Assembly: GCF_000373925.1 (NCBI RefSeq)
Contig: NZ_KB892708.1
Span: forward strand, 186,001-250,000
Source of the DNA: Actinopolymorpha alba DSM 45243
GTDB taxonomy: Bacteria > Actinomycetota > Actinomycetes > Propionibacteriales > Actinopolymorphaceae
Length of the DNA: 64,000 nt
Reading direction: 5' to 3'
A program made the translations under genes and the position numbers. The notes under the pieces were generated by a model that was not told where the DNA came from, searched no databases, and saw only the letters and a program-made list of their open reading frames with translations. Below are positions 1 to 64,000 of this stretch, in pieces. Position 1 is the stretch's first letter, and every line of letters begins with the position of its first letter.

Positions 1-57
1 CCCCACCATCAGCCCGGTGATGCTCGCCGCACCAACCAGACCGCAGGACCTGATCAC
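1..57 (-). CDS. N-terminus of a membrane protein (partial)
   Basis: A GTG start at 57 overlaps the TGA stop of the upstream acetyltransferase gene by 4 bp, and the frame stays open to the window edge for 19 codons. The visible residues (VIRSCGLVGAASITGLMVG) are hydrophobic and glycine-rich, as at the start of a first transmembrane helix of a transporter-like protein. The overlap suggests translational coupling with the acetyltransferase. The family cannot be told from 19 residues. Confidence 0.45.
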   Translation of the reverse strand, partial: MIRSCGLVGAASITGLMVG

Positions 58-1037
58 GAGGAAAGCGGGAGTGGTTTGCGATAGCGCGGCTCCCGCTCGA
101 TCACCTGATATCCGAGACCTTCGTAGAACCGAACGCTGCGATGCGGATTCTCGGCGACGGTGCTGAGTTCGGCCGAGGGGACGCGGCGGTCAGCCAGGCC
201 GCACAGGCTCCCGTACACCAGGGCTCTGCCGAGTCCGCGCCGCCGCCACGGCTCCCGGACCGCGACCCACGGAGTGTGCCCGGTGCCGTCCGGCCGGATC
301 TCGCTGATGACGACCCCCGCGACCTCGTCGCCGGCCCAGGCGACGCGCCACAGATCGGTGTCGTGCTGGCGTTCCCTGACATCTCGCTGGTATTCGGCGA
401 AGGAACGCGGGACATATCCGGTCCGGCTGGGAGTGAAGCACTCTTCGATCGCCTGATGGATCCGCGGGTGGTCAGTCTCGGCGACGGTGCGCAGGTCGAT
501 GCTGGTGGGGAGGGTGGGTGGTGGGGTCAGCCGGGTCGCGGCGGCCGGGTCGCACGTCATGGTGACGACGGTGAAGGCGAGGCGGTATCCGTGGCGGTGG
601 AGCAGTGCCGCGGTCTCCGGGTCGTCCTCCGCGGCGTTCGTGCCGAGCATGATCGGCCCAGATCCTGGCTGGCGCCGGGCGAGAGCTGAGGCCTGCTCCT
701 CCTGCCGGGTCAGGAGCGCACCGCCGATACCGCGCCGCAGCCAGGCCGGTGCGACCCACCCCAACAGCAGGTAGACCCGGGTGGAGTCGACCTCGGTCCA
801 CCAGTCGAGCCAGGTGTACCCGACGATCTGCTTGCCCGACCCGTCCGTGACTTCGGCGACCAGGCAGGTGGCCCGCTGGTCGGGCGAGCAGTCGGGGTCG
901 TCCGGTCCAGGGAACCAGCCGTCACCATCGCGTACGGCCGACCGGACGGCCTGAAGGCCGGTGTGGTCTGGAGGACCGGCGTACGGCCGGATTCGTACGT
1001 CGGGATTGGCCGTGGTCGCGCCAGTGCCGTACGACAT
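54..1037 (-). CDS. Tandem GNAT-family N-acetyltransferase
   Basis: The 327-residue protein carries two GNAT acetyl-CoA-binding folds. The first covers about residues 13-155 with the pyrophosphate-binding motif RRGIGGALLTRQE; the second covers about residues 180-325 with WRRRGLGRALVYG and a final ENPHRSVRFYEGLGY, typical of the last GNAT strand. Such proteins transfer acetyl groups from acetyl-CoA to an amine; tandem forms include mycothiol synthase (MshD) and many uncharacterised actinobacterial enzymes. The substrate cannot be read from the sequence. It is divergent from the sixA-like gene, with a perfect 30-bp palindrome at 1063-1092 just upstream of its start. Confidence 0.85.
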   Translation of the reverse strand: MSYGTGATTANPDVRIRPYAGPPDHTGLQAVRSAVRDGDGWFPGPDDPDCSPDQRATCLVAEVTDGSGKQIVGYTWLDWWTEVDSTRVYLLLGWVAPAWLRRGIGGALLTRQEEQASALARRQPGSGPIMLGTNAAEDDPETAALLHRHGYRLAFTVVTMTCDPAAATRLTPPPTLPTSIDLRTVAETDHPRIHQAIEECFTPSRTGYVPRSFAEYQRDVRERQHDTDLWRVAWAGDEVAGVVISEIRPDGTGHTPWVAVREPWRRRGLGRALVYGSLCGLADRRVPSAELSTVAENPHRSVRFYEGLGYQVIEREPRYRKPLPLSS

Positions 1038-1062
1038 GAAGCCTCCACCTGGTCACGAGATG

Positions 1063-1092
1063 CCTTTGAGAGGTCGCGCGACCTCTCAAAGG
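1063..1092. promoter_or_regulatory. Perfect 30-bp palindrome between divergent genes
   Basis: CCTTTGAGAGGTCGC (1063-1077) is followed directly by its exact reverse complement (1078-1092), with no spacer. It lies 26 bp upstream of the acetyltransferase start and about 117-126 bp upstream of the sixA-like start. A spacerless palindrome in a divergent promoter region suggests an operator for a dimeric repressor. A structural hairpin with a CGCG tip is the alternative. Confidence 0.6.
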
Positions 1093-1208
1093 TCAGAGAG
1101 TCGTCGGGTCAGATTCTTCGGACGACTCCGCGGTCGGGCAACCGAGAATTCCGCGGCGCCTGGACGGCGGCACGCCTGGTCGAGGCGCAGGCTCACCGGG
1201 CTGGCAGA

Positions 1209-1724
1209 GTGGAGGACGTGACCCGACGACTCCTGCTGCTGCGCCATGGTAAGGCCGAGTCCCCGCTCGGAGTCAGCGACCAGGACCGTCCGCTGGCCGG
1301 CCGCGGACGGAGACAGTCGGAGTACGCCGGAGCGGAGTGCCGGGCCCGCGGCGTCACCCCTGAACTCGTGGTGGTCTCACCGGCACGGCGGGCATGGGAA
1401 ACCTGGGAGTGGTTCGCGGCGGGACTCAAGGCGGCACCGGAGGTCGACATCGATCGCCGGGTTTATGCCAACACGGTGGACGATCTCCTCGACGTGATCA
1501 ACGAGGTGCCGGACGAGATCGGCACGCTCCTGATCGTCGGTCACAACCCGTCGGTCGCCGGGCTCGCGAGCATCCTGGACGACGATTCGAGCCGTCCCGC
1601 GCGTACGCCGCTCGCCGACGGCTATCCGACAGGTGCCTTGGCGGTCTTCGACCTCGACGTGTCGTGGGCGCTGGTCGCGCCGGGCGTTGCCCGCCTGCGC
1701 GAGGTCATCCGCCGTCCCCACTGA
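1209..1724 (+). CDS. SixA-like histidine phosphatase
   Basis: The protein belongs to the histidine phosphatase (phosphoglycerate mutase-like) superfamily, SixA branch. Near the N-terminus it has LLRHGKAE, the RHG motif whose histidine is transiently phosphorylated; SPARRAWETW follows at about residue 55 and GHNPSV, with the second catalytic histidine, near residue 115. At about 170 residues it has the short single-domain SixA size. E. coli SixA dephosphorylates phosphohistidine proteins, but the target here is unknown. The frame is open far upstream; the GTG codons at 1209 and 1218 fit the family N-terminus, and I use 1209. Confidence 0.85.
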   Translation: MEDVTRRLLLLRHGKAESPLGVSDQDRPLAGRGRRQSEYAGAECRARGVTPELVVVSPARRAWETWEWFAAGLKAAPEVDIDRRVYANTVDDLLDVINEVPDEIGTLLIVGHNPSVAGLASILDDDSSRPARTPLADGYPTGALAVFDLDVSWALVAPGVARLREVIRRPH

Positions 1725-1778
1725 TCTGGTACCCGATCAAGTGGGAACGGCGGATGGAGCCGATCTGGTCGACGCGGA

Positions 1779-3032
1779 TCAGCGCGGCTGAGAGAGCTGG
1801 GGAACGCGTCGCCAGGCTGGCCGGGCCGCATTGGTCAGAGCCCGCAGGAGCCACTCCACCGGGCCGTACCCGTGGCTCGCCAGCCACCGCGTACTCACCA
1901 CCAACTGAGCGCAGAAGATCGCGACCGCGACGAGCAGGACGACGAGCGGGGAGAGCTGGCCAATCAGACCAAGCCCGTAGCCGGTGAAGAGCAGCGTACA
2001 AATCAGCGACTGGAAGAGGTAGTTGGACAAAGCCATCCGGCCGGCGGGGGCGAGCGCCGCGGCGATGCGCTGTCCTCGCTCCGACTGGAACAGCCGCAGC
2101 AGGGTCGCCACGTAGGCGGCCGTCAGCAGGGGAGCGGTGATCACACTGAGGGCGAGCGCGAACACGGCCCCGGCACCGCTGCCGTAGGACGTACCGAAGC
2201 TGGTGAACACCACCGCACCCACGAGTCCAATTGGGTAACCCGCCCACTGCACCGCGCGCAGGACACCGATGTGCTGGGCGACGTCAGAGAGCAACCGCCG
2301 CTTGCCGGCGGCCAGACCCACCAGGAACGCCGCGAGCGCGGTCGGTGCCTGCATGGAGGCCCAGGCCAGGAGGTTCTGAGGCAACAGCCGGACGTACTCC
2401 GCGATCACCGAGGCAGGTCCGCCCTGCAGCGCCGCGGTGGACCGTGCACCCTCGGCCGCGGCGCCGGCCGGGTCAGTCGCCATGGCGGGATCGGCCAGCA
2501 TGGCGAGTCCGGACAGAACGAGTGACAGCGCGGTGAGCCCGATCAGTACGCCGGCCACGATGAGTGCGGTACGCGGGCGGATCCGGTGGACAGCGAGCAG
2601 GATCAGGCCGAGCACGGCGTAGAGCCTCAGGATGTCGCCGTGGAACAGCAGTACGGAGTGCGCGGCACCGAGGACGAGCAGACCGGCGATGCGGCGCAGG
2701 ATGCGCGGCGTGAATGCGGCGCCCTGACGAGCCGCCGAGTCCAACTGCAGCGTGAAGCTGTAGCCGAACAGGAAGGAGAACAGCAGGTAGAACTTCGTGT
2801 CGAAGAGCAGTGCCTGCACCCAGTGCAGGGCGTGGTCGACGCCAGAGGAGAAGGCCGGGTCCTTGGCGCCGAAGACCGGATAGCCGGAGGCGAAGAAGGT
2901 GATGTTGACAATCAGGATGCCCAACAGCGCGAAGCCGCGCAGTGCGTCGACATCCATGATCCGGGGCCCGATCCTGCCCGGGTGCGCGGTCGCATCCTGA
3001 CTTGCGCTCGCTCGTTCCTTGGCCGCTTTCAT
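1779..3032 (-). CDS. DUF418 (YeiB-like) integral membrane protein
   Basis: This 417-residue protein has the DUF418/YeiB layout. A cytoplasmic N-terminus leads into MDVDALRGFALLGILIVN, the conserved acyltransferase-3-like first helix, and several more transmembrane segments follow. The C-terminal DUF418 part includes GRMALSNYLFQSLIC and ends at HGYGPVEWLLRALTN. The family is distantly related to membrane acyltransferases, and its substrate has not been established. The gene stands alone between sixA and serB and has its own upstream gap of about 195 bp. Confidence 0.9.
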   Translation of the reverse strand: MKAAKERASASQDATAHPGRIGPRIMDVDALRGFALLGILIVNITFFASGYPVFGAKDPAFSSGVDHALHWVQALLFDTKFYLLFSFLFGYSFTLQLDSAARQGAAFTPRILRRIAGLLVLGAAHSVLLFHGDILRLYAVLGLILLAVHRIRPRTALIVAGVLIGLTALSLVLSGLAMLADPAMATDPAGAAAEGARSTAALQGGPASVIAEYVRLLPQNLLAWASMQAPTALAAFLVGLAAGKRRLLSDVAQHIGVLRAVQWAGYPIGLVGAVVFTSFGTSYGSGAGAVFALALSVITAPLLTAAYVATLLRLFQSERGQRIAAALAPAGRMALSNYLFQSLICTLLFTGYGLGLIGQLSPLVVLLVAVAIFCAQLVVSTRWLASHGYGPVEWLLRALTNAARPAWRRVPQLSQPR

Positions 3033-3226
3033 GTCCGCCCCTCGTGTTCTGGATCATCGACTGATCTCGGCACGAGGGACACTAGAAGTCGGCCGGCTGG
3101 CGAAGAATGCGGTCAACTCCCGAGTGCGAGGTGGGGACAACCCCCGCCGGATGGGAGCGACCTGGGAGCTCAGTGTTGGCTCGCGAACCTATGGGTTAGC
3201 CGTGCTCGCCGGCCTCGGCTTCAGCG

Positions 3227-4456
3227 TCAAACTTCGGCGTCAGCTTCGGCGTCCGCGGCCTCGATCTCCTCCCGGGTGATGCCGAGGAGGTACAGGATCG
3301 CGTCGAGGTAGGGCACGCTGAGGGCCGTGTCGGCCGCCTCGCGGACGACCGGCTTGGCGTTGAACGCCACCCCCAACCCCGCGGCCGCGAGCATGTCGAG
3401 GTCGTTGGCACCGTCACCGATGGCGACCGTCTGGGAGAGGGGTACGCCGGCGCGGCTGGCGAACTCCCGCAGCGCCTCCGCCTTGGCAGGACGGTCCACG
3501 ATTCGCCCGACGACCTGGCCGGTCAGCCTGCCGTCAGCGACCTCGAGGGTGTTGGCCGCCACGAAGTCGATGCCGAGTTCGGCGGCGATCGGCTCGACCA
3601 CCTCGGAGAAGCCGCCGCTCACGACGCCGAGTTGGTACCCAAGGCGTTTGAGGGTACGTACGAGGGTTCGGGCGCCCGGGGTGAGCTGGACCTTCCGGCG
3701 TACGTCGTCCAACGCATCCGCGTCCACCCCGGCGAGCAGCGCCACCCGCCGACGTAGGGACTCCGCGAAGTCCAGCTCGCCGCGCATCGCCGCGGCCGTG
3801 ACCCGAGTGACCTCGTCGAGGTAGCCGGCGTGGGCGGCGAGCATCTCGATCACCTCACCCTGGATGAGGGTCGAGTCGACGTCGAGAACCACCAGGCGCT
3901 TGGCCCGCCGGTAGAGCCCCGCCGGCTGGACTGCCACGTCGACCTCCTGGTCCGCGGCCTCGATTGCGAGGGCGTTGCGGAGCATGTCCGGGTCGGTCCC
4001 CGAGACGTCCAGCTCGATCGCGATGACGGGATAGCGGGCGATCCGGACGATCCGGTCGATGTTGCCGCCGGTGTCCGCGATCCGGCCGGCGATGGCGGAG
4101 ACGGCCCGCGCCGGCAACGGATGCCCGAGGACGGTCACGTGGCTACGCCCGAGCCGCCGCGGCAGGTTGTCGCCCGCACCGGACTCGACCTCCACCTCCA
4201 TGCCGAGGTTGCGCGCGACCTTCTCGACGGTCTTTCGGAGACGGATCTCGTCGCGAGGTGCCGTCACCAGCACGCCCAGAACGAGCCTGCCACGCAGGAC
4301 CACCTGTTCGACGTCCAGGACCTCCACCGAGAACGGCGCGAGCGCGTCGAAGACCGCGGACGTGACCCCCGGCCGGTCGCGGCCGGTCAGCGTGACGAGA
4401 AGGGTGGTGACGGTTGGATCTCCTGCGGACACGCCCGCAACGTTAGTGGGGCTCAT
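3227..4456 (-). CDS. serB: Phosphoserine phosphatase with N-terminal ACT region
   Basis: The enzyme hydrolyses phosphoserine to serine, the last step of serine synthesis. Residues 15-180 hold two ACT-like regulatory modules that start at LLVTLTGRDRPGV. The HAD catalytic domain follows, with the nucleophile motif DVDST (Asp192, Asp194), motif II at Ser280-Gly281 (VSGGFSEV), and motif III/IV at 347-352 (GDGAND). At 409 residues it matches the long actinobacterial SerB2 form, in which ACT domains can sense serine. All catalytic residues are present. The acidic, alanine-rich tail is unusual but harmless-looking. Confidence 0.95.
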   Translation of the reverse strand: MSPTNVAGVSAGDPTVTTLLVTLTGRDRPGVTSAVFDALAPFSVEVLDVEQVVLRGRLVLGVLVTAPRDEIRLRKTVEKVARNLGMEVEVESGAGDNLPRRLGRSHVTVLGHPLPARAVSAIAGRIADTGGNIDRIVRIARYPVIAIELDVSGTDPDMLRNALAIEAADQEVDVAVQPAGLYRRAKRLVVLDVDSTLIQGEVIEMLAAHAGYLDEVTRVTAAAMRGELDFAESLRRRVALLAGVDADALDDVRRKVQLTPGARTLVRTLKRLGYQLGVVSGGFSEVVEPIAAELGIDFVAANTLEVADGRLTGQVVGRIVDRPAKAEALREFASRAGVPLSQTVAIGDGANDLDMLAAAGLGVAFNAKPVVREAADTALSVPYLDAILYLLGITREEIEAADAEADAEV

Positions 4457-4466
4457 CCACGCGATC

Positions 4467-5219
4467 TCAGCCGCGTCCGATGAACGGCATCTGGGTCGCC
4501 ATCACCGTCATGAACGGCACGTTGGCATCGAGCGGGAGGCTGGCCATGTAGGTGACAGCACGGGCGACGTGCTCGACGTCGATCGTGGGCTCCGGGCGTA
4601 CCGAGCCATCCGCCTGGGCCACGCCCCGATCCATCCGTTCAGTCATGGGCGTGGCGGCGTTGCCAATGTCGATCTGGCCACAGGCGATGCCGTATGGCCG
4701 GCCGTCCAGAGCGGTGGCTTTCGTGAGTCCGGTGATCGCGTGCTTGCTGGCGGTGTACGGCGCGGAGTGTGGACGTGGCGTGTGGGACGAAAGTGACCCG
4801 TTGTTGATGATGCGTCCTCCCTGTGGCCGCTGTTCCTTCATCAGGCGGAACGCCTGTCGTGTGCACAGGAACGCGCCGGTGAGGTTGGCGCCGATGACGG
4901 CGTTCCAGTCCTCCAGAGCAAGGTCCTCGAGTGGGACCGGTGGCGCGTTTCGGCCGGCGTTGTTGACCAGTAGATCGAGCCGGCCGTACGCCGTGCCGAC
5001 GCCCGTGAACAGAGCCTCCACCGATGCCGGGTCGGCGACGTCGGTTGGCACGGCAAGGCAGTCTTGACGAAGGTCGCGGATCTCGTCGGCCACCGCGTGG
5101 AGCGGTTGCTCACGGCGTCCGGCCAGAACCACCACGAAGCCTTCACGGGCGAGGGCAATCGACACAGCCCGGCCGATTCCCGAACCAGCGCCGGTAACGA
5201 GCGCAACCTTGTCAGTCAT
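4467..5219 (-). CDS. Short-chain dehydrogenase/reductase
   Basis: This is a classical SDR of 250 residues. The NAD(P)-binding TGAGSGIG sits at residues 9-16, NNAG is in the middle, and a catalytic serine (NGSLSSHT) and YTASKHA (YxxxK) follow. The frame is open to 5945, but the start at 5219 gives the family's standard N-terminus ([10 protein letters not shown]). An Arg follows the glycine-rich loop by about 20 residues (AGRREQ), which suggests NADPH preference. The substrate is unknown. It ends 11 bp from the serB start, so the two genes may be co-transcribed. Confidence 0.88.
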
Positions 5220-5330
5220 GGTGATACGAGTGGTCCTCTCCGCGCGTGTGCTGGTCTCGTTCCCACATTCTGGCGTGGGATCGGTGCACGGCCGGTGAAA
5301 TGCGGACGCCATCTTGGGTGTTGACCTTTC

Positions 5331-6074
5331 ATGGTCACGAATCGAGGACGGATCAGAATCGAGCCGGGCGCCAAGCGGATACGCACGTACCTCGGTGGCG
5401 TTGCCGTGGCGGACAGCACCCATCCGGTGCTTGTCTGGGAATCGCCGTACTATCCGACGTACTACCTTCCGGTGCAGGACGTCCGAATGGATCTGATTGA
5501 GCCAGACGGGAACGTCGTTCACTCCCCGAGCCGGGGTGACGGTCATACCTACACCGTGAAAGCCGGCGGAAAGGAAGCGGCCGGCGCGGCGTTGCGATAC
5601 GAGAGCCCCGCCGTCGAGGAGTTGCGTGATCTCGTGCGGTTCGATTGGGCCGCGATGGACGCGTGGTTCGAGGAGGACGAGGAAGTCTTCGTCCATGCAC
5701 GGAATCCCTACACCCGCGTCGATATCCTCGCCAGCTCCCGCCACGTCCGGGTGGAGGTCGACGGCGTGACGGTCGCGGATTCTTCGAGCCCGACGCTGCT
5801 CTTCGAGACGGGCGCGCCGGTGCGTTACTACCTGCCGAAGTCGCACGTACGCATGGATCTGCTGACGCCTACGACGACAGAGACTCGTTGTCCCTACAAG
5901 GGGCAGGCGGAGTACTGGTCGGTGCGGGTTGGTGACGAGATCCACGACGACCTGGCCTGGTCGTACCCCACACCGTTTGCGGAGAGCCAGAAGATCACCG
6001 GGCTGATCTCGTTCTACAACGAGAAGGTCGACATCTACGTCGACGGAGTACGAGAGGAACGGCCCAGCCGCTGA
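5331..6074 (+). CDS. Double DUF427 domain protein
   Basis: The 247-residue protein consists of two tandem DUF427 modules. Each module has the run V-AD-(S)-P-L-E and a YYLP strand: [15 protein letters not shown] with TYYLPVQDV in the first, [16 protein letters not shown] with RYYLPKSHV in the second. The second module continues with the signature [14 protein letters not shown] and ends with [15 protein letters not shown]427 proteins are small all-beta soluble proteins, common in actinobacteria, with no settled function. It is divergent from the SDR. Confidence 0.88.
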
Positions 6075-6551
6075 GTGCGGGCGGTGTGTGCTTGTTCGGG
6101 TGTGGGTCGGGGCCCCCCTCGTACGACTCTATTGGCTGAGGGTCCCCCTACCCGAACGCAACGTGGCCCGTGCCGTGAATTGAGCTGTCTCGGGGTGTCC
6201 GGGGGTTCATTCGCTGGCGGACGACTCTCATGACACGTCCGCCTTTTATCCTGCTGAGTTAGGTGAACGCAGCGTGCGGATAGTCGCTGAGCACGGGGTG
6301 AGCACGCTGAGTTCAAGCCGATCAGTCGAACTCAGCGTTCCCAGCTTCAGTTGCTTGATCTCCGCGAGCTTCTCGCTGCTGACGAACTGGCCGCTGCCCG
6401 GCAGCGATCTGGGCCCGGCGACCACTTACACAGGGTCTCCGTCGACCCGATCCGACCGGGAGAGCCAAACGGTCAGGATCGCCTTGTAGATAAGACAGTT
6501 TCAGGTCTCCGCTGGTTGCGCTGGTGATCTTGGCGGGGTAAAATCGAACGT
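6075..6551. other. 477-bp intergenic region with two inverted repeats
   Basis: No convincing gene is visible here. The region holds a family-1 palindromic element (6094-6157) and an 11-bp perfect inverted repeat, ACGCTGAGTTC at 6304-6314 and its complement at 6328-6338. Just before the HNH gene, TCGAAC-GTAT-GGGCGA overlaps its start codon. This is a 4-of-6 match to the second half of the actinobacterial LexA box TCGAAC-N4-GTTCGA. Confidence 0.6.
6094..6157. repeat. Dispersed palindromic element, family 1, copy A
   Basis: The outer arms GTTCGGG (6094-6100) and CCCGAAC (6151-6157) pair exactly. The inner G-rich and C-rich arms pair imperfectly. The loop carries ACGACTCTATTGGC (core 6123-6132), which recurs in the copies at 24593-24651 and 63573-63623. 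It lies 20 bp after the DUF427 gene, so it could act as a terminator. Confidence 0.65.
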
Positions 6552-8255
6552 ATGGGCGATGGCGATGGTGTGCGGATCTCACCGCTTCCGCCTGGGTTTG
6601 CTGAGATGCTTCCCGGTCCGGAGTTGGTGGCCGCGTTCGCTGCTGTCGACCGGTCGGCGTGTAACGGGTTCGAGCTTGGGGTGTTGCTTCAGGCCGCGCG
6701 GAAGGTCGCCTGTTGGGGCGAGTCTTTGAGTCTTGTTGTGACTGCTGTGTTGGCGCACTGCCCGCCGTGTTTCAAGGATGGTGAGGCGGAACGCTCGTCT
6801 GTGCCGGAGCCGCGGGCGGCTGAGTTGTTGTCGCCGTTGTTGGGGTGGACCAACTACCGCAGTGATCAGTTCATGCTCATCGCGTTGGCGTTGTCTGACC
6901 TGCCGAATACCCGGCAGGCGTTGGAACGCGGGGAACTCGAGTTCTCTGAGGTTCGGACGATCGTCGACCGGCTCACCCTCCTGCCTCCAGTCGATCGTGC
7001 GGCGGTGGATGTGGCGATCTTCCCCGAGGTGTTGAAACTGCGGGGCGGGCTGCTACGGCTGCACATCGAGGCCGAAATCTTGAAGGTCAACCCCGAAGCA
7101 GCGAAAGAACGGCACAAGAAGGCCCGCGAGGACCGCGGTGTGGCCGTCTATCCCGACGTGGACAACGTCTCCACGGTGCGCCTGCACGGCATTCCCCATG
7201 ATCAGGCAGCCCAAGCCTGGGCCTTGATCGACGCCATCGCCCGCACCGAGAAGGCACGCGGGGACGAACGCACCCTCCCACAACTGCGCGCCGACATCGC
7301 CGTCTCCCTGCTGTCCGGCGAGGCCGACGTCATCATCTGCGACGGCGCTCCAGAAGCTGCCAAAGAGGACGAGGATTGCACCGGTGAGAACGGTGCCGGG
7401 GAGAACGGCGACGACGCCGACCCCCGTCAAGGATCCTTTGACGACCTGCTCGACGAGCACAACAACGCTGACAGCCCTTCCGAAGCTGAGGGTGCGCAGG
7501 ACGACTCCGCCACCGAGTAGGATGGGTGCAGGCACACCGGGCGGGACCACGATCTTCACGTCGAGGGCTGCCCGTGTGAGGACTGCAAACCCGCCACCTA
7601 CACCCACCCGTTGGACCGGACCAGGCCGCAGCCCCGCAACAACAGCGCCCGTGAGGAAATCCCGTCCGATGATGACCTTGCCGAGCAGGAGATCCCGGCC
7701 GCGTTCCGGTCCTGGAGAGCTGCGATCAAGGCGAAGCTCCAGCTGAACGTGCCGATCACGACACTGTTCGAGCTGGCGGAGCGGCCCGCGGAGCTTGGCG
7801 GGTTCGGGCCCGTGCTCACCGAAGTAGCGCGGCGGTTGATCGCCAACCATCTCGATAATCCGGATGCGATGTTCGCCATCGGAGTCACCCACCCGGTGAC
7901 CGGGCAGTTGTTGAGTTTGCACCCACTGTCGAAACGCTTCCTACGCGGACTCCCGGCAGAGTTTGTGCAGTCGCTCAACCAGCGCTGCACCTGGATGCTC
8001 TGCCGACGCCCAGCGATCTCCTGCGACCTCGACCACACCAAGCCCTACTCCGAGGGTGGCGAAACCTCAGTCAACAACGTGGCACCACTATGCCGACGCC
8101 ACGACCGCGTGAAGACCGAGGGCGACTGGAAGGTCGAACAGACCAGCCCAGGACACCTCACCTACACCGACCCGCACGGCCGGCAGTACCAGGTGACGCC
8201 GCCACGCCTCACCGACCCTGTAGAACCAGACGATCCCGATCCTCCACCCTTTTAG
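6552..8255 (+). pseudogene. DUF222/HNH endonuclease (13E12 family) split by one TAG
   Basis: Codons 1-322 encode a DUF222 domain (from EMLPGPELVAAFAAVD) and an acidic linker ending in DSATE, followed by TAG at 7518-7520. The same frame then runs on without interruption through a cysteine-rich stretch (EGCPCEDC) into a C-terminal HNH nuclease, CDLDHTKPYSEGG...NVAPLCRRHDRVK. A single nonsense change therefore splits a 566-codon protein. REP13E12 genes of mycobacteria share this layout, and some are LexA-controlled or used as prophage attachment sites. The N-terminal half could still be made, and the HNH half could restart at 7611. Readthrough or sequencing error are the alternatives. Confidence 0.8.
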
Positions 8256-8287
8256 CCAACGCGGGAAGCGGGACAAGCAAACAAACC

Positions 8288-8331
8288 GGCAGGCTCGAGA
8301 GCCCTTACAGAGAAGGGATATCGAGCCTGCC
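8288..8331. terminator. Terminator-like hairpin after the HNH gene
   Basis: GGCAGGCTCG (from 8288) pairs perfectly with CGAGCCTGCC (ending 8331). After a 4-nt internal mismatch, CCCTT pairs with AAGGG. It lies 33 bp past the stop codon. A closely related hairpin follows the duplicated remnant at 8778-8817. Confidence 0.65.
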
Positions 8332-8404
8332 AGCATGCGTATGGAGCTCAGGTCGAGCCGGCCCGGCCGACCAGCCCGGCTCACACCGAGCGGCCCGGGC
8401 CGCA

Positions 8405-8576
8405 GCAGGGCAGCTCAGCGATCAGCGCCGCCGGGGGTGCGGAGACCTGTTCCATCTCGGCGAGTTGGCTCACCAAGGTCCATCGTGCCGTTGACCGTGC
8501 GGGCGCGACGGAGCAGGCGGAGCGAGGCCGAGTGCAGAACACTAGCGGTCTGGTGGACCTCATCATCAGGAACTCC
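8405..8576 (-). pseudogene. Fragment of a MarR-family regulator
   Basis: Read on the minus strand, one frame gives VHQTASVLHSASLRLLRRAR and then TMDLG, which looks like the first helices of an actinobacterial MarR protein. A different frame then gives SQLAEMEQVSAPPAALIAEL, which resembles the MarR DNA-recognition region (LAxxEQVSPPTMT). The linker between them is missing and the frame changes, so the gene is broken. MarR genes often sit beside MFS exporters, and a ruined MFS gene lies next door. The assignment rests on about 45 residues. Confidence 0.45.
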
Positions 8577-8619
8577 GGGCGGCCGCCCCGGCAAGTCACC
8601 CTGACGAAGAAGGTTAACC

Positions 8620-8817
8620 ATGGAGGTCGAGCAGGCCAGCCCGGCCCATTTCCGGTACACCGACCCACACGGCCGGCAATACGAGATCACCCCACCACGC
8701 CTCACCGACCCTGTGGAACCCGATGATCCTGATCCGCCGCCGACCTGTGCGGGAAACGTACAAGCACATCAAATCGGCAGGCTCGAAAGCCCTTGAGAGG
8801 AAGGGCTTTTGAGCCTG
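8620..8817 (+). pseudogene. Duplicated 3' end of a second DUF222/HNH gene
   Basis: This segment repeats 8126-8331. The encoded residues VEQASPAHFRYTDPHGRQYE and PPRLTDPVEPDDPDPPP match the C-terminus of the upstream HNH protein (VEQTSPGHLTYTDPHGRQYQ) with a few substitutions. The terminator-like hairpin is repeated too, at 8778-8817 (CAGGCTCGAAAGCCCTT paired with AAGGGCTTTTGAGCCTG, one or two mismatches). The DUF222 and HNH domains are absent. It is the tail of a lost sister copy, probably left by recombination between repeats. Confidence 0.75.
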
Positions 8818-8862
8818 TCTCGATGCACGTACTGTGATGTCCAAGCGAGAGACGAGCAGCGA

Positions 8863-9656
8863 TCAGCCGCGCGCAGGCAGGGGTCGACCTCGAACGATGA
8901 GGAAGCCGATGCCGAGCGCCAACAGTTGCACCGCCGCGGCGACCAACAGAAGGCCCGCGCCTCCAAGCGGCGACGCCATCGCACCAGCCGCCGCCGAGCC
9001 GATCGCCGCGAACAGCACCAGCGCGAACGGGTACGTCGGGCTGATCGCGGCCACACCAAGCAGGAGACCAGTGGCGAGCACGCTGAGGGAAACGATTCTC
9101 ACGGCATGCTCGGCGCGGGGCGGGGCGGACCGAGAGCACGGCGGAACCCGCGAGCGCACCGAGTGTGAACGCCGACAAAGCGCGCCACCGGCGTTTGCCC
9201 GCTGGCCAAGCTCCTCGGCAAACAATGCGACGGCCAGGGGGAGCATGCCCGCCGTTCCGACGAACGATACCGTGGTGGCAAGTGTCGAGGCACCGGGCGT
9301 CGAGTCGTCAGGGGACCGGATCGCCGAGGGCGCGGCCGCGAGGCGGGCGACGGGGAGCACGCCGAAGACCTCGGCCGCCAGCACCGCCCTTGCCCCCACG
9401 AGGGCGACGGCCGTGCCCGCCGAGGTCACGCCCGCGACGAGCGCGACAAGAGTGCGGCGACAAGGTGCGGCAAGGTGGTCGCCGCGGCGAGGAGCCCGCC
9501 GATCGCGGCGCTGTCGGTGCGTTCGAGGGCAAGAAGAATGAGGGCGGTCGCGGCGCTACCGTCAGCGATCCGGGCCAACGTCGCCGCGGTGGCGTAGCGG
9601 ACAAGAACACCTCGGGAAGACTGCTCGGGCCGGGTTGGTGCGGGCGGTGGTGACAC
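8863..9656 (-). pseudogene. Decayed MFS transporter
   Basis: Minus-strand translation gives a normal MFS N-terminus (LVRYATAATLARIADGSAAT, then TTLPHLVA) that ends at 9426. Near 9450-9465 the sensible reading jumps frame into VALVAGVTSAGTAVALVGAR. It jumps again near 9181 into LSAFTLGALAGSAVLSVRP, and back near 9115 into AEHAVRIVSLSVLATGLLLG and the final helices. At least three frameshifts and a total below the usual 400 residues mark it as a pseudogene. The hydrophobic pattern of an exporter is preserved across frames, which suggests recent decay or sequence errors. Confidence 0.7.
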
Positions 9657-9771
9657 ACCGTGAGCCTGCCATTTGTGCCGGCCAAGCCCGGTGCGGCGGG
9701 CCTGACCGTAACTGGACAAGTGAGATAACTCGCCTTGTCTGCTCATCTGAGGACTGCCGACGCTGGTTGTC

Positions 9772-11325
9772 ATGACAGTGAAGATCGCCATGCTCGGAGC
9801 CGGGTCGCTGGGGTTCACCAGACGGCTCGTGCGCGACATCCTCGCAGTGCCCGAACTCACGGACACGACGTTCGCCTTCTACGACATCAACGAACGCAAC
9901 CTCGGCATGGTGACCCAACTGTGTCGCCGCGACATCGAGGCCAACCAGCTATCGGCCACCATCGAACCCACGCTCGACCGGCGGGCAGCCCTCGCTGACG
10001 CCGACTACGTGTTCTCCGTCATCAGGCAAGGTGGCCTTGACGCCTTTCGTACGGACATCGACATCCCCCTGAAGTACGGCGTCGACCAGTGCGTGGGTGA
10101 CACCCTGTGCGCCGGCGGCGTGATGTACGCCCAGCGGACCATCCCCGCCCTGCTGGACTTCTGCAAAGACATCCGCGAGGTCGCCAAGCCGGATGTGCTG
10201 TTCCTCAACTATTCCAATCCGATGGCGATGAACACCTGGGCCTGCAACGAGTATGGCGGTGTCAACACCGTCGGACTCTGCCACGGCGTCCAGGGAGGAC
10301 ACTGGCAGATCACCCAGTGCATCGAGCACTGGGCGCGCCGCGAAGGACTCATCGGCCCGGACGAGAAACTCCACCGCCGCGACGTCGACATTGTCGCCGC
10401 CGGAATCAACCACCAGACGTGGTACGTCAAGGTTCAGTGGCGCGGGATGGACATGATTCCGCGCATGCTCGAGTTGTTCGAAGGGCATCCGACGTATCCG
10501 CAGACCGAGAAGGTACGAATCGACGTACTCCGGCGGTTCGGCTACTACAGCACCGAGTCGAACGGCCACCTGTCCGAGTACCTTCCGTGGTATCGCAAGC
10601 GGGCAGAGGAGATCCCGCAGTGGATCGACCTGTCGAGCTGGATCAACGGTGAGACCGGTGGTTACCTGCGGGTGTGCACCGAGGGCCGGAACTGGTTCGA
10701 GACCGATTTCCCCAACTGGCTCAAGGAAGATCCGAAATCCATCAACGCTGACAGCCGCAGCGAGGAACACGGGTCGTACATCATCGAGGCGCTCGAGACC
10801 GGCCGGGTCTATCGCGGACACTTCAACGTCGTCAACCACGGCATCATCACCAACGTCCCGCAGGGGAGTGTGGTGGAGGTTCCGGGGTACGTCGACCGCA
10901 ACGGCATCAACATTCCGGTCGTGGGCGATCTCCCGCTGGCCTGCGCCGCCACCTGCGCGGCCAGCATCCGAGTGCAGGAGATGGGCAAGGAGGCGGCCGT
11001 TCACGCCGACGTGACCCTGCTCAAGCAGGCGATGCTGCACGACCCGCTGGTGGGTGCGGTCTGCAACCCCGAAGAGGTGTGGCAGATGACCGACGAGATG
11101 CTGGTCGAGCAGGCGCGCTGGCTACCGCAGTACGCCGAGGAGATTCCGGCGGCGGGGAAGCGGTTGGCGGACGCGGTGAAGAACGGCACGCGGGTCAGGA
11201 CCGTCGAAACAGAAGGAGCGGCCCGGTTGCACACCAAGTCCGTGGAGGAGATGGCGGCCGACCGTGCGGCGGCCCGATCGAACGCGGCCGCCGCTGACAA
11301 GGCCGGCATGACTAAGGCGGGATAG
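9772..11325 (+). CDS. Glycoside hydrolase family 4 enzyme (LplD/MelA-like)
   Basis: GH4 enzymes cleave glycosidic bonds by an NAD+- and Mn2+-dependent oxidation-elimination mechanism. The Rossmann motif LGAGSLGF is at residues 8-15 and NYSNPMA at 146-152. The metal ligands appear as Cys170-His171 (GLCHGVQGG) and His214 (GINHQ). At 517 residues it is longer than the usual 430-480, because of an Ala/Lys-rich tail. Members act on alpha-glucosides, alpha-galactosides or uronides (Bacillus LplD is an alpha-galacturonidase); the substrate here is not decided. A short inverted repeat, GACAAG (9715) with CTTGTC (9734), lies 33 bp upstream and could be an operator. Confidence 0.88.
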   Translation: MTVKIAMLGAGSLGFTRRLVRDILAVPELTDTTFAFYDINERNLGMVTQLCRRDIEANQLSATIEPTLDRRAALADADYVFSVIRQGGLDAFRTDIDIPLKYGVDQCVGDTLCAGGVMYAQRTIPALLDFCKDIREVAKPDVLFLNYSNPMAMNTWACNEYGGVNTVGLCHGVQGGHWQITQCIEHWARREGLIGPDEKLHRRDVDIVAAGINHQTWYVKVQWRGMDMIPRMLELFEGHPTYPQTEKVRIDVLRRFGYYSTESNGHLSEYLPWYRKRAEEIPQWIDLSSWINGETGGYLRVCTEGRNWFETDFPNWLKEDPKSINADSRSEEHGSYIIEALETGRVYRGHFNVVNHGIITNVPQGSVVEVPGYVDRNGINIPVVGDLPLACAATCAASIRVQEMGKEAAVHADVTLLKQAMLHDPLVGAVCNPEEVWQMTDEMLVEQARWLPQYAEEIPAAGKRLADAVKNGTRVRTVETEGAARLHTKSVEEMAADRAAARSNAAAADKAGMTKAG

Positions 11326-11397
11326 GCGTTCCGCGCGTGGAGGCGGCGCGGGCGCCCGCCTCAGGAGCCGCCACGCTGTGGCAGCGCGGAAGCGCCC

Positions 11398-12126
11398 TCA
11401 GCGTGGCGGCGCGCACGCCGCGACGAGCGCGCGGCGGGACGCCGACTCGAGGTGGCGAAGCGCCCGGCGCCGCGACTCCGCCTCGAACAGCGTGGTCGCG
11501 CCACCGTCGTCGGTGAGCGCGAGGTCGCAGACGAGAAGGCAGCGTCGAGCCCGGGCGGCGAGTTCCTCCGCCCGGGCCGAGTAGCCCGGGGGTAGTCCGT
11601 CGCTGGCCCCTCCGCCCACCGCGCGGAGATCGATCAGCGCCTCGGCCACGCCTGGCCGCCAACGCGCCACGTCGAGTCCGGCGAGTGCGTCAATCACCTC
11701 TTGCAGGGTGTGTGCGAGTTCCAGTGCCGTTTCGGCGAACGCCACCGGAACCGGCGGGTTCGCACGATAGACCTGCCACTGCACTCCCGCACCGGCGACG
11801 TGTGGCACCAGGCCGAGCGCGGAACCCTCGCACACCACCGCCTCACCCGTGTCGACCGCCAACTCGGTGAACTCGCGGGGCCCGGCAAGACCGAGCGGGT
11901 CGCCCGGCGCGGGCAGAGCCAACGCCACGGCCCGGGTGCCGAGGTTGCGCAACGCACCAAGACCGAGCACCAGCGGCAGCGGCTCGCTTTGTCCGGGTAG
12001 GTCGATGAGGTGATGGGCGGTGTCGTCGGCCCGGATCGCCTCGCCAGCGTCGTCGAGGCTGGTGGTGCCGGCCAGCCAGGCGTTCGTCCATGAGGCGAAG
12101 CGCGCGGCGCGAGGCAGCGTGTACAT
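11398..12126 (-). CDS. Conserved actinobacterial protein of unknown function
   Basis: The 242-residue product begins MYTLPRAARFASWTNAWLAG; this ATG at 12126 is chosen because upstream codons run into the promoter of the divergent ABC gene. It has no signal peptide or clear transmembrane helix. The middle reads like a soluble alpha/beta protein (ALALPAPGDPLGL, then VVCEGSALGLVPHV), and the C-terminal third is alanine- and arginine-rich and helical. I do not recognise the family. It shares a 100-bp divergent promoter region with the ABC ATPase at 12227. Confidence 0.7.
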   Translation of the reverse strand: MYTLPRAARFASWTNAWLAGTTSLDDAGEAIRADDTAHHLIDLPGQSEPLPLVLGLGALRNLGTRAVALALPAPGDPLGLAGPREFTELAVDTGEAVVCEGSALGLVPHVAGAGVQWQVYRANPPVPVAFAETALELAHTLQEVIDALAGLDVARWRPGVAEALIDLRAVGGGASDGLPPGYSARAEELAARARRCLLVCDLALTDDGGATTLFEAESRRRALRHLESASRRALVAACAPPR

Positions 12127-12226
12127 GCTCACCAGCCTAGGGCTGTCTGATGGTGAGGTACGCCGCGCGGCGGCCGGCTCCGACCGATCGAACGCCCTGG
12201 TACGTCGTGCCGTAAGTTGTGCGTCC

Positions 12227-13009
12227 ATGGGCCCCGTTCTCGAGCTCACTGACGTCACGATCACCCGCAATGGCACCAAGCTGCTGGATCGCGTTACCTG
12301 GTCGGTCGACCCGAGCGACCGCTGGGTAGTGCTCGGACCGAACGGCGCCGGCAAGACGACCCTCCTGCAGATCGCTTCGGCACGCATGCACCCGACCAGT
12401 GGGACCGCGACGCTCCTCGGCGAGACGCTCGGGTCGGTCGACGTCTTCGAGTTGCGCCCGCGCATCGGCCTGACCAGCGCCGCGGTGGCCGACCGGATCC
12501 CCCGGCACGAACGCGTTCACGACGTGGTCGTCTCGGCGTCGTACGCCGTCCTCGGTCGCTGGCGCGAGCGTTACGACGATCTTGACCATGATCGGGCCCG
12601 CCTCCTGCTGGCCTGGCTCGGTGTCGGGGAGTACGCCGACCGCACCTTCGGGACTCTCTCCGAAGGAGAACGCAAACGGGTTCAGATCGCCCGAGCCCTG
12701 ATGGCCGATCCTGAGCTGCTCCTGCTCGACGAGCCCGCTGCCGGGCTCGACCTCGCGGGCCGCGAGAGCCTGGTCCGCACCCTCCACCAGATCGCGGCTG
12801 ACCCGACAGCCCCGGCGACGGCCCTGGTGACGCACCACGTCGAGGAGATCCCGCCGAGCTTCACGCACGTCATTCTTCTGCGGGCGGGCGCGATCGTGTC
12901 GGCGGGACCGATCAACGACGTTCTCAGCTCGGCCGCGTTGTCCGAAACATTCGGGATGTCCCTGAAGCTTGTGCGCTCGGGCACGCGTTACACCGCCCGC
13001 GCGGCGTAA
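12227..13009 (+). CDS. Stand-alone ABC transporter ATP-binding protein
   Basis: The 260-residue ATPase has Walker A (LGPNGAGKTTLL) near residue 40, the signature LSEGERKRVQIARAL, Walker B (LLLLDEPAAGLD) and the switch histidine (LVTHHVEEIP). The ATG at 12227 gives the canonical beta-strand opening (LELTDVTITRNG); the open frame extends further upstream but has no ABC-like sequence. The protein is closest in style to ModF/iron-siderophore type ATPases, which often lack an adjacent permease in actinobacteria. No permease gene is nearby, so its transport partner is unknown. Confidence 0.88.
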   Translation: MGPVLELTDVTITRNGTKLLDRVTWSVDPSDRWVVLGPNGAGKTTLLQIASARMHPTSGTATLLGETLGSVDVFELRPRIGLTSAAVADRIPRHERVHDVVVSASYAVLGRWRERYDDLDHDRARLLLAWLGVGEYADRTFGTLSEGERKRVQIARALMADPELLLLDEPAAGLDLAGRESLVRTLHQIAADPTAPATALVTHHVEEIPPSFTHVILLRAGAIVSAGPINDVLSSAALSETFGMSLKLVRSGTRYTARAA

Positions 13010-13118
13010 GGCCGAATGGCGGGATGATGTAAGCCGGAATGGCGTAAGGCGGAAAATCGTGCGGTTCTGTGCCCTCCGGGCATCCCGGATCGACCTCGTG
13101 ATCGCGTAGATTCTGACT

Positions 13119-13592
13119 ATGAGCAACCTGCTCAACTGGTTGGGCGACAATCTGTGGGTCGCGTGGATCGTCGTGGCCGGGCTGCTCGCTGCGATCGAGC
13201 TGCTCACCCTCGACCTGATCTTCCTGATGCTCGCGGCGGGCGCCGTCGCGGGCGCGGGTGCCGCGATCCTTGGCGCGGGACCGGTGATCTCGATCCTGGT
13301 CGCCGTGGTTTTCGCGCTGAGCATGCTCGGTGTCGTACGACCGGTGGCCATACGCCATCTGAAGCAGGGACCCGGTGTGCGTACCGGCATCGCCGCGCTG
13401 GTAGGTAAGACAGGAGTGGTGGTCGAGCCGGTGCACGCGAATGGTGGCAGGGTCAAGATCGGGGGCGAGGTCTGGACCGCTCGTCCTTACGATGACCAGC
13501 TGACCATCGAGGCGGGCAAGACCGTCGACGTTCTCACCATCGAGGGCGTCACCGCGTATGTCCATGAATCGGAGAAGCCGTGGCTTTCCTAG
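13119..13592 (+). CDS. NfeD-like membrane protein
   Basis: The 157-residue protein has two or three N-terminal hydrophobic helices (from VAWIVVAGLLAAIELLT) and a C-terminal OB-fold-like domain (residues 85-150). That domain contains GKTGVVVEPVHANGGRVKIG and the NfeD-type GEVWTARP. NfeD proteins pair with SPFH/stomatin proteins, and here the SPFH gene follows with a 13-bp overlap. The pair probably acts together in membrane organisation or quality control. Confidence 0.92.
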   Translation: MSNLLNWLGDNLWVAWIVVAGLLAAIELLTLDLIFLMLAAGAVAGAGAAILGAGPVISILVAVVFALSMLGVVRPVAIRHLKQGPGVRTGIAALVGKTGVVVEPVHANGGRVKIGGEVWTARPYDDQLTIEAGKTVDVLTIEGVTAYVHESEKPWLS

Positions 13593-14758
13593 TTACCGTC
13601 GCAGTCTTGGCCCTGCTCGCCATCATCATCCTGGCGCGCTCGGTCAAGATCATCCCGCAGGCGCGGGCCGGCATCGTCGAGCGTCTCGGACGCTATGCGC
13701 GCTCACTTGGCCCGGGCCTGTCGGTCATCGTCCCCTTCATCGACAACGTCCGTTACACGATCGACCTCCGCGAGCAGGTGGTGTCGTTCCCTCCGCAGAA
13801 CGTCATCACGGAGGACAACCTCGTCGTCGCCATCGACACGGTTATCTACTTCCAGGTGACCGACCCGGTGCGCGCCACCTATGAGATCGCCAACTACATC
13901 CAGGCGATCGAGCAGCTCACCCAGACCACCTTGCGCAACATCGTCGGTGGCATGGACCTCGAGCGCGCCCTGACCAGCCGCGAGGAGATCAACACCGCGC
14001 TGGGCACGATCCTCGACGAGGCGACGGGCAAGTGGGGCGTCAAGGTCAACCGCGTTGAGCTGAAGGGGATCGACCCGCCGCCGTCCATCCAGGACTCGAT
14101 GGAGAAGCAGATGCGCGCCGACCGCGACAAGCGCGCGGCGGTGCTTACGGCCGAAGGCGTGCGGCAGTCGGCGATCCTGACCGCCGAAGGTGAGAAGCAG
14201 GCGGCGATTCTCTCGGCCGAGGGTGAGCGGCAGTCGCAGATCCTGCGGGCGCAGGCACAGCGGGAGGCCCAGATCCTGCGCGCCCAAGGTGAGGCGCAGG
14301 CGATCGAAACCGTGTTCAACGCCATCCACGACGGCCAACCCGACCAGGCGCTGCTGTCGTACCAATACCTCCAGATGCTGCCCCAGATCGCACAGGGTGA
14401 CTCCAACAAGCTCTGGATCGTGCCGAGTGAGATCGGCAAGGCGCTCGAGGGCATCGGCTCGATGGTGGGCAAGTTCGGTGAGCAGGTCCCGCTGACCACA
14501 CCGCCAAGCGAGGACGGTCGTGCCCGTGCGGCGCGCAGTCAGGTCAAGGCCATCGCCGAAGCGGAGGAGCAGACCGGCGAGGCGCTGCAGTCCGCGGAGG
14601 ATGAGGTGGCCACCGCGATCGCGGCGGCCGAAGATGCGGCGAAGGGCGGCCTTGGCACCTCCCGCGGGTCGACGGACGGCGGACGAGCGCTCGGTAAGGG
14701 CGTACCCACCAAGTCGGCCGGAACCCAACAGGGCGCGGAGGACACCAGTCCCGAGTGA
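13580..14758 (+). CDS. SPFH/band 7 (stomatin-like) membrane protein
   Basis: A GTG start at 13580 gives an N-terminal helix (MAFLVTVAVLALLAIIIL). The SPFH domain follows, with the hallmark IPQARAGIVERLGRYARSL and VPFIDNVRYTIDLREQ. A long charged coiled coil (about residues 180-250) carries tandem repeats of the type ILTAEGEKQAAILSAEGERQ. The C-terminus is low-complexity, rich in Ala, Glu and Gly. It overlaps the NfeD gene, and the following TauE gene overlaps its stop, so the three are translationally linked. The likely role is as an oligomeric membrane scaffold. Confidence 0.93.
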   Translation: MAFLVTVAVLALLAIIILARSVKIIPQARAGIVERLGRYARSLGPGLSVIVPFIDNVRYTIDLREQVVSFPPQNVITEDNLVVAIDTVIYFQVTDPVRATYEIANYIQAIEQLTQTTLRNIVGGMDLERALTSREEINTALGTILDEATGKWGVKVNRVELKGIDPPPSIQDSMEKQMRADRDKRAAVLTAEGVRQSAILTAEGEKQAAILSAEGERQSQILRAQAQREAQILRAQGEAQAIETVFNAIHDGQPDQALLSYQYLQMLPQIAQGDSNKLWIVPSEIGKALEGIGSMVGKFGEQVPLTTPPSEDGRARAARSQVKAIAEAEEQTGEALQSAEDEVATAIAAAEDAAKGGLGTSRGSTDGGRALGKGVPTKSAGTQQGAEDTSPE

Positions 14759-15513
14759 GCATTTGGGAGATTCTCGCCACCTTCCTCGCGGGGGTGGCCG
14801 CGGGCACGATCAATGCCGTCGTTGGGTCGGGAACCCTGATCACGTTCCCGACCCTTGTGGCGTTCGGTTTGCCACCAATCACCGCGAACGTCTCCAATAC
14901 GGTCGGGCTCTTTCCAGGATCGGGTGCGGCCGCCTGGGGCTACCGGCGAGAGCTCGCCGGACAGGGCCGGCGGTTGGTCCGCCTCGGTATCGCGGCGGTC
15001 CTGGGGGCGCTGACGGGCGCCATGCTTCTGCTGCGGTTGCCGGCGAGCGCGTTCAACATGATCGTTCCGGTGCTGGTCGCTCTCGGATGCGTGCTTGTCG
15101 TGCTCCAGCCACGGATCTCGCGGTGGGTGGCCGAACGCCGTACCCAACCGGCTCACGACAACGGCGGGTGGTCCACCCTGGTGCTGGTCTATCTGACCGG
15201 CGTCTACGGCGGCTATTTCGGCGCCGCCCAGGGTGTCCTGCTGATCGCCATCCTCGGGATCAGCCTCGACGAGACCCTCCAGCGGGTGAACGCCGCCAAG
15301 AACGTCCTCGCCGGTCTCGCCAACCTGGTGGCCGCGGTGATCTTCGTTCTCATCGCGCACATCGCGTGGGCGAGTGCGGGGCTCATCGCGATCGGTTCGA
15401 TCGCGGGCGGCCTGCTCGGTGCCCACGTTGGTCGTAAGCTCCCGCCCACCGTTCTGCGGGGCGTGATCGTCGTGGTGGGTGTCGTTGCGATCGTCATGCT
15501 GCTTCGCAGGTGA
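14755..15513 (+). CDS. TauE/SafE family sulfite/sulfonate exporter
   Basis: The 252-residue integral membrane protein has the TauE/SafE (DUF81) pattern, with two repeats of about four helices. It opens with LAGVAAGTINAVVGSGTLITFP, the family's conserved first loop, and the second repeat has GVYGGYFGAAQGVLLIA. Members move anions such as sulfite or sulfoacetate, but the substrate here is unknown. The GTG start sits in a 4-bp overlap with the SPFH stop. A hairpin at 15516 follows the stop at once and probably ends the transcript. Confidence 0.9.
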   Translation: MSIWEILATFLAGVAAGTINAVVGSGTLITFPTLVAFGLPPITANVSNTVGLFPGSGAAAWGYRRELAGQGRRLVRLGIAAVLGALTGAMLLLRLPASAFNMIVPVLVALGCVLVVLQPRISRWVAERRTQPAHDNGGWSTLVLVYLTGVYGGYFGAAQGVLLIAILGISLDETLQRVNAAKNVLAGLANLVAAVIFVLIAHIAWASAGLIAIGSIAGGLLGAHVGRKLPPTVLRGVIVVVGVVAIVMLLRR

Positions 15514-15515
15514 GC

Positions 15516-15536
15516 GAGCCGACGTGACGTCGGCTC
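15516..15536. terminator. Hairpin at the end of the NfeD-SPFH-TauE unit
   Basis: GAGCCGACGT (15516-15525) and ACGTCGGCTC (15527-15536) form a perfect 10-bp inverted repeat around a single G, 2 bp after the TauE stop codon. No U-run follows, as is common for high-GC terminators. Confidence 0.5.
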
Positions 15537-15654
15537 CTCGGGAGGCGAAATTCGCGCGAAGTGGGCGGTCCGGCGACGAACTCCAGTCGCCCCAGGGGCG
15601 TTGACCCGATAGCGTTCACTCGGAGCGAGCAGCCCAGCGAATGGGGGAGATGTC

Positions 15655-16686
15655 ATGACCGAAGATCGACCGGCGCGTTCCCGCCTCACGCTCACCGGGA
15701 TCAGCTCACGGGCCTGGGAGCATCCGGCGGACCGTGGAGCTCTGGTCGCGGTTCGGCAGCTCAAGGGGTTCGACATCGTCCTCCGCAAGCTGTCCGGCCT
15801 GATCAACGAACGCGCGTTGCGCCTGGTCTTCCTCGGGTCCGCCGTGCGCGCGGGTGACCGGCAGTTCCCGAAGGTGCACCGGGTCTTCGCCGAGGCCGCG
15901 GCCACGCTCGACGTCCGGGAGTTGCCGGAGCTTTACATCATGACCGGCCCGATGCCCAACGCGATGTGCATCGGCCTCGACAAGCCGTTCATCGTCGTCA
16001 ACAGCGGCCTGATCGACCTCCTCGACGAGGAGGAGCTGAGGTTCGTTCTGGGACATGAGCTGGGGCACGCCCAGAGCGGGCACGCGTTGTACCAATCGGT
16101 GCTGGTGTTCCTGATCAGGTTGAGCGGCGCCATCGCGTGGATGCCGCTCGGCGCCCTCGGGCTGCGGGCGATCATCGCGGCGTTGATGGAGTGGTCCCGC
16201 AAGGCTGAGTTGTCAGGCGACCGGGCTGGGCTGCTGGCCTGCCAGGACCCCGGCGCCGCGCTGCGCACCCACATGAAGCTCGCGTCCGGAGGACACCTGG
16301 AGGACGTTGACGCGACGTCGTTCCTCGCGCAGGCGGCGGAGTACGACGCCGCCGGCGACCTCCGCGACAGCGTCCTCAAACTGCTGTTGCTGGAGGCGCG
16401 CAGCCACCCGTTCCTCGCGGTCCGGGCCGCGGAGCTGCGGCACTGGGTCGACAACGGCGACTACTCGCAGATCCTCACCGGCACCTACCCACGCCGGGAG
16501 GACGACGCCGGCGCCTCGATGAGCGAGGAGGCCAAGCGGGCCGCCGATTCCTACAAGGAGACCTTCGCCCGGTCGCAGGACCCGCTCGCCAAGGTCCTCA
16601 GCGATCTCGGGGGCACCGTGGACGGCGTACGCGACAAGGTGACGGGCTGGTTCGGCAACAACCGCTCCGGCTCGTCCAGGAGCTAA
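15655..16686 (+). CDS. M48-family zinc metallopeptidase
   Basis: The catalytic motif HELGH is at residues 134-138, within FVLGHELGHAQSGH, and the third zinc ligand is the Glu of KAELSGDRAGLL, the usual M48 ExxxD context. A hydrophobic stretch (about residues 145-180) lies between them, as in HtpX/Ste24-like membrane proteases. The protein is 343 residues with a Lys/Ser-rich tail. It lacks the four-helix HtpX topology, so it may be a cytoplasmic, membrane-associated protease. A DUF985 cupin follows after 4 bp. Confidence 0.9.
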   Translation: MTEDRPARSRLTLTGISSRAWEHPADRGALVAVRQLKGFDIVLRKLSGLINERALRLVFLGSAVRAGDRQFPKVHRVFAEAAATLDVRELPELYIMTGPMPNAMCIGLDKPFIVVNSGLIDLLDEEELRFVLGHELGHAQSGHALYQSVLVFLIRLSGAIAWMPLGALGLRAIIAALMEWSRKAELSGDRAGLLACQDPGAALRTHMKLASGGHLEDVDATSFLAQAAEYDAAGDLRDSVLKLLLLEARSHPFLAVRAAELRHWVDNGDYSQILTGTYPRREDDAGASMSEEAKRAADSYKETFARSQDPLAKVLSDLGGTVDGVRDKVTGWFGNNRSGSSRS

Positions 16687-16690
16687 CGCA

Positions 16691-17128
16691 GTGGGGGACG
16701 AACGCCCAGCTCTGGCGGAGTTCCTCGATCTGGAGGCCCATCCGGAGGGCGGGTGGTTCCGCCAGACCTGGAAGGCTCCGGTGTCGTTCGTCCCCGATGG
16801 GTATCCCGGCCCCAGGGCAGCGGCGAGTGCGATCTATTTCGCCCTGCACCCGGGTGAGGAGTCGCGCTGGCACGTGGTCCGCTCGGGCGAGTTGTGGCTG
16901 TGGCACCGCGGCGGCCCGCTCCGTCTGCGGTTCGGTGGCGAGGGCGACGCCCCGGCCGAGCCCGGCGAGGAGATCCTCTTGGGTCCGGACATCGAGTCGG
17001 GGCAGCGGCCGCAGGTTGTCGTACCCGGCGGCGTCTGGCAGGCGGCCGAACCCGCGGGTGCCGAGGCGGTCCTGGTGAGCTGCGTGGTGGCGCCGGCGTT
17101 CGACTTCGCCGACTTCAGGATGCTCTGA
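16691..17128 (+). CDS. DUF985 cupin-domain protein
   Basis: This is a single cupin barrel of 145 residues. It opens with LDLEAHPEGGWFRQTWKA, the DUF985 hallmark, and continues with SAIYFALHPGEESRWHVVRS and PGGVWQAAEP. The family is related to cupins of sugar epimerase type, but no reaction is established for this branch. The GTG start lies 4 bp after the M48 stop, so the two are co-transcribed. Whether they cooperate is not evident. Confidence 0.88.
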   Translation: MGDERPALAEFLDLEAHPEGGWFRQTWKAPVSFVPDGYPGPRAAASAIYFALHPGEESRWHVVRSGELWLWHRGGPLRLRFGGEGDAPAEPGEEILLGPDIESGQRPQVVVPGGVWQAAEPAGAEAVLVSCVVAPAFDFADFRML

Positions 17129-17164
17129 GTCCGCGCGGCCCGACGGCCCGGATGATCGGAGGCG

Positions 17165-17761
17165 CTAGGCGGGTTGGCCGAGTCCGGGTAGCGCCTCGGC
17201 GTGGGGGAGCGCGAGGAGCATCCGGCCGGGCACGGTCAACTTCGACCGCCGTACGCCGCTCCCGACCACGACCGCCTCGGCCTCGGCGACCCGGGAGTCG
17301 ACGAGGATGGGCCAGCCGTCCGGAAGCCCGATCGGCGTGATCCCGCCGTACTCCATCCCGGTCAACTCGACCGCGGTGTCCATTGGTGCGAACGACGCCT
17401 TCCGCACGCCGAGGTGCCGGCGCACCACGCCGTTGACGTCGGCTCGGGTGGTCGCGAGCACCATGCACGCGGCGTAGGTGGTCTCGCCACCGCGGCGGCC
17501 GGCGATGATAACGCAGTTGGCGGACAGCTCCAGGGGGACGTCGTACGCCGCGCAGAACGCCGCGGTGTCGGCCAACTCCGCGTCGATCTCGGCGACGCGA
17601 GCCTCCCGGGCGTCAACCGAGGGCGCAGTCCAGTCACGGAGCGCGGCGGCGACAGGAGCGGCCAGCAGGTCGGGGCGGTCGGTCGCGGGTTGGGTCTTCA
17701 GGATGCCGATGGTGGGAGCCTCGTCGTTCACTCCGCCATTGTGTCGGTCCGGTCGGCTCAT
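17165..17761 (-). CDS. YbaK/EbsC-type aminoacyl-tRNA deacylase
   Basis: The 198-residue protein has the YbaK/ProX editing fold. It shows NCVIIAGRRGG and YAACMVLATTRADVNGVVRRHLG, and then the family's GMEYGGITPIGLP loop, which shapes the pocket that cleaves mischarged aminoacyl-tRNA. The start ATG at 17761 overlaps the DUF2000 stop (ATGA), so translation is coupled; a GTG at 17731 is an alternative start. The likely role is hydrolysis of mischarged tRNA, but the amino acid is not known. Confidence 0.85.
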   Translation of the reverse strand: MSRPDRHNGGVNDEAPTIGILKTQPATDRPDLLAAPVAAALRDWTAPSVDAREARVAEIDAELADTAAFCAAYDVPLELSANCVIIAGRRGGETTYAACMVLATTRADVNGVVRRHLGVRKASFAPMDTAVELTGMEYGGITPIGLPDGWPILVDSRVAEAEAVVVGSGVRRSKLTVPGRMLLALPHAEALPGLGQPA

Positions 17762-18168
17762 CCGTGCAGGCGCAGACCCTTCGTGGTCCGGTCGACCGCG
17801 TTGCGCGGGCTGTAGACGGCGACGCCGGCAAGGCTGAGCTTCTCCGACGGGACGCCGGCGACCGCGGCGCGATTGTCATCGTCGTTGTCGGTGACGAACA
17901 ACTCGTCCGTATAGACCGCCATGGCCAGCCCCCGGGTCAGCGCACGGGCATGGAGCGCGGTGAGCTGTGCGGCGTCCGCGGCGAACACCAGGACCGGCTC
18001 GCGGAACATCGGCAGGTAGCCGTTGCCTGAGCCATCGGCGTACGGCACCCCCATGATCGTCGCCGACGAGTGCGCGATCCCGCTGGCGAGAAACGCCGTG
18101 ACGTTGAGCTTCTGCCAGTCAGCGAGGTCCGAACGGATGGCCACCGCGATCTTGGTATCGAAACGCAT
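17758..18168 (-). CDS. DUF2000 domain protein
   Basis: The 136-residue protein reads FDTKIAVAIRSDLADWQKLN at the N-terminus, GVPYADGSGNGYLPMFREPV in the middle and SLAGVAVYSPRNAVDRTTKG at the end, which is the DUF2000 pattern. The fold resembles type II peptidyl-tRNA hydrolase as I recall it, but catalysis has not been shown. The start at 18168 is chosen because sequence upstream overlaps the regulator's promoter. It overlaps the YbaK-like gene by 4 bp and is divergent from an AraC regulator, which probably controls both. Confidence 0.85.
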   Translation of the reverse strand: MRFDTKIAVAIRSDLADWQKLNVTAFLASGIAHSSATIMGVPYADGSGNGYLPMFREPVLVFAADAAQLTALHARALTRGLAMAVYTDELFVTDNDDDNRAAVAGVPSEKLSLAGVAVYSPRNAVDRTTKGLRLHG

Positions 18169-18278
18169 GGACCGATCCTGCTGTTCGGCTGACCGTCCAG
18201 TCTTGAACGCTGGTGCGCGGACACCGGATCCTGCCCTCCACGGATCGAACGCTTGGTGTGGCTCGCCACAATGGAGGA

Positions 18279-19196
18279 GTGCCACGGCAACCCGACGAGC
18301 CGGCCGAATGGGCCAGATACTGGCGGTCGCCCGACCGGTCCGTCGAGGCGATGTACGCGCACTTCCACCAGCACGTCTACCCCCTGCACGCCCATGAGAC
18401 CTACTCGTTCGGTGTGACCGAGGAAGGTGCTCAGCAGTTCCGCTGCCGTGGTGGCCGGCAGGTCAGTGCCGCCGGCATGGTGATGGCCTTCAACCCCGAG
18501 GATCCGCACGACGGAAGGGCGGTGGACGGGGCGGGCTACCACTACCGCATGCTGCACATCTCTGAGGAGGTGGTGCGGGAGGTCCTCCGCGAAGTGGCTG
18601 GACGGGTGGCGGGGCTGCCACTGTTCGCCGAGCCCGTCGTCCATGACCCTGGACTCGCCGAAGCGCTCCGTGGGCTCTGCCAGGCGTTGGTACGAGGGGA
18701 CCGGCTGGCCGCCGACGAGCGGCTGGTGCGGGCGGTGCTCGCGATGGTGCACCGCTGTGCGAGCCGGGGTGGCGGGTTGGCCCCGGGTCCGGCCGGCTCG
18801 TCCCGTGCGGGGCGGTCGACAACCGCGCGGATCGCAGAGCGGGCCTGCTCGCTACTGCTCGAACGCCCGACGGAGCAGATCGGCGCGGCCGAACTCGCCG
18901 CGGCCGCCGGATGCAGCCGGTATGTGCTCTATCGGGCGTTCCGTGCGACCTATGGCCTGGCGCCGAGCGACTACCACCGGCAGCTCCGCCTCCGGCAGGC
19001 GCGCCGGCTGATCGCGGACGGATACTCCCTCGCCGAGGCGGCGAGCCTTGCCGGCTTTGCAGACCAGGCGCACTTCACCCGCTGGTTCAGCCGTACGTAC
19101 GGCATCACACCAGCCACCTACCGAGGAACGCCGGGCGGCAGCGATCGGGGAGACTGGTCGCGTGATGGCGTACGTCAGGGTCGAGAGTCTGGATGA
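18279..19196 (+). CDS. AraC-family transcriptional regulator
   Basis: The N-terminal half is a cupin sensor domain (HVYPLHAHETYSFGVTEEG, then MVMAFNPEDPHDG). The C-terminal 100 residues hold two helix-turn-helix motifs: LAAAAGCSRYVLYRAFRATY and SLAEAASLAGFADQAHFTRW, followed by GITPATYR. This AraC-plus-DUF2000 neighbourhood is common, so it probably regulates the divergent DUF2000-YbaK unit. The start is uncertain; GTG at 18279 or 18258 both fit. The 3' end overlaps the rRNA methyltransferase gene by 32 bp. Confidence 0.88.
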   Translation: MPRQPDEPAEWARYWRSPDRSVEAMYAHFHQHVYPLHAHETYSFGVTEEGAQQFRCRGGRQVSAAGMVMAFNPEDPHDGRAVDGAGYHYRMLHISEEVVREVLREVAGRVAGLPLFAEPVVHDPGLAEALRGLCQALVRGDRLAADERLVRAVLAMVHRCASRGGGLAPGPAGSSRAGRSTTARIAERACSLLLERPTEQIGAAELAAAAGCSRYVLYRAFRATYGLAPSDYHRQLRLRQARRLIADGYSLAEAASLAGFADQAHFTRWFSRTYGITPATYRGTPGGSDRGDWSRDGVRQGRESG

Positions 19197-19968
19197 TCCA
19201 CGGCTCCGTGACTACACCAATCTGCGGGACGTGGCCCTGCGCAGGAGCCTGGAGGTGGCCGGCGGGCTCTTCATCGCCGAGGGTGAGAAGGTCATCCGGA
19301 GGGCGGTCGAGGCGGGTTATCCGGTCCGTTCGGTCCTGATGACCGAACGCTGGCTCGAGAGCGTCCGCGACATCCTGCCGCCCGACGTGCCTTGCTTCGT
19401 CCTCCCGCCCGACCAGGTGGAGCGGGTGACGGGGTTCCAGGTCCATCGCGGGGCCCTCGCGTCGATGGCCCGCCTGCCTCTCCCGCCAGTCGAGAAGGTC
19501 GTGGCGGGTGCGCGGCGGCTGCTCGTCCTCGAGGACATCGTCGACCACACGAACGTCGGAGCGATCTTCCGCAGCGCGGCGGCGTTCGGTATCGATGCGG
19601 TCGTGCTCGCGCCCCGCTGCGCTGACCCGCTCTACCGCCGGTCGGTCAAGGTGTCGATGGGCGCGGTGTTCACGGTGCCGTACGCGCGGATGACCAACTG
19701 GTACGACGGTCTGGGCGAGCTCCGTGCGGCCGGTTTCCAGACGGTGGCGCTCACACCTGCCGATGACGCCGTACCCCTCGAGGAGTGTGCGCGCGGATCC
19801 GGGCGGCTCGCCCTCGTGCTCGGCACCGAAGGCGACGGCCTGTCGGCACGGTGGCAGGGCGAGGCCGACATCCGCGCCCGGATCCCGATCAGCCCGGCCG
19901 TCGACTCGCTGAACGTCGCCGCCGCGGCGGCGGTCGCGTGCTACGTCCTGACGCGGGAACTCCGGTGA
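19165..19968 (+). CDS. SpoU/TrmH-family RNA 2'-O-methyltransferase
   Basis: The 267-residue protein has an N-terminal substrate-binding domain (RRSLEVAGGLFIAEGEKVIR) and a C-terminal SPOUT knot. The knot motifs are motif 1 LEDIVDHTNVGAIFRSAAAF, motif 2 LVLGTEGDGLS, and motif 3 RIPISPAVDSLNVAAAAAVA. It uses SAM to methylate ribose 2'-OH in rRNA or tRNA; the exact site cannot be inferred. The start is set at ATG 19165, inside the 3' end of the AraC gene, giving a family-like N-terminus. Confidence 0.92.
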   Translation: MAYVRVESLDDPRLRDYTNLRDVALRRSLEVAGGLFIAEGEKVIRRAVEAGYPVRSVLMTERWLESVRDILPPDVPCFVLPPDQVERVTGFQVHRGALASMARLPLPPVEKVVAGARRLLVLEDIVDHTNVGAIFRSAAAFGIDAVVLAPRCADPLYRRSVKVSMGAVFTVPYARMTNWYDGLGELRAAGFQTVALTPADDAVPLEECARGSGRLALVLGTEGDGLSARWQGEADIRARIPISPAVDSLNVAAAAAVACYVLTRELR

Positions 19969-20024
19969 GCCACGTGCCAACGAAGGTTGACGGATCGGAT
20001 GTGTCAATCAAAGGTTGACATTGG

Positions 20025-20849
20025 TCACGTGTCGGCGTCGAAGTCGCCGCGGATCCACCCGATGTAGCGATCGGCCGAACGCCGTACGGCGGCCTTGGCG
20101 TCGATCTCCACCACACCGGCGAAGTTGCCGTACAGCCGGTCATAGGCGTACGGCTCGAGCCTGCCGACGATCTGCTCGACAGCACCCTGGGAGAGCGGGA
20201 TGGAGTTGGGGTAGCTACGCATGAAGGTCACCCAGCGCCGGTCCACCGCTGGCGCGATGGTGTCGCCGCTGAGGAGCACACCGCGGCCCTCAGCGCCCGC
20301 CGGCCAGTGCGCCACGGCACTGCCCCGGAAATGCCCGCCCGCCTGGACGAACGTGAGACCCGGCAGCGGTTCGTGGGTGCCTGACCAGAACCGCACCGCC
20401 TCGTCAGTGCGGCCGAGCCATTCCTTGTCCGCCTCGGCGACGTAGACGGGTACGCCGCCGAACGCCCGGCTCCACTCGACCTGGACGCCGAACATGTGCG
20501 GGTGGCTGGCCGCGATCCCGGCGAGACCACCGAGGCCGTTGATGCGGTCGACGGCAGCGCGGTCGACGAAGCCGACCGGGTCCCAGAGCAGGTTGCCGCC
20601 TGGCGTCTGGACGAGCAGGGCCCGCTGGCCGATGCCGACCTGGGGCTCGACCGTGATGCCGTACAGTCCCGGCTCGACCTCGCTCAGCTGGGTGCGATGG
20701 CCGGCCGCCGAGAGCTCCGGGAGGGTGGTCCACCGCTGGCCGCTGGCCGGGACGTACTGGCGTTCGTCCGAGCAGATCGGGCAGCTCGACGGCGGTTCGG
20801 CCGTGTCGGCGTACTCAACAGCGCAGGTGGCGCAGATCCAGACCGTCAC
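20025..20849 (-). CDS. Zinc-ribbon MBL-fold hydrolase-like protein
   Basis: The N-terminal 30 residues form a rubredoxin-like Cys4 motif (ICATCAVEY and CPICSDERQ). The rest has metallo-beta-lactamase features: a first metal loop in degenerate form (ASHPHMFGVQVEW), GGHFRGSAVAHWP with a likely histidine ligand, and LLSGDTIAP with the metal aspartate. The canonical HxHxDH is reduced to SHPHMFG, so hydrolase activity is uncertain. The family is widespread and uncharacterised. The gene is convergent with the SpoU gene. Confidence 0.8.
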   Translation of the reverse strand: MTVWICATCAVEYADTAEPPSSCPICSDERQYVPASGQRWTTLPELSAAGHRTQLSEVEPGLYGITVEPQVGIGQRALLVQTPGGNLLWDPVGFVDRAAVDRINGLGGLAGIAASHPHMFGVQVEWSRAFGGVPVYVAEADKEWLGRTDEAVRFWSGTHEPLPGLTFVQAGGHFRGSAVAHWPAGAEGRGVLLSGDTIAPAVDRRWVTFMRSYPNSIPLSQGAVEQIVGRLEPYAYDRLYGNFAGVVEIDAKAAVRRSADRYIGWIRGDFDADT

Positions 20850-20955
20850 GAAGACCTCCCGGTGGATGGGTGACGCGCCATGAGGCTAGGTGCCTCCGGG
20901 CGCCCCACACATCGGTCCGCGGACCGACGGCCACTCGGTCGTGAGTCCTAGGGCG

Positions 20956-21861
20956 TCATTCACCTGGATAGGGCGCGGCCTCCCTGCCCATCAGCGGCGA
21001 TCTGCGCAGCAGCCTGCCCACCTGCCAGTCAAAGCCATGCGGCGCGATGATGCCCGAGGTCATACGCCGGATGTCGTTCGCAACGCCCAGCAGGATCCAC
21101 GACCACAGCGTGGGAGCCAGGAGGGCCCCATCGAGCTCATCGAGTGGCCGAACCTCTTCATACCCTCGGATCACGTCGTCGTACTTCCCCTGCCACGCCA
21201 GCGCGAACTCCGAGGCGCGATGGTTGAGGTGGGTACCTTCGAAGTCGACGATTCCCGTCAGTTTCCCGTCCTGGTAGAGCAGGTTCCGTGCGACGAAATC
21301 GCCGTGCAGCACGATGAGCTGGCGGTCCTCGAGGTCGAGTTCTTCGAAGCATTCACGGGCACGATGAGCATGCCATTGGAGGACGCGGGCCTGGCGAGGA
21401 AACAGCCGCTGAAACTCACCAAGCTGGCTGTCCAGCTCGGCGTCGGTCACCACGGCTTCGGCACGCCGCCACCCGCACCGTTGGCCCAGGTCCACCAGCG
21501 TTGCCGTGTCGGCATGCAGCTTCGCGAGAAGACGCCCCCGCGCACGTTGCTCCGCTTCGAGGTCCGTCACCGTCGGCGGCGCGCCCGGCAACCTGGTGAA
21601 CAGGCACCAGATATGCCCGTCGGCTTCGAGCGGATCGTCCACCGGGACAGGGACTGGCCACCCCAATGCGTCCAGACACCGCAGAACGCTCAACTCGTAC
21701 GCCACGTCGCCCAGTGGTTCGGCGGGGTATCGACGTAGAACGAGGGGCGCGCCTTGGGCGGAAACCAGCCACTGCAGGTTGGCCCGTCCACCCAGGTCAG
21801 CCTCGACTGTGAGGGCCCATCGGTCACTCACGTCAGCGGGCAGCATCGAGAATTCGCCCAT
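20956..21861 (-). CDS. Aminoglycoside phosphotransferase-fold kinase
   Basis: This 301-residue protein has the APH/choline kinase fold. LVLRRYPAEP is an ATP-binding strand, VLHGDFVARNLLYQDGKLTG is the catalytic loop (Brenner's HxDxxxxN), and GIVDFEGTHL is the metal-binding motif in DFE form. Such kinases phosphorylate small alcohols, amino sugars or drugs. The substrate is unknown and antibiotic resistance should not be assumed. Upstream lie two identical 12-bp palindromes (21915-21926, 21977-21988), so it is probably controlled by a dedicated repressor. Confidence 0.85.
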   Translation of the reverse strand: MGEFSMLPADVSDRWALTVEADLGGRANLQWLVSAQGAPLVLRRYPAEPLGDVAYELSVLRCLDALGWPVPVPVDDPLEADGHIWCLFTRLPGAPPTVTDLEAEQRARGRLLAKLHADTATLVDLGQRCGWRRAEAVVTDAELDSQLGEFQRLFPRQARVLQWHAHRARECFEELDLEDRQLIVLHGDFVARNLLYQDGKLTGIVDFEGTHLNHRASEFALAWQGKYDDVIRGYEEVRPLDELDGALLAPTLWSWILLGVANDIRRMTSGIIAPHGFDWQVGRLLRRSPLMGREAAPYPGE

Positions 21862-21908
21862 CTGTTCGGCGGCTACCTGTCCGAAGGTTTCGATCGTCCC
21901 ACGCCTTG

Positions 21909-21988
21909 AATGACCACGTATACGTGGCGCGTACCTGCTTCACATGGCATCGACACCGTGTCAGGCAGGCAATGACCACGTATACGTG
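21909..21988. promoter_or_regulatory. Twin palindromic operators upstream of the APH gene
   Basis: AATGACCACGTATACGTG occurs twice, at 21909-21926 and 21971-21988. In each copy CACGTATACGTG is a perfect 12-bp palindrome. The centres are 62 bp apart, close to six helical turns. A third palindrome, GACACCGTGTC, lies between them at 21952-21962. The group sits 48 to 127 bp upstream of the kinase start, as expected for cooperative binding by a dimeric regulator. Confidence 0.7.
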
Positions 21989-22032
21989 ATCATTTCGCAC
22001 GCGGCGCGCGACGTCCTCACGTGCGCGACCTC

Positions 22033-22755
22033 CTAGTCGGAACGGCGGTCGCGATGGAGTACGCAGTCGCCGCAGAGGCCACCGCCGGGAACGCGGTAGT
22101 AGAGGCAGCAGCTGGTGCGGACAAAGGCTGGGGGCGTACCGGGGTGCGCCGGCCGAAGCATGCCGGTGCTGGTGAGGTGCGGCTCCGTCAGAAGGGCCTC
22201 GGCAATGCCGAACCAGCTGGTGGGCTCGCTGCCAGGTCGGGCGCTGGCGAGGATGCCGAGCGAACCCATCAGGGCGGAGGACGCGTTGCCCCAGAGCAGG
22301 GGCTCGGGCAACCGGACCTGCTGGCGTACCGCGGCGACCAACGGTGTGAGGTGCTGGTCGATGACCGTACGGCAGAGCCCTTCGACGGTATCGCCGCCCG
22401 CCGTGCAGCGGGGGTCGGCCGTGTGGAGGCGCCCGCCTCCGTGCCGCGGACTCCACCAGGTGGTCGCCGGATCGAGGGTGAGGATCTGCCCGTAGAGCAG
22501 CGCCGGCGCGAGCGCGGCTGACCAGAGCCGCGCGGCCAGTCCCTGGAAGAGGATGGATCCGGCGACGCGGTGCTCCGGCGTACCCAGCCGGGCGGCGGTC
22601 AGCTCGATGTCGTCGCGAAGCGCCGGGGCTCCCGCGTAGATCTCCGCCAGCGACGGGACGCACCGATCAGGCGGGTCGCCGAGAACGACGGTGAAGTACT
22701 CGCCGAGCGGTGGCAACTGGGCGAGGAGGGAGCGAACGTCGGCGTCTGCTGGCAT
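22033..22755 (-). CDS. FhuF-like ferric siderophore reductase
   Basis: This 240-residue cytoplasmic protein ends in SCCLYYRVPGGGLCGDCVLH, the Cys-Cys-x(10)-Cys-x2-Cys motif that binds the 2Fe-2S cluster in FhuF. The middle shows the FhuF-type helix GSILFQGLAARLWSAALAPAL. FhuF reduces Fe(III)-siderophores after uptake, releasing iron. The gene is 12 bp downstream of the arginase-like gene and probably shares its transcript. No siderophore transport genes are visible next to it. Confidence 0.85.
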   Translation of the reverse strand: MPADADVRSLLAQLPPLGEYFTVVLGDPPDRCVPSLAEIYAGAPALRDDIELTAARLGTPEHRVAGSILFQGLAARLWSAALAPALLYGQILTLDPATTWWSPRHGGGRLHTADPRCTAGGDTVEGLCRTVIDQHLTPLVAAVRQQVRLPEPLLWGNASSALMGSLGILASARPGSEPTSWFGIAEALLTEPHLTSTGMLRPAHPGTPPAFVRTSCCLYYRVPGGGLCGDCVLHRDRRSD

Positions 22756-22767
22756 GGGTGACAGTCT

Positions 22768-23517
22768 TCAGAGCGCGGCGAGGAACTGCTCGACCATCGG
22801 TCGCACGCTTTCGACGGGCGCCCGCCCAGGCTGCCAGGTGCAGGCCAGGCCGAGGGCCGCGACCCGTCCGGTGCTCAGGACGGCGCGTACCGCGTCCGCG
22901 ACCTCGCGCAGCGCCGGCCCTCCGGGTGACGGAAACAGCAGGCCCGGCAGCGAGGTCGGATCGACGACATCGAGGTCGAGGTGCAGATACAGCGCCCCCG
23001 ACGGCAGCAGATCCCCGGCCACGTCGGCGATCCCACAGGTGCGGATCGCGGATCCGGCGAGGTAGTCGACCTCGGGCGGGTCGAGGTCGCGGGCGTCGAC
23101 GAGCACGACCTCGCTCTCGGGTACCGGCTGCAGGTCGATCGTCTTGGCGACCGTCGGGTTGCCCTCGCCGAGGAGCATCCGCAGCGGCATGCCGCCGAGA
23201 TAGCCCGAAGTGGTGGACTGCGGCGTCTGGAGGTCTCCGTGCGCGTCGAACCACACGATGCCGGGCCGGATACCTGCCCGCTGGATGCCGGCGACGACGC
23301 CGAGGGAGGTCGTGCAGTCGCCGGACATCACCAGCGGCGTACGGTCCTGCTGAACCTCCGCGGCTACCTCTCGGGCGACCGTTTCGTACAGCTCAGCCAT
23401 CCGTTCCCACGGCGTACCCCGGCCAGGACGTGCTGCCGTGGTGCGCTCGGGTTCGACCGGAAACTCCAGGTCAGGGTGATGATCATCGAGGTGGTATGGC
23501 ACAGCGAGCACGGTCAT
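22768..23517 (-). CDS. Arginase/agmatinase-family protein
   Basis: The 249-residue protein has the ureohydrolase manganese motifs DAHGD (Asp91-Asp95) and LDLDVVDP (Asp181, Asp183). The first metal ligand is changed: the usual GGDHS is SGDCTTS, with Cys68 in place of His. Reduced or altered binuclear metal binding is expected, so the reaction (guanidino or formamidino hydrolysis) is uncertain. The start at 23517 lies in a 55-bp divergent promoter shared with the alcohol dehydrogenase. It is co-directional with fhuF. Confidence 0.82.
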
Positions 23518-23572
23518 GCTCCGATTCCACCACGGCTCGGTCAGTCCCGTGCGCGGGTGCGAGACTGAGGGC

Positions 23573-24568
23573 ATGCGGGCATGGGTGGTACGCACGCCAG
23601 GCCGGCTCGAGCGGGTCGAGCTGCCGACGCCTGCGCCAGGGCCCGACGAACTCCTCGTCCGGGTGCGCGCCTGCGGTGTGTGTCGCACCGATCTGCACGT
23701 GCGCGACGGCGACCTTCCGCCGCACAAATCCCCGGTCGTGCCCGGGCACGAGGTGGTGGGAGATGTCGTAGCCGCTGGTGCTGCCATCCCTGACTACCCG
23801 GTGGGTACGCGGGTCGGCGTGCCGTGGCTGCGGCGTACCTGCGGAGTGTGTAAGTACTGCACCCGCGGGCGGGAGAACCTCTGCCCCCATTCGCTCTACA
23901 CGGGATGGGACGCCGACGGGGGGTACGCGGAGTACACCACGGTGCCGGCCGCCTACGCATATCCGCTGCCCGAGAAGGATTTCGCGGAGTACTCCGACGA
24001 GGAACTCGCGCCCCTGCTGTGCGCCGGCATCATCGGCTACCGCGCACTCCGCCGGGCCGACCTCCCGCCCGGTGGCCGGCTCGGCGTGTACGGCTTTGGC
24101 GGCTCGGCGCACCTGACGGCGCAGGTCGCGATCGGCCAGGGCGCGGTCGTGCACGTGCTCACCCGATCGCCGGAGGCGCAGGCACTCGCCCGCGAACTCG
24201 GTGCCGCCTCGGCGGCCGGCGCCTACGACGCGCCTCCCGAACCCCTCGACTCGGCGATTCTCTTCGCCCCAGTGGGGGACCTGGTGCCGGTCGCGCTCAG
24301 CGCCCTCGACCGGGGCGGCACGTTGAGCGTCGCCGGGATCTACCTGACCGACATACCGCCGTTGGCCTACGATCGCCAGCTCTTCCAGGAACGCAACCTC
24401 CGCAGCGTGACCGCCAATACGCGCGAGGACGGCCGGGAGTTCCTCGCGGCCGCGGCGGCGTACAAACTGCGCATCGCGGTGACGCCCTACCCCTTCGACC
24501 AGGCCGACCAGGCGCTGGACGATCTCGCCGCCGACCGGGTGAACGGCGTCGCCGTCCTCGTGCACTGA
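23573..24568 (+). CDS. Zinc-dependent alcohol dehydrogenase
   Basis: This medium-chain dehydrogenase of 331 residues has the catalytic zinc site [10 protein letters not shown] and GHEVVG. The structural zinc lobe [15 protein letters not shown] has four cysteines, and the nucleotide-binding [10 protein letters not shown] resembles the GxGxxG-like motif of AdhA-type enzymes. The sequence is close to the bacterial AdhP/AdhA group that oxidises primary alcohols with NAD(P). The ATG at 23573 gives the canonical [16 protein letters not shown]. It ends just before a family-1 palindrome at 24593, which probably terminates transcription. Confidence 0.92.
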
Positions 24569-24592
24569 TCGCCTCCTCAGCCCTTGCGGGTG

Positions 24593-24651
24593 TTCTGGGT
24601 CGGGGGCACCCTTGTACGGCTCTATTGGCCACGGGTGCCCCCGACCCAGAA
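24593..24651. repeat. Dispersed palindromic element, family 1, copy B
   Basis: This copy is perfect: TTCTGGGTCGGGGGCACCC (24593-24611) pairs over all 19 bp with 24633-24651. The 21-nt loop contains TGTACGGCTCTATTGGCC (core 24616-24625). It sits between the convergent adh and nrdB ends, where it would work as a bidirectional terminator. The loop is conserved in copies A and C, which a plain terminator would not require. Confidence 0.8.
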
Positions 24652-24688
24652 ATGGGCCTGTCAGCTAGGTCGGTGCGGAGTCAGGCGA

Positions 24689-25780
24689 TCAGTCCCAGGA
24701 CAGCGCGCCGCCGTTCTGGTATTCGATCACCCGGGTCTCGAAGAAGTTCTTCTCCTTCTTCAGGTCCATCATTTCCGACATCCAGGGGAAGGGGTTCTCC
24801 GTCTGGGGGACAGTGCCTTCTCCGGGGCGACCCCGGACCCCGAAAACCGGCGTCAACCCGATCTGGACACAGCGCCGGTTGGTGATGAACCGCATGTACT
24901 GCTCGCACAGCCCCGCGTTGAGCCCGAGCATCGCGTGCGGCATGGTGTCGCGGCCGTAGGCGACCTCGAGCTCGCACGCCTCCACCAGCATCCGCCGGAT
25001 CTCCGCCTGGAATTCCTCGGTCCACAGGTGCGGGTTCTCGATCTTGATCTGGTTGATCGCGTCGATCCCGAAGTTCAGGTGGATCGACTCGTCTCGGAGG
25101 ATGTACTGGTACTGCTCGGCGATCCCGACCATCTTGTTGCGCCGGCCGAGCGAAAGGATCTGCGCGAAGCCTGTGTAGAACCACATGCCCTCAAAGACGA
25201 CGTAGAACGCCACCAGGTCGCGCAGGAACGCCTGGTCCTTCTCGGGTGTGCCGGTACGGAACCCCGGATCCTCGAGGTTCTGCGTGTAGTCGAGCGCCCA
25301 GGCCGCCTTGTCGGTGATCGAGGGAATCTCGCGGTACATGTTGAACAGCTCGCCCTCGTCGAGGCCGAGGCTTTCGCAGATGTACTCGAAGGTGTGCGTG
25401 TGCACGGCCTCCTCGAACGACTGCCGCAGGAGGTACTGCCGGCATTCGGGATTGGTGAGGTGGCGGTACACCGCAAGCACGATGTTGTTGGCGACCAGGG
25501 ATTCTGAGGTGGCGAAGAAGCCGAGGTTGCGCTTGAGCATCCGGCGTTCGTCCTCGGTGAGGCCGTTCGGCGCCTTCCACAACGCGATGTCGGCCTGCAT
25601 GGACACTTCGGTCGGCATCCAGTGGTTGTTGCAGCCGGCGAGGTACTTCTCCCATGCCCAGTGGTACTTCAGGGGCAAGAGTTGGTTGACATCGGCGCGG
25701 GCGTTGATCATGGCCTTGTCGTCGACGTTGACGCGGGCGGCGTTGCGGTCGATCTCGCCAAGGCCCGTGGTGTCGTTCAT
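24689..25780 (-). CDS. nrdB: Ribonucleotide reductase small subunit, class Ic type
   Basis: NrdB houses the metal cofactor that oxidises the NrdA active-site cysteine during dNTP synthesis. The 363 residues have metal ligands Glu93 ([10 protein letters not shown]), Glu124 and His127 (EEAVHTHTF), Glu197 (VFEGMWF), and Glu231 and His234 (DESIH). The position of the radical tyrosine is Phe131, and the first ligand is Glu rather than Asp. Every ligand is offset by exactly four from Chlamydia trachomatis R2 (E89, E120, H123, F127, E193, E227, H230), the Mn/Fe class Ic model. The tail [11 protein letters not shown] keeps the Tyr and NrdA-docking peptide. It lies 23 bp after nrdA. Confidence 0.95.
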
Positions 25781-25803
25781 CGTTTCGTCTTCTCCTTCGG
25801 GCC

Positions 25804-28695
25804 TTACTGGCAGGCTTCGCAGTCGGGGTCGTCGATCGAGCAGTACGCGCCCTCGACAAGCTGGGGCTCGGGAGCGGGCGCACTGACGGGGAGGACGGGC
25901 GAGACGGCGTTGAGCTTGCCGTCAGTCCCGCGCAGCGTGCTCTTCTCCACGTGGGTGGCGCTCTGCGACCGCAGGTAGTAGGTCGTCTTGAGGCCACGCC
26001 GCCACGCCAGCCGGTAGAGCGCGTCCAGCTTCAGCCCGCTCGGAGCGGCGACGTAGAGGTTGAGGGACTGCGCCTGGTCGATCCACTTCTGTCTGCGGGC
26101 GGCGGCTTCCACCAGCCAGCTGGCGTCGATCTCGAACGCCGTTGCGTACAACGCCTTCAGGTCGGCGGGCACTCGGTCGATCGGTCCGACACTGCCGTCG
26201 AAGTACTTCAGGTCACTCACCATCACCTCGTCCCACAGGCCTCGCGCCTTCAGGTCGTGGACGAGGTACGGATTGATGACCGTGAAGTCTCCGGACATGT
26301 TCGACTTCACGAACAGGTTGCGGTACAACGGCTCGATCGATTGGCCAACGCCGCAGATGTTGGAGATCGTCGCGGTCGGCGCGATCGCCATGACGTTGGA
26401 GTTGCGCATTCCCTCCGCCTGGATGCGGTGACGCAGGCCGGCCCAGTCGAGACGGCTCGAGCGATCGAGATCCAGCTTGCCGGCGCGTGCGTCGGCAAGT
26501 AGTTCCACCGAGTCGATCGGCAGGATCCCCTTGCTCCACAGGGAACCCTCGAAGGTCTCGTAACGACCGCGTTCGCTGGCGAGATCACACGAGGCGGCGA
26601 GGGCGTGGTAGCTGATCACCTCCATGCTGGTGTCGGCGAAGTCGACCGCGGCCGACGAGCCGATCGGGATCCGCATCCTGAACAACGCTTCCTGGAAGCC
26701 CATCAGGCCGAGCCCGATCGGCCGGTGCCGGCGGTTGGACCGCCGAGCCTCCGGGATCGTGTAGAAGTTCACGTCGATGACGTTGTCGAGTGCGCGGACC
26801 GCGGCCTGGATCGTCTGGGCCAGGTGCTCCTCGTCCAGACCGTTCTCGCCGACGTGGTTGGCCAGGTTGATCGAGCCGAGGTTGCAGACCGCGACCTCGG
26901 CATCCTCTCCGTCCGCGGCCGAGGTGTTGAGCGTGATCTCGGTGCAGAGGTTCGACGAATGCACGACCCCCACGTGCTGCTGCGGCGACCTGAGATTGCA
27001 CGGATCCTTGAACGTGATCCAGGGATGCCCGGTCTCGAAGAGCATGGTGAGCATCCGGCGCCAGAGTTCGACGGCGCGGACCCGCCGGAACACCTTGATC
27101 TCTCCGCGATCGGCGGCCGCTTCGTACTCCCGGTAGCGCTCGGCGAAGGCAAGCCCGTAGAGGTCGTGCAGCTCCGGCACCTCGTCGGGGGAGAAGAGCG
27201 TCCACTGGGCGTCGGCCTCGACCCGCTGGAGAAACAGGTCGGGAATCCAGTTCGCGGTGTTCATGTCGTGAGTACGCCGGCGGTCGTCGCCGGTGTTCTT
27301 GCGGAGGTCGAGGAACTCCTCGATGTCGATGTGCCAGGTTTCCAGATAGGCGCAGGCCGCGCCCTTCCGTTTTCCTCCCTGATTCACGGCTACCGCGGTG
27401 TCGTTGGCGATCTTGAGGAACGGCACGACGCCCTGGGAGTGGCCGTTGGTGCCCTTGATGCGGGCGCCCATTGCACGCACGGGCGTCCAGTCGTTGCCGA
27501 GACCACCGGCGTACTTCGACAGCAGCGCGTTGTTCTTGATCCCGGTGAAGATGCCGTCGAGGTCGTCGGCGACCGTGGTGAGGAAGCACGAGGAGAGCTG
27601 CGGACGCGTCGTCCCCGCGTTGAACAACGTCGGTGTCGAACACATGAAGTCGAACGACGAGAGGAGTTCGTAGAACTCGATCGCCCGGCGCTCCCGGTCG
27701 TCCTCACGCAGGGAGAGCCCCATCGCGACCCGCATGAAGAACGCCTGCGGCAGCTCGAACCGCGCGCCACTGGGGTCGCCCGGTAGGCCGTCGCCGTGGA
27801 GGAAGTACCTGTCGTACAACGTCTGCAGGCCGAGGAACTGGAACCCCAGGTCGCGTTCTGGCCGAAGCGCCCGGCCGAGCCGGTCGAGGTCGAAGGTCGC
27901 GAGCGCGGGATCGAGGAGTTCCAGCTGGATGGCCCGCTCGACGTACGCCTTGAAGTACGCCGGATAGCGGTCCGCCATCTCGTGCTGCCCCGCCTCGTCG
28001 GGCCGGCCGGCGACGAAGGTCAACGCCTCCCGCCGCAGCTTGTCGAGCAGGAGCCGGGCACTGACGTAGGAGTAGGCGGGGTCGGTCTCGACGAAGGTGC
28101 GCGCCGCCATCACCAGGGCGATCTCGAGTTCGGAGAGGGTGATGCCGTCGTAGAGATTGCGATGGAGTTCGGCGAGAACTGAAACGGGGGAGACGGCGTC
28201 GAGTTCTTCGCAGGACTCCTCGACCAGCCGCGTGAGCCGAGCGGTGTCGAGCGGGCGGAGTTCGCCGTCGGCGCCCTTCACCCGCACCGTGGAGTCGGCG
28301 TGTTCGGCCGCGGTGGTCTGGTCGCGTTCAAGCCGCGCACGGGTGTGCTCCTCGCGGTACAACACGTAGGCCCGGGCGACCCGGTGATGCCCGGAGCGCA
28401 TCAGGGCGAGCTCGGCCTGGTCCTGGATGTCCTCGATATGGAAGACGCGGCCGAGGTCGGGATGCCTGGTCAGGGAGGCCACGACCTGGCGGGTGAGTTC
28501 GGCCACGGTTTCGTGGACCCGGGAGGAGTCGCTTGCCTCGCGGCCCTCGACGGCGAGGAACGCCTTGCTCAGGGCGACGGAGATCTTCGAGGGGGCGAAG
28601 GGCGAGGTCGTACCGTCACGGCGGACGACCTGGCGGTCGGTGACGGATGGGACGTCAGGTTCGGTGGGTGTCGGGTCGACGGGGGTTGCTGACAC
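25804..28695 (-). CDS. nrdA: Ribonucleoside-diphosphate reductase large subunit
   Basis: The catalytic subunit has about 963 residues. The N-terminus holds an ATP-cone ([19 protein letters not shown]) and then a second ATP-cone-like block, as in chlamydial NrdA. The barrel has [12 protein letters not shown] with an active-site Cys, [24 protein letters not shown] with the substrate cysteine, and the family's [14 protein letters not shown]. The C-terminal tail [13 protein letters not shown] carries the redox-shuttle cysteines. The GTG at 28695 is preferred because upstream codons run through the riboswitch. Expression is controlled by the cobalamin riboswitch, candidate NrdR boxes and a hairpin. 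Confidence 0.96.
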
Positions 28696-28758
28696 GCGCT
28701 CTACTCCTCGCGAGCTTGCAGGCCTCACCGAAGACCACGAGGAAAGGGGCAGCGTCGA

Positions 28759-28790
28759 CACGTACGCCGCGCGTGGGTGCGGCGTACGTG
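28759..28790 (-). terminator. Hairpin between cobalamin riboswitch and nrdA
   Basis: CACGTACGCCGC (28759-28770) and GCGGCGTACGTG (28779-28790) form a perfect 12-bp stem with an 8-nt loop, 61 bp downstream of the aptamer on the nrd transcript and 63 bp before nrdA. It is a good candidate for the expression platform (transcription stop or RBS-proximal block). No U-run is visible, so a Rho-linked mechanism is possible. Confidence 0.6.
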
Positions 28791-28850
28791 GTGAGCCCTG
28801 GCCATTCCCTCGAGGCCATCGGGTGGCGCGCACCGGTTGGTACGCGCACT

Positions 28851-29070
28851 GGCGGCAGGTCTTCGGACTCACGGGCACTGGAGGCCTAGTTGCCATCGCT
28901 TCCCGGGCATGCGTCCATGCCAGTGCTTGACCCTCTTTTCCCGCACGTTCGCGACCGTGCGGGATCCGACGGTGATGGCGTTCGTTCCCGTTTACCGCTG
29001 CGGGGCAGTCCCGGACTCACACCGGGTTCCCTCTTGCCTCCCACGGTCTGGCGGACCGTGGGAACCACCA
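28851..29070 (-). ncRNA. Cobalamin (B12) riboswitch upstream of nrdAB
   Basis: On the minus strand the leader contains the aptamer core in order. Closing stem TGGTGG (29065-29070) pairs with CCGCCA (28851-28856). GAGGGAAcccGGTGtgAgTCCggg is followed by CCCGCAGCGGTAA, the conserved core of the aptamer. The 3' B12 box AGTCCGAAGACCTGCC lies at about 28854-28869. It is 155 bp from nrdA. In Streptomyces a B12 riboswitch represses the B12-independent nrdABS operon; the same logic is expected here, with adenosylcobalamin turning off nrdAB when a class II enzyme can work. Confidence 0.93.
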
Positions 29071-29082
29071 GCGGAGATGAGA

Positions 29083-29124
29083 CTACATGTAGGGGCCGAC
29101 AAGTCGCCGGAACCCAACATGCGG
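29083..29124 (-). promoter_or_regulatory. Candidate NrdR box pair upstream of the nrd riboswitch
   Basis: CTACATGTAG at 29083-29092 is a perfect palindrome matching the NrdR core CwAtATaTwG at eight of ten positions. A weaker copy on the minus strand, CCGCATGTTG (29115-29124), lies 32 bp away centre to centre, the three-turn spacing typical of paired NrdR boxes. The pair lies just upstream of the expected transcription start of the riboswitch. Confidence 0.5.
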
Positions 29125-29235
29125 TGTGTCGTGACGATTGGCCGTCCGAGTTGGGACTAAGGATGGTTGACACTTCCGGCCCGTCACTAGTGTGCGAGCG
29201 ACCTCGCCCTGGTGACGACGAAGGGACCGTGTGTG

Positions 29236-30897
29236 ATGAGTGAATTCCGGCCTGGGATGTCTCGGCGACACGCGTTGAGTCGGATGATGTGGGGAACCGC
29301 GGGTGCCGCCGGCCTGGCCGCGTGGGGCGTTCCCGGGTGGCTACGACCGACGCCCGCGGCGGCCGCGGAGCAGACCTCGAGCGGCGCGCTCTATCCGAAG
29401 GGAATCCGTCCGTCGAAGCTCTACGTCCTCGCTGAAGGGACGCTGACGTATGAGGAGCGGGTGCTCGTGGCGACGCTGCAGGGCCAGCTGGCCCGGCGCT
29501 CCTCGAACGCCGGCGAGGCGCCCGGCATCTATCTCGATATCCCGGGAATCGGGTACGCCGTCTGGCTGGCGGACCTCGCCGACCGCTATGGCGTGGAGCT
29601 GGTTCCTTCCGACGGCGTGTGGTCGCTGGTCGACAGGTTCCGCCAGCCCGGTTCGTACGGCCGACCGATCAACACCTACGTCCTCTACCGTCGCGGCGAG
29701 TCCTCCGTCAACGTCGCGACCTCGCTGGCCGGGATCACCGGCGCGCTCGCCGTCGAGGAGACCCTCGAGCCGTTGGCCCGCCAGCACGGCCTCCGCCGGG
29801 TCGCCGATGTTCGGGGCAAGGATGACAGTTGGCTGAAGCGGGAGTACTGGCCGCGGCTCCGCCACGACCTGGTGGTCGAGCAGAAACCGGACTTCGCCAA
29901 CCAGCTCCGCGACTACGCCACCATGGCCGGCGCGTTGATGTTCTTCGACGGCAACACCGACTTCCGCCGCCAGGTCGTCCACGACCTCGACCCGGATTCG
30001 GCGGTGGTCGGCTGGGGTGATGCCTCCCATGGTGAGCACACGTTCGTGTCGGTCTCCTCGCAGGAGGGTTCGCGGACGATCCCGGCCGACCATGCCCGCA
30101 ACCTTGCCCCGCTGTCCGGGATCACCCTGGACCGGATCTCCCAGCGCGCCTCGGCCCGTCCGCCCGCGGTCGAACCCGACGTCCACTACGTCGCGTTCCT
30201 GAACACCGACGGCGACAACATCCAGTGGCTGCTCGGCGACTTCCAGAGCAGCACCCGCTGGTTCGCCAACCCCAACCGTGGCGCCTTCGACCTCGGCTGG
30301 GGGATCTCACCGTCCCTCGTCGACCTCGCGCCGTCGGTGATGCGGTGGTACTACGACCATGCGTCCGCCGGGACGCACCAGGAGCGGTACGTCGTCGGGC
30401 CGTCCGGTGGGGGCTACCTCTACCCGAGCATGTACCCGCGCGGCGAGCTCCGCCTGCACGCACGGCGGCTGGCCGGGTCCATGGCGCGGGCTGACCTGGG
30501 AGTCGCCCAGATCATCGACTTCGACTCCTTCGACGACACCGCGCTGTGGTCGGCCTACCTCGATCAGGAGCAGATCGAAGGGCTCATCTATCTGGAGTAC
30601 TCCCGCTACGACTCCCACAAGGGCAGGATCGTCTGGGCGAACGACAAGCCGGTGATCTCCGCCCGCACGATGCTCTGGAGCGGGCTTTCGGGTGCCGACG
30701 AGACCAGCGTGACGGCAGAGCTCAACAACGCCGTCCGCGATCCGTCCAGCGCCGCGGGGTACTCCGTCGTGATGTGGCACGCGTGGAGCAAGACCGTCGA
30801 CAACGTGAAAGCGGTGGTGGACAACCTGGCTCCGCACGTCAGGGTCGTGACGCCCGACGCCCTGGTGAAGCTCGTGGCACGCAACGTACGCCGTTGA
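29236..30897 (+). CDS. Secreted GxGYxYP-family protein
   Basis: The 553-residue protein begins with a Tat signal (SRRHALSRMM, then a hydrophobic AAGLAAWGVPGW and an Ala-rich cleavage region ending about residue 44). The C-terminal half contains VGPSGGGYLYPSMYP, the GxGYxYP motif, followed by VAQIIDFDSFDD and MWHAWSKTVDNVKAV. The family is extracytoplasmic and usually sits in carbohydrate-use loci; its reaction is unsettled. It precedes the GntR-ABC sugar locus. The ATG at 29236 is chosen because it gives the cleanest Tat leader. A candidate -35 TTGACA (29167) has a poorly spaced -10 TAGTGT (29188). Confidence 0.85.
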   Translation: MSEFRPGMSRRHALSRMMWGTAGAAGLAAWGVPGWLRPTPAAAAEQTSSGALYPKGIRPSKLYVLAEGTLTYEERVLVATLQGQLARRSSNAGEAPGIYLDIPGIGYAVWLADLADRYGVELVPSDGVWSLVDRFRQPGSYGRPINTYVLYRRGESSVNVATSLAGITGALAVEETLEPLARQHGLRRVADVRGKDDSWLKREYWPRLRHDLVVEQKPDFANQLRDYATMAGALMFFDGNTDFRRQVVHDLDPDSAVVGWGDASHGEHTFVSVSSQEGSRTIPADHARNLAPLSGITLDRISQRASARPPAVEPDVHYVAFLNTDGDNIQWLLGDFQSSTRWFANPNRGAFDLGWGISPSLVDLAPSVMRWYYDHASAGTHQERYVVGPSGGGYLYPSMYPRGELRLHARRLAGSMARADLGVAQIIDFDSFDDTALWSAYLDQEQIEGLIYLEYSRYDSHKGRIVWANDKPVISARTMLWSGLSGADETSVTAELNNAVRDPSSAAGYSVVMWHAWSKTVDNVKAVVDNLAPHVRVVTPDALVKLVARNVRR

Positions 30898-31042
30898 CCG
30901 GCGCGGGGCAGCGGGCATGATCGTGCGGCTGCGGAGTGCGGGTCTTTCGTAACCGTGTCGTCATGCCCGCGTTGCCTGGCCGAAAACGGGCAGCGGGGTC
31001 CGCCCGCGTCAGGAACGTCTTGCGGGCGCGTATGGAATATAG

Positions 31043-31060
31043 GATCGTGGATCGACGATC
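31043..31060. promoter_or_regulatory. Palindrome upstream of gntR, possible autoregulatory site
   Basis: GATCGT (31043-31048) and ACGATC (31055-31060) flank GGATCG in the gap before the GntR gene, 49 bp upstream of its start. FCD-type GntR proteins often bind near-palindromes at their own promoters. The link is by position only. Confidence 0.4.
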
Positions 31061-31108
31061 GGGGGAGTCCACGCGGTACTGGATCCTGAGGAACAGTGAG
31101 GCGCGGAG

Positions 31109-31834
31109 ATGAGATCACGCGAGCGTGCTCCGGTCAGCGGTCAACGCGGACGTGTCTCTTTGCCGCGGAGACAAAATCTCGCCGAGGGCGTCTATGAAGC
31201 GCTTAAAGAGCTGATCATGGACGGCATCTTTCCGCAGGGTTCTCGAGTCAATCTGGACGAGGTCGCACGGGAACTACAGGTTTCACAGTCGCCTTTGCGT
31301 GAAGCGCTGGTCAGGCTGGAATCCGAGGGACTGGTGATAAAGGAGCCGTTCCGCGGGTATTCAACGGCACCGGTGCTCAGCCGGTCGGAGCTGGAGGACT
31401 TGTTCGAGTTCCGGTTCGTCGTCGAGCCGTGGGCGGCGGCCCGGGCCGCCACGTCCATTACCGACGAAGGTCGGGCGTTGCTCGCCACGGAAATGGCGAG
31501 CACACCGCAAGCCCCGATTGGCACCTCGTATCACGAAAGTCGAGGGATGGCGTCACACGACGCCCGCCTGCATGACCTGATCCAGACGCTGGGTGGCAAC
31601 GCGCACATGCGAGCTGCCTTCCAGCGCACGCATTGCCACCTGCACATCATCCGGTTGCACTATCGGGGCGGAATGGGCGAGGCGGCGCTGGGCGAACACC
31701 ATCGCATCGTGGAAGCGATCTCCTCCGGAGATCCAGAAGCGGCGGCGGCGGCCATGCGCGCGCACCTGGAAGCGTCCCAGGCTCGCCTGCTTCCGGTGTA
31801 CGACGATGCCTGGCAAGGGGCGGAGGAGGGGTGA
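31109..31834 (+). CDS. GntR-family regulator, FadR/FCD subgroup
   Basis: The N-terminal winged helix reads NLAEGVYEALKELIMDGIFP, then VARELQVSQSPLREALVRLE, the classic GntR recognition helix. The C-terminal part (about residues 90-235) is an all-helical FCD ligand domain with metal-type ligands in HDARLHDLIQ and a final HHRIVEAISSGDPEAA. FCD regulators sense organic or sugar acids. It sits directly upstream of the ABC sugar genes, which it probably controls. The start ATG at 31109 follows GCGGAG. Confidence 0.9.
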   Translation: MRSRERAPVSGQRGRVSLPRRQNLAEGVYEALKELIMDGIFPQGSRVNLDEVARELQVSQSPLREALVRLESEGLVIKEPFRGYSTAPVLSRSELEDLFEFRFVVEPWAAARAATSITDEGRALLATEMASTPQAPIGTSYHESRGMASHDARLHDLIQTLGGNAHMRAAFQRTHCHLHIIRLHYRGGMGEAALGEHHRIVEAISSGDPEAAAAAMRAHLEASQARLLPVYDDAWQGAEEG

Positions 31835-31929
31835 GGTGACCAATTTACCCTTGTCCAGCGTTCATCGAAGACGGAAAATCCAGGTCCTGACTGGGCGATT
31901 TCGTTCACCAGGTGAGTAATCGCTTTCCA

Positions 31930-32075
31930 CTGCCGGGAGAACTCGGCAGGTGTCAGTTCTTCGACCGGAGCCAATCCGGTCCATATACGCCGGCCGGTGG
32001 TCCGAGCCTGCGTAAAACAGCGAATCGACGTGCGCTTTGCTGTGTGGATCCGGCCCTTCACGGGCTTCGCCCGTG
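31930..32075 (+). promoter_or_regulatory. Structured leader before the sugar-binding protein gene
   Basis: The 309-bp gap from 31835 to 32143 has no gene but carries three perfect stem-loops in the coding direction: CTGCCG/CGGCAG (31930-31949), GACCGGA/TCCGGTC (31963-31981), and CACGGGC-TTC-GCCCGTG (32059-32075). They could form a regulatory leader or protect the mRNA 5' end. No known riboswitch class is recognised. Confidence 0.45.
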
Positions 32076-32143
32076 CGGGCCCACCCCCACCCACGGAGCA
32101 TTCCCCCGATCAGCGGAACTATCTGGCACAGAGGAGTGCGGCA

Positions 32144-33934
32144 ATGGCGGCAGAAGAAAGGGCTGAACTGGCGAAGAAGGCCCCATGGGTCGGAATGTCT
32201 CGGCGGCAGTTCGTCACGCGGGCGGTCGGAGTCGGCCTCACGGCCGCGACCGCCGGGTCGGCACTCGCCGCGTGCAGCGGGGGTGGCGGCGAGGGCTCGG
32301 AGGGCCCCGACATCAAGGACCCGTTGGCCGTCAAGGGCGGGCCGACGTCGACTCCGAACGCCGATGTGGTGTACCCAGACGGCTACGTAGGACCCAAAGC
32401 GTCCAAGAAGGCCTTGATCGTCAAGGAGAAGGTGACGCTGAAGGTCGTCGTACCTCAGAACGCGTCGGTCGGCGACTGGAAGACCAACGCCTTCAGCAAG
32501 TGGTACGAGGAACGCACGGGCGTCCACATCACCTGGCAGGTCGTGGCGGGTGGCGACGACGCCATGACGAAGGTCAACGCGATGATCGCGTCCGGTGACA
32601 TCCCGGACGTGTTCATGAACATCGACTTCACCAACGCCCAGCAGATGTTGTATGGCTCGCAGGGGCTCTTCGTTCCGCTCAACAAACTCATCGACGACTA
32701 CGGCGATGAGGTCAAGCGCATCTTCAAGGACTACCCCGACAGCAAGTCGCTGATCACGGCGACGGACGGCAACATCTACTCGATGCCGTACGTCAACGAC
32801 TGCTTCCACTGCTGTTCTGGTAACCGCATGTGGATCTACAAGCCGTGGCTGGACAAGCTCGGGCTCGGCGTGCCGCAGAGCACCGAGGAGTTCGAGGCGA
32901 CGCTCCTTGCGTTCAAGACGAAGGATCCGAACGGGAACGGCAAGAACGACGAGATTCCCCTGATGGCGGACGCCGAGACGTTCTTCGACGGCTTCATCAT
33001 GGGCTCGTTCATGTACAACCCGGGCGAGCCGTGGCTGGTCCTCAACGACGGCAAGGTCGACGTGACCTTCAACAAGCCGCAGTGGCGCGAGGGTCTGCGT
33101 TACCTGAACGGGCTGTACGCCAAGGGCCTGATCGCCAAGCAGAGCTTCACCCAGAACAACGAGCAGTTGCAGCGCATCGGCAACATCAAGGGCGACCCGA
33201 TCCTTGGTGCCGTCCGCGCGTTCTACTGGGGCAGCTATATGACGATCGACGACGAGGACCCGAAGGCGCGGTGGCGCGACTACGTGGCGGTGCCCACCCT
33301 GAAGGGTCCGGACAGCACCCGGATCGCGTCGTGGAACCACTACGGTGCCGTCACCGGCGGGAGGTTCGTCGTCACCAAGGCCTGCAAGAATCCCGCGGTC
33401 GCCGTGCAGTGGGCCGACGGGCAGTACGAGCTCGAAACCATCATGCAGGCCTACAGCGGCGAGGCCAACAAGGGCTGGCGGTGGGCCAAGCAGGGCGAGG
33501 TCGGCATCAACGGCAAGCAGGCGATCTGGACGACACTCGGAACCTGGCCGCCTGAGAACGGCAAGTGGTGGGGCCAGCTGGGCCTTGGATACCGCTCCAA
33601 CGACTACCGCCTCGGCGAGGTGGTCGATCCGAAGCACCCCACGTTCGAGAAGCCGTTGTACGAAGAGACCAAAGCTGACTACCACCCCTACCGGGTGGAC
33701 AAGAGTCAGCAGTTGCCGCCGCTCTACATGACGGAGGATCAGGCGGCTCAGACCGGCGAGCAGTCGCTCACGATCGCCAACCACGTCAAGCAGAGCCAGA
33801 CGAAGTTCATCCTCGGACAGCTGGACATCAACGACAACGCCGCCTGGGACAAGTACGTACAGACCATCGACCAGATGGGGCTGGAAATGTATCTCCGCCT
33901 GCATCAAGACGCCTACGACGCGAAGTACAAATAG
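32144..33934 (+). CDS. LplA/YtcQ-type sugar-binding lipoprotein (Tat)
   Basis: The 596-residue solute-binding protein has a twin-arginine leader (SRRQFVTRAVGVGLTAATAG) ending in the lipobox SALAAC, so it is exported by Tat and lipid-anchored. The large LplA/YtcQ family binds oligosaccharides (Bacillus members: galacturonan or rhamnogalacturonan pieces). The binding-site region contains the unusual NDCFHCCSGNRMW with Cys near residues 220-224. It starts at ATG 32144 after GAGGAG. The permease genes follow after a strong hairpin. Confidence 0.92.
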   Translation: MAAEERAELAKKAPWVGMSRRQFVTRAVGVGLTAATAGSALAACSGGGGEGSEGPDIKDPLAVKGGPTSTPNADVVYPDGYVGPKASKKALIVKEKVTLKVVVPQNASVGDWKTNAFSKWYEERTGVHITWQVVAGGDDAMTKVNAMIASGDIPDVFMNIDFTNAQQMLYGSQGLFVPLNKLIDDYGDEVKRIFKDYPDSKSLITATDGNIYSMPYVNDCFHCCSGNRMWIYKPWLDKLGLGVPQSTEEFEATLLAFKTKDPNGNGKNDEIPLMADAETFFDGFIMGSFMYNPGEPWLVLNDGKVDVTFNKPQWREGLRYLNGLYAKGLIAKQSFTQNNEQLQRIGNIKGDPILGAVRAFYWGSYMTIDDEDPKARWRDYVAVPTLKGPDSTRIASWNHYGAVTGGRFVVTKACKNPAVAVQWADGQYELETIMQAYSGEANKGWRWAKQGEVGINGKQAIWTTLGTWPPENGKWWGQLGLGYRSNDYRLGEVVDPKHPTFEKPLYEETKADYHPYRVDKSQQLPPLYMTEDQAAQTGEQSLTIANHVKQSQTKFILGQLDINDNAAWDKYVQTIDQMGLEMYLRLHQDAYDAKYK

Positions 33935-33942
33935 GCCCTCGC

Positions 33943-33979
33943 CGGGGTGGACCCGCGACCTGCCTGCGGGTCCACCCCG
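33943..33979 (+). promoter_or_regulatory. Intercistronic hairpin between binding protein and permease genes
   Basis: CGGGGTGGACCCGC (33943-33956) pairs with GCGGGTCCACCCCG (33966-33979) over 14 bp, with a 9-nt loop, 9 bp after the binding-protein stop and 25 bp before the permease start. Hairpins here often let the binding protein be made in excess, by partial termination or by shielding the upstream mRNA from 3' decay. Confidence 0.65.
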
Positions 33980-34004
33980 CGCCGATCCCTGACAGGAGGC
34001 GCGC

Positions 34005-34901
34005 ATGTCAGTGATGGCGATAAAGGAGACCCGGACTGACCGGATCTTCAACGCCTGCAACTATGTGATACTTGGGCTCTTCCTGATCGCTGTTCTCTAT
34101 CCGCTGTTGTATATCCTCAGTGCGTCGTTCAGCGATCCTCAGGCGGTGCTCTCGGGTCGGGTTTGGCTGTGGCCGGTGGACGTCAACCTGAACGGCTACC
34201 GAGCGATCTTTGAGTACCAGTCGATTGTCAGGGGATTCCTGAACTCCCTCTTCTACGCGGGTGTCGGCACCCTGGTCAACGTCACGCTGACCCTGCTGGC
34301 GGCCTACCCGCTGTCGAGACGCGACCTGTTCGGCCGGAACTCGTTCATGTTGCTGTTCGTGTTCACCATGCTCTTCAGTGGTGGCATGATCCCGACCTAT
34401 CTGGTTGTGCACAACCTGGGTCTCCTCAACACCAGGTGGGCGTTGATCCTGCCGACGGCGATGGCCGTGTGGAACATGATCATCACCCGCACCTATTACC
34501 AGGTGACAATCCCGCATGAACTCCTCGAGGCGGCCCGGATCGACGGGTGCGACGACTTCAGGTTCTTCACCAGGATCGTGCTGCCGCTCTCGAAGCCGAT
34601 CATCGCGGTGAACGCACTCTTCTATGCGGTCGGGCACTGGAACCAGTTCTTCAACGCGCTCATCTACCTGACAGATGAGTCGTTGTTTCCTCTGCAGTTG
34701 GTGCTTCGGGAGATCCTCGTACAAAACTCCATCGACCCCGCCCAGCTGACTGATGCCGCAGAGCTGCTCCGGCGCCAGGAAATCCGCGAGTTGCTGAAGT
34801 ACGCCCTCATCGTCGTGGCCAGCGTGCCGCCACTGCTGGCGTACCCGTTCGTACAGAAACACTTCGTCAAGGGCGTGATGATCGGGTCCCTGAAGGGCTG
34901 A
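34005..34901 (+). CDS. Sugar ABC transporter permease (LplC/MalG type)
   Basis: The 298-residue protein has six predicted membrane helices and the EAA-type loop EAARIDGCDDFRFFTRIVLPLSKP, which docks the ATPase. The N-terminal cytoplasmic segment precedes YVILGLFLIAVLYPLLYI. It ends in FVQKHFVKGVMIGSLKG, the MalG/LplC-type C-terminus. It pairs with the following permease. Here the LplC-like gene comes before the LplB-like gene, the reverse of Bacillus lplABC. No ATPase gene is present, so a shared MsmK/MsmX-type ATPase is likely. Confidence 0.93.
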   Translation: MSVMAIKETRTDRIFNACNYVILGLFLIAVLYPLLYILSASFSDPQAVLSGRVWLWPVDVNLNGYRAIFEYQSIVRGFLNSLFYAGVGTLVNVTLTLLAAYPLSRRDLFGRNSFMLLFVFTMLFSGGMIPTYLVVHNLGLLNTRWALILPTAMAVWNMIITRTYYQVTIPHELLEAARIDGCDDFRFFTRIVLPLSKPIIAVNALFYAVGHWNQFFNALIYLTDESLFPLQLVLREILVQNSIDPAQLTDAAELLRRQEIRELLKYALIVVASVPPLLAYPFVQKHFVKGVMIGSLKG

Positions 34902-34932
34902 GACCGGCACCTACGGACAGGAGGGAGAAGCA

Positions 34933-35922
34933 ATGGACACGCTTCTGCGCCGGCAGAGCACCGAACAGGGCGCGCAGGGGAGTACGCCGAGGCCACCCAG
35001 GATGGGTCGTTGGGCGGTGGCGCGGCGGCAGATCAAGAACGGCTGGCAGTTGTACCTCATGCTGGCGCTGCCCGTGATCTACATCCTGGTCTTTCAGTAC
35101 TGGCCGATGTGGGGCGTACAGATCGCGTTCCGCAACTACAACGTCGTCGACGGCATTACCGGCAGCCCGTGGGTGGGGTTCCAGAACTTCGAGCGGTTCA
35201 TCGACTCCTACCTCTTCTGGCCGATCATCCGTAACACGATCCTCCTGCAGGGGTACGAACTCCTCGCGACGTTCCCGCTGCCGATCATCCTGGCGCTCGC
35301 GCTCAACTACGTGCGGCTGCGGTGGTTCAAGCGCTCCGTTCAGATGATCACGTACGCGCCGCACTTCATCTCCACCGTGGTCATCGTCGGCATGCTCTTC
35401 GTGTTGCTCGATCCGCGCACCGGCATGGTCAACAACCTGTTCGGGATCTTCGGGATCGAGCCGGTCGACTTCATGGGTAACCCCGACTATTTCCGCCACA
35501 TCTATGTGTGGTCCGGAGCCTGGCAGGGGTTGGGTTTCTCCGCGATCATCTATCTGGCCGCGTTGACGAGCATCGACCCAGCGCTGCACGAGGCGGCGAT
35601 CGTGGACGGTGCGTCAAAGCTGAAGCGGATGTGGCACATCGACCTGCCGGGGATCGCGCCGATCGCCGTCATCCTGCTGATCCTCAACATCGGATCGATT
35701 CTCAGCATTGGTTTCGAGAAAGTGTTGTTGATGCAGAACTCCCTCAACCTGCAGACCTCTGAGGTGATCGACACCTACGTTTACAAGGTTGGTCTCCAGT
35801 CGGCGGTCCCGCAGTTCTCGTACGCCGCCGCGATCGGGCTCTTCCGTTCGGTGGTGGGACTTGTGCTACTCGTCGTCGCCAACCAACTGGCCCGCAGGTT
35901 CGCCAAGTCCAGCCTCTGGTAG
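34933..35922 (+). CDS. Sugar ABC transporter permease (LplB/MalF type)
   Basis: The 329-residue permease begins with a basic cytoplasmic tail and QLYLMLALPVIYILVFQYWP. It then has the conserved LplB loop WGVQIAFRNYN, and the ATPase-contact loop EAAIVDGASKLKRMWHIDLP, followed by NIGSILSIGFEKVLLMQN, which is near-diagnostic for the LplB group. It is the second half of the heterodimeric membrane channel. A Shine-Dalgarno AGGAGGGAG precedes its ATG. A family-2 palindrome at 35982 lies 59 bp downstream and may end the transcript. Confidence 0.93.
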   Translation: MDTLLRRQSTEQGAQGSTPRPPRMGRWAVARRQIKNGWQLYLMLALPVIYILVFQYWPMWGVQIAFRNYNVVDGITGSPWVGFQNFERFIDSYLFWPIIRNTILLQGYELLATFPLPIILALALNYVRLRWFKRSVQMITYAPHFISTVVIVGMLFVLLDPRTGMVNNLFGIFGIEPVDFMGNPDYFRHIYVWSGAWQGLGFSAIIYLAALTSIDPALHEAAIVDGASKLKRMWHIDLPGIAPIAVILLILNIGSILSIGFEKVLLMQNSLNLQTSEVIDTYVYKVGLQSAVPQFSYAAAIGLFRSVVGLVLLVVANQLARRFAKSSLW

Positions 35923-35981
35923 ATCGCGTGCGCCTTGGCCCGCGTGGAGGCTGACGCCCGTGCTCGCTTTGGTCTGGTCGG

Positions 35982-36027
35982 GTTGTCAGAGGTTTCTCGG
36001 TCTCTTGGCCGAGAAACCTCTGACAAC
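35982..36027. repeat. Dispersed palindromic element, family 2, copy 1
   Basis: GTTGTCAGAGGTTTCTCGG (35982-36000) pairs perfectly over 19 bp with 36009-36027 across an 8-nt loop TCTCTTGG. The same stem with one compensated change (AGA to ATA, matched by TCT to TAT) occurs at 45859-45904. It lies in the 270-bp gap after the permease genes; nothing else is visible in that gap. Confidence 0.8.
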
Positions 36028-36192
36028 TCGGGGTTGCGGCAGGCCGCACCCAACCGCCATTGGCCCCCATTCGATGGTCATTAGGCCCTACCTGCCATAG
36101 CGCCGCGCACCCGAGGCTGGGTCAATGCCTCGTTTCTCTGAGGGACGGGCGGCGAGGGCAATGGTGGCGTCGCGGCCACGGGGGAATGAGGG

Positions 36193-37599
36193 ATGCGGCC
36201 AGTGCAGCCACACCACACCAGCCATCGGACCGGCGTCGAGGACGTCCACGTCAATCCGATGTTCGTACGGACTGGTGAGAGGGAGGTTCCGAGGTTCCGG
36301 CTCAGTGAGTCCGGCATGCTGCCCGAGACGGCGTACCAGATCATCCACGACGAACTCCTGCTTGACGGCAATGCCCGGCAGAACCTCGCGACGTTCGTCA
36401 CGACCTGGATGGAGCCCGCGGCAGAACGGTTGTACGCGGAGTCCGCCGACAAGAATCTCATCGACAAGGACGAGTACCCGCTCACCGCTTCCGTCGAGGA
36501 ACGGTGCGCACGCATCCTTGCCCAGTTGTGGAACTCGCCTGATCCAAACACGACGATCGGCGTGTCCACCGTGGGCTCCTCCGAGGCCTGCATGCTGGGC
36601 GGGCTGGCGCTCAAGCGGCGCTGGCAACAGGCGCGCCGCGCCGCGAACAAACCCACCGACCGGCCGAACCTCGTCTTCAGCTCCGCGGTGCAGGTGGTGT
36701 GGGAGAAGTTCGCGAACTACTGGGAGGTCGAGCCGAGGTACGTCCCGATCAGTGCGGAGGCACCCTTGCTCCACCCGGACGGCGTACTCCAGGCCGTCGA
36801 CGAGAACACCATCGGCGTCGTACCGCTCCTCGGCGTGACCTACACCGGGATCTATGAACCAATCGCGGCGATCGCGGCGGCTCTCGACGATCTCCAGGCC
36901 AGGACCGGGTTGGACATTCCGATCCACGTCGACGCCGCGTCAGGAGGTTTCGTCGCGCCCTTCGTACGCCCGGACCTCACGTGGGACTTCCGGCTCCCTC
37001 GCGTCCATTCGATCAATGCCTCAGGCCACAAGTATGGGTTGGTCTATCCAGGCCTCGGCTGGGTCGTGTGGCGCCTGCCCGAACACGTCCCGGAGGACCT
37101 GATCTTCCGGGTTTCCTATCTCGGTGGCGATCTGGCGACGTTCAGCCTCAACTTCTCCCGCCCCGGCGCGCAGGTGCTGCTGCAGTACTACACGTTCCTC
37201 CGGCTCGGTCGGCGTGGCTTCGCGGAGATCCAGCAAGAATGCCTTGACGTCGCGCGGTTCCTCGCCGAAGGCATCGACCGCCTCGACACCTTCTCCCTGG
37301 TCGGCCCGGGCACGGACCTGCCGGTCATCGCGTGGCGGCTCGCCGACGGCCGCGAACGCCTCTGGGACCTGTACGACCTGTCCAACAAGCTGCGCGAGCG
37401 GGGCTGGCAGGTGCCGGCGTACCCCCTGCCGGCGAACCTCCAGGAGACGGTCGTGATGCGGATCGTCGTCCGCAACGGGTTCTCCCTCGACCTTGCGCGG
37501 TTCCTCCTTGACGACCTGAGGAAGTCCGTGGAGTTCCTTGACCGGCTGCAGGCACCCATGCCCCAGGAGGGGCGCCAGCGGGCGGTGTTCCACCACTGA
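36193..37599 (+). CDS. gadB: Glutamate decarboxylase
   Basis: This PLP enzyme converts glutamate to GABA and CO2, consuming a proton, and is an acid-resistance factor in many bacteria. The 468 residues show STVGSSEACMLGGLALKRRW, the PLP phosphate-binding region HVDAASGGFVAPF, and the Schiff-base lysine in SINASGHKYGLVYPG. The C-terminus keeps HH-type residues (RQRAVFHH) resembling the pH-responsive end of E. coli GadB. No antiporter gene is adjacent. The next gene, a P-type ATPase, starts 20 bp later, so both may be co-expressed. Confidence 0.95.
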   Translation: MRPVQPHHTSHRTGVEDVHVNPMFVRTGEREVPRFRLSESGMLPETAYQIIHDELLLDGNARQNLATFVTTWMEPAAERLYAESADKNLIDKDEYPLTASVEERCARILAQLWNSPDPNTTIGVSTVGSSEACMLGGLALKRRWQQARRAANKPTDRPNLVFSSAVQVVWEKFANYWEVEPRYVPISAEAPLLHPDGVLQAVDENTIGVVPLLGVTYTGIYEPIAAIAAALDDLQARTGLDIPIHVDAASGGFVAPFVRPDLTWDFRLPRVHSINASGHKYGLVYPGLGWVVWRLPEHVPEDLIFRVSYLGGDLATFSLNFSRPGAQVLLQYYTFLRLGRRGFAEIQQECLDVARFLAEGIDRLDTFSLVGPGTDLPVIAWRLADGRERLWDLYDLSNKLRERGWQVPAYPLPANLQETVVMRIVVRNGFSLDLARFLLDDLRKSVEFLDRLQAPMPQEGRQRAVFHH

Positions 37600-37619
37600 C
37601 GTGAAAGGTATGGAAGCGG

Positions 37620-40600
37620 ATGGCGTCGGTCTTCGAACCGCTGGCAGGTGTCCTTCGCGCACTCCCGATCGGCCGCGCCCGGATGAGCCGGCGTACGTGG
37701 GTCGGGAACGGTCGGGCGCACATCGAGGTGCGCGGGGTACGCCGGCCCCGCAGTGAGGAGGAGGCACGCGACCTCGAGGCGGAGCTGGCGAAGGTCCCCG
37801 GCGTGAACTGGTCCGAGGTGAACGCCGTCCTCGGCCGGGTGGTCGTGGACTTCACCGACCGCGGGGCCGGCGTCGAGGATCTCGTGGCGGTGGTCGAACG
37901 CGTCGAGGAGCGGCACGGCGTCGCAGACGAGCCCTTCCCGAGCGACGGGCCTGCCTACCCGGGCGATCCCGAGCCCGGCCAGCGTCAACTTGTGGCGATG
38001 GGCGCGGACGTGGCCGGGATCGGGCTCGCGGCGTTCGGTCGGCTGCTCCGGCTGGCCCGGCTTCCGGTCGAGGCCGCCTCCTTGCTGTCGTTGCTGGACT
38101 CCACACCACGGGTGCGGGACGAACTCGAGACCTGGCTCGGCCGGGCCCGCGCGGACGTGGCGCTGGCGTTCGGTAACGCGACCGCGCAGGGCCTTGCCCA
38201 GGGGCCTCTCGGCCTGCTCGTGGACGCCGCCTACCGCCTCTCGGCGATGGGGGAGATCGCGGCCCGGCAACGAGTCTGGCGCGAGCGGGAACCCGACCTG
38301 TGCGGCCGGCCGGCAAACCATCGGACCGGGATTCTGCCGGTGGAACCCCGGGTGGTCCCACTCCAGCCGGGACCGGTGGAGCGCTATGCCGACGGTTCCG
38401 GGATCGCCTCGCTGCTGGGTGGCGCATCGACGTTCGCCGCGACGCGGAGCGTCACCCGGACGATCTCTCTCCTGACCGCGGGTACGCCGAAGGCCGCCCG
38501 GCTGACCCGCGAGGCGTTCGCCTCCCAGCTGGGCCGGCTGGCGGCGAACCGCGGGATCCTCTCCTTCGACGGTGACGCTCTCCGCCGTCTGGACCGCGTC
38601 GACACCGTGGTCATCGACGCGCGGGTCCTCCTCACCGGCCGGTTCGTGGTCGGAACGGTCGTGGTGGTTGACGGGGACGCCGACCCGGAGACTGAGGGCC
38701 GGCTCCACCAGCGCGCCGACGCGCTGCTCGACCCGCTCGCACCCCGCGCCGTCCAGAGCACGGACGACTGGATGCTCGCACCGCTGACCGAGTTCGAGCG
38801 GCCGCTCACGCCAGAGGCGCAGGCGGCGGCCCGCCGGCTCCGGCGCCAGGGCACGGTGGTTCTGGGACTACTCGGGCAGGGCACCGTCCAGGCGGTGATC
38901 GCCGCCGAGCCGGAAGCCTCGCCTCTGAGCGGAGCGGTCGTCGCGGCCGCGCGGTCGGCGGGCGACCTCGTCATCGCCGGAATCGCCAGCGGCCTCGCCG
39001 AGCGCCTGTCCGTGGACCGGGTGGTGCCCTCAGGCGCACGGCTGCCGGGAGCCGTCCGGGCACTTCAGGCAGAGGGCCGGGCGGTGCTCCTTGTGTCCAA
39101 GGGTCCCGGTGCCGCACTCGCCGCCGCCGACTGCGGCATCGGCGTACTCGATCCGGATCGGCGGCCACCGTGGGGCGCGCATCTGTTCGCCGGCCCTGAT
39201 CTCGCTGACGTGTGCCTGCTGCTGGACGCGGCCGGGGCGGCACGCACGGTCTCGCGTCGGGGCGCGCTCCTGGCGGGGTACGGCTCGGTGGCGGGCGCCC
39301 TGCTCGCCTTGATGGGGCCGCGAGGCGGTGCGACCAGCCGGGCTCTGCTCGGGGTGAACGCCGCGGCCGCGGCCGGCCTGGCGGCGGGTACCTGGTCGGC
39401 CCTCGCGTTGGCCCGCCGGCCCGCCCCTGTCGGCATCGACACGAACCTCTGGCACACGCTGGAAGGCGCCGAGGCCGTCCGCCGGCTGGGCAGCGGCCCC
39501 CACGGACTCTCCGAGGCCGAGGCGGCCGCCCGGCTGGCCATCCGGCCGCAGGCCGCAGAGGCCGAGACACCCAACCTCCTCCGGGCGACGCTCGAGGATC
39601 TGGCCAACCCGTTGACGCCCTCCCTCGCGGCGGGCGCCGGTATCGCCGCGGCGAGCGGATCGGTGTCGGACGCGGCGCTGATCGGCACAGTCATGGGGGT
39701 CAACGCCCTGATCGGTGGCGTGCAGCGGGTGGGCACCGACCGGGCGATCCGCCGGCTGGCCGACATGAGCGCCGTTCGCGTGCGCCTGCGCCGCGACGGT
39801 AAGGAGCAGGAGGCGACGGCGGAGAACATCGTCCCGGGCGACGTCATCCTCGTGCAGGCCGGCGATGCGGTGCCCGCGGACTGCCGGATCCTTGACGAGA
39901 CCGGCCTGGAGACCGACGAGTCCAGCCTCACCGGAGAGTCCCAGCTGGTCCGTAAGAGCGCCGAGCCAAGCACCGCCGCGCACGTCGCGGACCGCCGCAG
40001 CATGCTGTACGACGGAACGGCGGTCGCGGCGGGCCGGGCCACCGCGCTCGTCGTCGCGGTGGGACCGGAGACCGAAGCAGGGCGCAGCGCCCGGGAAATG
40101 GCAGGACCGAAACCCGTCGGCGGTGTCCAGGCGAGGCTTCAGAAGCTGGTCACCGCGACCATCCCGACGGCGATCGCCAGCGGCGCGGCCCTGCTCGGCC
40201 TCGGGTTCCTGCGCGGCCAGCCGCCGCAGCAGACGCTTGGCACCGCGGTGAGCCTCGCCGTTGCGGCCGTACCCGAAGGCCTCCCCATCGTCGCCACGGT
40301 CGCGCAGCTCGCCTCGGCCCGGCGGCTGTCGAAACGCAACGCGCTCGTCCGTAATCCGCCGACCATCGAAACGATCGGCCGCGTCGACACCCTGTGCATG
40401 GACAAGACCGGCACCCTGACCGAAGGACGGATCCGGCTGCAGCTGATCTCTGACGGCCAGGCGGTCGAGCGGGTCGACGCGCTGAGCGAGATGGGACGTG
40501 CCGTCCTCGCCACGGGGCTGCGGGCCAGTCCCGAACGGGTGAACGGCGAGGCGCCGCCGCACCCCACCGACCGGGCGGTCGTCGCGGCCGCACAGGAGAC

Positions 40601-42074
40601 CGGCGTACTCCCCGCGACCGGAGTGGACGGATGGGAGCTTGTCGACGACGTACCGTTCGAGTCCGGACGGGGGTACCACGCGGCGCTCGGGAACACCTCC
40701 GACGGGCCACGACTCGTCGTCAAGGGTGCGCCCGAGATCGTCCTTCCCACCTGCGTGGCGTGGCGCCGGGGGAGCGAGGTCCAGGCTATGGACCAGGCGA
40801 CGCTCGCCACGATCGAGTCCGAGGTGAACCGCCTTGCCGGTCACGGCTACCGGGTGCTCGCGGTCGCCGAGCGCGGCGCGTCGAGCCGGCAGGACCTCAC
40901 CGAGGACCGGGTGGCCCGGCTGGAGTTCCTCGGCCTGCTGGCGTTCGCCGATCAGGTCCGCCCGACCGCTGCCAAGGCTGTCTTGACACTGCGTCGCGCG
41001 GGCGTAGACGTGATCATGATCACCGGGGACCACCCGATCACCGCCGAGTCCATCGCCAACGAACTCGGGATCGTCAACGGCCGCGGAGTGGTCACCGGTG
41101 CGGAGCTCGACGTCCTCAGCGACGCCGAACTCGCAGAACTCCTGCCGAGGGTTTCCGTCTTCGCCCGGGTCACACCCGCGCACAAGGTCCGGATCGTCCA
41201 CGCCCTGCGGGCCCGCGGGCACACGGTCGCGATGGCCGGAGATGGTACGAACGACGCGCCCGCGATCCGGCTCGCCGACGTGGGAGTGGCGCTCGGGCGG
41301 CACGGCACGAACGCCGCCCGGGAGGCCGCCGACGTCGTGGTCACCGACGACCGGATCGAGACGATCACCGACGCCATCGTGGAAGGGCGCGCGATGTGGG
41401 CGTCAGTACGCGACGCGGTGGCGGTGCTCGTCGGCGGCAACCTGGGCGAGATCGGGTTCACCCTCGGCGCCGGGTTGTTCAGCCGTGAGGGAACGCCGCT
41501 CAACGCCCGGCAGTTGCTCCTCGTCAACCTCTTCACCGACATCCTCCCGTCGATGGCGCTCGCCGTCCGCCAGCCGGAGAACATCACCCCGGAGATCGTG
41601 CTCCACGAGGGACCTGAGGCGTCGATGGGCACGGCTTTGACGAGGGACATCCTCGTCCGTGCCGGCGTCACCGCCGCGTCGGCGACCGGCGCCTGGCTGG
41701 TCGGCCGGGTTACCGGCACGCCGACCCACGCGAGCACGGTCGCCCTCGTCGCGCTGGTCGGTGCCCAGCTCGGCCAGACGCTCGCCGTCGGATGGCGGAG
41801 CCCGCTGGTGGTGGGTGCGAGTGCCGTCTCCGGTCTCACCCTCGGGGCCGTCGTTCAGACGCCGGGTGTGAGTCAGTTCTTCGGTTGCCGGCCGCTGGGG
41901 CCGGTCGGCTGGACCACCGCCGTCACGGCCGCCGCGGCTGGCACGGCCGCGTCGCTGGTCGTCGCTCCGGCGATCGGTGGCCTGGAACGCCTCGCGCGGA
42001 CGGCGGGGGCCACGCTGCGATCGCGGTGGCCTCACCCCCTCTGGGGGAAGCCGGGGCCGGCGGCGGCGACATAA
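37620..42074 (+). CDS. Giant CtpI-like P-type cation ATPase
   Basis: The 1484-residue ATPase has a functional C-terminal half: TGES near residue 770, the phosphorylated Asp928 in DKTGTLTEG, and GDGTNDAP near residue 1207. An HMA-like domain lies at about residues 20-110. Residues 300-620 look like a decayed second catalytic domain: VVIDARVLLTG stands where VVxDKTGTLT would be, and SKGPGAALAAADCGIGVLD stands where GDGxNDAPALAAADVGIA would be. Mycobacterial CtpI/CtpH share this oversized layout. The transported ion is not shown, although membrane helices near the C-terminus lack a clear CPC metal site. Confidence 0.9.
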   Translation: MASVFEPLAGVLRALPIGRARMSRRTWVGNGRAHIEVRGVRRPRSEEEARDLEAELAKVPGVNWSEVNAVLGRVVVDFTDRGAGVEDLVAVVERVEERHGVADEPFPSDGPAYPGDPEPGQRQLVAMGADVAGIGLAAFGRLLRLARLPVEAASLLSLLDSTPRVRDELETWLGRARADVALAFGNATAQGLAQGPLGLLVDAAYRLSAMGEIAARQRVWREREPDLCGRPANHRTGILPVEPRVVPLQPGPVERYADGSGIASLLGGASTFAATRSVTRTISLLTAGTPKAARLTREAFASQLGRLAANRGILSFDGDALRRLDRVDTVVIDARVLLTGRFVVGTVVVVDGDADPETEGRLHQRADALLDPLAPRAVQSTDDWMLAPLTEFERPLTPEAQAAARRLRRQGTVVLGLLGQGTVQAVIAAEPEASPLSGAVVAAARSAGDLVIAGIASGLAERLSVDRVVPSGARLPGAVRALQAEGRAVLLVSKGPGAALAAADCGIGVLDPDRRPPWGAHLFAGPDLADVCLLLDAAGAARTVSRRGALLAGYGSVAGALLALMGPRGGATSRALLGVNAAAAAGLAAGTWSALALARRPAPVGIDTNLWHTLEGAEAVRRLGSGPHGLSEAEAAARLAIRPQAAEAETPNLLRATLEDLANPLTPSLAAGAGIAAASGSVSDAALIGTVMGVNALIGGVQRVGTDRAIRRLADMSAVRVRLRRDGKEQEATAENIVPGDVILVQAGDAVPADCRILDETGLETDESSLTGESQLVRKSAEPSTAAHVADRRSMLYDGTAVAAGRATALVVAVGPETEAGRSAREMAGPKPVGGVQARLQKLVTATIPTAIASGAALLGLGFLRGQPPQQTLGTAVSLAVAAVPEGLPIVATVAQLASARRLSKRNALVRNPPTIETIGRVDTLCMDKTGTLTEGRIRLQLISDGQAVERVDALSEMGRAVLATGLRASPERVNGEAPPHPTDRAVVAAAQETGVLPATGVDGWELVDDVPFESGRGYHAALGNTSDGPRLVVKGAPEIVLPTCVAWRRGSEVQAMDQATLATIESEVNRLAGHGYRVLAVAERGASSRQDLTEDRVARLEFLGLLAFADQVRPTAAKAVLTLRRAGVDVIMITGDHPITAESIANELGIVNGRGVVTGAELDVLSDAELAELLPRVSVFARVTPAHKVRIVHALRARGHTVAMAGDGTNDAPAIRLADVGVALGRHGTNAAREAADVVVTDDRIETITDAIVEGRAMWASVRDAVAVLVGGNLGEIGFTLGAGLFSREGTPLNARQLLLVNLFTDILPSMALAVRQPENITPEIVLHEGPEASMGTALTRDILVRAGVTAASATGAWLVGRVTGTPTHASTVALVALVGAQLGQTLAVGWRSPLVVGASAVSGLTLGAVVQTPGVSQFFGCRPLGPVGWTTAVTAAAAGTAASLVVAPAIGGLERLARTAGATLRSRWPHPLWGKPGPAAAT

Positions 42075-42122
42075 CCTCCGGACAGGGGCGGCGGAGCCGG
42101 ACTGATCCGCGCGTACCCGAGG

Positions 42123-42518
42123 ATGACGGAGGTGGGAGCAGTGGCCACACGCACGGCGACGGCCGGCGGTCGACGCACGGCGGCCCGGAGTTCCGGTGGC
42201 ACCAGAGGCTCCGCCGCCGGCGGTCCGGCGAATCAGACCAGTTCGCCGACCAGAGCGAGGACCGCGCGCCGGGCGAGGCCCGCGGCCGACCGGGCGATCG
42301 ATAAGAACACCCTCAACGTGGACGTGCCGTTCATGGGCACGCTGCGCCTGCCCGAACCCCAGCGGCTGGCGTGGTACGCGGGACTCGCGGCGTTGGCGGC
42401 GTTCGGCATCGTCGAGTGGCCGGTCGTCCTCGCCCTCGGCATCGGCCACCTGCTGTCAGAGGACCACCACAACCGGCTTCTGCAGGACTTCGGCCGGGCC
42501 ATCGAGGAAGCGGCCTGA
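42123..42518 (+). CDS. Small basic membrane protein
   Basis: The 131-residue protein has a low-complexity first half rich in Arg, Thr, Ala and Gly. A conserved core, NVDVPFMGTLRLPEPQRLAW, leads into one or two hydrophobic helices (YAGLAALAAFGIVEWPVVLALGIGHLL). Related short proteins are common in actinobacteria and have no assigned function. It begins 48 bp after the ATPase and probably shares its transcript. A role as an accessory subunit is only a guess from position. Confidence 0.7.
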   Translation: MTEVGAVATRTATAGGRRTAARSSGGTRGSAAGGPANQTSSPTRARTARRARPAADRAIDKNTLNVDVPFMGTLRLPEPQRLAWYAGLAALAAFGIVEWPVVLALGIGHLLSEDHHNRLLQDFGRAIEEAA

Positions 42519-42575
42519 CGCGACTCGGGCTCGTCGCCCGGCCGGCTTCCGCCCGGGACCGCCTAACCTACTGCG

Positions 42576-45500
42576 GTGACCATCGAGCTGGCCCTCCTGT
42601 CGCGGGTGGCTTATGCCGGCCAGGAGATCACCGGCCCCCGGCTGCGTGGCCTCTTCGCGCTGCTCGCTGGTGATCTGCGGACCGGCTGTAGTACGTCCCG
42701 GCTGGTGGAGGGGCTCTGGCCGGACGAGCAGCCCGACAACCCCACCAGGGCGCTTCAGGTCCTCGTCTCCCGGGCCCGCGCACAGGTCGGCGCCGAGGTT
42801 ATCGCCAGCACCGCCCGCGGCTACCGCCTCGCGCTGCGCGACGACCAGGTGGATACCTCAGCCATCCAGCTCAGCGCGTCGGCGAGCGCACAGCACGCCC
42901 GTGCCGGCGATCACGAAGCGGCGCTCGCGCACGCCGAGGCGGGCCTCGCCCTGTGGGAGGGCGCCACGATCGACGACGCCGACCTCCACGACCCGGTGGC
43001 CGCCCTGCGAGCCGAGCGCGCTTCGGCGTACCGCTTCCTGGTTCGCGCTCGCGCCCTGGCGCTCGCACGGCTGGGCCGCCACGAGGAGGCGACCGGCCCG
43101 CTCGCCGACCTGGTCCGTGAGCACCCGCGGGATGAGGAGGTGCTGCTCGAACTCCTGCGGTGCGAGGCGGCCACGGTCGGTCCGGCCGCGGCACTCACGA
43201 GGTACGACGCCTACCGCCGGGCGTTGCGCGACGAGCTCGGCACCGACCCGGGGCCCGCGGTCCAGGCGACGTACCAGCAGCTGCTGCGTGGTGAGGCGCC
43301 GGTGGTCCGGCACAGGATCCCCTACGAGCCGAACCCCCTGCTCGGTCGGGACGGCGATGTCGCCGAGGTCGCGAAGCTGGTGGGGTCCTCGCGGGTCACG
43401 TCGATCGTCGGCGCGGGCGGACTCGGCAAGACCCGGCTGGCGTACGCCGTGAGCCGCCAGGCGGAGCAGCGGGTCGTGCACATCGTGGCGCTCGCGGGTG
43501 TGACGAATGACGAGGACGTGACCGGTGAGGTGGCCTCGGTGCTCGGCGTTGGCGAGGGCTGGCCCGTTGCCCGCGCAACTCCGCGAGATGCTGTGCGCGC
43601 CATAGTCGAGGCACTTGGGTCCAGCCCCACCCTGCTGGTGCTCGACAACTGCGAGCACGTGCTTACTGGCGCGGTCGAACTCGTACGCACCCTGGTCTCG
43701 ATGACCGACAACGTACGCGTGCTCACCACCAGCCGCGCACCGCTTGGTCTGTCGTCCGAGTCGGTCTATCCGCTCCCGGAGCTGGACCTGCCGACCACCG
43801 TCGAGTTGTTCGTCCAACGCGCTCGGGCGGCCCGCCCCGGTGTCGAGCTGCCGGCCGACGTGGTGGAGAACCTCTGCCGTCACCTGGACGGACTCCCGCT
43901 CGCGGCGGAGTTGGCGGCCGCACGGGTCCGGGTGATGTCGGTGGCCGAGATCGCCCGGCGCCTGGGCGACCGGTTCGCGCTGCTGCGGGGCGGCGCGCGG
44001 GACGCACCGCAACGCCATCAGACCCTGCACGCCGTCGTCGACTGGAGCTGGAACCTCCTCGAGCCCTCCGCGCGGACCGTGATGCGTACGCTGTCGATCT
44101 TCCCCGGCGGGTTCACCCCGGACGCCGCGCGGCATCTGCTCGGCGAGGGTGACGTCCTGCCGGCCCTGGAACACCTCGTCGACCAGTCGCTGCTCAAGGT
44201 CGCCGACACGCCGTCGGGTACGCGGATGTGGATGCTGGAGACCGTCCGCGAGTTCAGTACGGCCCATCGGGAGGAGGCGGGGGACACCGACCAGGTGATC
44301 GACGGCTTCCTCACGTGGGCGCGGGCGTTCGGGACGGCGCACCACGACGCACTGTTCAGCCCGGATCCGTTCGAGCCCATCGCCCGGATCCGGGCCGAGC
44401 AGGACAACCTCATCCAGGCTCTCCGCCACGCGCTGGCCCGGGCCGACGGACCGTCGACCGCTGCGACGTCCGCCGCGCTCGCCGGGCTGTTGGCGAGTGA
44501 GGGCAACTACCTGCGCCTGGGCGCGCTGGCGGACGAAGCCGGCTGGCTGCTGTCCCACTACCGCCCGGAGCCGGAGTTCGTCGAGGTCACCCGGACGACG
44601 CTGACGCAGTTCGTCGCGTTCGATCTGCTCATCAGGGGTCCGCGCGCGGTGCGCCCGCTGGTCGCTCTGCGCAGACTGCCGCCCGCGCCGCCGAACACAC
44701 TGGCCGGGTCCGCCGAGGTGCTGCTGAACGTCCCGGCCGGCGACCGGGGTGCGCTGCAGGCGTTGGCTGAGAACGACCAGCCGTTGGTGGCCGCTGCGGC
44801 GAACGTCCTCCTCAGCTACTCCTGGGAGGCTGAGGCCGACCTGGAGCGGGCGTTGGCGGCGGCCCGACGGATGCTCGAGGCACTGAAGGACCTGGAGATT
44901 CCGTGGCTGCGAGGCCTCACGCATTCCCGGATCAGTGAGTTGAGCCTGCAGGCGGAACCCGCGGGTGAGGAGGCACGGCACCATCTGATGGCGGCACTGC
45001 CGGTGCTGGAGAAGATGGGTTCCTGGTCCGACCTGGACGGGATCCGGTGGTGGCTGGCGCTCGCCAACATCCAACGCGGGGAGTTGGACGAGGCGGAGCG
45101 CTGGATGGAGCAGGCGAGCGGTGCCCAGGGGAGCGAGAAGCCCGGAGCGCTCGGCTACGACCTTGGCGTTCGGGCCGAATTCCTGCTCGCCCGCGGTGAG
45201 GTCGAGGCAGGTCTGCGGATGTGGCGGCGGGTCGTCGACCTGGCGCGGAACCTCAATGACCGCTCGCCCCTCCTCGAACCCGCCGACCTGGATCCCTGGG
45301 CGATCGAGGCCGAGGCGGTCTGCGTGGTCGCCCACGCGCAGCACGGCCGGCTCGCTCTGGTCGAGTCGATCACTGCCGAACTACCGGAACGGCTGTCGTC
45401 GATGCTCGCCCATCCGGTGCCCAACCCGCCGCCCTACCTGATGGAAGGTCCGCTCTGGGGCGCCCTCCTGCTGGCGCTGGCGATGGTGGACCTTTACACG

Positions 45501-45743
45501 GCCGTACGCACCGGCGATGGGCGGGCGACGCGGTCAGGCGTGCGGCTGGTCGCGCTGGCGGAGCGGTTCCGGTTCCTGCGGTATTTCCGGCCCACCATGT
45601 CAGTGGCTCGGGTGCGTCAGGCCGCGGTGGAGGCGGACCAGTCGGCGTACGAGGAGGCGGTGTCGTCGTACGCCAACCTCAGCCGGGACGAGCTGCGGGC
45701 CGCCGCTCTCGACGTACTCCGTGACCGCGGCGCCTGGGAATGA
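42576..45743 (+). CDS. AfsR/SARP-like ATPase regulator
   Basis: The 1055-residue protein has an N-terminal OmpR-type winged helix (GLFALLAGDLRTGCSTSRLVEGL) and a BTAD helical domain (about residues 95-245). A STAND ATPase follows with P-loop GAGGLGKT near residue 280, Walker B TLLVLDNCEHV, and LTTSRAPLGL. The C-terminal third is TPR-like. AfsR-type regulators respond to signals through the STAND module and activate secondary metabolism or stress genes. Targets here are unknown. The GTG at 42576 starts it, and a terminator hairpin follows. Confidence 0.92.
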   Translation: MTIELALLSRVAYAGQEITGPRLRGLFALLAGDLRTGCSTSRLVEGLWPDEQPDNPTRALQVLVSRARAQVGAEVIASTARGYRLALRDDQVDTSAIQLSASASAQHARAGDHEAALAHAEAGLALWEGATIDDADLHDPVAALRAERASAYRFLVRARALALARLGRHEEATGPLADLVREHPRDEEVLLELLRCEAATVGPAAALTRYDAYRRALRDELGTDPGPAVQATYQQLLRGEAPVVRHRIPYEPNPLLGRDGDVAEVAKLVGSSRVTSIVGAGGLGKTRLAYAVSRQAEQRVVHIVALAGVTNDEDVTGEVASVLGVGEGWPVARATPRDAVRAIVEALGSSPTLLVLDNCEHVLTGAVELVRTLVSMTDNVRVLTTSRAPLGLSSESVYPLPELDLPTTVELFVQRARAARPGVELPADVVENLCRHLDGLPLAAELAAARVRVMSVAEIARRLGDRFALLRGGARDAPQRHQTLHAVVDWSWNLLEPSARTVMRTLSIFPGGFTPDAARHLLGEGDVLPALEHLVDQSLLKVADTPSGTRMWMLETVREFSTAHREEAGDTDQVIDGFLTWARAFGTAHHDALFSPDPFEPIARIRAEQDNLIQALRHALARADGPSTAATSAALAGLLASEGNYLRLGALADEAGWLLSHYRPEPEFVEVTRTTLTQFVAFDLLIRGPRAVRPLVALRRLPPAPPNTLAGSAEVLLNVPAGDRGALQALAENDQPLVAAAANVLLSYSWEAEADLERALAAARRMLEALKDLEIPWLRGLTHSRISELSLQAEPAGEEARHHLMAALPVLEKMGSWSDLDGIRWWLALANIQRGELDEAERWMEQASGAQGSEKPGALGYDLGVRAEFLLARGEVEAGLRMWRRVVDLARNLNDRSPLLEPADLDPWAIEAEAVCVVAHAQHGRLALVESITAELPERLSSMLAHPVPNPPPYLMEGPLWGALLLALAMVDLYTAVRTGDGRATRSGVRLVALAERFRFLRYFRPTMSVARVRQAAVEADQSAYEEAVSSYANLSRDELRAAALDVLRDRGAWE

Positions 45744-45749
45744 TCACGT

Positions 45750-45800
45750 ACCTTGAGTAAATGCCCACTTTCGCACGGGAACTGGGCATCTACTCAAGGT
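45750..45800 (+). terminator. Terminator hairpin after the AfsR-like gene
   Basis: ACCTTGAGTAAATGCCCA (45750-45767) pairs with TGGGCATCTACTCAAGGT (45783-45800) over 18 bp with one mismatch and a 15-nt loop, 7 bp past the stop codon. Its length suits a strong rho-independent-like stop, although the T-run is absent. Confidence 0.65.
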
Positions 45801-45858
45801 TCGGCGCAAGCCCTTCAGATCCGCCCGCGATATGAGACAAGTCCTTTTGTCTGTTCGA

Positions 45859-45904
45859 GTTGTCATAGGTTTCTCGGGCTCTTAGCCGAGAAACCTATGA
45901 CAAC
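45859..45904. repeat. Dispersed palindromic element, family 2, copy 2
   Basis: GTTGTCATAGGTTTCTCGG (45859-45877) pairs perfectly with 45886-45904 over 19 bp across the loop GCTCTTAG. Compared with the copy at 35982, the one differing base pair in the stem is compensated, so the stem structure is maintained. Both loops share CTCTT. Confidence 0.8.
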
Positions 45905-46145
45905 CCTCGGTTACCCCTGCATTTCTCAGCATCCGAAACGCTTGGGTGTACACGATTTGAGACGGGCGGGATCTCACGCGGCATCTCCCCACGAAGCACG
46001 CGCAATTTGCCTTGCATGGTGACGACTTGCCGCGTGAGGTGCCAGCTGTCTCATATCGCGTACACCCAATCCGCCCGGATTCCGAGATACGCCGCAAGCC
46101 GTCCGGCAGGCGAGACAACAGCCCTGCTGCGGTGAGGGATCGTGG

Positions 46146-46196
46146 ACTTGTCCGAAGGATCGACACCCCTCTCACGCGGAGAACCTTCGGACAAGT
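46146..46196. repeat. Third hairpin in the repeat mosaic
   Basis: ACTTGTCCGAAGG (46146-46158) pairs perfectly with CCTTCGGACAAGT (46184-46196) across a 25-nt loop. It lies 96 bp downstream of the response-regulator stop on the opposite transcript, so it could serve as that operon's terminator. Confidence 0.55.
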
Positions 46197-46291
46197 AGCG
46201 CACGCTCGGGCCAGGGCGCAGCAAGCCGTCCGGCGCGACTGGCTCTTTTGAATAGGCGTTGCGGTATCTCCCCACGAAGTGTCGACAACAC

Positions 46292-46960
46292 CTAATCGCT
46301 TGGATCGGTGATGCGGTAGCCCACTCCAGGTGTCGTGGCGATGACCGGTGGGCCGCCAAGCTTGCGGCGCAGCCGGCCGATGGTGACGGCGACGGTGTTG
46401 GTGAACGGGTCGGCGTGTTCGTCCCACACCTGTTGGAGCAGGTCCTCCGCGCTGAGGAAGGCCGGGCTGGCCCGCAGGAGGGTTTCGAGAAGCGCGAACT
46501 CCTTGACCGACAGGTCGAGTAGCAGCCCATCGCGGGTGGCGCTGCGGCGTACGGGATCGAGTTCGATGCCGGCCACCCGCACTGTGCGCGGGCGGGCAGT
46601 GGGTCGCCGGCGGGCCAGTGCGCGGATACGCAGGACGAGTTCGGGAAAGTGGAACGGCTTGGCGAGGTAGTCGTCGGCTCCCTGGGTAAGACCGCTGACC
46701 CGGTCTCCGGGCGACCCGGCCGCGGTGAGCATGAGGACCATCGGGCGTTCGTCGTGGCCTGTGATCATCTGGCAGAGAGTGTCGCCGTGGATACCGGGCA
46801 GGTCGCGGTCGAGAACGACGACGTCGTACGCGTTGAGGTCGAGCTTGGCGGCGGCGGTCACGCCGTCGTGCGCGATGTCGACAGCCATGCCCTGATCCCG
46901 TAGCCCTTCGGCCAGGACGTCGGCGAGCGAGCGCGCGTCTTCGACCACCAGGATTCTCAC
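46292..46960 (-). CDS. OmpR-family response regulator
   Basis: The 222-residue protein has a receiver domain with acidic pocket Glu7-Asp8 (VVEDARS), phospho-acceptor Asp51 (VVVLDRDLPG), Thr in MLTAAG and Lys in YLAKPF. The C-terminal winged helix has SVKEFALLETLLRA and TVAVTIGRLRRKLGG. The frame stays open upstream, but GTG at 46960 gives the family's VRILVVED. It overlaps the kinase stop by 4 bp and is paired with it. The operator candidate at 48215 may be its target. Confidence 0.94.
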   Translation of the reverse strand: MRILVVEDARSLADVLAEGLRDQGMAVDIAHDGVTAAAKLDLNAYDVVVLDRDLPGIHGDTLCQMITGHDERPMVLMLTAAGSPGDRVSGLTQGADDYLAKPFHFPELVLRIRALARRRPTARPRTVRVAGIELDPVRRSATRDGLLLDLSVKEFALLETLLRASPAFLSAEDLLQQVWDEHADPFTNTVAVTIGRLRRKLGGPPVIATTPGVGYRITDPSD

Positions 46961-48165
46961 GCGGGTGCGCCTTGCGGTGCGGCCGTCGCCAGTGGAAGCG
47001 AGACGGTGACGCGCAGCCCGCCTTCGGGCCGGGCCAGCAAGTCGAGGCGGCCGCCGTGTGCGGCGACGACGGCGGTGACGATCGACAAACCCAAACCCGA
47101 GCCGGTCTCCGAACCCGTCCGGTCGGCGGCAAGTCGCTGGAACGGCTCGCCGAGCCGGGCGATGTGTCCTGGATCGAGAAGCGGCCCGCCGGTCTCCACA
47201 ACGAGGTGGGCTGAGCCGTCCTCGGCGTGGCTGGCGACCCGGATCCACCCGCCGTCCTCGTTGTGGGCGATGGCGTTGTCGATCAGATTGCCGGCCATGC
47301 GGGCCAGCAGGGTCGGGCTGCCCTGGGTCAACGCGGTGTCGTGAAGATCGCCGTCCTGCACGGTGAGGTTCTTCGCCGCGATCCCGGCGGCGTGCGTCGC
47401 CAGGGCCTCGGAGACCAGATCGCCGAGCGACACCGCTGCCCGGTCGGGGAGACCCCGGTCGGGAAGTGCCCCATGCTGGGCGCGGGCGAGGACGAGGAAA
47501 CCCTCCAACAGGCGGTCGACCTGGTCGAGTTCGGTACGCAGCCGATCCGCCAGGGCGACCGTCTGCGGTGGTGCCGGCTCCGGCTTGGCCACGGCGACAT
47601 CCAGCGAGGCCCGCATCGTCGTCAGCGGTGTCCGCAGCTCGTGGGAGGCGTTCGCGACGAACCGGCGTTGGGCGGCGAACGACGCCTCCAGGCGTTCCAG
47701 TAGTCCGTCAATGGTGTCTGCGAGTTCCTTGACCTCATCGGTGGGACCCGGAACTTCCAGCCGCTCGTGCAGGTTGTCCGCCGAGATCCGTCGCGTCGCC
47801 GACGTGATCGTCCGCAGCGGCCGCAGCACCCGCCCAGCCACCGCGTTCCCCAGCACGATCGAGACCACCACCATCACCACCAGCGCGATCAGCGAGCCCA
47901 TCAGAAGCTGACGCGACTGAACCGTATGGATATCCGCCAGCTGCGACTCGAGTTGGCGGATGCGCTCCTGAGCGGGGGCAAGGCTGGATTGCGGGGTGGA
48001 GCCGTTCTGCCCCGGCACGGGCTGGCTTTCGCTCATGCCCCCAGCCAGCAGGTTGGTGAGGGCCAGCAGACCGATGCCAGATACCAGAAACAGCACGGCA
48101 TACAGGAAGGTGAAACGCAGCCGCACGGTCCGGGCCCGCACCTCTTGGTGTCGCAGCGTACCCAA
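46957..48165 (-). CDS. Sensor histidine kinase
   Basis: The 402-residue kinase has an N-terminal membrane helix (LYAVLFLVSGIGLLALTNL), an extracytoplasmic sensor loop of about 60 residues with Gln/Ser, and a second helix (LIALVVMVVVSIVLGNAVAG). A HAMP domain follows (LRPLRTITSATRRISADNL), then the H-box (SHELRTPLTTM), and ATP-binding N and G boxes (LIDNAIAHN, GSGLGLSIVTAV). The signal is unknown. It forms an operon with the response regulator and is divergent from the DUF1349 membrane protein gene. Confidence 0.94.
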   Translation of the reverse strand: MGTLRHQEVRARTVRLRFTFLYAVLFLVSGIGLLALTNLLAGGMSESQPVPGQNGSTPQSSLAPAQERIRQLESQLADIHTVQSRQLLMGSLIALVVMVVVSIVLGNAVAGRVLRPLRTITSATRRISADNLHERLEVPGPTDEVKELADTIDGLLERLEASFAAQRRFVANASHELRTPLTTMRASLDVAVAKPEPAPPQTVALADRLRTELDQVDRLLEGFLVLARAQHGALPDRGLPDRAAVSLGDLVSEALATHAAGIAAKNLTVQDGDLHDTALTQGSPTLLARMAGNLIDNAIAHNEDGGWIRVASHAEDGSAHLVVETGGPLLDPGHIARLGEPFQRLAADRTGSETGSGLGLSIVTAVVAAHGGRLDLLARPEGGLRVTVSLPLATAAPQGAPA

Positions 48166-48214
48166 TGCGTCTCTCCCAGATCGTGGAAAGAACCTCAGGA
48201 TCGCATGCCGGGTC

Positions 48215-48251
48215 TAACACGGACCTAACAACCGTGGTTCGGACCGTGTTA
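48215..48251. promoter_or_regulatory. Inverted-repeat operator candidate for the two-component system
   Basis: TAACACGGACC (48215-48225) and GGACCGTGTTA (48241-48251) form an inverted repeat with 10 of 11 matching positions in the divergent promoter of the kinase and the DUF1349 protein. It overlaps a tandem CTAACA motif (48214 and 48225), the type of direct repeat OmpR-family regulators bind. Confidence 0.45.
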
Positions 48252-48276
48252 TGGCCAGATCCGTAGAACCGACCGC

Positions 48277-49845
48277 ATGGAAGCACTCAACGAAGCCGCT
48301 GCCCCGCCCCTGACCGCTCTGGTCCGCCAGGAATGGACCAGGTTCCGGAGCCGGGGCCGGTTGATCGCGATGGTGGCAGCGACGCTGGTCGTGATCCTCA
48401 TCGGTCTGCTGCTCACCGTGGTCGGCAACCGCTCCTCCTGCAGCGAGGGTCCGGTGGAGGTTCCCTGCCCCACCGATCCGGTCGGGCCGCGGGGCCAGGC
48501 GGTGAGCGACATGTTCTACTTCGCGCACCAGCCGCTGGGCGTGAACGGCAGCATCACCGTCCGCATGACGTCCATGACCGGCATCATCACGTACCCACCG
48601 CCTGACCACGACGAGATCGTCTCCGGCCTGGTGCCGTGGGCGAAGGCCGGGATCATCATCAAGGACGGCACCGCGCAGGGCTCCTCCTACGCGGCGCTGA
48701 TGGTCACCGGCAGCCACGGCGTACGGATGCAGTACGACTACGTCCACGACATCGCCGGCAGTCCGGGCAAGGTGTCGGCGGCGTCACCGCGCTGGCTGCG
48801 CCTGACCCGCTCCGGCGACACCATCACCGGCTACGAGTCGGCTGATGGCACCCGCTGGACGAAGGTCGGCGCCGCCCGGCTGCCAGGTCTGCCCGAGACA
48901 GTGCGGGTGGGCCTGTTCACCGCTTCCCCCGGGGATCTGACGCTCCGCCGGGTCGGCCTTGGGGCGGGCCTGCCGGAGTCGCGCTTCACCCAGGCCACTG
49001 CCTCCTTCGACCACGTCAGCCTGAAAGGTGCGGCGGGCGGCGAATGGCGTCATGGTCCCGTCGGCGAGATGGGCCACACCGACTGGGAGCGATTGCACCG
49101 ACCGCCGGGCCTCGTCGAGTCGAACGGCAGGCTCACCGTCACTGGATCCGGCGACATCGCGCCGGTCCCCGAGGGCGGCGGTCACACCATCGAGCAAACC
49201 CTCGTGGGCCTGGCCATCGGCCTGATCATCGTGCTCGTGGTGGCAGCACGATTCATGACCGCGGAGTACCGGTCCGGCGTGAGCGGCAGCCCGCCGTTCA
49301 CCGGCCGGAGGCTGGCCGCGAAGGCTCTGCTGGTTGGCGCGGCGGCCTTCGTCGTCGGATCGGTCGCCGCCGCGGTGGTGGTGCCCACCGGCGCGGTGTT
49401 GCTGCGTGCCAAGGGACTCAGCGTCGTTCCGGTGTCGACGCTCACGGGACTGCGGGTGGTCGTCGGCATCGGGGCGGTGTTCGCTGTCGCGGCTGTCATT
49501 GCGCTCGCCCTCGGCATGCTGCTCCGGCGGGGCTGGGCGGCAGTCCTCGTCGCGATCTCGACGGTCGTCCTTCCCTATCTCCTGGCCGTCCTGCCGCTGC
49601 TGCCCGACGACGTGGCCAGGTGGCTGCTTCGTCTCACTCCTGCCGCGGGGTTCGCGGTCCAGCAAACGGTCCGCGAGTACCCGCAGGTCGTCGCCCACTA
49701 CGCCCCGTTGGCCGGCTATTTCCCGCTCCCGTGGTGGGTGGGGTTCGCGATTCTCTGCGGGTACGCCGCGGTCGCGCTCGCCCTCATCGCATTCCGGCTG
49801 CGGCGGCAGGTCAGGGCATCGCAGCCGCCCGCCCAGTGGCGGTAG
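48277..49845 (+). CDS. ABC-2-like membrane protein with an extracytoplasmic DUF1349 domain
   Basis: The 522-residue protein has an N-terminal helix (RLIAMVAATLVVILIGLLL). A long extracytoplasmic insert (about residues 50-265) is a concanavalin-like DUF1349 module: WAKAGIIIKDG, SYAALMVTGSHGVRMQYDY, and PRWLRLTRSGDTITGYESAD. Five or six helices follow with ABC-2 permease features (FMTAEYRSGVSGSPPFTGRR). Homologues usually sit beside an ATPase, but none is present here. It is divergent from the two-component system, which may control it. The domain may sense or bind a surface glycan. Confidence 0.8.
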   Translation: MEALNEAAAPPLTALVRQEWTRFRSRGRLIAMVAATLVVILIGLLLTVVGNRSSCSEGPVEVPCPTDPVGPRGQAVSDMFYFAHQPLGVNGSITVRMTSMTGIITYPPPDHDEIVSGLVPWAKAGIIIKDGTAQGSSYAALMVTGSHGVRMQYDYVHDIAGSPGKVSAASPRWLRLTRSGDTITGYESADGTRWTKVGAARLPGLPETVRVGLFTASPGDLTLRRVGLGAGLPESRFTQATASFDHVSLKGAAGGEWRHGPVGEMGHTDWERLHRPPGLVESNGRLTVTGSGDIAPVPEGGGHTIEQTLVGLAIGLIIVLVVAARFMTAEYRSGVSGSPPFTGRRLAAKALLVGAAAFVVGSVAAAVVVPTGAVLLRAKGLSVVPVSTLTGLRVVVGIGAVFAVAAVIALALGMLLRRGWAAVLVAISTVVLPYLLAVLPLLPDDVARWLLRLTPAAGFAVQQTVREYPQVVAHYAPLAGYFPLPWWVGFAILCGYAAVALALIAFRLRRQVRASQPPAQWR

Positions 49846-49854
49846 CAGCATCCA

Positions 49855-51063
49855 TCAGGTGCGGGTGCGGGTGCGGGTGCGGAGCGGTAGCGCCTTCACG
49901 CCGGTGAGCTCGGCCGACGGGATGAACGTCGGTGGATTGTCTGGATCCGTACGCAACGCGGGGAAGCGGTCGAGCAGGATGTTCAACGCGATCCGGCCCT
50001 CCAGCCGGGCCAGCGGCGCACCCAGGCAGAAGTGCACCCCGCGCCCAAACCCCAGGTGGGGGTTGGGATCCCGGCTCGGATCGAACACCTCGGGGTGGGC
50101 GAACTGCCGCGGATCGCGGTTCGCCGCCCCGATCCAGACCATCAGCAACTGGTCAGCCGGCACCGGCTGGCCGGCGATCTCCACCTCGGCGGAGGTCGAC
50201 CGCCCGAGCAGCGAGAACGGGCTGAGCACCCGCAGGGATTCCTCGATCGCGGCCGGCACCATCGAACGATCCGCGCGTATGCGGGCCGCCTGGTGGGGGT
50301 TCAGGTCGAGGCACAGGACCGTGTTGCCGAGCAACATGGTCGTGGTGATGTGGCCGGCAATGAGGAGGAGATTGGCGAAGTTCACCACCTCGTTGTCGGT
50401 CAGTCGTTCCCCGTCGACCTCGGCCTGGACCAGTCCCGTGAGCAGATCCGGTCGCGGCCGCCGCCGGCGCTCGGCGGCATGGTCACGGAGGTAGTCGAGC
50501 ATCTCCTGCAGCTGGCCCATCTGCTCCGCGAGCTCGCGTTCCAACTCCTCGCTGTCCCGCTTGAGCGAAATGTCAGGACGGTTCTCGAACAGCGCGCCCA
50601 CCCACTGCTTGAACAGATGGCGGTCGCTGCTGGGTACACCCAGGAGCTCGGCGATGACGATCACCGGGAGCGGGTACGCCAGATCCGCCACGAGCTCGAT
50701 CTCGTCCTGATCGGCCACCGCGTCGAGGAGTTCGTGGGTGAGCCCAGCGATCCGAGGCTCCAGGTCGGCCACGATCTTCGGGGTGAACGCGTGGCTGACC
50801 AGTCGGCGGAGCTTGCGGTGCTCCGGCGCGTCCATCTGTACCAGGTTGCCTTCGTTGAACGACTTGTCGATGGTGTCCGAAAACAACCGCGAGGTGTCGG
50901 AGGAGAACGTCGCCGGGTCGTTGAGGATCCGTAGAGCCTCCGGATGGCCGTACACGTTCCACAGGCCAGACTGTTCGTCGTACTCGACGAGGTGTTCCGG
51001 CTGCTCCCCACGCAGCCAGAACTGCCGCGGGTGGATGCCCCACTGATCGGCGATGGCGGTCAT
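49855..51063 (-). CDS. Cytochrome P450
   Basis: The 402-residue soluble bacterial P450 (CYP107-like) has the I-helix AGHITTT, in which the usual AGxxTT oxygen-activating threonine is kept. The K-helix is EESLR, and the heme-binding loop is FGRGVHFCLGA with the cysteine ligand. The substrate is unknown. It lies 30 bp after the DrrB-like permease gene on the same strand, after a good Shine-Dalgarno (AAGGAGAG). The C-terminus is an RTRTRTRT tail coded by a four-unit GTGCGG repeat, unusual for the family. Confidence 0.95.
   Translation of the reverse strand: MTAIADQWGIHPRQFWLRGEQPEHLVEYDEQSGLWNVYGHPEALRILNDPATFSSDTSRLFSDTIDKSFNEGNLVQMDAPEHRKLRRLVSHAFTPKIVADLEPRIAGLTHELLDAVADQDEIELVADLAYPLPVIVIAELLGVPSSDRHLFKQWVGALFENRPDISLKRDSEELERELAEQMGQLQEMLDYLRDHAAERRRRPRPDLLTGLVQAEVDGERLTDNEVVNFANLLLIAGHITTTMLLGNTVLCLDLNPHQAARIRADRSMVPAAIEESLRVLSPFSLLGRSTSAEVEIAGQPVPADQLLMVWIGAANRDPRQFAHPEVFDPSRDPNPHLGFGRGVHFCLGAPLARLEGRIALNILLDRFPALRTDPDNPPTFIPSAELTGVKALPLRTRTRTRT
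49859..49882. repeat. Hexanucleotide repeat at the 3' end of the P450 gene
   Basis: GTGCGG occurs four times in a row at 49859-49882, just inside the stop codon of the P450 gene on the minus strand. It encodes the last Arg-Thr pairs. Repeat slippage would change tail length in steps of two residues without a frameshift. Confidence 0.8.
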
Positions 51064-51093
51064 CGGTCTCTCCTTCAGGTGGTCAGCGAGGGG

Positions 51094-51885
51094 TCAGCGG
51101 GACGGGTCGCGGTCGTAGAGCCGGCGGGCCCAGACGTACCCGAGCAGGGCGATGCCCAGGCTCCACGCGACGGTCTGCCAGCCGCTGCTGCCGATCGGCG
51201 TACCCACCAGCAGACCACGGATCGTCTCGATGAACGGCGTGAACGGTTGGTACTCGGCGAACCACCGCAGTCCGGCCGGCATCGAGTCTGTGGGTACGAA
51301 CCCGCTACCGAGGAACGGCAGCAGCGTCAGCGGCATCGGCACGTTGCTCGCGGACTCCACGGTTTTGCTCGCCATCCCCATCGCGACCGTCAGCCAGGTC
51401 AGAGCGAGCGAGATCAGTGCGAGTACGCCGATCAACGCCAGCCAGTCGGTGAGCCCCGCGTTCGGCCGGAACCCGAGCAGGACCGCGATGCCGATGACGA
51501 GCGTCAGACCGATCAGCGCCTGCAGGATGCTGCCGAGGACATGCCCGGTCATCACCGAGGCACGCGAGATCGCCATCGTGCGGAACCTCGCGATGATGCC
51601 TTCGGTCATGTCCATGGCGATCGAGACCGCAGTGCCCTGGCTCACGGCGGCCAGCGTCATCATCAAGATGCCGGGGATGACGTACCGGAGGTACTCCGCG
51701 CGACCGCCCGATGCCCCGCCGAGGCCCGCGCCCAGCGTCCCGCCGAAGACGTAGACGAACAGCAGCAGGAAGATGATCGGCATCCCGAACAACAGCAGGG
51801 TCATGGACGGGTACCGCACCATGTGCAGCAGGTTGCGCCGCAGCATGGTCGCGGAGTCGCTGAAGGTGTGCGAAACGGTGCTCAT
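51094..51885 (-). CDS. ABC-2 transporter permease (DrrB-like)
   Basis: The 263-residue ABC-2 permease has six helices. Its N-terminal cytoplasmic segment ends LLHMVRYPSMTLLLFGMPII, followed by RYVIPGILMMTLAAVSQGTAV, and the C-terminal ABC-2 loop has PLTLLPFLGSGFVPTDSMP and FAEYQPFTPFIETIRGLL, both DrrB-type signatures. It pairs with the overlapping ATPase to export a lipophilic compound. The start codon overlaps the ATPase stop by 4 bp. Confidence 0.93.
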   Translation of the reverse strand: MSTVSHTFSDSATMLRRNLLHMVRYPSMTLLLFGMPIIFLLLFVYVFGGTLGAGLGGASGGRAEYLRYVIPGILMMTLAAVSQGTAVSIAMDMTEGIIARFRTMAISRASVMTGHVLGSILQALIGLTLVIGIAVLLGFRPNAGLTDWLALIGVLALISLALTWLTVAMGMASKTVESASNVPMPLTLLPFLGSGFVPTDSMPAGLRWFAEYQPFTPFIETIRGLLVGTPIGSSGWQTVAWSLGIALLGYVWARRLYDRDPSR

Positions 51886-52886
51886 CGGATGGGTTCCTTA
51901 ACCTGGTCGGTCGCCGGCTCCCGGCCGGTGAGGGCGAGGAAGACGTCATCGAGATCGGGGGTGTGGACGGAAAGCTCGCCAACCTCGACCGAGGCGTTGT
52001 CCAGCTGGTCGAGCAGGGCCCGCAGCGAGTGCACGCCGCCGTCGCTTGGCACCTGCAGCGTGAGCGCGTCGTCGTCGCGTACGACGTCGCCGAGCAGACG
52101 GGCGGCCGCGGCGTACTCGATCGCGGTGGGGAAGTGGAGTTGGATGTGGCCACCCGGCACCAGGCGCTTGAGCTCGGCCGGGGTGCCTTCGGCGACCAGC
52201 TTCCCGTGGTCGAGGAGCGCGATCCGGTCCGCGAGTTGGTCGGCCTCCTCGAGGTACTGCGTGGTGAGGAAGATCGTCACCCCGCCGGCCACGAGGTCGC
52301 GGATGATCTGCCACATGGACCGGCGGCTCCGAGGATCAAGGCCCGTGGTGGGTTCGTCGAGGAAGATGATCTCCGGGTTGCCGACCAGCGTCATCGCCAG
52401 ATCGAGCCGGCGCCGCATGCCGCCGGAGTACGTCGCGGCCGGTTTCGTGGCCGCATCCTCGAGGTCGAACCTCGCGAGCAACTCGGCGGCGCGCTGGCGG
52501 CGCACCCGGCGGCCCAGGTGGCGCAGGTCCGCCATCAGGAGCAGGTTCTCCTCGCCGGTGAGGAGGTTGTCGACCGCTGAGAACTGCCCGGTGACCCCGA
52601 TCGCGCCGCGGACGGCGTCCGGCTCCCGACTCAGGTCGTGGCCCGCGACGCGCAGGTCCCCATCGTCGGCGCGGATCAACGTGGACAGGATCTGGACCGT
52701 GGTGGTCTTGCCGGCTCCGTTGGGGCCGAGCAGCGCGAAGATCGTGCCGGCGGGCACCACAAGGTCGATGCCGTCGAGCACGGTCTGATCGCCGTACGAC
52801 TTGCGCAGCCCGGCCGCCCTGATGGCGGGGGCGGCACTGCCCGCGGCTCGGGCCCTGCTCGCTGGTGGGGTTGGGGCGGTGGTCAT
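51882..52886 (-). CDS. ABC transporter ATP-binding protein (DrrA-like)
   Basis: The 334-residue ATPase has Walker A (LGPNGAGKTTTVQIL), the signature TYSGGMRRRLDLAMTL, Walker B (IIFLDEPTTGLD) and the switch LTTQYLEEADQLADRI. The C-terminal extension (GHIQLHFPTAIEYAA...) is the DrrA-type regulatory domain. DrrAB-like systems export drugs and lipids and often give self-resistance. Its gene is the first of a DrrA-DrrB-P450 unit. The ATG at 52886 is chosen, since upstream codons lie in the promoter region. Confidence 0.93.
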   Translation of the reverse strand: MTTAPTPPASRARAAGSAAPAIRAAGLRKSYGDQTVLDGIDLVVPAGTIFALLGPNGAGKTTTVQILSTLIRADDGDLRVAGHDLSREPDAVRGAIGVTGQFSAVDNLLTGEENLLLMADLRHLGRRVRRQRAAELLARFDLEDAATKPAATYSGGMRRRLDLAMTLVGNPEIIFLDEPTTGLDPRSRRSMWQIIRDLVAGGVTIFLTTQYLEEADQLADRIALLDHGKLVAEGTPAELKRLVPGGHIQLHFPTAIEYAAAARLLGDVVRDDDALTLQVPSDGGVHSLRALLDQLDNASVEVGELSVHTPDLDDVFLALTGREPATDQVKEPIR

Positions 52887-52974
52887 GCTCTCTCGTCTCG
52901 TCACTGTGGCTCTGACTGCCACGACCGAGATCGAGAGTGCGCGCCGCCGGCTTTAGCGCGGTTTCACGGCGGTT

Positions 52975-53337
52975 TCAGGGCGCGAGGGCGGAGGCACCAG
53001 GATGGGGGTGTTCGTCGGCGAGCGACTGCGGCGCCGACAGACGCCACGCCTCGTAGACCAGCTCGGAAAGCTCGCCAGCATCGATTCTGGGCAGATGAAC
53101 GACGACCCAGCCGAACCCGCCGGCCGTGAACTGCACCTCGAACACGTCCGGGCGCTCCGACACCAGAGCGATCTGCTCCGACAGCAGCTGCTTGAGTCCG
53201 ACCGTCTCGGTCAGCGGCCAGTGGTAGCCGAACCGGATGCCACGCACGCTGAACGACGTGTAGTTCGTCGCGTCAACGCGCTCGACCTCGGCGAGCCTGT
53301 CGACCATCCGCAGGAACCGGTTGCTGGTTACGCCCAT
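52975..53337 (-). CDS. MmcQ/YjbR-like protein
   Basis: The 120-residue protein fits the MmcQ/YjbR family, a small CyaY-like fold. Its N-terminus is FLRMVDRLAEVERVDA, the middle is SFSVRGIRFGYHWP, and the end has AGGFGWVVVHLPRIDAGELSELVYEAWRL. Members are predicted to bind DNA, but no function is proven. The start at 53337 is one of two nearby ATGs. It is divergent from the GH106-like gene. Confidence 0.75.
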   Translation of the reverse strand: MGVTSNRFLRMVDRLAEVERVDATNYTSFSVRGIRFGYHWPLTETVGLKQLLSEQIALVSERPDVFEVQFTAGGFGWVVVHLPRIDAGELSELVYEAWRLSAPQSLADEHPHPGASALAP

Positions 53338-53506
53338 GCCGGGCATTCTCCCGCACGCCACCGACAACCGGGGCCGCCGCGATGGCAGCGAACCTCCAAG
53401 GACGGTACCGTCCGTTCCGTCCTGTACGTGTGTGTCTGGAGCCGTATGGCTGCGAGGGCGACGGCCCGGCTGCAGACCACTCTTGGCCTCGACGACCGGA
53501 GGGCCC

Positions 53507-56041
53507 ATGTCAGGAGTCAGCGAGATCCGCCGGATGTTCGCATCCCCGCCATCCGAGGGACGCCCGATGATGCGCTGGTGGTGGTTCGGCCCGGTAGTCG
53601 AACGACGCGAGCTCGAACGCCAGTTGCGGGCGATGGCGGCGGCCGGGATCGGCGGGGTCGAGGTCTCGTTCGTCTATCCTCTCGGCCCCGTTGAGACTCC
53701 CTTCGGCTCGTCGGAGTTCTACGACCAGGTGCGGTTCGCTGCGCGGAGGGCTCGTGAGCTGGGGCTGCGGTTCGACCTGACCCTTGGGAGTGGATGGTCG
53801 TTCGGCGGCGGGCACATCGGTCCGGAGCTGGCCGCGCGCCGGCTGCACTGGGACCGGCGCGAGATCACCGGCGCGGCGCTCGACGTACCCGTATCCGTCT
53901 TGTGGCCCGGCGACGAGTTCGTCGCCGCCTTCGTCGGTGACGGCGCGGCCGGGACACCGAGTTCGTACGCCTCGCTCGAGGCGACTGACGGGGTGATCCG
54001 CGTACCCCGAGGGAGCGGACCCCGCGAGGTGCTGGTCGCGTACTCCCGGCCGACGGGCCAGAACGTCAAGCGGGCGGCCGTGGGTGCCGAGGGTCCGGTG
54101 CTGGATCACTACTCCGCTTCCGCGGCCGCGGAGCACATCCGGTGTGTGGCGGAACCCCTGCTGGCGGCGGCGACGCCGGAGCTCGTCGGTTCGGTGTTCT
54201 GCGACAGCCTCGAGGTCTATCACGCCGACTGGACCCGTGACGCTTTCGAGGAGTTCAGCAAGAGACGCGGCTACGACCTCCGGCCACGGCTGTACGAACT
54301 CCTCGTCGACACGGGTGGATCGGCTCAGCTCCGCATCGACTTCTACCGCACGTTGTCCGAGCTGTACGAGAAGAACTTCGTCGCGGTCTTCCACCGGTGG
54401 GCGTCAAGTCACGGCGTGCCGTTCCGGATCCAGAGCTACGGCGAACCGCCCGCGACGATGAGCAGCTACCGCCAGGCCGACCTGTACGAAGGGGAGGGCT
54501 GGGGCTGGACGAGGCTGCCCGAGACACGCTGGGCGTCGTCGGCCGCGAGCATCTACGGGAAGTCCGTCGTCTCAGCCGAGGCATGGACGTGGGTGCACTC
54601 GCCTTCGTTTCGCGCGACTCCGCTTGACCTGAAGGCCGAGGCACATGAGCACTTCCTGTCGGGCGTGAACCAGTTGATTGGCCACGGCTGGCCCTACTCG
54701 CCCTCCGACGCTCCCGGCCTGGGCTGGTTCTTCTACGCCGCCGGAGCGCTGGACGACCGCAACCCGTGGTGGCCCGTCGCTCCGGAACTCTTCGGCTACC
54801 TGCACCGGTTGTCGTGGCTGCTGCGCCAGGGGAGTCCGGTCCGACCGGTCAAGGTCTACGTGCCGGCCTCCGACGCGTACGCCGCGATGGGGCCGTCCGT
54901 CGGTGGTTCGTTGAACCTCTACCGCGAGGCGCGGCGGCTGATCGGTGACGACATTCCCCGGACGATCCGCGAAGCTGGACTCGATTTTGACCTGATCGAC
55001 GATGACGCCGTCGAGGTGATCGACCCGGCCGCCGTACCGGTTGTCGTCGTACCGCGGACGACGATGATGCCGACGGCGACCAGACAATGGCTGGACGACG
55101 TTGCGATGGCTGGGGGAGTGGTCCTGGTCGCGGCCGCGCCGGCCGCGCCGGCTGCGCCGGCCGCGCTGGCGGCGAGGCTGGCGGAGGTCACCCGTTCCGG
55201 TCTGGCGCTGGCACCGGCGGACGACATCGGGGTCGTGCATCGCCGACTCGCCGACGCGGAGCTGTTCTTCCTCGCCAACACTGGTAGCCAGGAGCGGACC
55301 TTCCACGTCAGCGGGCGCACAGCTCGGCCGTACCTCGAGCAGTGGGATGCGACAACGGGGGAGACGAGAGGCTTGGGCCGCTCCAGCGAAGGCATCCGGG
55401 TGACCCTGCATCCCTACGAGGCGACGGTGATCGCCGCGGTTGACGAATCCGTTCCTGTGAGCGATCAGCCCTCAGCCGAGGACGAAGTGAGGCGACTCCC
55501 TCTGGACGGTCCCTGGTCGGCCCGCATCGGTGTCGAAACCTCACCGGTGACCTTGCCGCACCGCTGGGAGGAAGAGCCCGGACTGTCGGCGTACTCCGGC
55601 GCGGTTTCCTATGAGACCGAGATCGACCTGGCGGACGTCGACCCAGCCGCCCGGGTGCTCCTGGATTTCGGCGACTGCGACGCCCTTGCCCCCGAGACAC
55701 AGGCCTACCTCCCGCCGCACTCCTACCGGGCGCAAGTGACCCCGCCGATCGGAGTCGCCGCCGAGATCTGGGTCAACGACACCCGCTGCGGCACCCTCTG
55801 GGCACCGCCGTACCTCGTCGAGATCTCCCCAGCCGTAAGGCCCGGTCGCAACGCGCTCCGCATCCTCATCCACAACACCGCGGCCAACGCCCTTGCGGCA
55901 GACCCCCACGTCTCGAGGCTGGTCGAAGGCGCCACAAGGCGTTACGGGCAACGCTTCCAGATGCAGGACCTCGACCACGCCGCCGACTCCGTGAGCTCAG
56001 GTCTCCTCACCATCCCGACCCTGGTGATTGTTCACAGATAG
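53507..56041 (+). CDS. GH106-like glycosyl hydrolase (putative alpha-L-rhamnosidase)
   Basis: The 844-residue protein starts MSGVSEIRRMFASPPSEG and has the GH106-like opening PMMRWWWFGPVVERRELERQ and GIGGVEVSF of a TIM-barrel catalytic domain. It has no export signal. The C-terminus is a beta-sandwich carbohydrate-binding module: WVNDTRCGTLWAPPYLVEIS, then NALRILIHNTAAN. GH106 enzymes remove terminal rhamnose from plant glycans or flavonoids. An (AAP)n run near residue 545 is a 9-bp tandem repeat. The start is placed after GGAGGG. Confidence 0.85.
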   Translation: MSGVSEIRRMFASPPSEGRPMMRWWWFGPVVERRELERQLRAMAAAGIGGVEVSFVYPLGPVETPFGSSEFYDQVRFAARRARELGLRFDLTLGSGWSFGGGHIGPELAARRLHWDRREITGAALDVPVSVLWPGDEFVAAFVGDGAAGTPSSYASLEATDGVIRVPRGSGPREVLVAYSRPTGQNVKRAAVGAEGPVLDHYSASAAAEHIRCVAEPLLAAATPELVGSVFCDSLEVYHADWTRDAFEEFSKRRGYDLRPRLYELLVDTGGSAQLRIDFYRTLSELYEKNFVAVFHRWASSHGVPFRIQSYGEPPATMSSYRQADLYEGEGWGWTRLPETRWASSAASIYGKSVVSAEAWTWVHSPSFRATPLDLKAEAHEHFLSGVNQLIGHGWPYSPSDAPGLGWFFYAAGALDDRNPWWPVAPELFGYLHRLSWLLRQGSPVRPVKVYVPASDAYAAMGPSVGGSLNLYREARRLIGDDIPRTIREAGLDFDLIDDDAVEVIDPAAVPVVVVPRTTMMPTATRQWLDDVAMAGGVVLVAAAPAAPAAPAALAARLAEVTRSGLALAPADDIGVVHRRLADAELFFLANTGSQERTFHVSGRTARPYLEQWDATTGETRGLGRSSEGIRVTLHPYEATVIAAVDESVPVSDQPSAEDEVRRLPLDGPWSARIGVETSPVTLPHRWEEEPGLSAYSGAVSYETEIDLADVDPAARVLLDFGDCDALAPETQAYLPPHSYRAQVTPPIGVAAEIWVNDTRCGTLWAPPYLVEISPAVRPGRNALRILIHNTAANALAADPHVSRLVEGATRRYGQRFQMQDLDHAADSVSSGLLTIPTLVIVHR

Positions 56042-56205
56042 CGGCCAGATTGCCTGAAACGGGCGGCTTGCCGGCTTGTCCTAGGTAGGTATCTGGCCAA
56101 CGGTGCCCCTCCCCGACCGTCCCGGCATACGAAAGACCACGAGCGCACGGCTCGCCGTCTTGGTAAGAGATCGAACTATAGTTCGGTGGGACCGATCCCA
56201 TTGAC

Positions 56206-56293
56206 TGGTGTCCGAGGGGGGACTCGAACCCCCATGCCCTTGCGGGCACTAGCACCTCAAGCTAGCGCGTCTACCTAATTCCGCCACCCGGAC
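56206..56293 (-). tRNA. tRNA-Leu (anticodon GAG)
   Basis: The minus strand folds into a cloverleaf with acceptor stem GTCCGGG/CTCGGAC (one G-T pair), a long variable arm (GTGCCCGCAAGGGCAT), T-loop GGTTCGAGTCC, and an encoded CCA. The anticodon stem CTAGC/GCTAG encloses loop TTGAGGT, so the anticodon is GAG. The long variable arm and the anticodon both mark leucine. Confidence 0.95.
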
Positions 56294-56407
56294 TCGCACG
56301 CGTCGCCGTAGCGCTGCGCGGCGCTCACTGTAGCAAACCGGCCGGGGGCGGTCGCACCACGGCACCTTGTCATCGAACTGGCACATTCACCCGGCAGGAT
56401 GAGGACT

Positions 56408-57772
56408 ATGACGGACGAGGTGACAGGGGCCGCGGCAGCCTCTTCCCGCGACGATGCCGCACGACGGAGCAACCCCGATGCGGAGGTCGTGGAGATCTGT
56501 CGCGACCTGATCCGCATCGACACGTCCAACTTCGGCGACGACAGTGGCCCGGGGGAGCGCAAGGCCGCGGAGTACGTCGCGGAGAAGGTCTCCGAGGCCG
56601 GCCTCGACCCCACCCTGTATGAGCCCGAACCCGGACGTACGACGCTTGTCGCGCGCTGGGAGGGCACCGACCCGTCGGCGGCGCCCCTGCTCGTGCACGG
56701 TCACCTCGATGTGGTGCCCGCGATCGCCGCCGACTGGAGCGTCGACCCGTTCGCCGGAGAGATCAAGGACGGCTGCGTCTGGGGGCGCGGGGCGGTCGAC
56801 ATGAAGGACTTCGACGCGATGGTCCTGTCGGTCCTGCGGGCTCGGGCCCGCGCTGGCCGGCCGCCACGGCGTCCGATCGTGCTGGTCTTCACCGCTGACG
56901 AGGAGGCCGGTGGCCGCAAGGGTGCCCACTGGCTGGTCGAGCGTCACCCGGAGGTCCTCGAGGGCTGCCGCGAGGCGATCGGCGAGGTGGGCGGTTTCTC
57001 CCTAACCGTGCGGGACGACCTGCGGCTCTACCTCATCCAGACCGCCGAGAAGGGCTTGGCCTGGATGCGCCTGCGGGCCAAGGGCACCGCGGGTCACGGC
57101 TCCATGCGCAACGGAGACAACCCGGTGACGGAGCTCGCCGAGGCGGTCGCCCGGATCGGAAGGTACGACTGGCCGCTGCGCATCACCCCCACGGCGGAGG
57201 CGTTCTTCGCGGAGGTGTCGGACGCACTCGGGATCGATATCGACCCGGCGGGCGGTGATGTCGAGGCGACGCTCGCGCGGCTGGGCACGTTCTCCCGCAT
57301 GATCGGAGCCACCCTGCGCAACACGGCCAACCCGACGATGCTCGACGCCGGATACAAGGCCAACGTCATCCCGGGCGAGGCGACCGCGGTGATCGATGGG
57401 AGGTTCGTGCCGGGCGCGCAGGAGGAGTTCCTCGCCACCATCGACAAGCTGATCGGGGACAAGATCACCCGCGAGATGCTCAACGTCGACAGCGCGCCGG
57501 AGACGGAGTTCGCCGGCGCGCTGGTCGAGGCGATGCGGGCGTCGCTACAGGCCGAGGATCCGGCCGGTCGTGCGGTGCCGTACCTCATGTCTGGGGGTAC
57601 GGACGGAAAGGCCTGGGACCGCCTGGGCATCCAGTGCTTCGGGTTCGCTCCGCTGAAGCTGCCCCCGGACCTCGACTTCGTGGGGATGTTCCACGGCATC
57701 GACGAGCGGGTGCCGACGGAGTCCCTGGAGTTTGGTGCGCGGGTACTCGACAGGTTCCTCGACCTCGCCTGA
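56408..57772 (+). CDS. M20-family metallopeptidase
   Basis: The M20 (ArgE/DapE/dipeptidase) enzyme has about 454 residues. It has the first zinc ligands in VHGHLDVVPA, the bridging Asp in WGRGAVDMKD, the catalytic Glu-Glu in FTADEEAGG, and a dimerisation domain (KGTAGHGSMRNGDNPVTEL) with the substrate-binding His. The C-terminus contains GMFHGIDERVPTES, with the final His ligand. It hydrolyses N-acyl amino acids or dipeptides. The ATG at 56408 follows GGATGAGG; one at 56399 is possible. Confidence 0.92.
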   Translation: MTDEVTGAAAASSRDDAARRSNPDAEVVEICRDLIRIDTSNFGDDSGPGERKAAEYVAEKVSEAGLDPTLYEPEPGRTTLVARWEGTDPSAAPLLVHGHLDVVPAIAADWSVDPFAGEIKDGCVWGRGAVDMKDFDAMVLSVLRARARAGRPPRRPIVLVFTADEEAGGRKGAHWLVERHPEVLEGCREAIGEVGGFSLTVRDDLRLYLIQTAEKGLAWMRLRAKGTAGHGSMRNGDNPVTELAEAVARIGRYDWPLRITPTAEAFFAEVSDALGIDIDPAGGDVEATLARLGTFSRMIGATLRNTANPTMLDAGYKANVIPGEATAVIDGRFVPGAQEEFLATIDKLIGDKITREMLNVDSAPETEFAGALVEAMRASLQAEDPAGRAVPYLMSGGTDGKAWDRLGIQCFGFAPLKLPPDLDFVGMFHGIDERVPTESLEFGARVLDRFLDLA

Positions 57773-57785
57773 CGTTCGGTGGTTC

Positions 57786-58598
57786 CTAGGCGCGGGCCGC
57801 CGGCCTGCGGGCCTTGATCGCGAATCGATGGTTGTGCGTGACAAGCGGGCCTTCCGCGCGGATGCGGGCGTCGAGCTGGCGCAGCCGCGTCTCGTAACGT
57901 CGGACGTCGAAGTCAGGGATCGTCCAGGACACCACACTCAGCTGGTAAACCACGGCCGCAACGTCGTGGAAGTGGTACGCCGGGAACTCCTCGCGCGCAT
58001 GGAGGATCTGGAAGCCCCGCTTCTCCAGCGCGGCGACCGTGGTGGCGCAGGTGTGGGAGTCGGGATCAATCGACAGAGCGGCGCCCAGGGCGGCGTTCAG
58101 CTCCATGTCGTTGCGGCTGCCGGCTTGCTGGGTGAGGATCATCCCGCCTGGTGCCGACACCCGCCACAGCTCGTCGACGTCGAGGGCGGCGTGCCGAGCA
58201 AGAATTACCTCGAACTCCCCGTCTGCGACTGGTAGCCGCCCCGTCTCGCTCGTGCGGACGTCGACGCCGAGAGGTTCCAGGCGCTCCCGAGCTACGAGCA
58301 CGTTTGGCGCCCAGGATTCGGTCGCGACTGTGTGCGGTGGAAGCGGCCGGAGTGAGGCCAGGAGTTCGCCGCCACCGGTGTCGAGGTCCAGCAGGCTGGC
58401 GGCGTGCGCGATGGCCTCGCGGGCGAGGTGGTTGTACGACCAGGACAGGTCGTCGCCGCTCGTCCGGCCGCGCAGATAGCCGAAGTCCCAGCCGCGCATC
58501 GTCGCGGCCGCGGCGAGCGCGTCTGAAACAAGGTCCTCGAAGGGCGGGGCGGCGCTCTGAGCGTCGTCGGTGGGACGTGCGGGGTGTTGGGAAGCCAT
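57786..58598 (-). CDS. SAM-dependent methyltransferase
   Basis: The 270-residue class I methyltransferase has motif I LLDLDTGGGELLASL, motif II/post I LVARERLEPLGVDVR, motif III DGEFEVILARHAALDVDELW, and the later APGGMILTQQAG. The motif I sequence lacks the usual ExGxG acid (D-T-GGG). The substrate is not indicated. It is convergent with the M20 gene and has a 290-bp upstream gap in which nothing is recognised. Confidence 0.85.
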   Translation of the reverse strand: MASQHPARPTDDAQSAAPPFEDLVSDALAAAATMRGWDFGYLRGRTSGDDLSWSYNHLAREAIAHAASLLDLDTGGGELLASLRPLPPHTVATESWAPNVLVARERLEPLGVDVRTSETGRLPVADGEFEVILARHAALDVDELWRVSAPGGMILTQQAGSRNDMELNAALGAALSIDPDSHTCATTVAALEKRGFQILHAREEFPAYHFHDVAAVVYQLSVVSWTIPDFDVRRYETRLRQLDARIRAEGPLVTHNHRFAIKARRPAARA

Positions 58599-58888
58599 GT
58601 CAGTCCTGTTCTGTGAGGAACGATTGGCGAAGTCTGAGAAAGGTCGCCCAACTCACCCGACTGCGTGGACGCAGGGTCGCGGAGACGGTCGGTCAGAACG
58701 CGAGGAAACGACCGGCAGGTACGCACACGCAAGCCGGGCATACGAAAGGCGACATCAACCTGAGGCTGGCGGCCGAAGAGGTGGCGGTCAGCCGGCTACG
58801 AGCGGATCCGGGCGGGCCCGATGATGTGGACCGTGCGCCGGATGGCTAGGCGTTATGTCGCATGCGGACAATCTAGTGGACAGGACCG

Positions 58889-59098
58889 CTAGACAGGGGC
58901 CGCGGCGCCGGTCGGGAAGGTCTTGGTGGCGCGGATGATGCGGCGCCGGAGCGTGACGACTCGCCGGCCGTCGGGGTAGATGCGGACCCTGGCCAGCTCC
59001 CAGCCGCCGTACTCCGCGCGCTCAACCAGAAGCTGCCGGACGACTCTGCGTGAGAGGGTGCGCGGCAGCTGCACCTGATGCGTTTCGTACTCCGCCAT
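58889..59098 (-). CDS. DUF5703 family small protein
   Basis: This 69-residue basic protein has the conserved string RVVRQLLVERAEYGGWELA followed by VRIYPDGRRVVTLRRRI, matching DUF5703, a short actinobacterial family of unknown function. It may bind nucleic acid or protein, but nothing in the sequence decides this. It stands between the two methyltransferase genes. Confidence 0.8.
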   Translation of the reverse strand: MAEYETHQVQLPRTLSRRVVRQLLVERAEYGGWELARVRIYPDGRRVVTLRRRIIRATKTFPTGAAAPV

Positions 59099-59163
59099 CG
59101 CCCCATGGTGGCACGCGGCGCCGACATTGGACGGGCCGACACCGGCCGATCCGGCCGGGATGG

Positions 59164-59970
59164 TCAGGTAGGCCGGCGAGCGGTCACGAGTACTCGCCGT
59201 TTCCTTCCCACGAGGGGGAGGTTGGAGCGCGCCTCCCGGGCGAGGCCGCGCACGGCGTCGTCGTCACCCGGCTCGAGCCGCAGGACCGCCTCGTAGACGG
59301 CGCGGTAGCGGTCGTGCCAGTCCGGCCGCTCGGTCACCTCCACGTCGACGAAGCCCGCTTCGGAGAGGATGTCGGCGAACCACAGTCCACGGAAGCGTTC
59401 GGGCAGGACCGGGTCGTCGCGGCGGCGCGGCTCCCAGCCTGTCAACGCGAGCCGGCCGCCCGGACGTAGGACCCGCCGGAGTTCCCTGCCGGCGGCGACC
59501 CGGTCGCGGGCGAACTGGAAGGCGTCGACACACATCACCGCGTCCACGCCGGCGTCGTCCAGCCCGGTGGCGTCCAACGAACCAACGGCGAAGCGGGCCC
59601 GACCGTCCAGGCCGAAGACCTCGACCCGCCGCCCCGCCTGCTCCACCGCCACCGGGGAGGCATCGATACCGACGTAGGACACACCGGTCGCCCGGGCCAC
59701 CCACATACCCGGTCCGCCGCGCCCGCAGCCAACGTCGACGAGTACCCCGCCGGTGCCGACCTCGAGTACGCGGGCGAGCGTCGCCAGCCCGTCGGCGGTG
59801 ATGAAGGAGAACGGCTCCACCTCAGGTGGAAGGTCGAGCACGGTGCAGAAGAGCTTGGCCAGCACGGGGGAGCGCTCGTACGCCATGTACACGCCGTCGA
59901 AGGGGCGGCCACCGCGGCGCCGTGACCCGCGGGCCCAGAACCGCCACTGGCGGCTCTTCTCAACGGTCAT
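59164..59970 (-). CDS. SAM-dependent methyltransferase
   Basis: The 268-residue class I methyltransferase has motif I VLVDVGCGRGGPGMW, motif II YVGIDASPVAVEQAG, motif III GVDAVMCVDAFQFARD and the final RVLRPGGRLALTGWEP. The N-terminal 30 residues (FDGVYMAYERSPVLAKLF) and the C-terminal helices resemble ubiquinone/menaquinone- or glycosyl-type methyltransferases, so the substrate is not certain. It overlaps the aldo/keto reductase stop by 11 bp. Confidence 0.86.
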   Translation of the reverse strand: MTVEKSRQWRFWARGSRRRGGRPFDGVYMAYERSPVLAKLFCTVLDLPPEVEPFSFITADGLATLARVLEVGTGGVLVDVGCGRGGPGMWVARATGVSYVGIDASPVAVEQAGRRVEVFGLDGRARFAVGSLDATGLDDAGVDAVMCVDAFQFARDRVAAGRELRRVLRPGGRLALTGWEPRRRDDPVLPERFRGLWFADILSEAGFVDVEVTERPDWHDRYRAVYEAVLRLEPGDDDAVRGLAREARSNLPLVGRKRRVLVTARRPT

Positions 59971-60943
59971 GTTCGGCGCGCTCGGGATAGCCGAACGGCA
60001 GCGAGGACACGTCGTCGAGGGCGGCGGTGATCTCGATGGGGAGCTCGACGTCCTCGACCGTGAGGGACCCGCGCAGCTGCGCCGCCGTCCGGGCACCCAC
60101 CACCGGCGCCGTCACGCCGGGCCGGTCGCGTACCCAGGCCAGCGCCACCTCCAGCGGCGCGAGCCCGAGCCCGTCGGCGGCGCGGCACACCGCGTCGACG
60201 ATCCGGTAGCTGCGCTTGTCGAGATAGACGCCGACGAAACGTTCGAAGTGCGGGGACGCCGCGCGGGAGTCGGCGGGCGTGCCCGTGCGGTACTTGCCGG
60301 TGAGTACCCCGCGCCCGAGCGGCGACCAGGGGAGGACGCCGAGGCCGAGTTCGCGCGCGGCGGGGAGCACCTCGCGCTCGATGCCGCGTTGGAGCAGGCT
60401 GTACTCCATCTGCGTCGACGCGATCGCTGCCCGACCCGGCCAGGCCGACTGGTAGGTCACGGCGCGGCCGGTCTGCCAGCCGGAGTAGTTGGACACCCCG
60501 ACGTACCTCACCCGCCCGCTCGCCACCGCGTAGTCCAGCGCCGACAGCGTCTCCTCCAGGGGCGCCGCGTCGCTCCAGGTGTGCACCTGCCACAGGTCCA
60601 CCCAGTCGACGCCGAGGCGGCGCAGTGATCCGTCGAGCTCGGCCAGCAGGCTGCGGCGGGAGACGTCGACGACGCGTTCGCCGGTACGCCGGGAGATCCC
60701 GGCCTTGGTCGCGAGGACCAGCTCCTCGCGCTGGACGAGGGGGCCCATCAACCGGCCGAGCACCCGCTCGCTGTCACCGTCGGCGTACCCCGCCGCGGTG
60801 TCGACGAGGGTGCCGCCGGCCTCCACGAACGCCGTGAGCTGGTCGCGGGCCTCGTGCTCGTCGGTGTCCCGGCCCCACGTCATCGTGCCGAGGGCCAGGC
60901 GCGAGACCTTCAGGCCGGTACGTCCGAGATAGCGCTGCTCCAT
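59960..60943 (-). CDS. Aldo/keto reductase
   Basis: The 327-residue reductase has the AKR TIM barrel. It starts MEQRYLGRTGLKVSRLALGT, keeps the catalytic Asp and Tyr in TLVDTAAGYADGDSE, Lys in LATKAGISR and the His of WQVHTWSDAA, and ends with AWVRDRPGVTAPVVGART, the NADP-binding region. It is closest in style to the YajO/GSP69-like group. The substrate is unknown. Confidence 0.93.
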   Translation of the reverse strand: MEQRYLGRTGLKVSRLALGTMTWGRDTDEHEARDQLTAFVEAGGTLVDTAAGYADGDSERVLGRLMGPLVQREELVLATKAGISRRTGERVVDVSRRSLLAELDGSLRRLGVDWVDLWQVHTWSDAAPLEETLSALDYAVASGRVRYVGVSNYSGWQTGRAVTYQSAWPGRAAIASTQMEYSLLQRGIEREVLPAARELGLGVLPWSPLGRGVLTGKYRTGTPADSRAASPHFERFVGVYLDKRSYRIVDAVCRAADGLGLAPLEVALAWVRDRPGVTAPVVGARTAAQLRGSLTVEDVELPIEITAALDDVSSLPFGYPERAEHDR

Positions 60944-61267
60944 CGACGATCCCCAATCGTTCCCGGGGCGCGGGCCCCTCGGGACGCGCGGGCATCCTCG
61001 GCACGGCTCAGCATCACCCGCGTACGCGACCCGGCGCTTGAGGGGACATTAAAAGGTCACGTAAAAGCCGAGGTCGCCGGGGTCGGGCGGACCGCCCGCG
61101 GTGACCATCGCGGCGAGTCCGTGCGGGACCGCGGGACGGGGACTCCTGGCGTCGGTCACCACAGCTTCGCCGAGTAGGCTCGCCAGGCTGCCACGCCCGG
61201 CGCCGTCATGCGTGCCGACGCCGAACCAGCACCCGCACCAGCACGAGCACGAAGGAGGGGCGGCCCT
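60944..61267. other. 324-bp gap between divergent genes
   Basis: No gene, RNA or strong repeat is recognised between the aldo/keto reductase and the LLM oxidoreductase. One AT-rich patch (near 61050) could hold a promoter, but no clean -35/-10 pair is visible. Confidence 0.6.
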
Positions 61268-62326
61268 GTGCGTCTGGGACTCACCCTCAGCTACTGGGAC
61301 GCCGAGAGCCTGGGCGACAACCTCGCCCTCGCCGAGGAGGCGGACCGGCTCGGATACGCGGTGTGCTGGGCCGCCGAGGCGTACGGCCTCGACGCGGCGA
61401 CGGTGCTCGCGACGGTGGCCGCGCGCACGAGCCGCATCGACATCGGCTCCGCGGTCCTCCAGATCCCGGCCCGCGCCCCCGCCATGACGGCAATGACGGC
61501 GGCCACTCTCGATGCCCTGTCGGGCGGGCGGTTCCGCCTGGGCCTTGGCGTCTCGGGTCCGCAGGTCTCTGAGGGGTGGTACGGCGTACGCTTCGCCGAC
61601 CCTCTCGGACGCACCCGGGAGTACGTCGAGGTGGTCCGGCAGGCGCTGCGCCGCGAGCCGCTCACTCACGCCGGCGAGCACCTCACGCTCCCGCTGCCTG
61701 ACGGGCCCGGCAAGCCGCTCCGGCTTTCTGTGCGACCGGTGCGCGACCATGTTCCTCTCTACCTCGCGGCGGTCGGGCCCCGTAACCTCCAGTTGGCCGG
61801 CGAGATCGCCGACGGCTGGCTGGGTGTCTTCGTGTCGCCGGACTTCCTGCCCGACAGCCTCGCCCAGATCAGGGCGGGCTGGGTGCGGGCCGACCGGTCA
61901 GACGAGGACACGGTCCGGTTCGACGTGGCCGCGACGGTCCCGGTGGTGGTCGGTAATGACGTCGAGGCATGCGCGGCGCCGGTCCGGGCGTACACCGCGC
62001 TCTATCTCGGCGGCATGGGCAGCCGGACACAGAACTTCTACAACGCGCTCGCGGTCCGGATGGGCTTCGCCGAGGAGGCTGCCCGGGTGCAGGACCTCTT
62101 CCTCGCCCGGCGGCACCGTGACGCCGCCGAGGCGGTTCCGCTGGAGTTCGTCGCCGCCACCTCACTGCTCGGTCCGGTCGAGCGGATCACCCAGCGGCTG
62201 CGGGCGTACGCGGAGGCAGGCGTGACCACGTTGTCGGTTCTGCCGTTTGGCGCGCGCCTCGACGACCAACTCGGCACACTTCAGACGATGGCGGAGGCCC
62301 TGGCTGCCTCGGGCGTAGGAGAGTAA
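61268..62326 (+). CDS. F420-dependent LLM-class oxidoreductase
   Basis: The 352-residue protein has the luciferase-like TIM barrel with RLGLTLSYWDAESLGDNLAL, RIDIGSAVLQIPARAPAMTA (the F420/flavin-binding strand), and FRLGLGVSGPQVSEGWYG, typical of actinobacterial F420 enzymes. The GTG at 61268, preceded by AAGGAGG, gives the best start. The substrate is not known. The UppP gene starts 2 bp after its stop, so the two are translationally coupled. Confidence 0.9.
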   Translation: MRLGLTLSYWDAESLGDNLALAEEADRLGYAVCWAAEAYGLDAATVLATVAARTSRIDIGSAVLQIPARAPAMTAMTAATLDALSGGRFRLGLGVSGPQVSEGWYGVRFADPLGRTREYVEVVRQALRREPLTHAGEHLTLPLPDGPGKPLRLSVRPVRDHVPLYLAAVGPRNLQLAGEIADGWLGVFVSPDFLPDSLAQIRAGWVRADRSDEDTVRFDVAATVPVVVGNDVEACAAPVRAYTALYLGGMGSRTQNFYNALAVRMGFAEEAARVQDLFLARRHRDAAEAVPLEFVAATSLLGPVERITQRLRAYAEAGVTTLSVLPFGARLDDQLGTLQTMAEALAASGVGE

Positions 62327-62328
62327 GC

Positions 62329-63168
62329 GTGGAGCACAGCGTCGGTTGGTTGGGTGCCCTTGTCTACGGCCTGCTGCAGGGTCTCACCGAGTTTCTCCCG
62401 GTCTCGTCGAGCGCGCACATCCGGATCATGGGCGCGCTCGTGCCCGGCTGGGGCGACCCAGGTGCGGCCTTCACCGCGGTCATCCAGCTCGGGACCGAGA
62501 CCGCGGTGGTGGTCTACTTCCGGAAGGAGATCTGGGCGATCATCCGGACCTGGACGGCCGCGCTCTTCAAACCCTCGCTGCGCCGCCATCCGGACGCCCG
62601 GATGGGGTGGTACATCATCGCGGGCACGCTGCCGATCGGCATCCTGGGCTTCCTGTTCAAGGACGTCATCGAGACCGCGTTGCGCTCCCTGGTGTACGTC
62701 GGCTGCAGCCTGATCGGCTTCGGGATCATCCTCGGCATCGCGGACGCGATCGCGCGCAACCGCAAGTCTCTGACCCAGCTGAACCTCCCGGAGGCGATGG
62801 TCTTCGGCTTCGCGCAGGCGCTCGCGCTGATCCCGGGCGTCTCCCGGTCGGGAGGTACGATCACGGCCGGCCTGCTGATGGGCTACACCCGTGAGGCGGC
62901 CGCGAAGTACTCCTTCCTCCTCGCGATCCCCGCCGTCTTCGCCTCCGGCCTCTTCGAGGTCCTCAAGATCGGGGACGAGGGGTCGCCCGACTGGGGGCCC
63001 ACGATCCTCGCGACCCTGGTGAGCTTCGGCGTCGGCTATATGGTGATCGTCTACTTCATGCGTTACATCTCCCAGCGCGACTTCCGACCCTTCGTGGTCT
63101 ACCGCGCCCTCCTCGGCGCGGGCGTGCTGGCATTGCTGGCGTTCGGCGTCGTGACGGCGTACGCCTGA
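62329..63168 (+). CDS. uppP: Undecaprenyl-diphosphatase
   Basis: The 279-residue BacA/UppP enzyme recycles undecaprenyl diphosphate to the monophosphate carrier for peptidoglycan synthesis and gives bacitracin tolerance. It has QGLTEFLPVSSSAHI near residue 20 (Glu-rich active site), PGVSRSGGTITAGLLMG near residue 175 (with catalytic Arg/Ser), and about eight membrane helices. GTG start; 2 bp from the oxidoreductase stop. Confidence 0.96.
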   Translation: MEHSVGWLGALVYGLLQGLTEFLPVSSSAHIRIMGALVPGWGDPGAAFTAVIQLGTETAVVVYFRKEIWAIIRTWTAALFKPSLRRHPDARMGWYIIAGTLPIGILGFLFKDVIETALRSLVYVGCSLIGFGIILGIADAIARNRKSLTQLNLPEAMVFGFAQALALIPGVSRSGGTITAGLLMGYTREAAAKYSFLLAIPAVFASGLFEVLKIGDEGSPDWGPTILATLVSFGVGYMVIVYFMRYISQRDFRPFVVYRALLGAGVLALLAFGVVTAYA

Positions 63169-63172
63169 CGGG

Positions 63173-63201
63173 CGGCGCGACCCCGAAAGCTCGGGGCGCG
63201 C
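63173..63201. terminator. Hairpin between convergent uppP and GYD genes
   Basis: GCGCG-A-CCCCGA pairs with CTCGGGGCGCGC around AAG, with a single bulged base, just after the uppP stop and 25 bp from the GYD stop. It may end both transcripts. Confidence 0.5.
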
Positions 63202-63225
63202 GAGCGCCGGTGATGGGCCGGAAAG

Positions 63226-63519
63226 CTACGGGAGCTTGCCGAGGATCGCGGTCGTTTCCTCCGCGGAGAACGCCCGGAGCGTGGTCGAGCGGATGCTTCC
63301 GCCAGAACCCACCGCGTACAGGAACGCGGTCCCGGACTCCTCGTCGGGAAACTCCGCCACAGTGACGATGTCGTACGGCCCGACCGTCCAGTAGGTCGCG
63401 GTGATCTCGCCGCCAAAGCGCCGGGCGAGTTGCTTGGCGGAGTTGGCCCGCTCCACGGTCGCGTTACAGCTGCGGATCCCCTGGTCGGTCCAGTTGATCA
63501 GGCTGATGTACGTCGGCAT
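63226..63519 (-). CDS. GYD-domain protein
   Basis: The 97-residue ferredoxin-like protein has YISLINWTDQGIRSCNATVE, then YWTVGPYDIVTVAEFPDEES, the GPYD form of the GYD motif. Small members are oligomeric and may bind or modify a metabolite, but no reaction is known. The start at 63519 is preferred over 63528 because it has a better-spaced GGGGGG. Confidence 0.88.
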   Translation of the reverse strand: MPTYISLINWTDQGIRSCNATVERANSAKQLARRFGGEITATYWTVGPYDIVTVAEFPDEESGTAFLYAVGSGGSIRSTTLRAFSAEETTAILGKLP

Positions 63520-63572
63520 CCCGGTCATCCCCCCATGGTTCGGTTCACCTGGGAAGCACCTACCCAGGTCCT

Positions 63573-63623
63573 GGGTCGGGGGCACCTATGGACGGCTCTA
63601 TCGCCCAGGGGGTCCCCCGACCC
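63573..63623. repeat. Dispersed palindromic element, family 1, copy C
   Basis: GGGTCGGGGGCACC (63573-63586) pairs with GGGTCCCCCGACCC (63610-63623) with one mismatch, and the loop contains GACGGCTCTATCGCC (core 63592-63601). It lies upstream of the GYD gene start and is the third copy of the family. Confidence 0.75.
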
Positions 63624-63694
63624 GATACCGGCGGTCAGGGACCAGCCGTCAGTCCGCAGTTCACGCGACCCGAGGATGACTAAACACGAGGTGT

Positions 63695-63724
63695 CTACAC
63701 AGCAGGTATACACACTGTGTAGAG
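63695..63724. promoter_or_regulatory. PadR operator candidate
   Basis: TCTACACAG (63695-63703) and CTGTGTAGA (63716-63724) form a perfect 9-bp inverted repeat around a 12-nt centre, with TATACA nearby, 8 bp before the padR start. This is the typical place and shape of a PadR autoregulatory site. Confidence 0.6.
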
Positions 63725-63732
63725 TGCGGGGC

Positions 63733-64000
63733 ATGTCAGTTGGACACACCCTGCTGGGCCTCCTCGAGTCAGGCCCGCGACACGGCTACGACCTCAAGCG
63801 GGTCTACGACGAACACTTCGCGCACGACCGGCCCCTCCACTACGGGCAGGTCTATGCGACGCTCTCGCGACTCCTCCGCGGCGGGCTCGTCGAGGTCACC
63901 GGGCTCGAGCCCGGTGCCGGACCCGAGCGCAAGCGCTACGCCATCACCACGGCCGGCGTCAGCGACGTCGAGCACTGGCTGTCGACGCCGGAGAAGCCGG
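63733..64000 (+). CDS. PadR-family regulator (partial)
   Basis: The visible 89 residues form the PadR winged helix: LLGLLESGPRHGYDLKRVYD, then HYGQVYATLSRLLRGGLVEV, and KRYAITTAGVSDVEHWL. The C-terminal dimerisation domain lies beyond the window. PadR proteins repress detoxification or transport genes and respond to small molecules. A candidate operator is directly upstream. Confidence 0.9.
   Translation, partial: MSVGHTLLGLLESGPRHGYDLKRVYDEHFAHDRPLHYGQVYATLSRLLRGGLVEVTGLEPGAGPERKRYAITTAGVSDVEHWLSTPEKP

Follow-up and report, generated by a model that had tools for sequence, protein, structure and literature searches.

The leader of nrdABS in Streptomyces coelicolor was reportedly described by Borovok et al. 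(2006) and Grinberg et al. (2006) as combining an adenosylcobalamin (AdoCbl) riboswitch with NrdR boxes. In S. coelicolor, the promoters of both nrdAB and nrdRJ are bound by NrdR (PMC9110341), and nrdABS is regulated by a B12 riboswitch (PMC4991794). In this study, we analysed a 64,000-nucleotide stretch of Actinopolymorpha alba DSM 45243 (hereafter, the window), which comes from an 8-Mb draft genome of 127 contigs that is 95.86% complete. As in S. coelicolor, a class I nrdAB lies behind NrdR boxes and a cobalamin riboswitch, and nrdJ is found with nrdR elsewhere in the genome. We regard the window leader as a genuine two-layer leader of this already-known Streptomyces kind. In its congeners, the riboswitch layer has been lost while the NrdR layer has been kept.

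The features of the locus are listed in Table 1. Along the minus strand, they are arranged in the order divergent neighbour gene, NrdR-box pair, aptamer, P13, 'P14', 12-bp hairpin, ribosome-binding site, nrdA and nrdB. The nrdA start was placed at the GTG at 28695, upstream of which GAGGAG is present at 28709-28704. A longer frame from the ATG at 28896, which passes through the aptamer, was not accepted as the gene start. The ribosome-binding element CTCGCGAGGAG occurs, identically or as a near variant, in many actinobacterial nrdA leaders. The first-pass annotation had the locus right, but its span ended at 29124 and truncated the distal NrdR box, whose real end is 29127.

Table 1 Features of the nrdAB locus, in window coordinates.
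Feature	Position	Strand	Basis or remark
Divergent GxGYxYP-family gene	29239-30897	+	Domain match
Distal NrdR box ACACCGCATGTTGGGT	29112..29127	-	Best pair in window, 32 bp register
Proximal NrdR box CCCCTACATGTAGTCT	29080..29095	-	Best pair in window; seen in leader alignment
Candidate -10 hexamer TAGTCT, within proximal NrdR box	29085-29080	-	Inferred from sequence
Cobalamin (AdoCbl-type) riboswitch aptamer, RF00174	28837..29084	-	79.9 bits, full length
P13-like 9-bp hairpin GCGCGTACC-AACC-GGTGCGCGC	28826..28847	-	Covarying, 38 aligned leaders
Second post-aptamer hairpin 'P14' (our own name), TGGCC-TCGAGGGAAT-GGCCA, conserved loop UCGNGGG	28799..28818	-	Leader alignment, covariation
Perfect 12-bp hairpin, 8-nt loop	28759..28790	-	Strong fold; no conservation in relatives
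Ribosome-binding site element CTCGCGAGGAG	28704..28714	-	Leader comparison
nrdA, class I RNR alpha subunit with ATP-cone, 963 aa, GTG start	25804..28695	-	
nrdB, class Ic-like beta subunit, Phe131 replacing radical Tyr	24689..25780	-	

The covariance match to RF00174 (cmscan) covers the whole aptamer, at model positions 1-189, and lies above the gathering score of 31.5 (E 4.6e-18). Three cobalamin riboswitches exceed the cut-off in the source genome, located at nrdAB, at a cobT-cobU fusion with cobS, and at a metE-like frame (named from its translated start, read by eye); their targets form a coherent B12 set. Scored against an NrdR-box consensus, the NrdR boxes are the sole pair in the window to reach at least 22/32 at 31-33 bp, and a score of 22 was not attained in any of 100 windows simulated with a first-order Markov model. 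They lie 32 bp apart centre to centre, roughly three turns of the helix and thus in helical phase, with a spacer of 16 bp; PMC12051234 gives 15-17 bp between boxes as best for NrdR binding. Each box has a C with a G nine bases from it, taken here to be the conserved GC pairs of PMC9110341. The next-best NrdR-like pair falls in a cluster of ACAC...GTGT-like repeats at 63679-63755, upstream of and overlapping a frame that starts at 63734, and the cluster is probably an operator of another regulator. A by-eye reading of this frame as a PadR-type regulator was dropped, as its first 88 residues gave no Pfam match.

The class II nrdJ is located at C1:37335-38942 and carries the PF08471 class II domain; PF02867 matches at two places in the genome, the window nrdA and this gene. 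Directly before it, at C1:36239, lies nrdR (TIGR00244, 158.6 bits against a cut-off of 124.65), whose product has both the Zn ribbon and the ATP-cone in a domain search. With a box pair upstream and NrdR encoded in the same genome, the nrdAB promoter is predicted from sequence to be bound and regulated by NrdR. All eight genomes of the family have nrdR, with NrdJ identities of 86-88% in the seven relatives, and a box pair at 32 bp is present in 8/8 nrdA leaders. Upstream of nrdR itself, 8/8 family leaders likewise carry a pair at 32 bp, with modest scores per genome (17 or 18/32, equalled by 1 to 8 of 200 simulations). The first-pass annotation had proposed a full aptamer, a box pair phased 32 bp apart and a class II nrdJ elsewhere in the genome, and had likened the control to that of Streptomyces nrdABS. 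The full-length covariance match, the top-scoring box pair and the genes recovered by genome search, including nrdR, which was also sought, agree with it on these points.

The phenylalanine at position 131 marks the window NrdB as class Ic-like. It matches PDB 6y2n with an E value of 1.6e-205, and the aligned sequence also has Phe. In the match to PDB 1syy, which we take to be the R2 of Chlamydia trachomatis (E 7.2e-131), the Glu of TSESL in the window lies opposite TAESL. No sequence difference from class Ic RNR beta subunits was seen, and the protein may be expected to carry their Mn/Fe cofactor. The Phe/Glu pairing is that given for class Ic in PMC8463856. Phe occupies the radical-Tyr position in 15/15 actinobacterial NrdB (own plus 14 named, among the matches listed), including those of Streptomyces nanshensis (L031) and Wenjunlia (L072), and the Phe-type is the ordinary actinobacterial form in this sample of 15. 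The class Ic-like target had been presented as a contrast to Streptomyces, a contrast that fails on these 15 sequences, with S. coelicolor outside the sample.

The NrdA of Rhizobiales (L010, L011, L016, L021, L024, and L081) is 72-74% identical to that of the window in the best segment, compared with 64-73% for the named actinobacteria (among the matches listed), and the NrdB of the same six loci is also Phe-type. That the Rhizobiales proteins are as close as the named actinobacterial ones suggests gene transfer. The NrdA matches in L097 (G007), L067, L071, and L072 start only at residue 124-152 of the window NrdA, and these proteins probably have no N-terminal ATP-cone. Several RNR large-subunit matches are interrupted by long insertions that preserve the reading frame, the open frames being approximately 1357 to 1778 aa (nrdA of G006 [L096, L157, L165], G077, G104, and G027; nrdJ of G199 and G208), the pattern that inteins would give.

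We compared 45 genomes, comprising the source genome, seven others of the family, 23 of group g5 (among the matches listed) and 14 named actinobacteria, whose loci come from the best 80 matches listed. Group g5 is called Kribbella-like here because Kribbella turkmenica (L028) nests within five g5 members of the tree. A riboswitch above the gathering score lies upstream of nrdA in 33 of the 45, namely the source genome, G006, G007, 22 of the 23 Kribbella-like genomes and eight of the 14 named ones. The 12 without it are the five congeners (G001-G005), G077, five Amycolatopsis and Nocardiopsis halotolerans. Class II RNR is present in 45/45 genomes, and over the cut-off in 37/37 beyond the family. 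All 33 riboswitch carriers have nrdJ, but so do all 45 genomes; nrdJ therefore does not imply a riboswitch. The best box pair in the Kribbella-like leaders is often at 31 bp or inside the aptamer, and their boxes were not counted as evidence. The five Amycolatopsis leaders and that of N. halotolerans (L071) have their best-scoring candidate pair at 32 bp. Two loci have unusual arrangements: in Amycolatopsis orientalis (L013, 9246-9468), a cobalamin riboswitch closely follows nrdB rather than preceding nrdA, and in S. nanshensis, a second, divergent cobalamin riboswitch lies back to back with the nrdA leader (4132-4319 on the minus and 4580-4829 on the plus strand).

Downstream of the aptamer, the P13-like and 'P14' hairpins are the conserved elements, neither of which the first-pass annotation mentioned. 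They were aligned in 38 segments (31 from nrdA and seven metE-like), a set that omits L097 and L015, which have no second hairpin, and the riboswitch-less leaders. Standard pairs make up 90.5% of the positions paired, compared with 26-47% when the pairing is slid; 12 of the 14 pairs have changed on both sides and 0/500 shuffles reached any of five measures, counts that are inflated by sequence kinship; the hairpin model was drawn from the same sequences on which covariation was scored. The outermost 'P14' pair mostly fails (unpaired in 27/36), and the window sequence has to be shifted by one base to pair at this position. In isolation, the 30 nt from 28801 to 28830 are predicted to fold differently, and their stability is unremarkable (z -0.18). 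Base pairing between the 'P14' loop and either aptamer loop L5 or the ribosome-binding site was considered by eye and set aside, since no consistent co-variation was seen. Together with the aptamer, the box pair and nrdR-nrdJ, the post-aptamer hairpins are features of the locus established at the level of sequence.

The perfect hairpin at 28790-28759 had been put forward as the expression platform and as a third layer of control. Its fold is strong (-24.3 kcal/mol, z -5.11, with none of 200 dinucleotide shuffles as stable), so the hairpin itself is real; however, hairpin excess in this interval (z < -1.5) was seen in one of 30 comparable leaders, namely that of the window. The 30 leaders are the 33 riboswitch-bearing ones minus three that could not be parsed (L018, L097, and L015). 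In Umezawaea (L018, 4744 onward), the conserved ribosome-binding element is followed by a short frame that stops after approximately ten codons, well ahead of the likely nrdA start. As excess stability is absent from the other 29 leaders, we rejected the hairpin as a conserved platform. Of the proposed three-layer control, the NrdR boxes and the riboswitch stand, but the hairpin layer is not established.

We propose that NrdAB very probably serves as a fallback enzyme and is under two negative controls that act independently, NrdR and the AdoCbl riboswitch, as judged from these features and from Streptomyces. When deoxynucleotides are plentiful, the dATP/ATP-sensing repressor NrdR would bind both boxes and block initiation; the presumed -10 hexamer is overlapped by one of the boxes. 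For transcripts that do start, adenosylcobalamin on the aptamer would lead to less full-length nrdAB mRNA. Production of the O2-dependent, B12-free NrdAB would then be largely confined to times when there is not enough B12 for NrdJ. The direction of this control (B12 represses) and its level (the transcript) are inferred from Streptomyces.

How the riboswitch might switch off nrdAB can be read in several ways. Neither a terminator-like site or U tract nor a sigma-70-like promoter was found in 28600-29300. We give about even chances to an off-switch by premature termination or transcript loss that works without a U-tract terminator, and favour it over pure blocking of the ribosome site, because control by the Streptomyces homologue has been described as acting on transcription and premature termination is described at another, predicted Streptomyces switch. 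A translational off-switch is possible but somewhat doubtful. In it, a pyrimidine-rich strand at approximately 28750-28735 would have two alternative partners, the G-rich strand of the conserved hairpin in the on state and the ribosome-binding site in the off state. The window leader is predicted to form both pairings (the arm by RNAfold; duplex z -1.0 and -1.3, with an overlapping partner), and the ribosome-site element recurs in related leaders. Over the 30 leaders, however, the mean z is -0.69 for the arm, a value that is weak since the leaders are related, and -0.05 for the ribosome-site pairing. The off state therefore has no comparative support, and we rejected sequestration of the ribosome-binding site as a conserved mechanism. 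A role for the 12-bp hairpin in intrinsic termination or anti-termination, switched by the aptamer, would agree with its strong fold, with its place between the aptamer and the start codon, and with the premature termination reported at a predicted cobalamin riboswitch of Streptomyces griseus (PMC8914203). This reading is unlikely, as the U run is absent and the excess stability is confined to the window leader.

A different reading would take the window riboswitch itself as a relic, being lost as in its sister species and leaving NrdR as the sole control. It draws on the state of the locus in the six genus genomes compared, in which the riboswitch is intact in the window, decayed in G002 and core-deleted in the other four. 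None of the five congener loci gave an RF00174 match even at E 5, and all five genomes retain cobalamin riboswitches at other loci. The window copy, however, scores 79.9 bits and matches 53 of 65 strongly conserved consensus positions, compared with 43 positions in G002 and 9-12 (with 45 gapped) in the other four; in the first alignment, the values were instead 41 for G002 and 17 for L092, L094, and L095 (the L093 row is incomplete there). G006, which branches just beyond the genus in the NrdA tree, also retains its riboswitch. We consider the relic reading very improbable for the window and retain two-layer control there. The rooted NrdA tree is (G006,(window,(G002,(G001,G003,G004,G005)))) with node supports of 0.97 to 1.00, G006 being represented by 483 of 870 positions. 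G007 NrdA is placed elsewhere with weak support, so G007 provides no outgroup at this locus. An unrooted NrdJ+NrdR tree sets G001-G005 apart from the rest (0.93) and pairs the window with G006 (0.78).

The rest of the locus has stayed in place in the congeners. The NrdR boxes are still 32 bp apart in 5/5, the P13 region and the CTCGCGAG element remain recognisable, nrdJ persists, and the divergent neighbour gene is present in 5/5 at 59-66% identity; this neighbour is absent from the loci of G006, G007, and two Kribbella-like genomes. As five of the six genus genomes have no intact riboswitch at the locus, it is dispensable. Losses elsewhere have a similar form: relative to L103 of the same group, the Kribbella-like G077 has one large aptamer-core deletion and scattered substitutions, and N. 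halotolerans, compared with L067, has lost part of the core and has an altered 3' conserved block. In these sequences, the sensor is lost repeatedly and the repressor sites are not. We tentatively suggest, with somewhat less than even confidence, that the B12 veto is a detachable evolutionary layer, in which the aptamer core is repeatedly knocked out and the NrdR boxes, the post-aptamer leader and nrdJ stay, leaving an NrdR-only nrdAB. No earlier report of genus-level riboswitch loss was found in the literature searched, and we consider such loss with retained NrdR boxes to be new.

The distribution of CobQ would fit a loss of the sensor in lineages with their own B12 supply: CobQ is over the cut-off in G001-G005 and in 35 of the 37 genomes beyond the family, and below it in the source genome, G006, and G007. 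All five CobQ-negative genomes keep the riboswitch, all 12 riboswitch-less genomes have CobQ, and 28 have both. The chance of all five CobQ-negative genomes falling among 33 carriers of 45 is approximately 0.19 (hand arithmetic), so the link is not significant and is offered as a lead only. A rule by which B12 producers lose the switch and scavengers keep it was rejected: it is perfect for CobQ in the eight family genomes, but the losses there are one clade, and all 23 Kribbella-like genomes are CobQ-positive and 22 retain the riboswitch. CobI/CbiL, an early-pathway marker, is over the cut-off in one of the eight family genomes, G002. In that genome, a scan of 9 of 11 frames showed CobQ beside two further genes, one CobO-like and the other a second CobB/CobQ-like one. 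Around the CobQ of G001, no other cob gene was found at E 1e-10 in 10 of the 13 frames in 18 kb; CobQ therefore need not mean de novo synthesis.

These data add another actinobacterial family to those with the two-layer RNR control of Streptomyces. An intact, a decayed and a deleted riboswitch at one syntenic locus in one genus provide a natural series for the contribution of a riboswitch beyond that of a transcription factor. The covarying hairpin pair is a target for studying how actinobacterial cobalamin switches act without a U-tract terminator. This pair is common to the nrdA leaders and to the seven aligned metE-like riboswitches of the same aptamer family, which differ from the nrdA ones in the ribosome-site element and the target gene. 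In contrast to Streptomyces nrdABS, the AraC-like nrdS downstream of nrdB is missing: the locus check found no nrdS beside nrdB, which is followed by a zinc alcohol dehydrogenase frame encoded on the opposite strand. The leaders of S. nanshensis and Wenjunlia share the second post-aptamer hairpin with the window, the likeness to S. coelicolor resting on its description, and nrdR directly precedes nrdJ in the source genome, as in Streptomyces nrdRJ.
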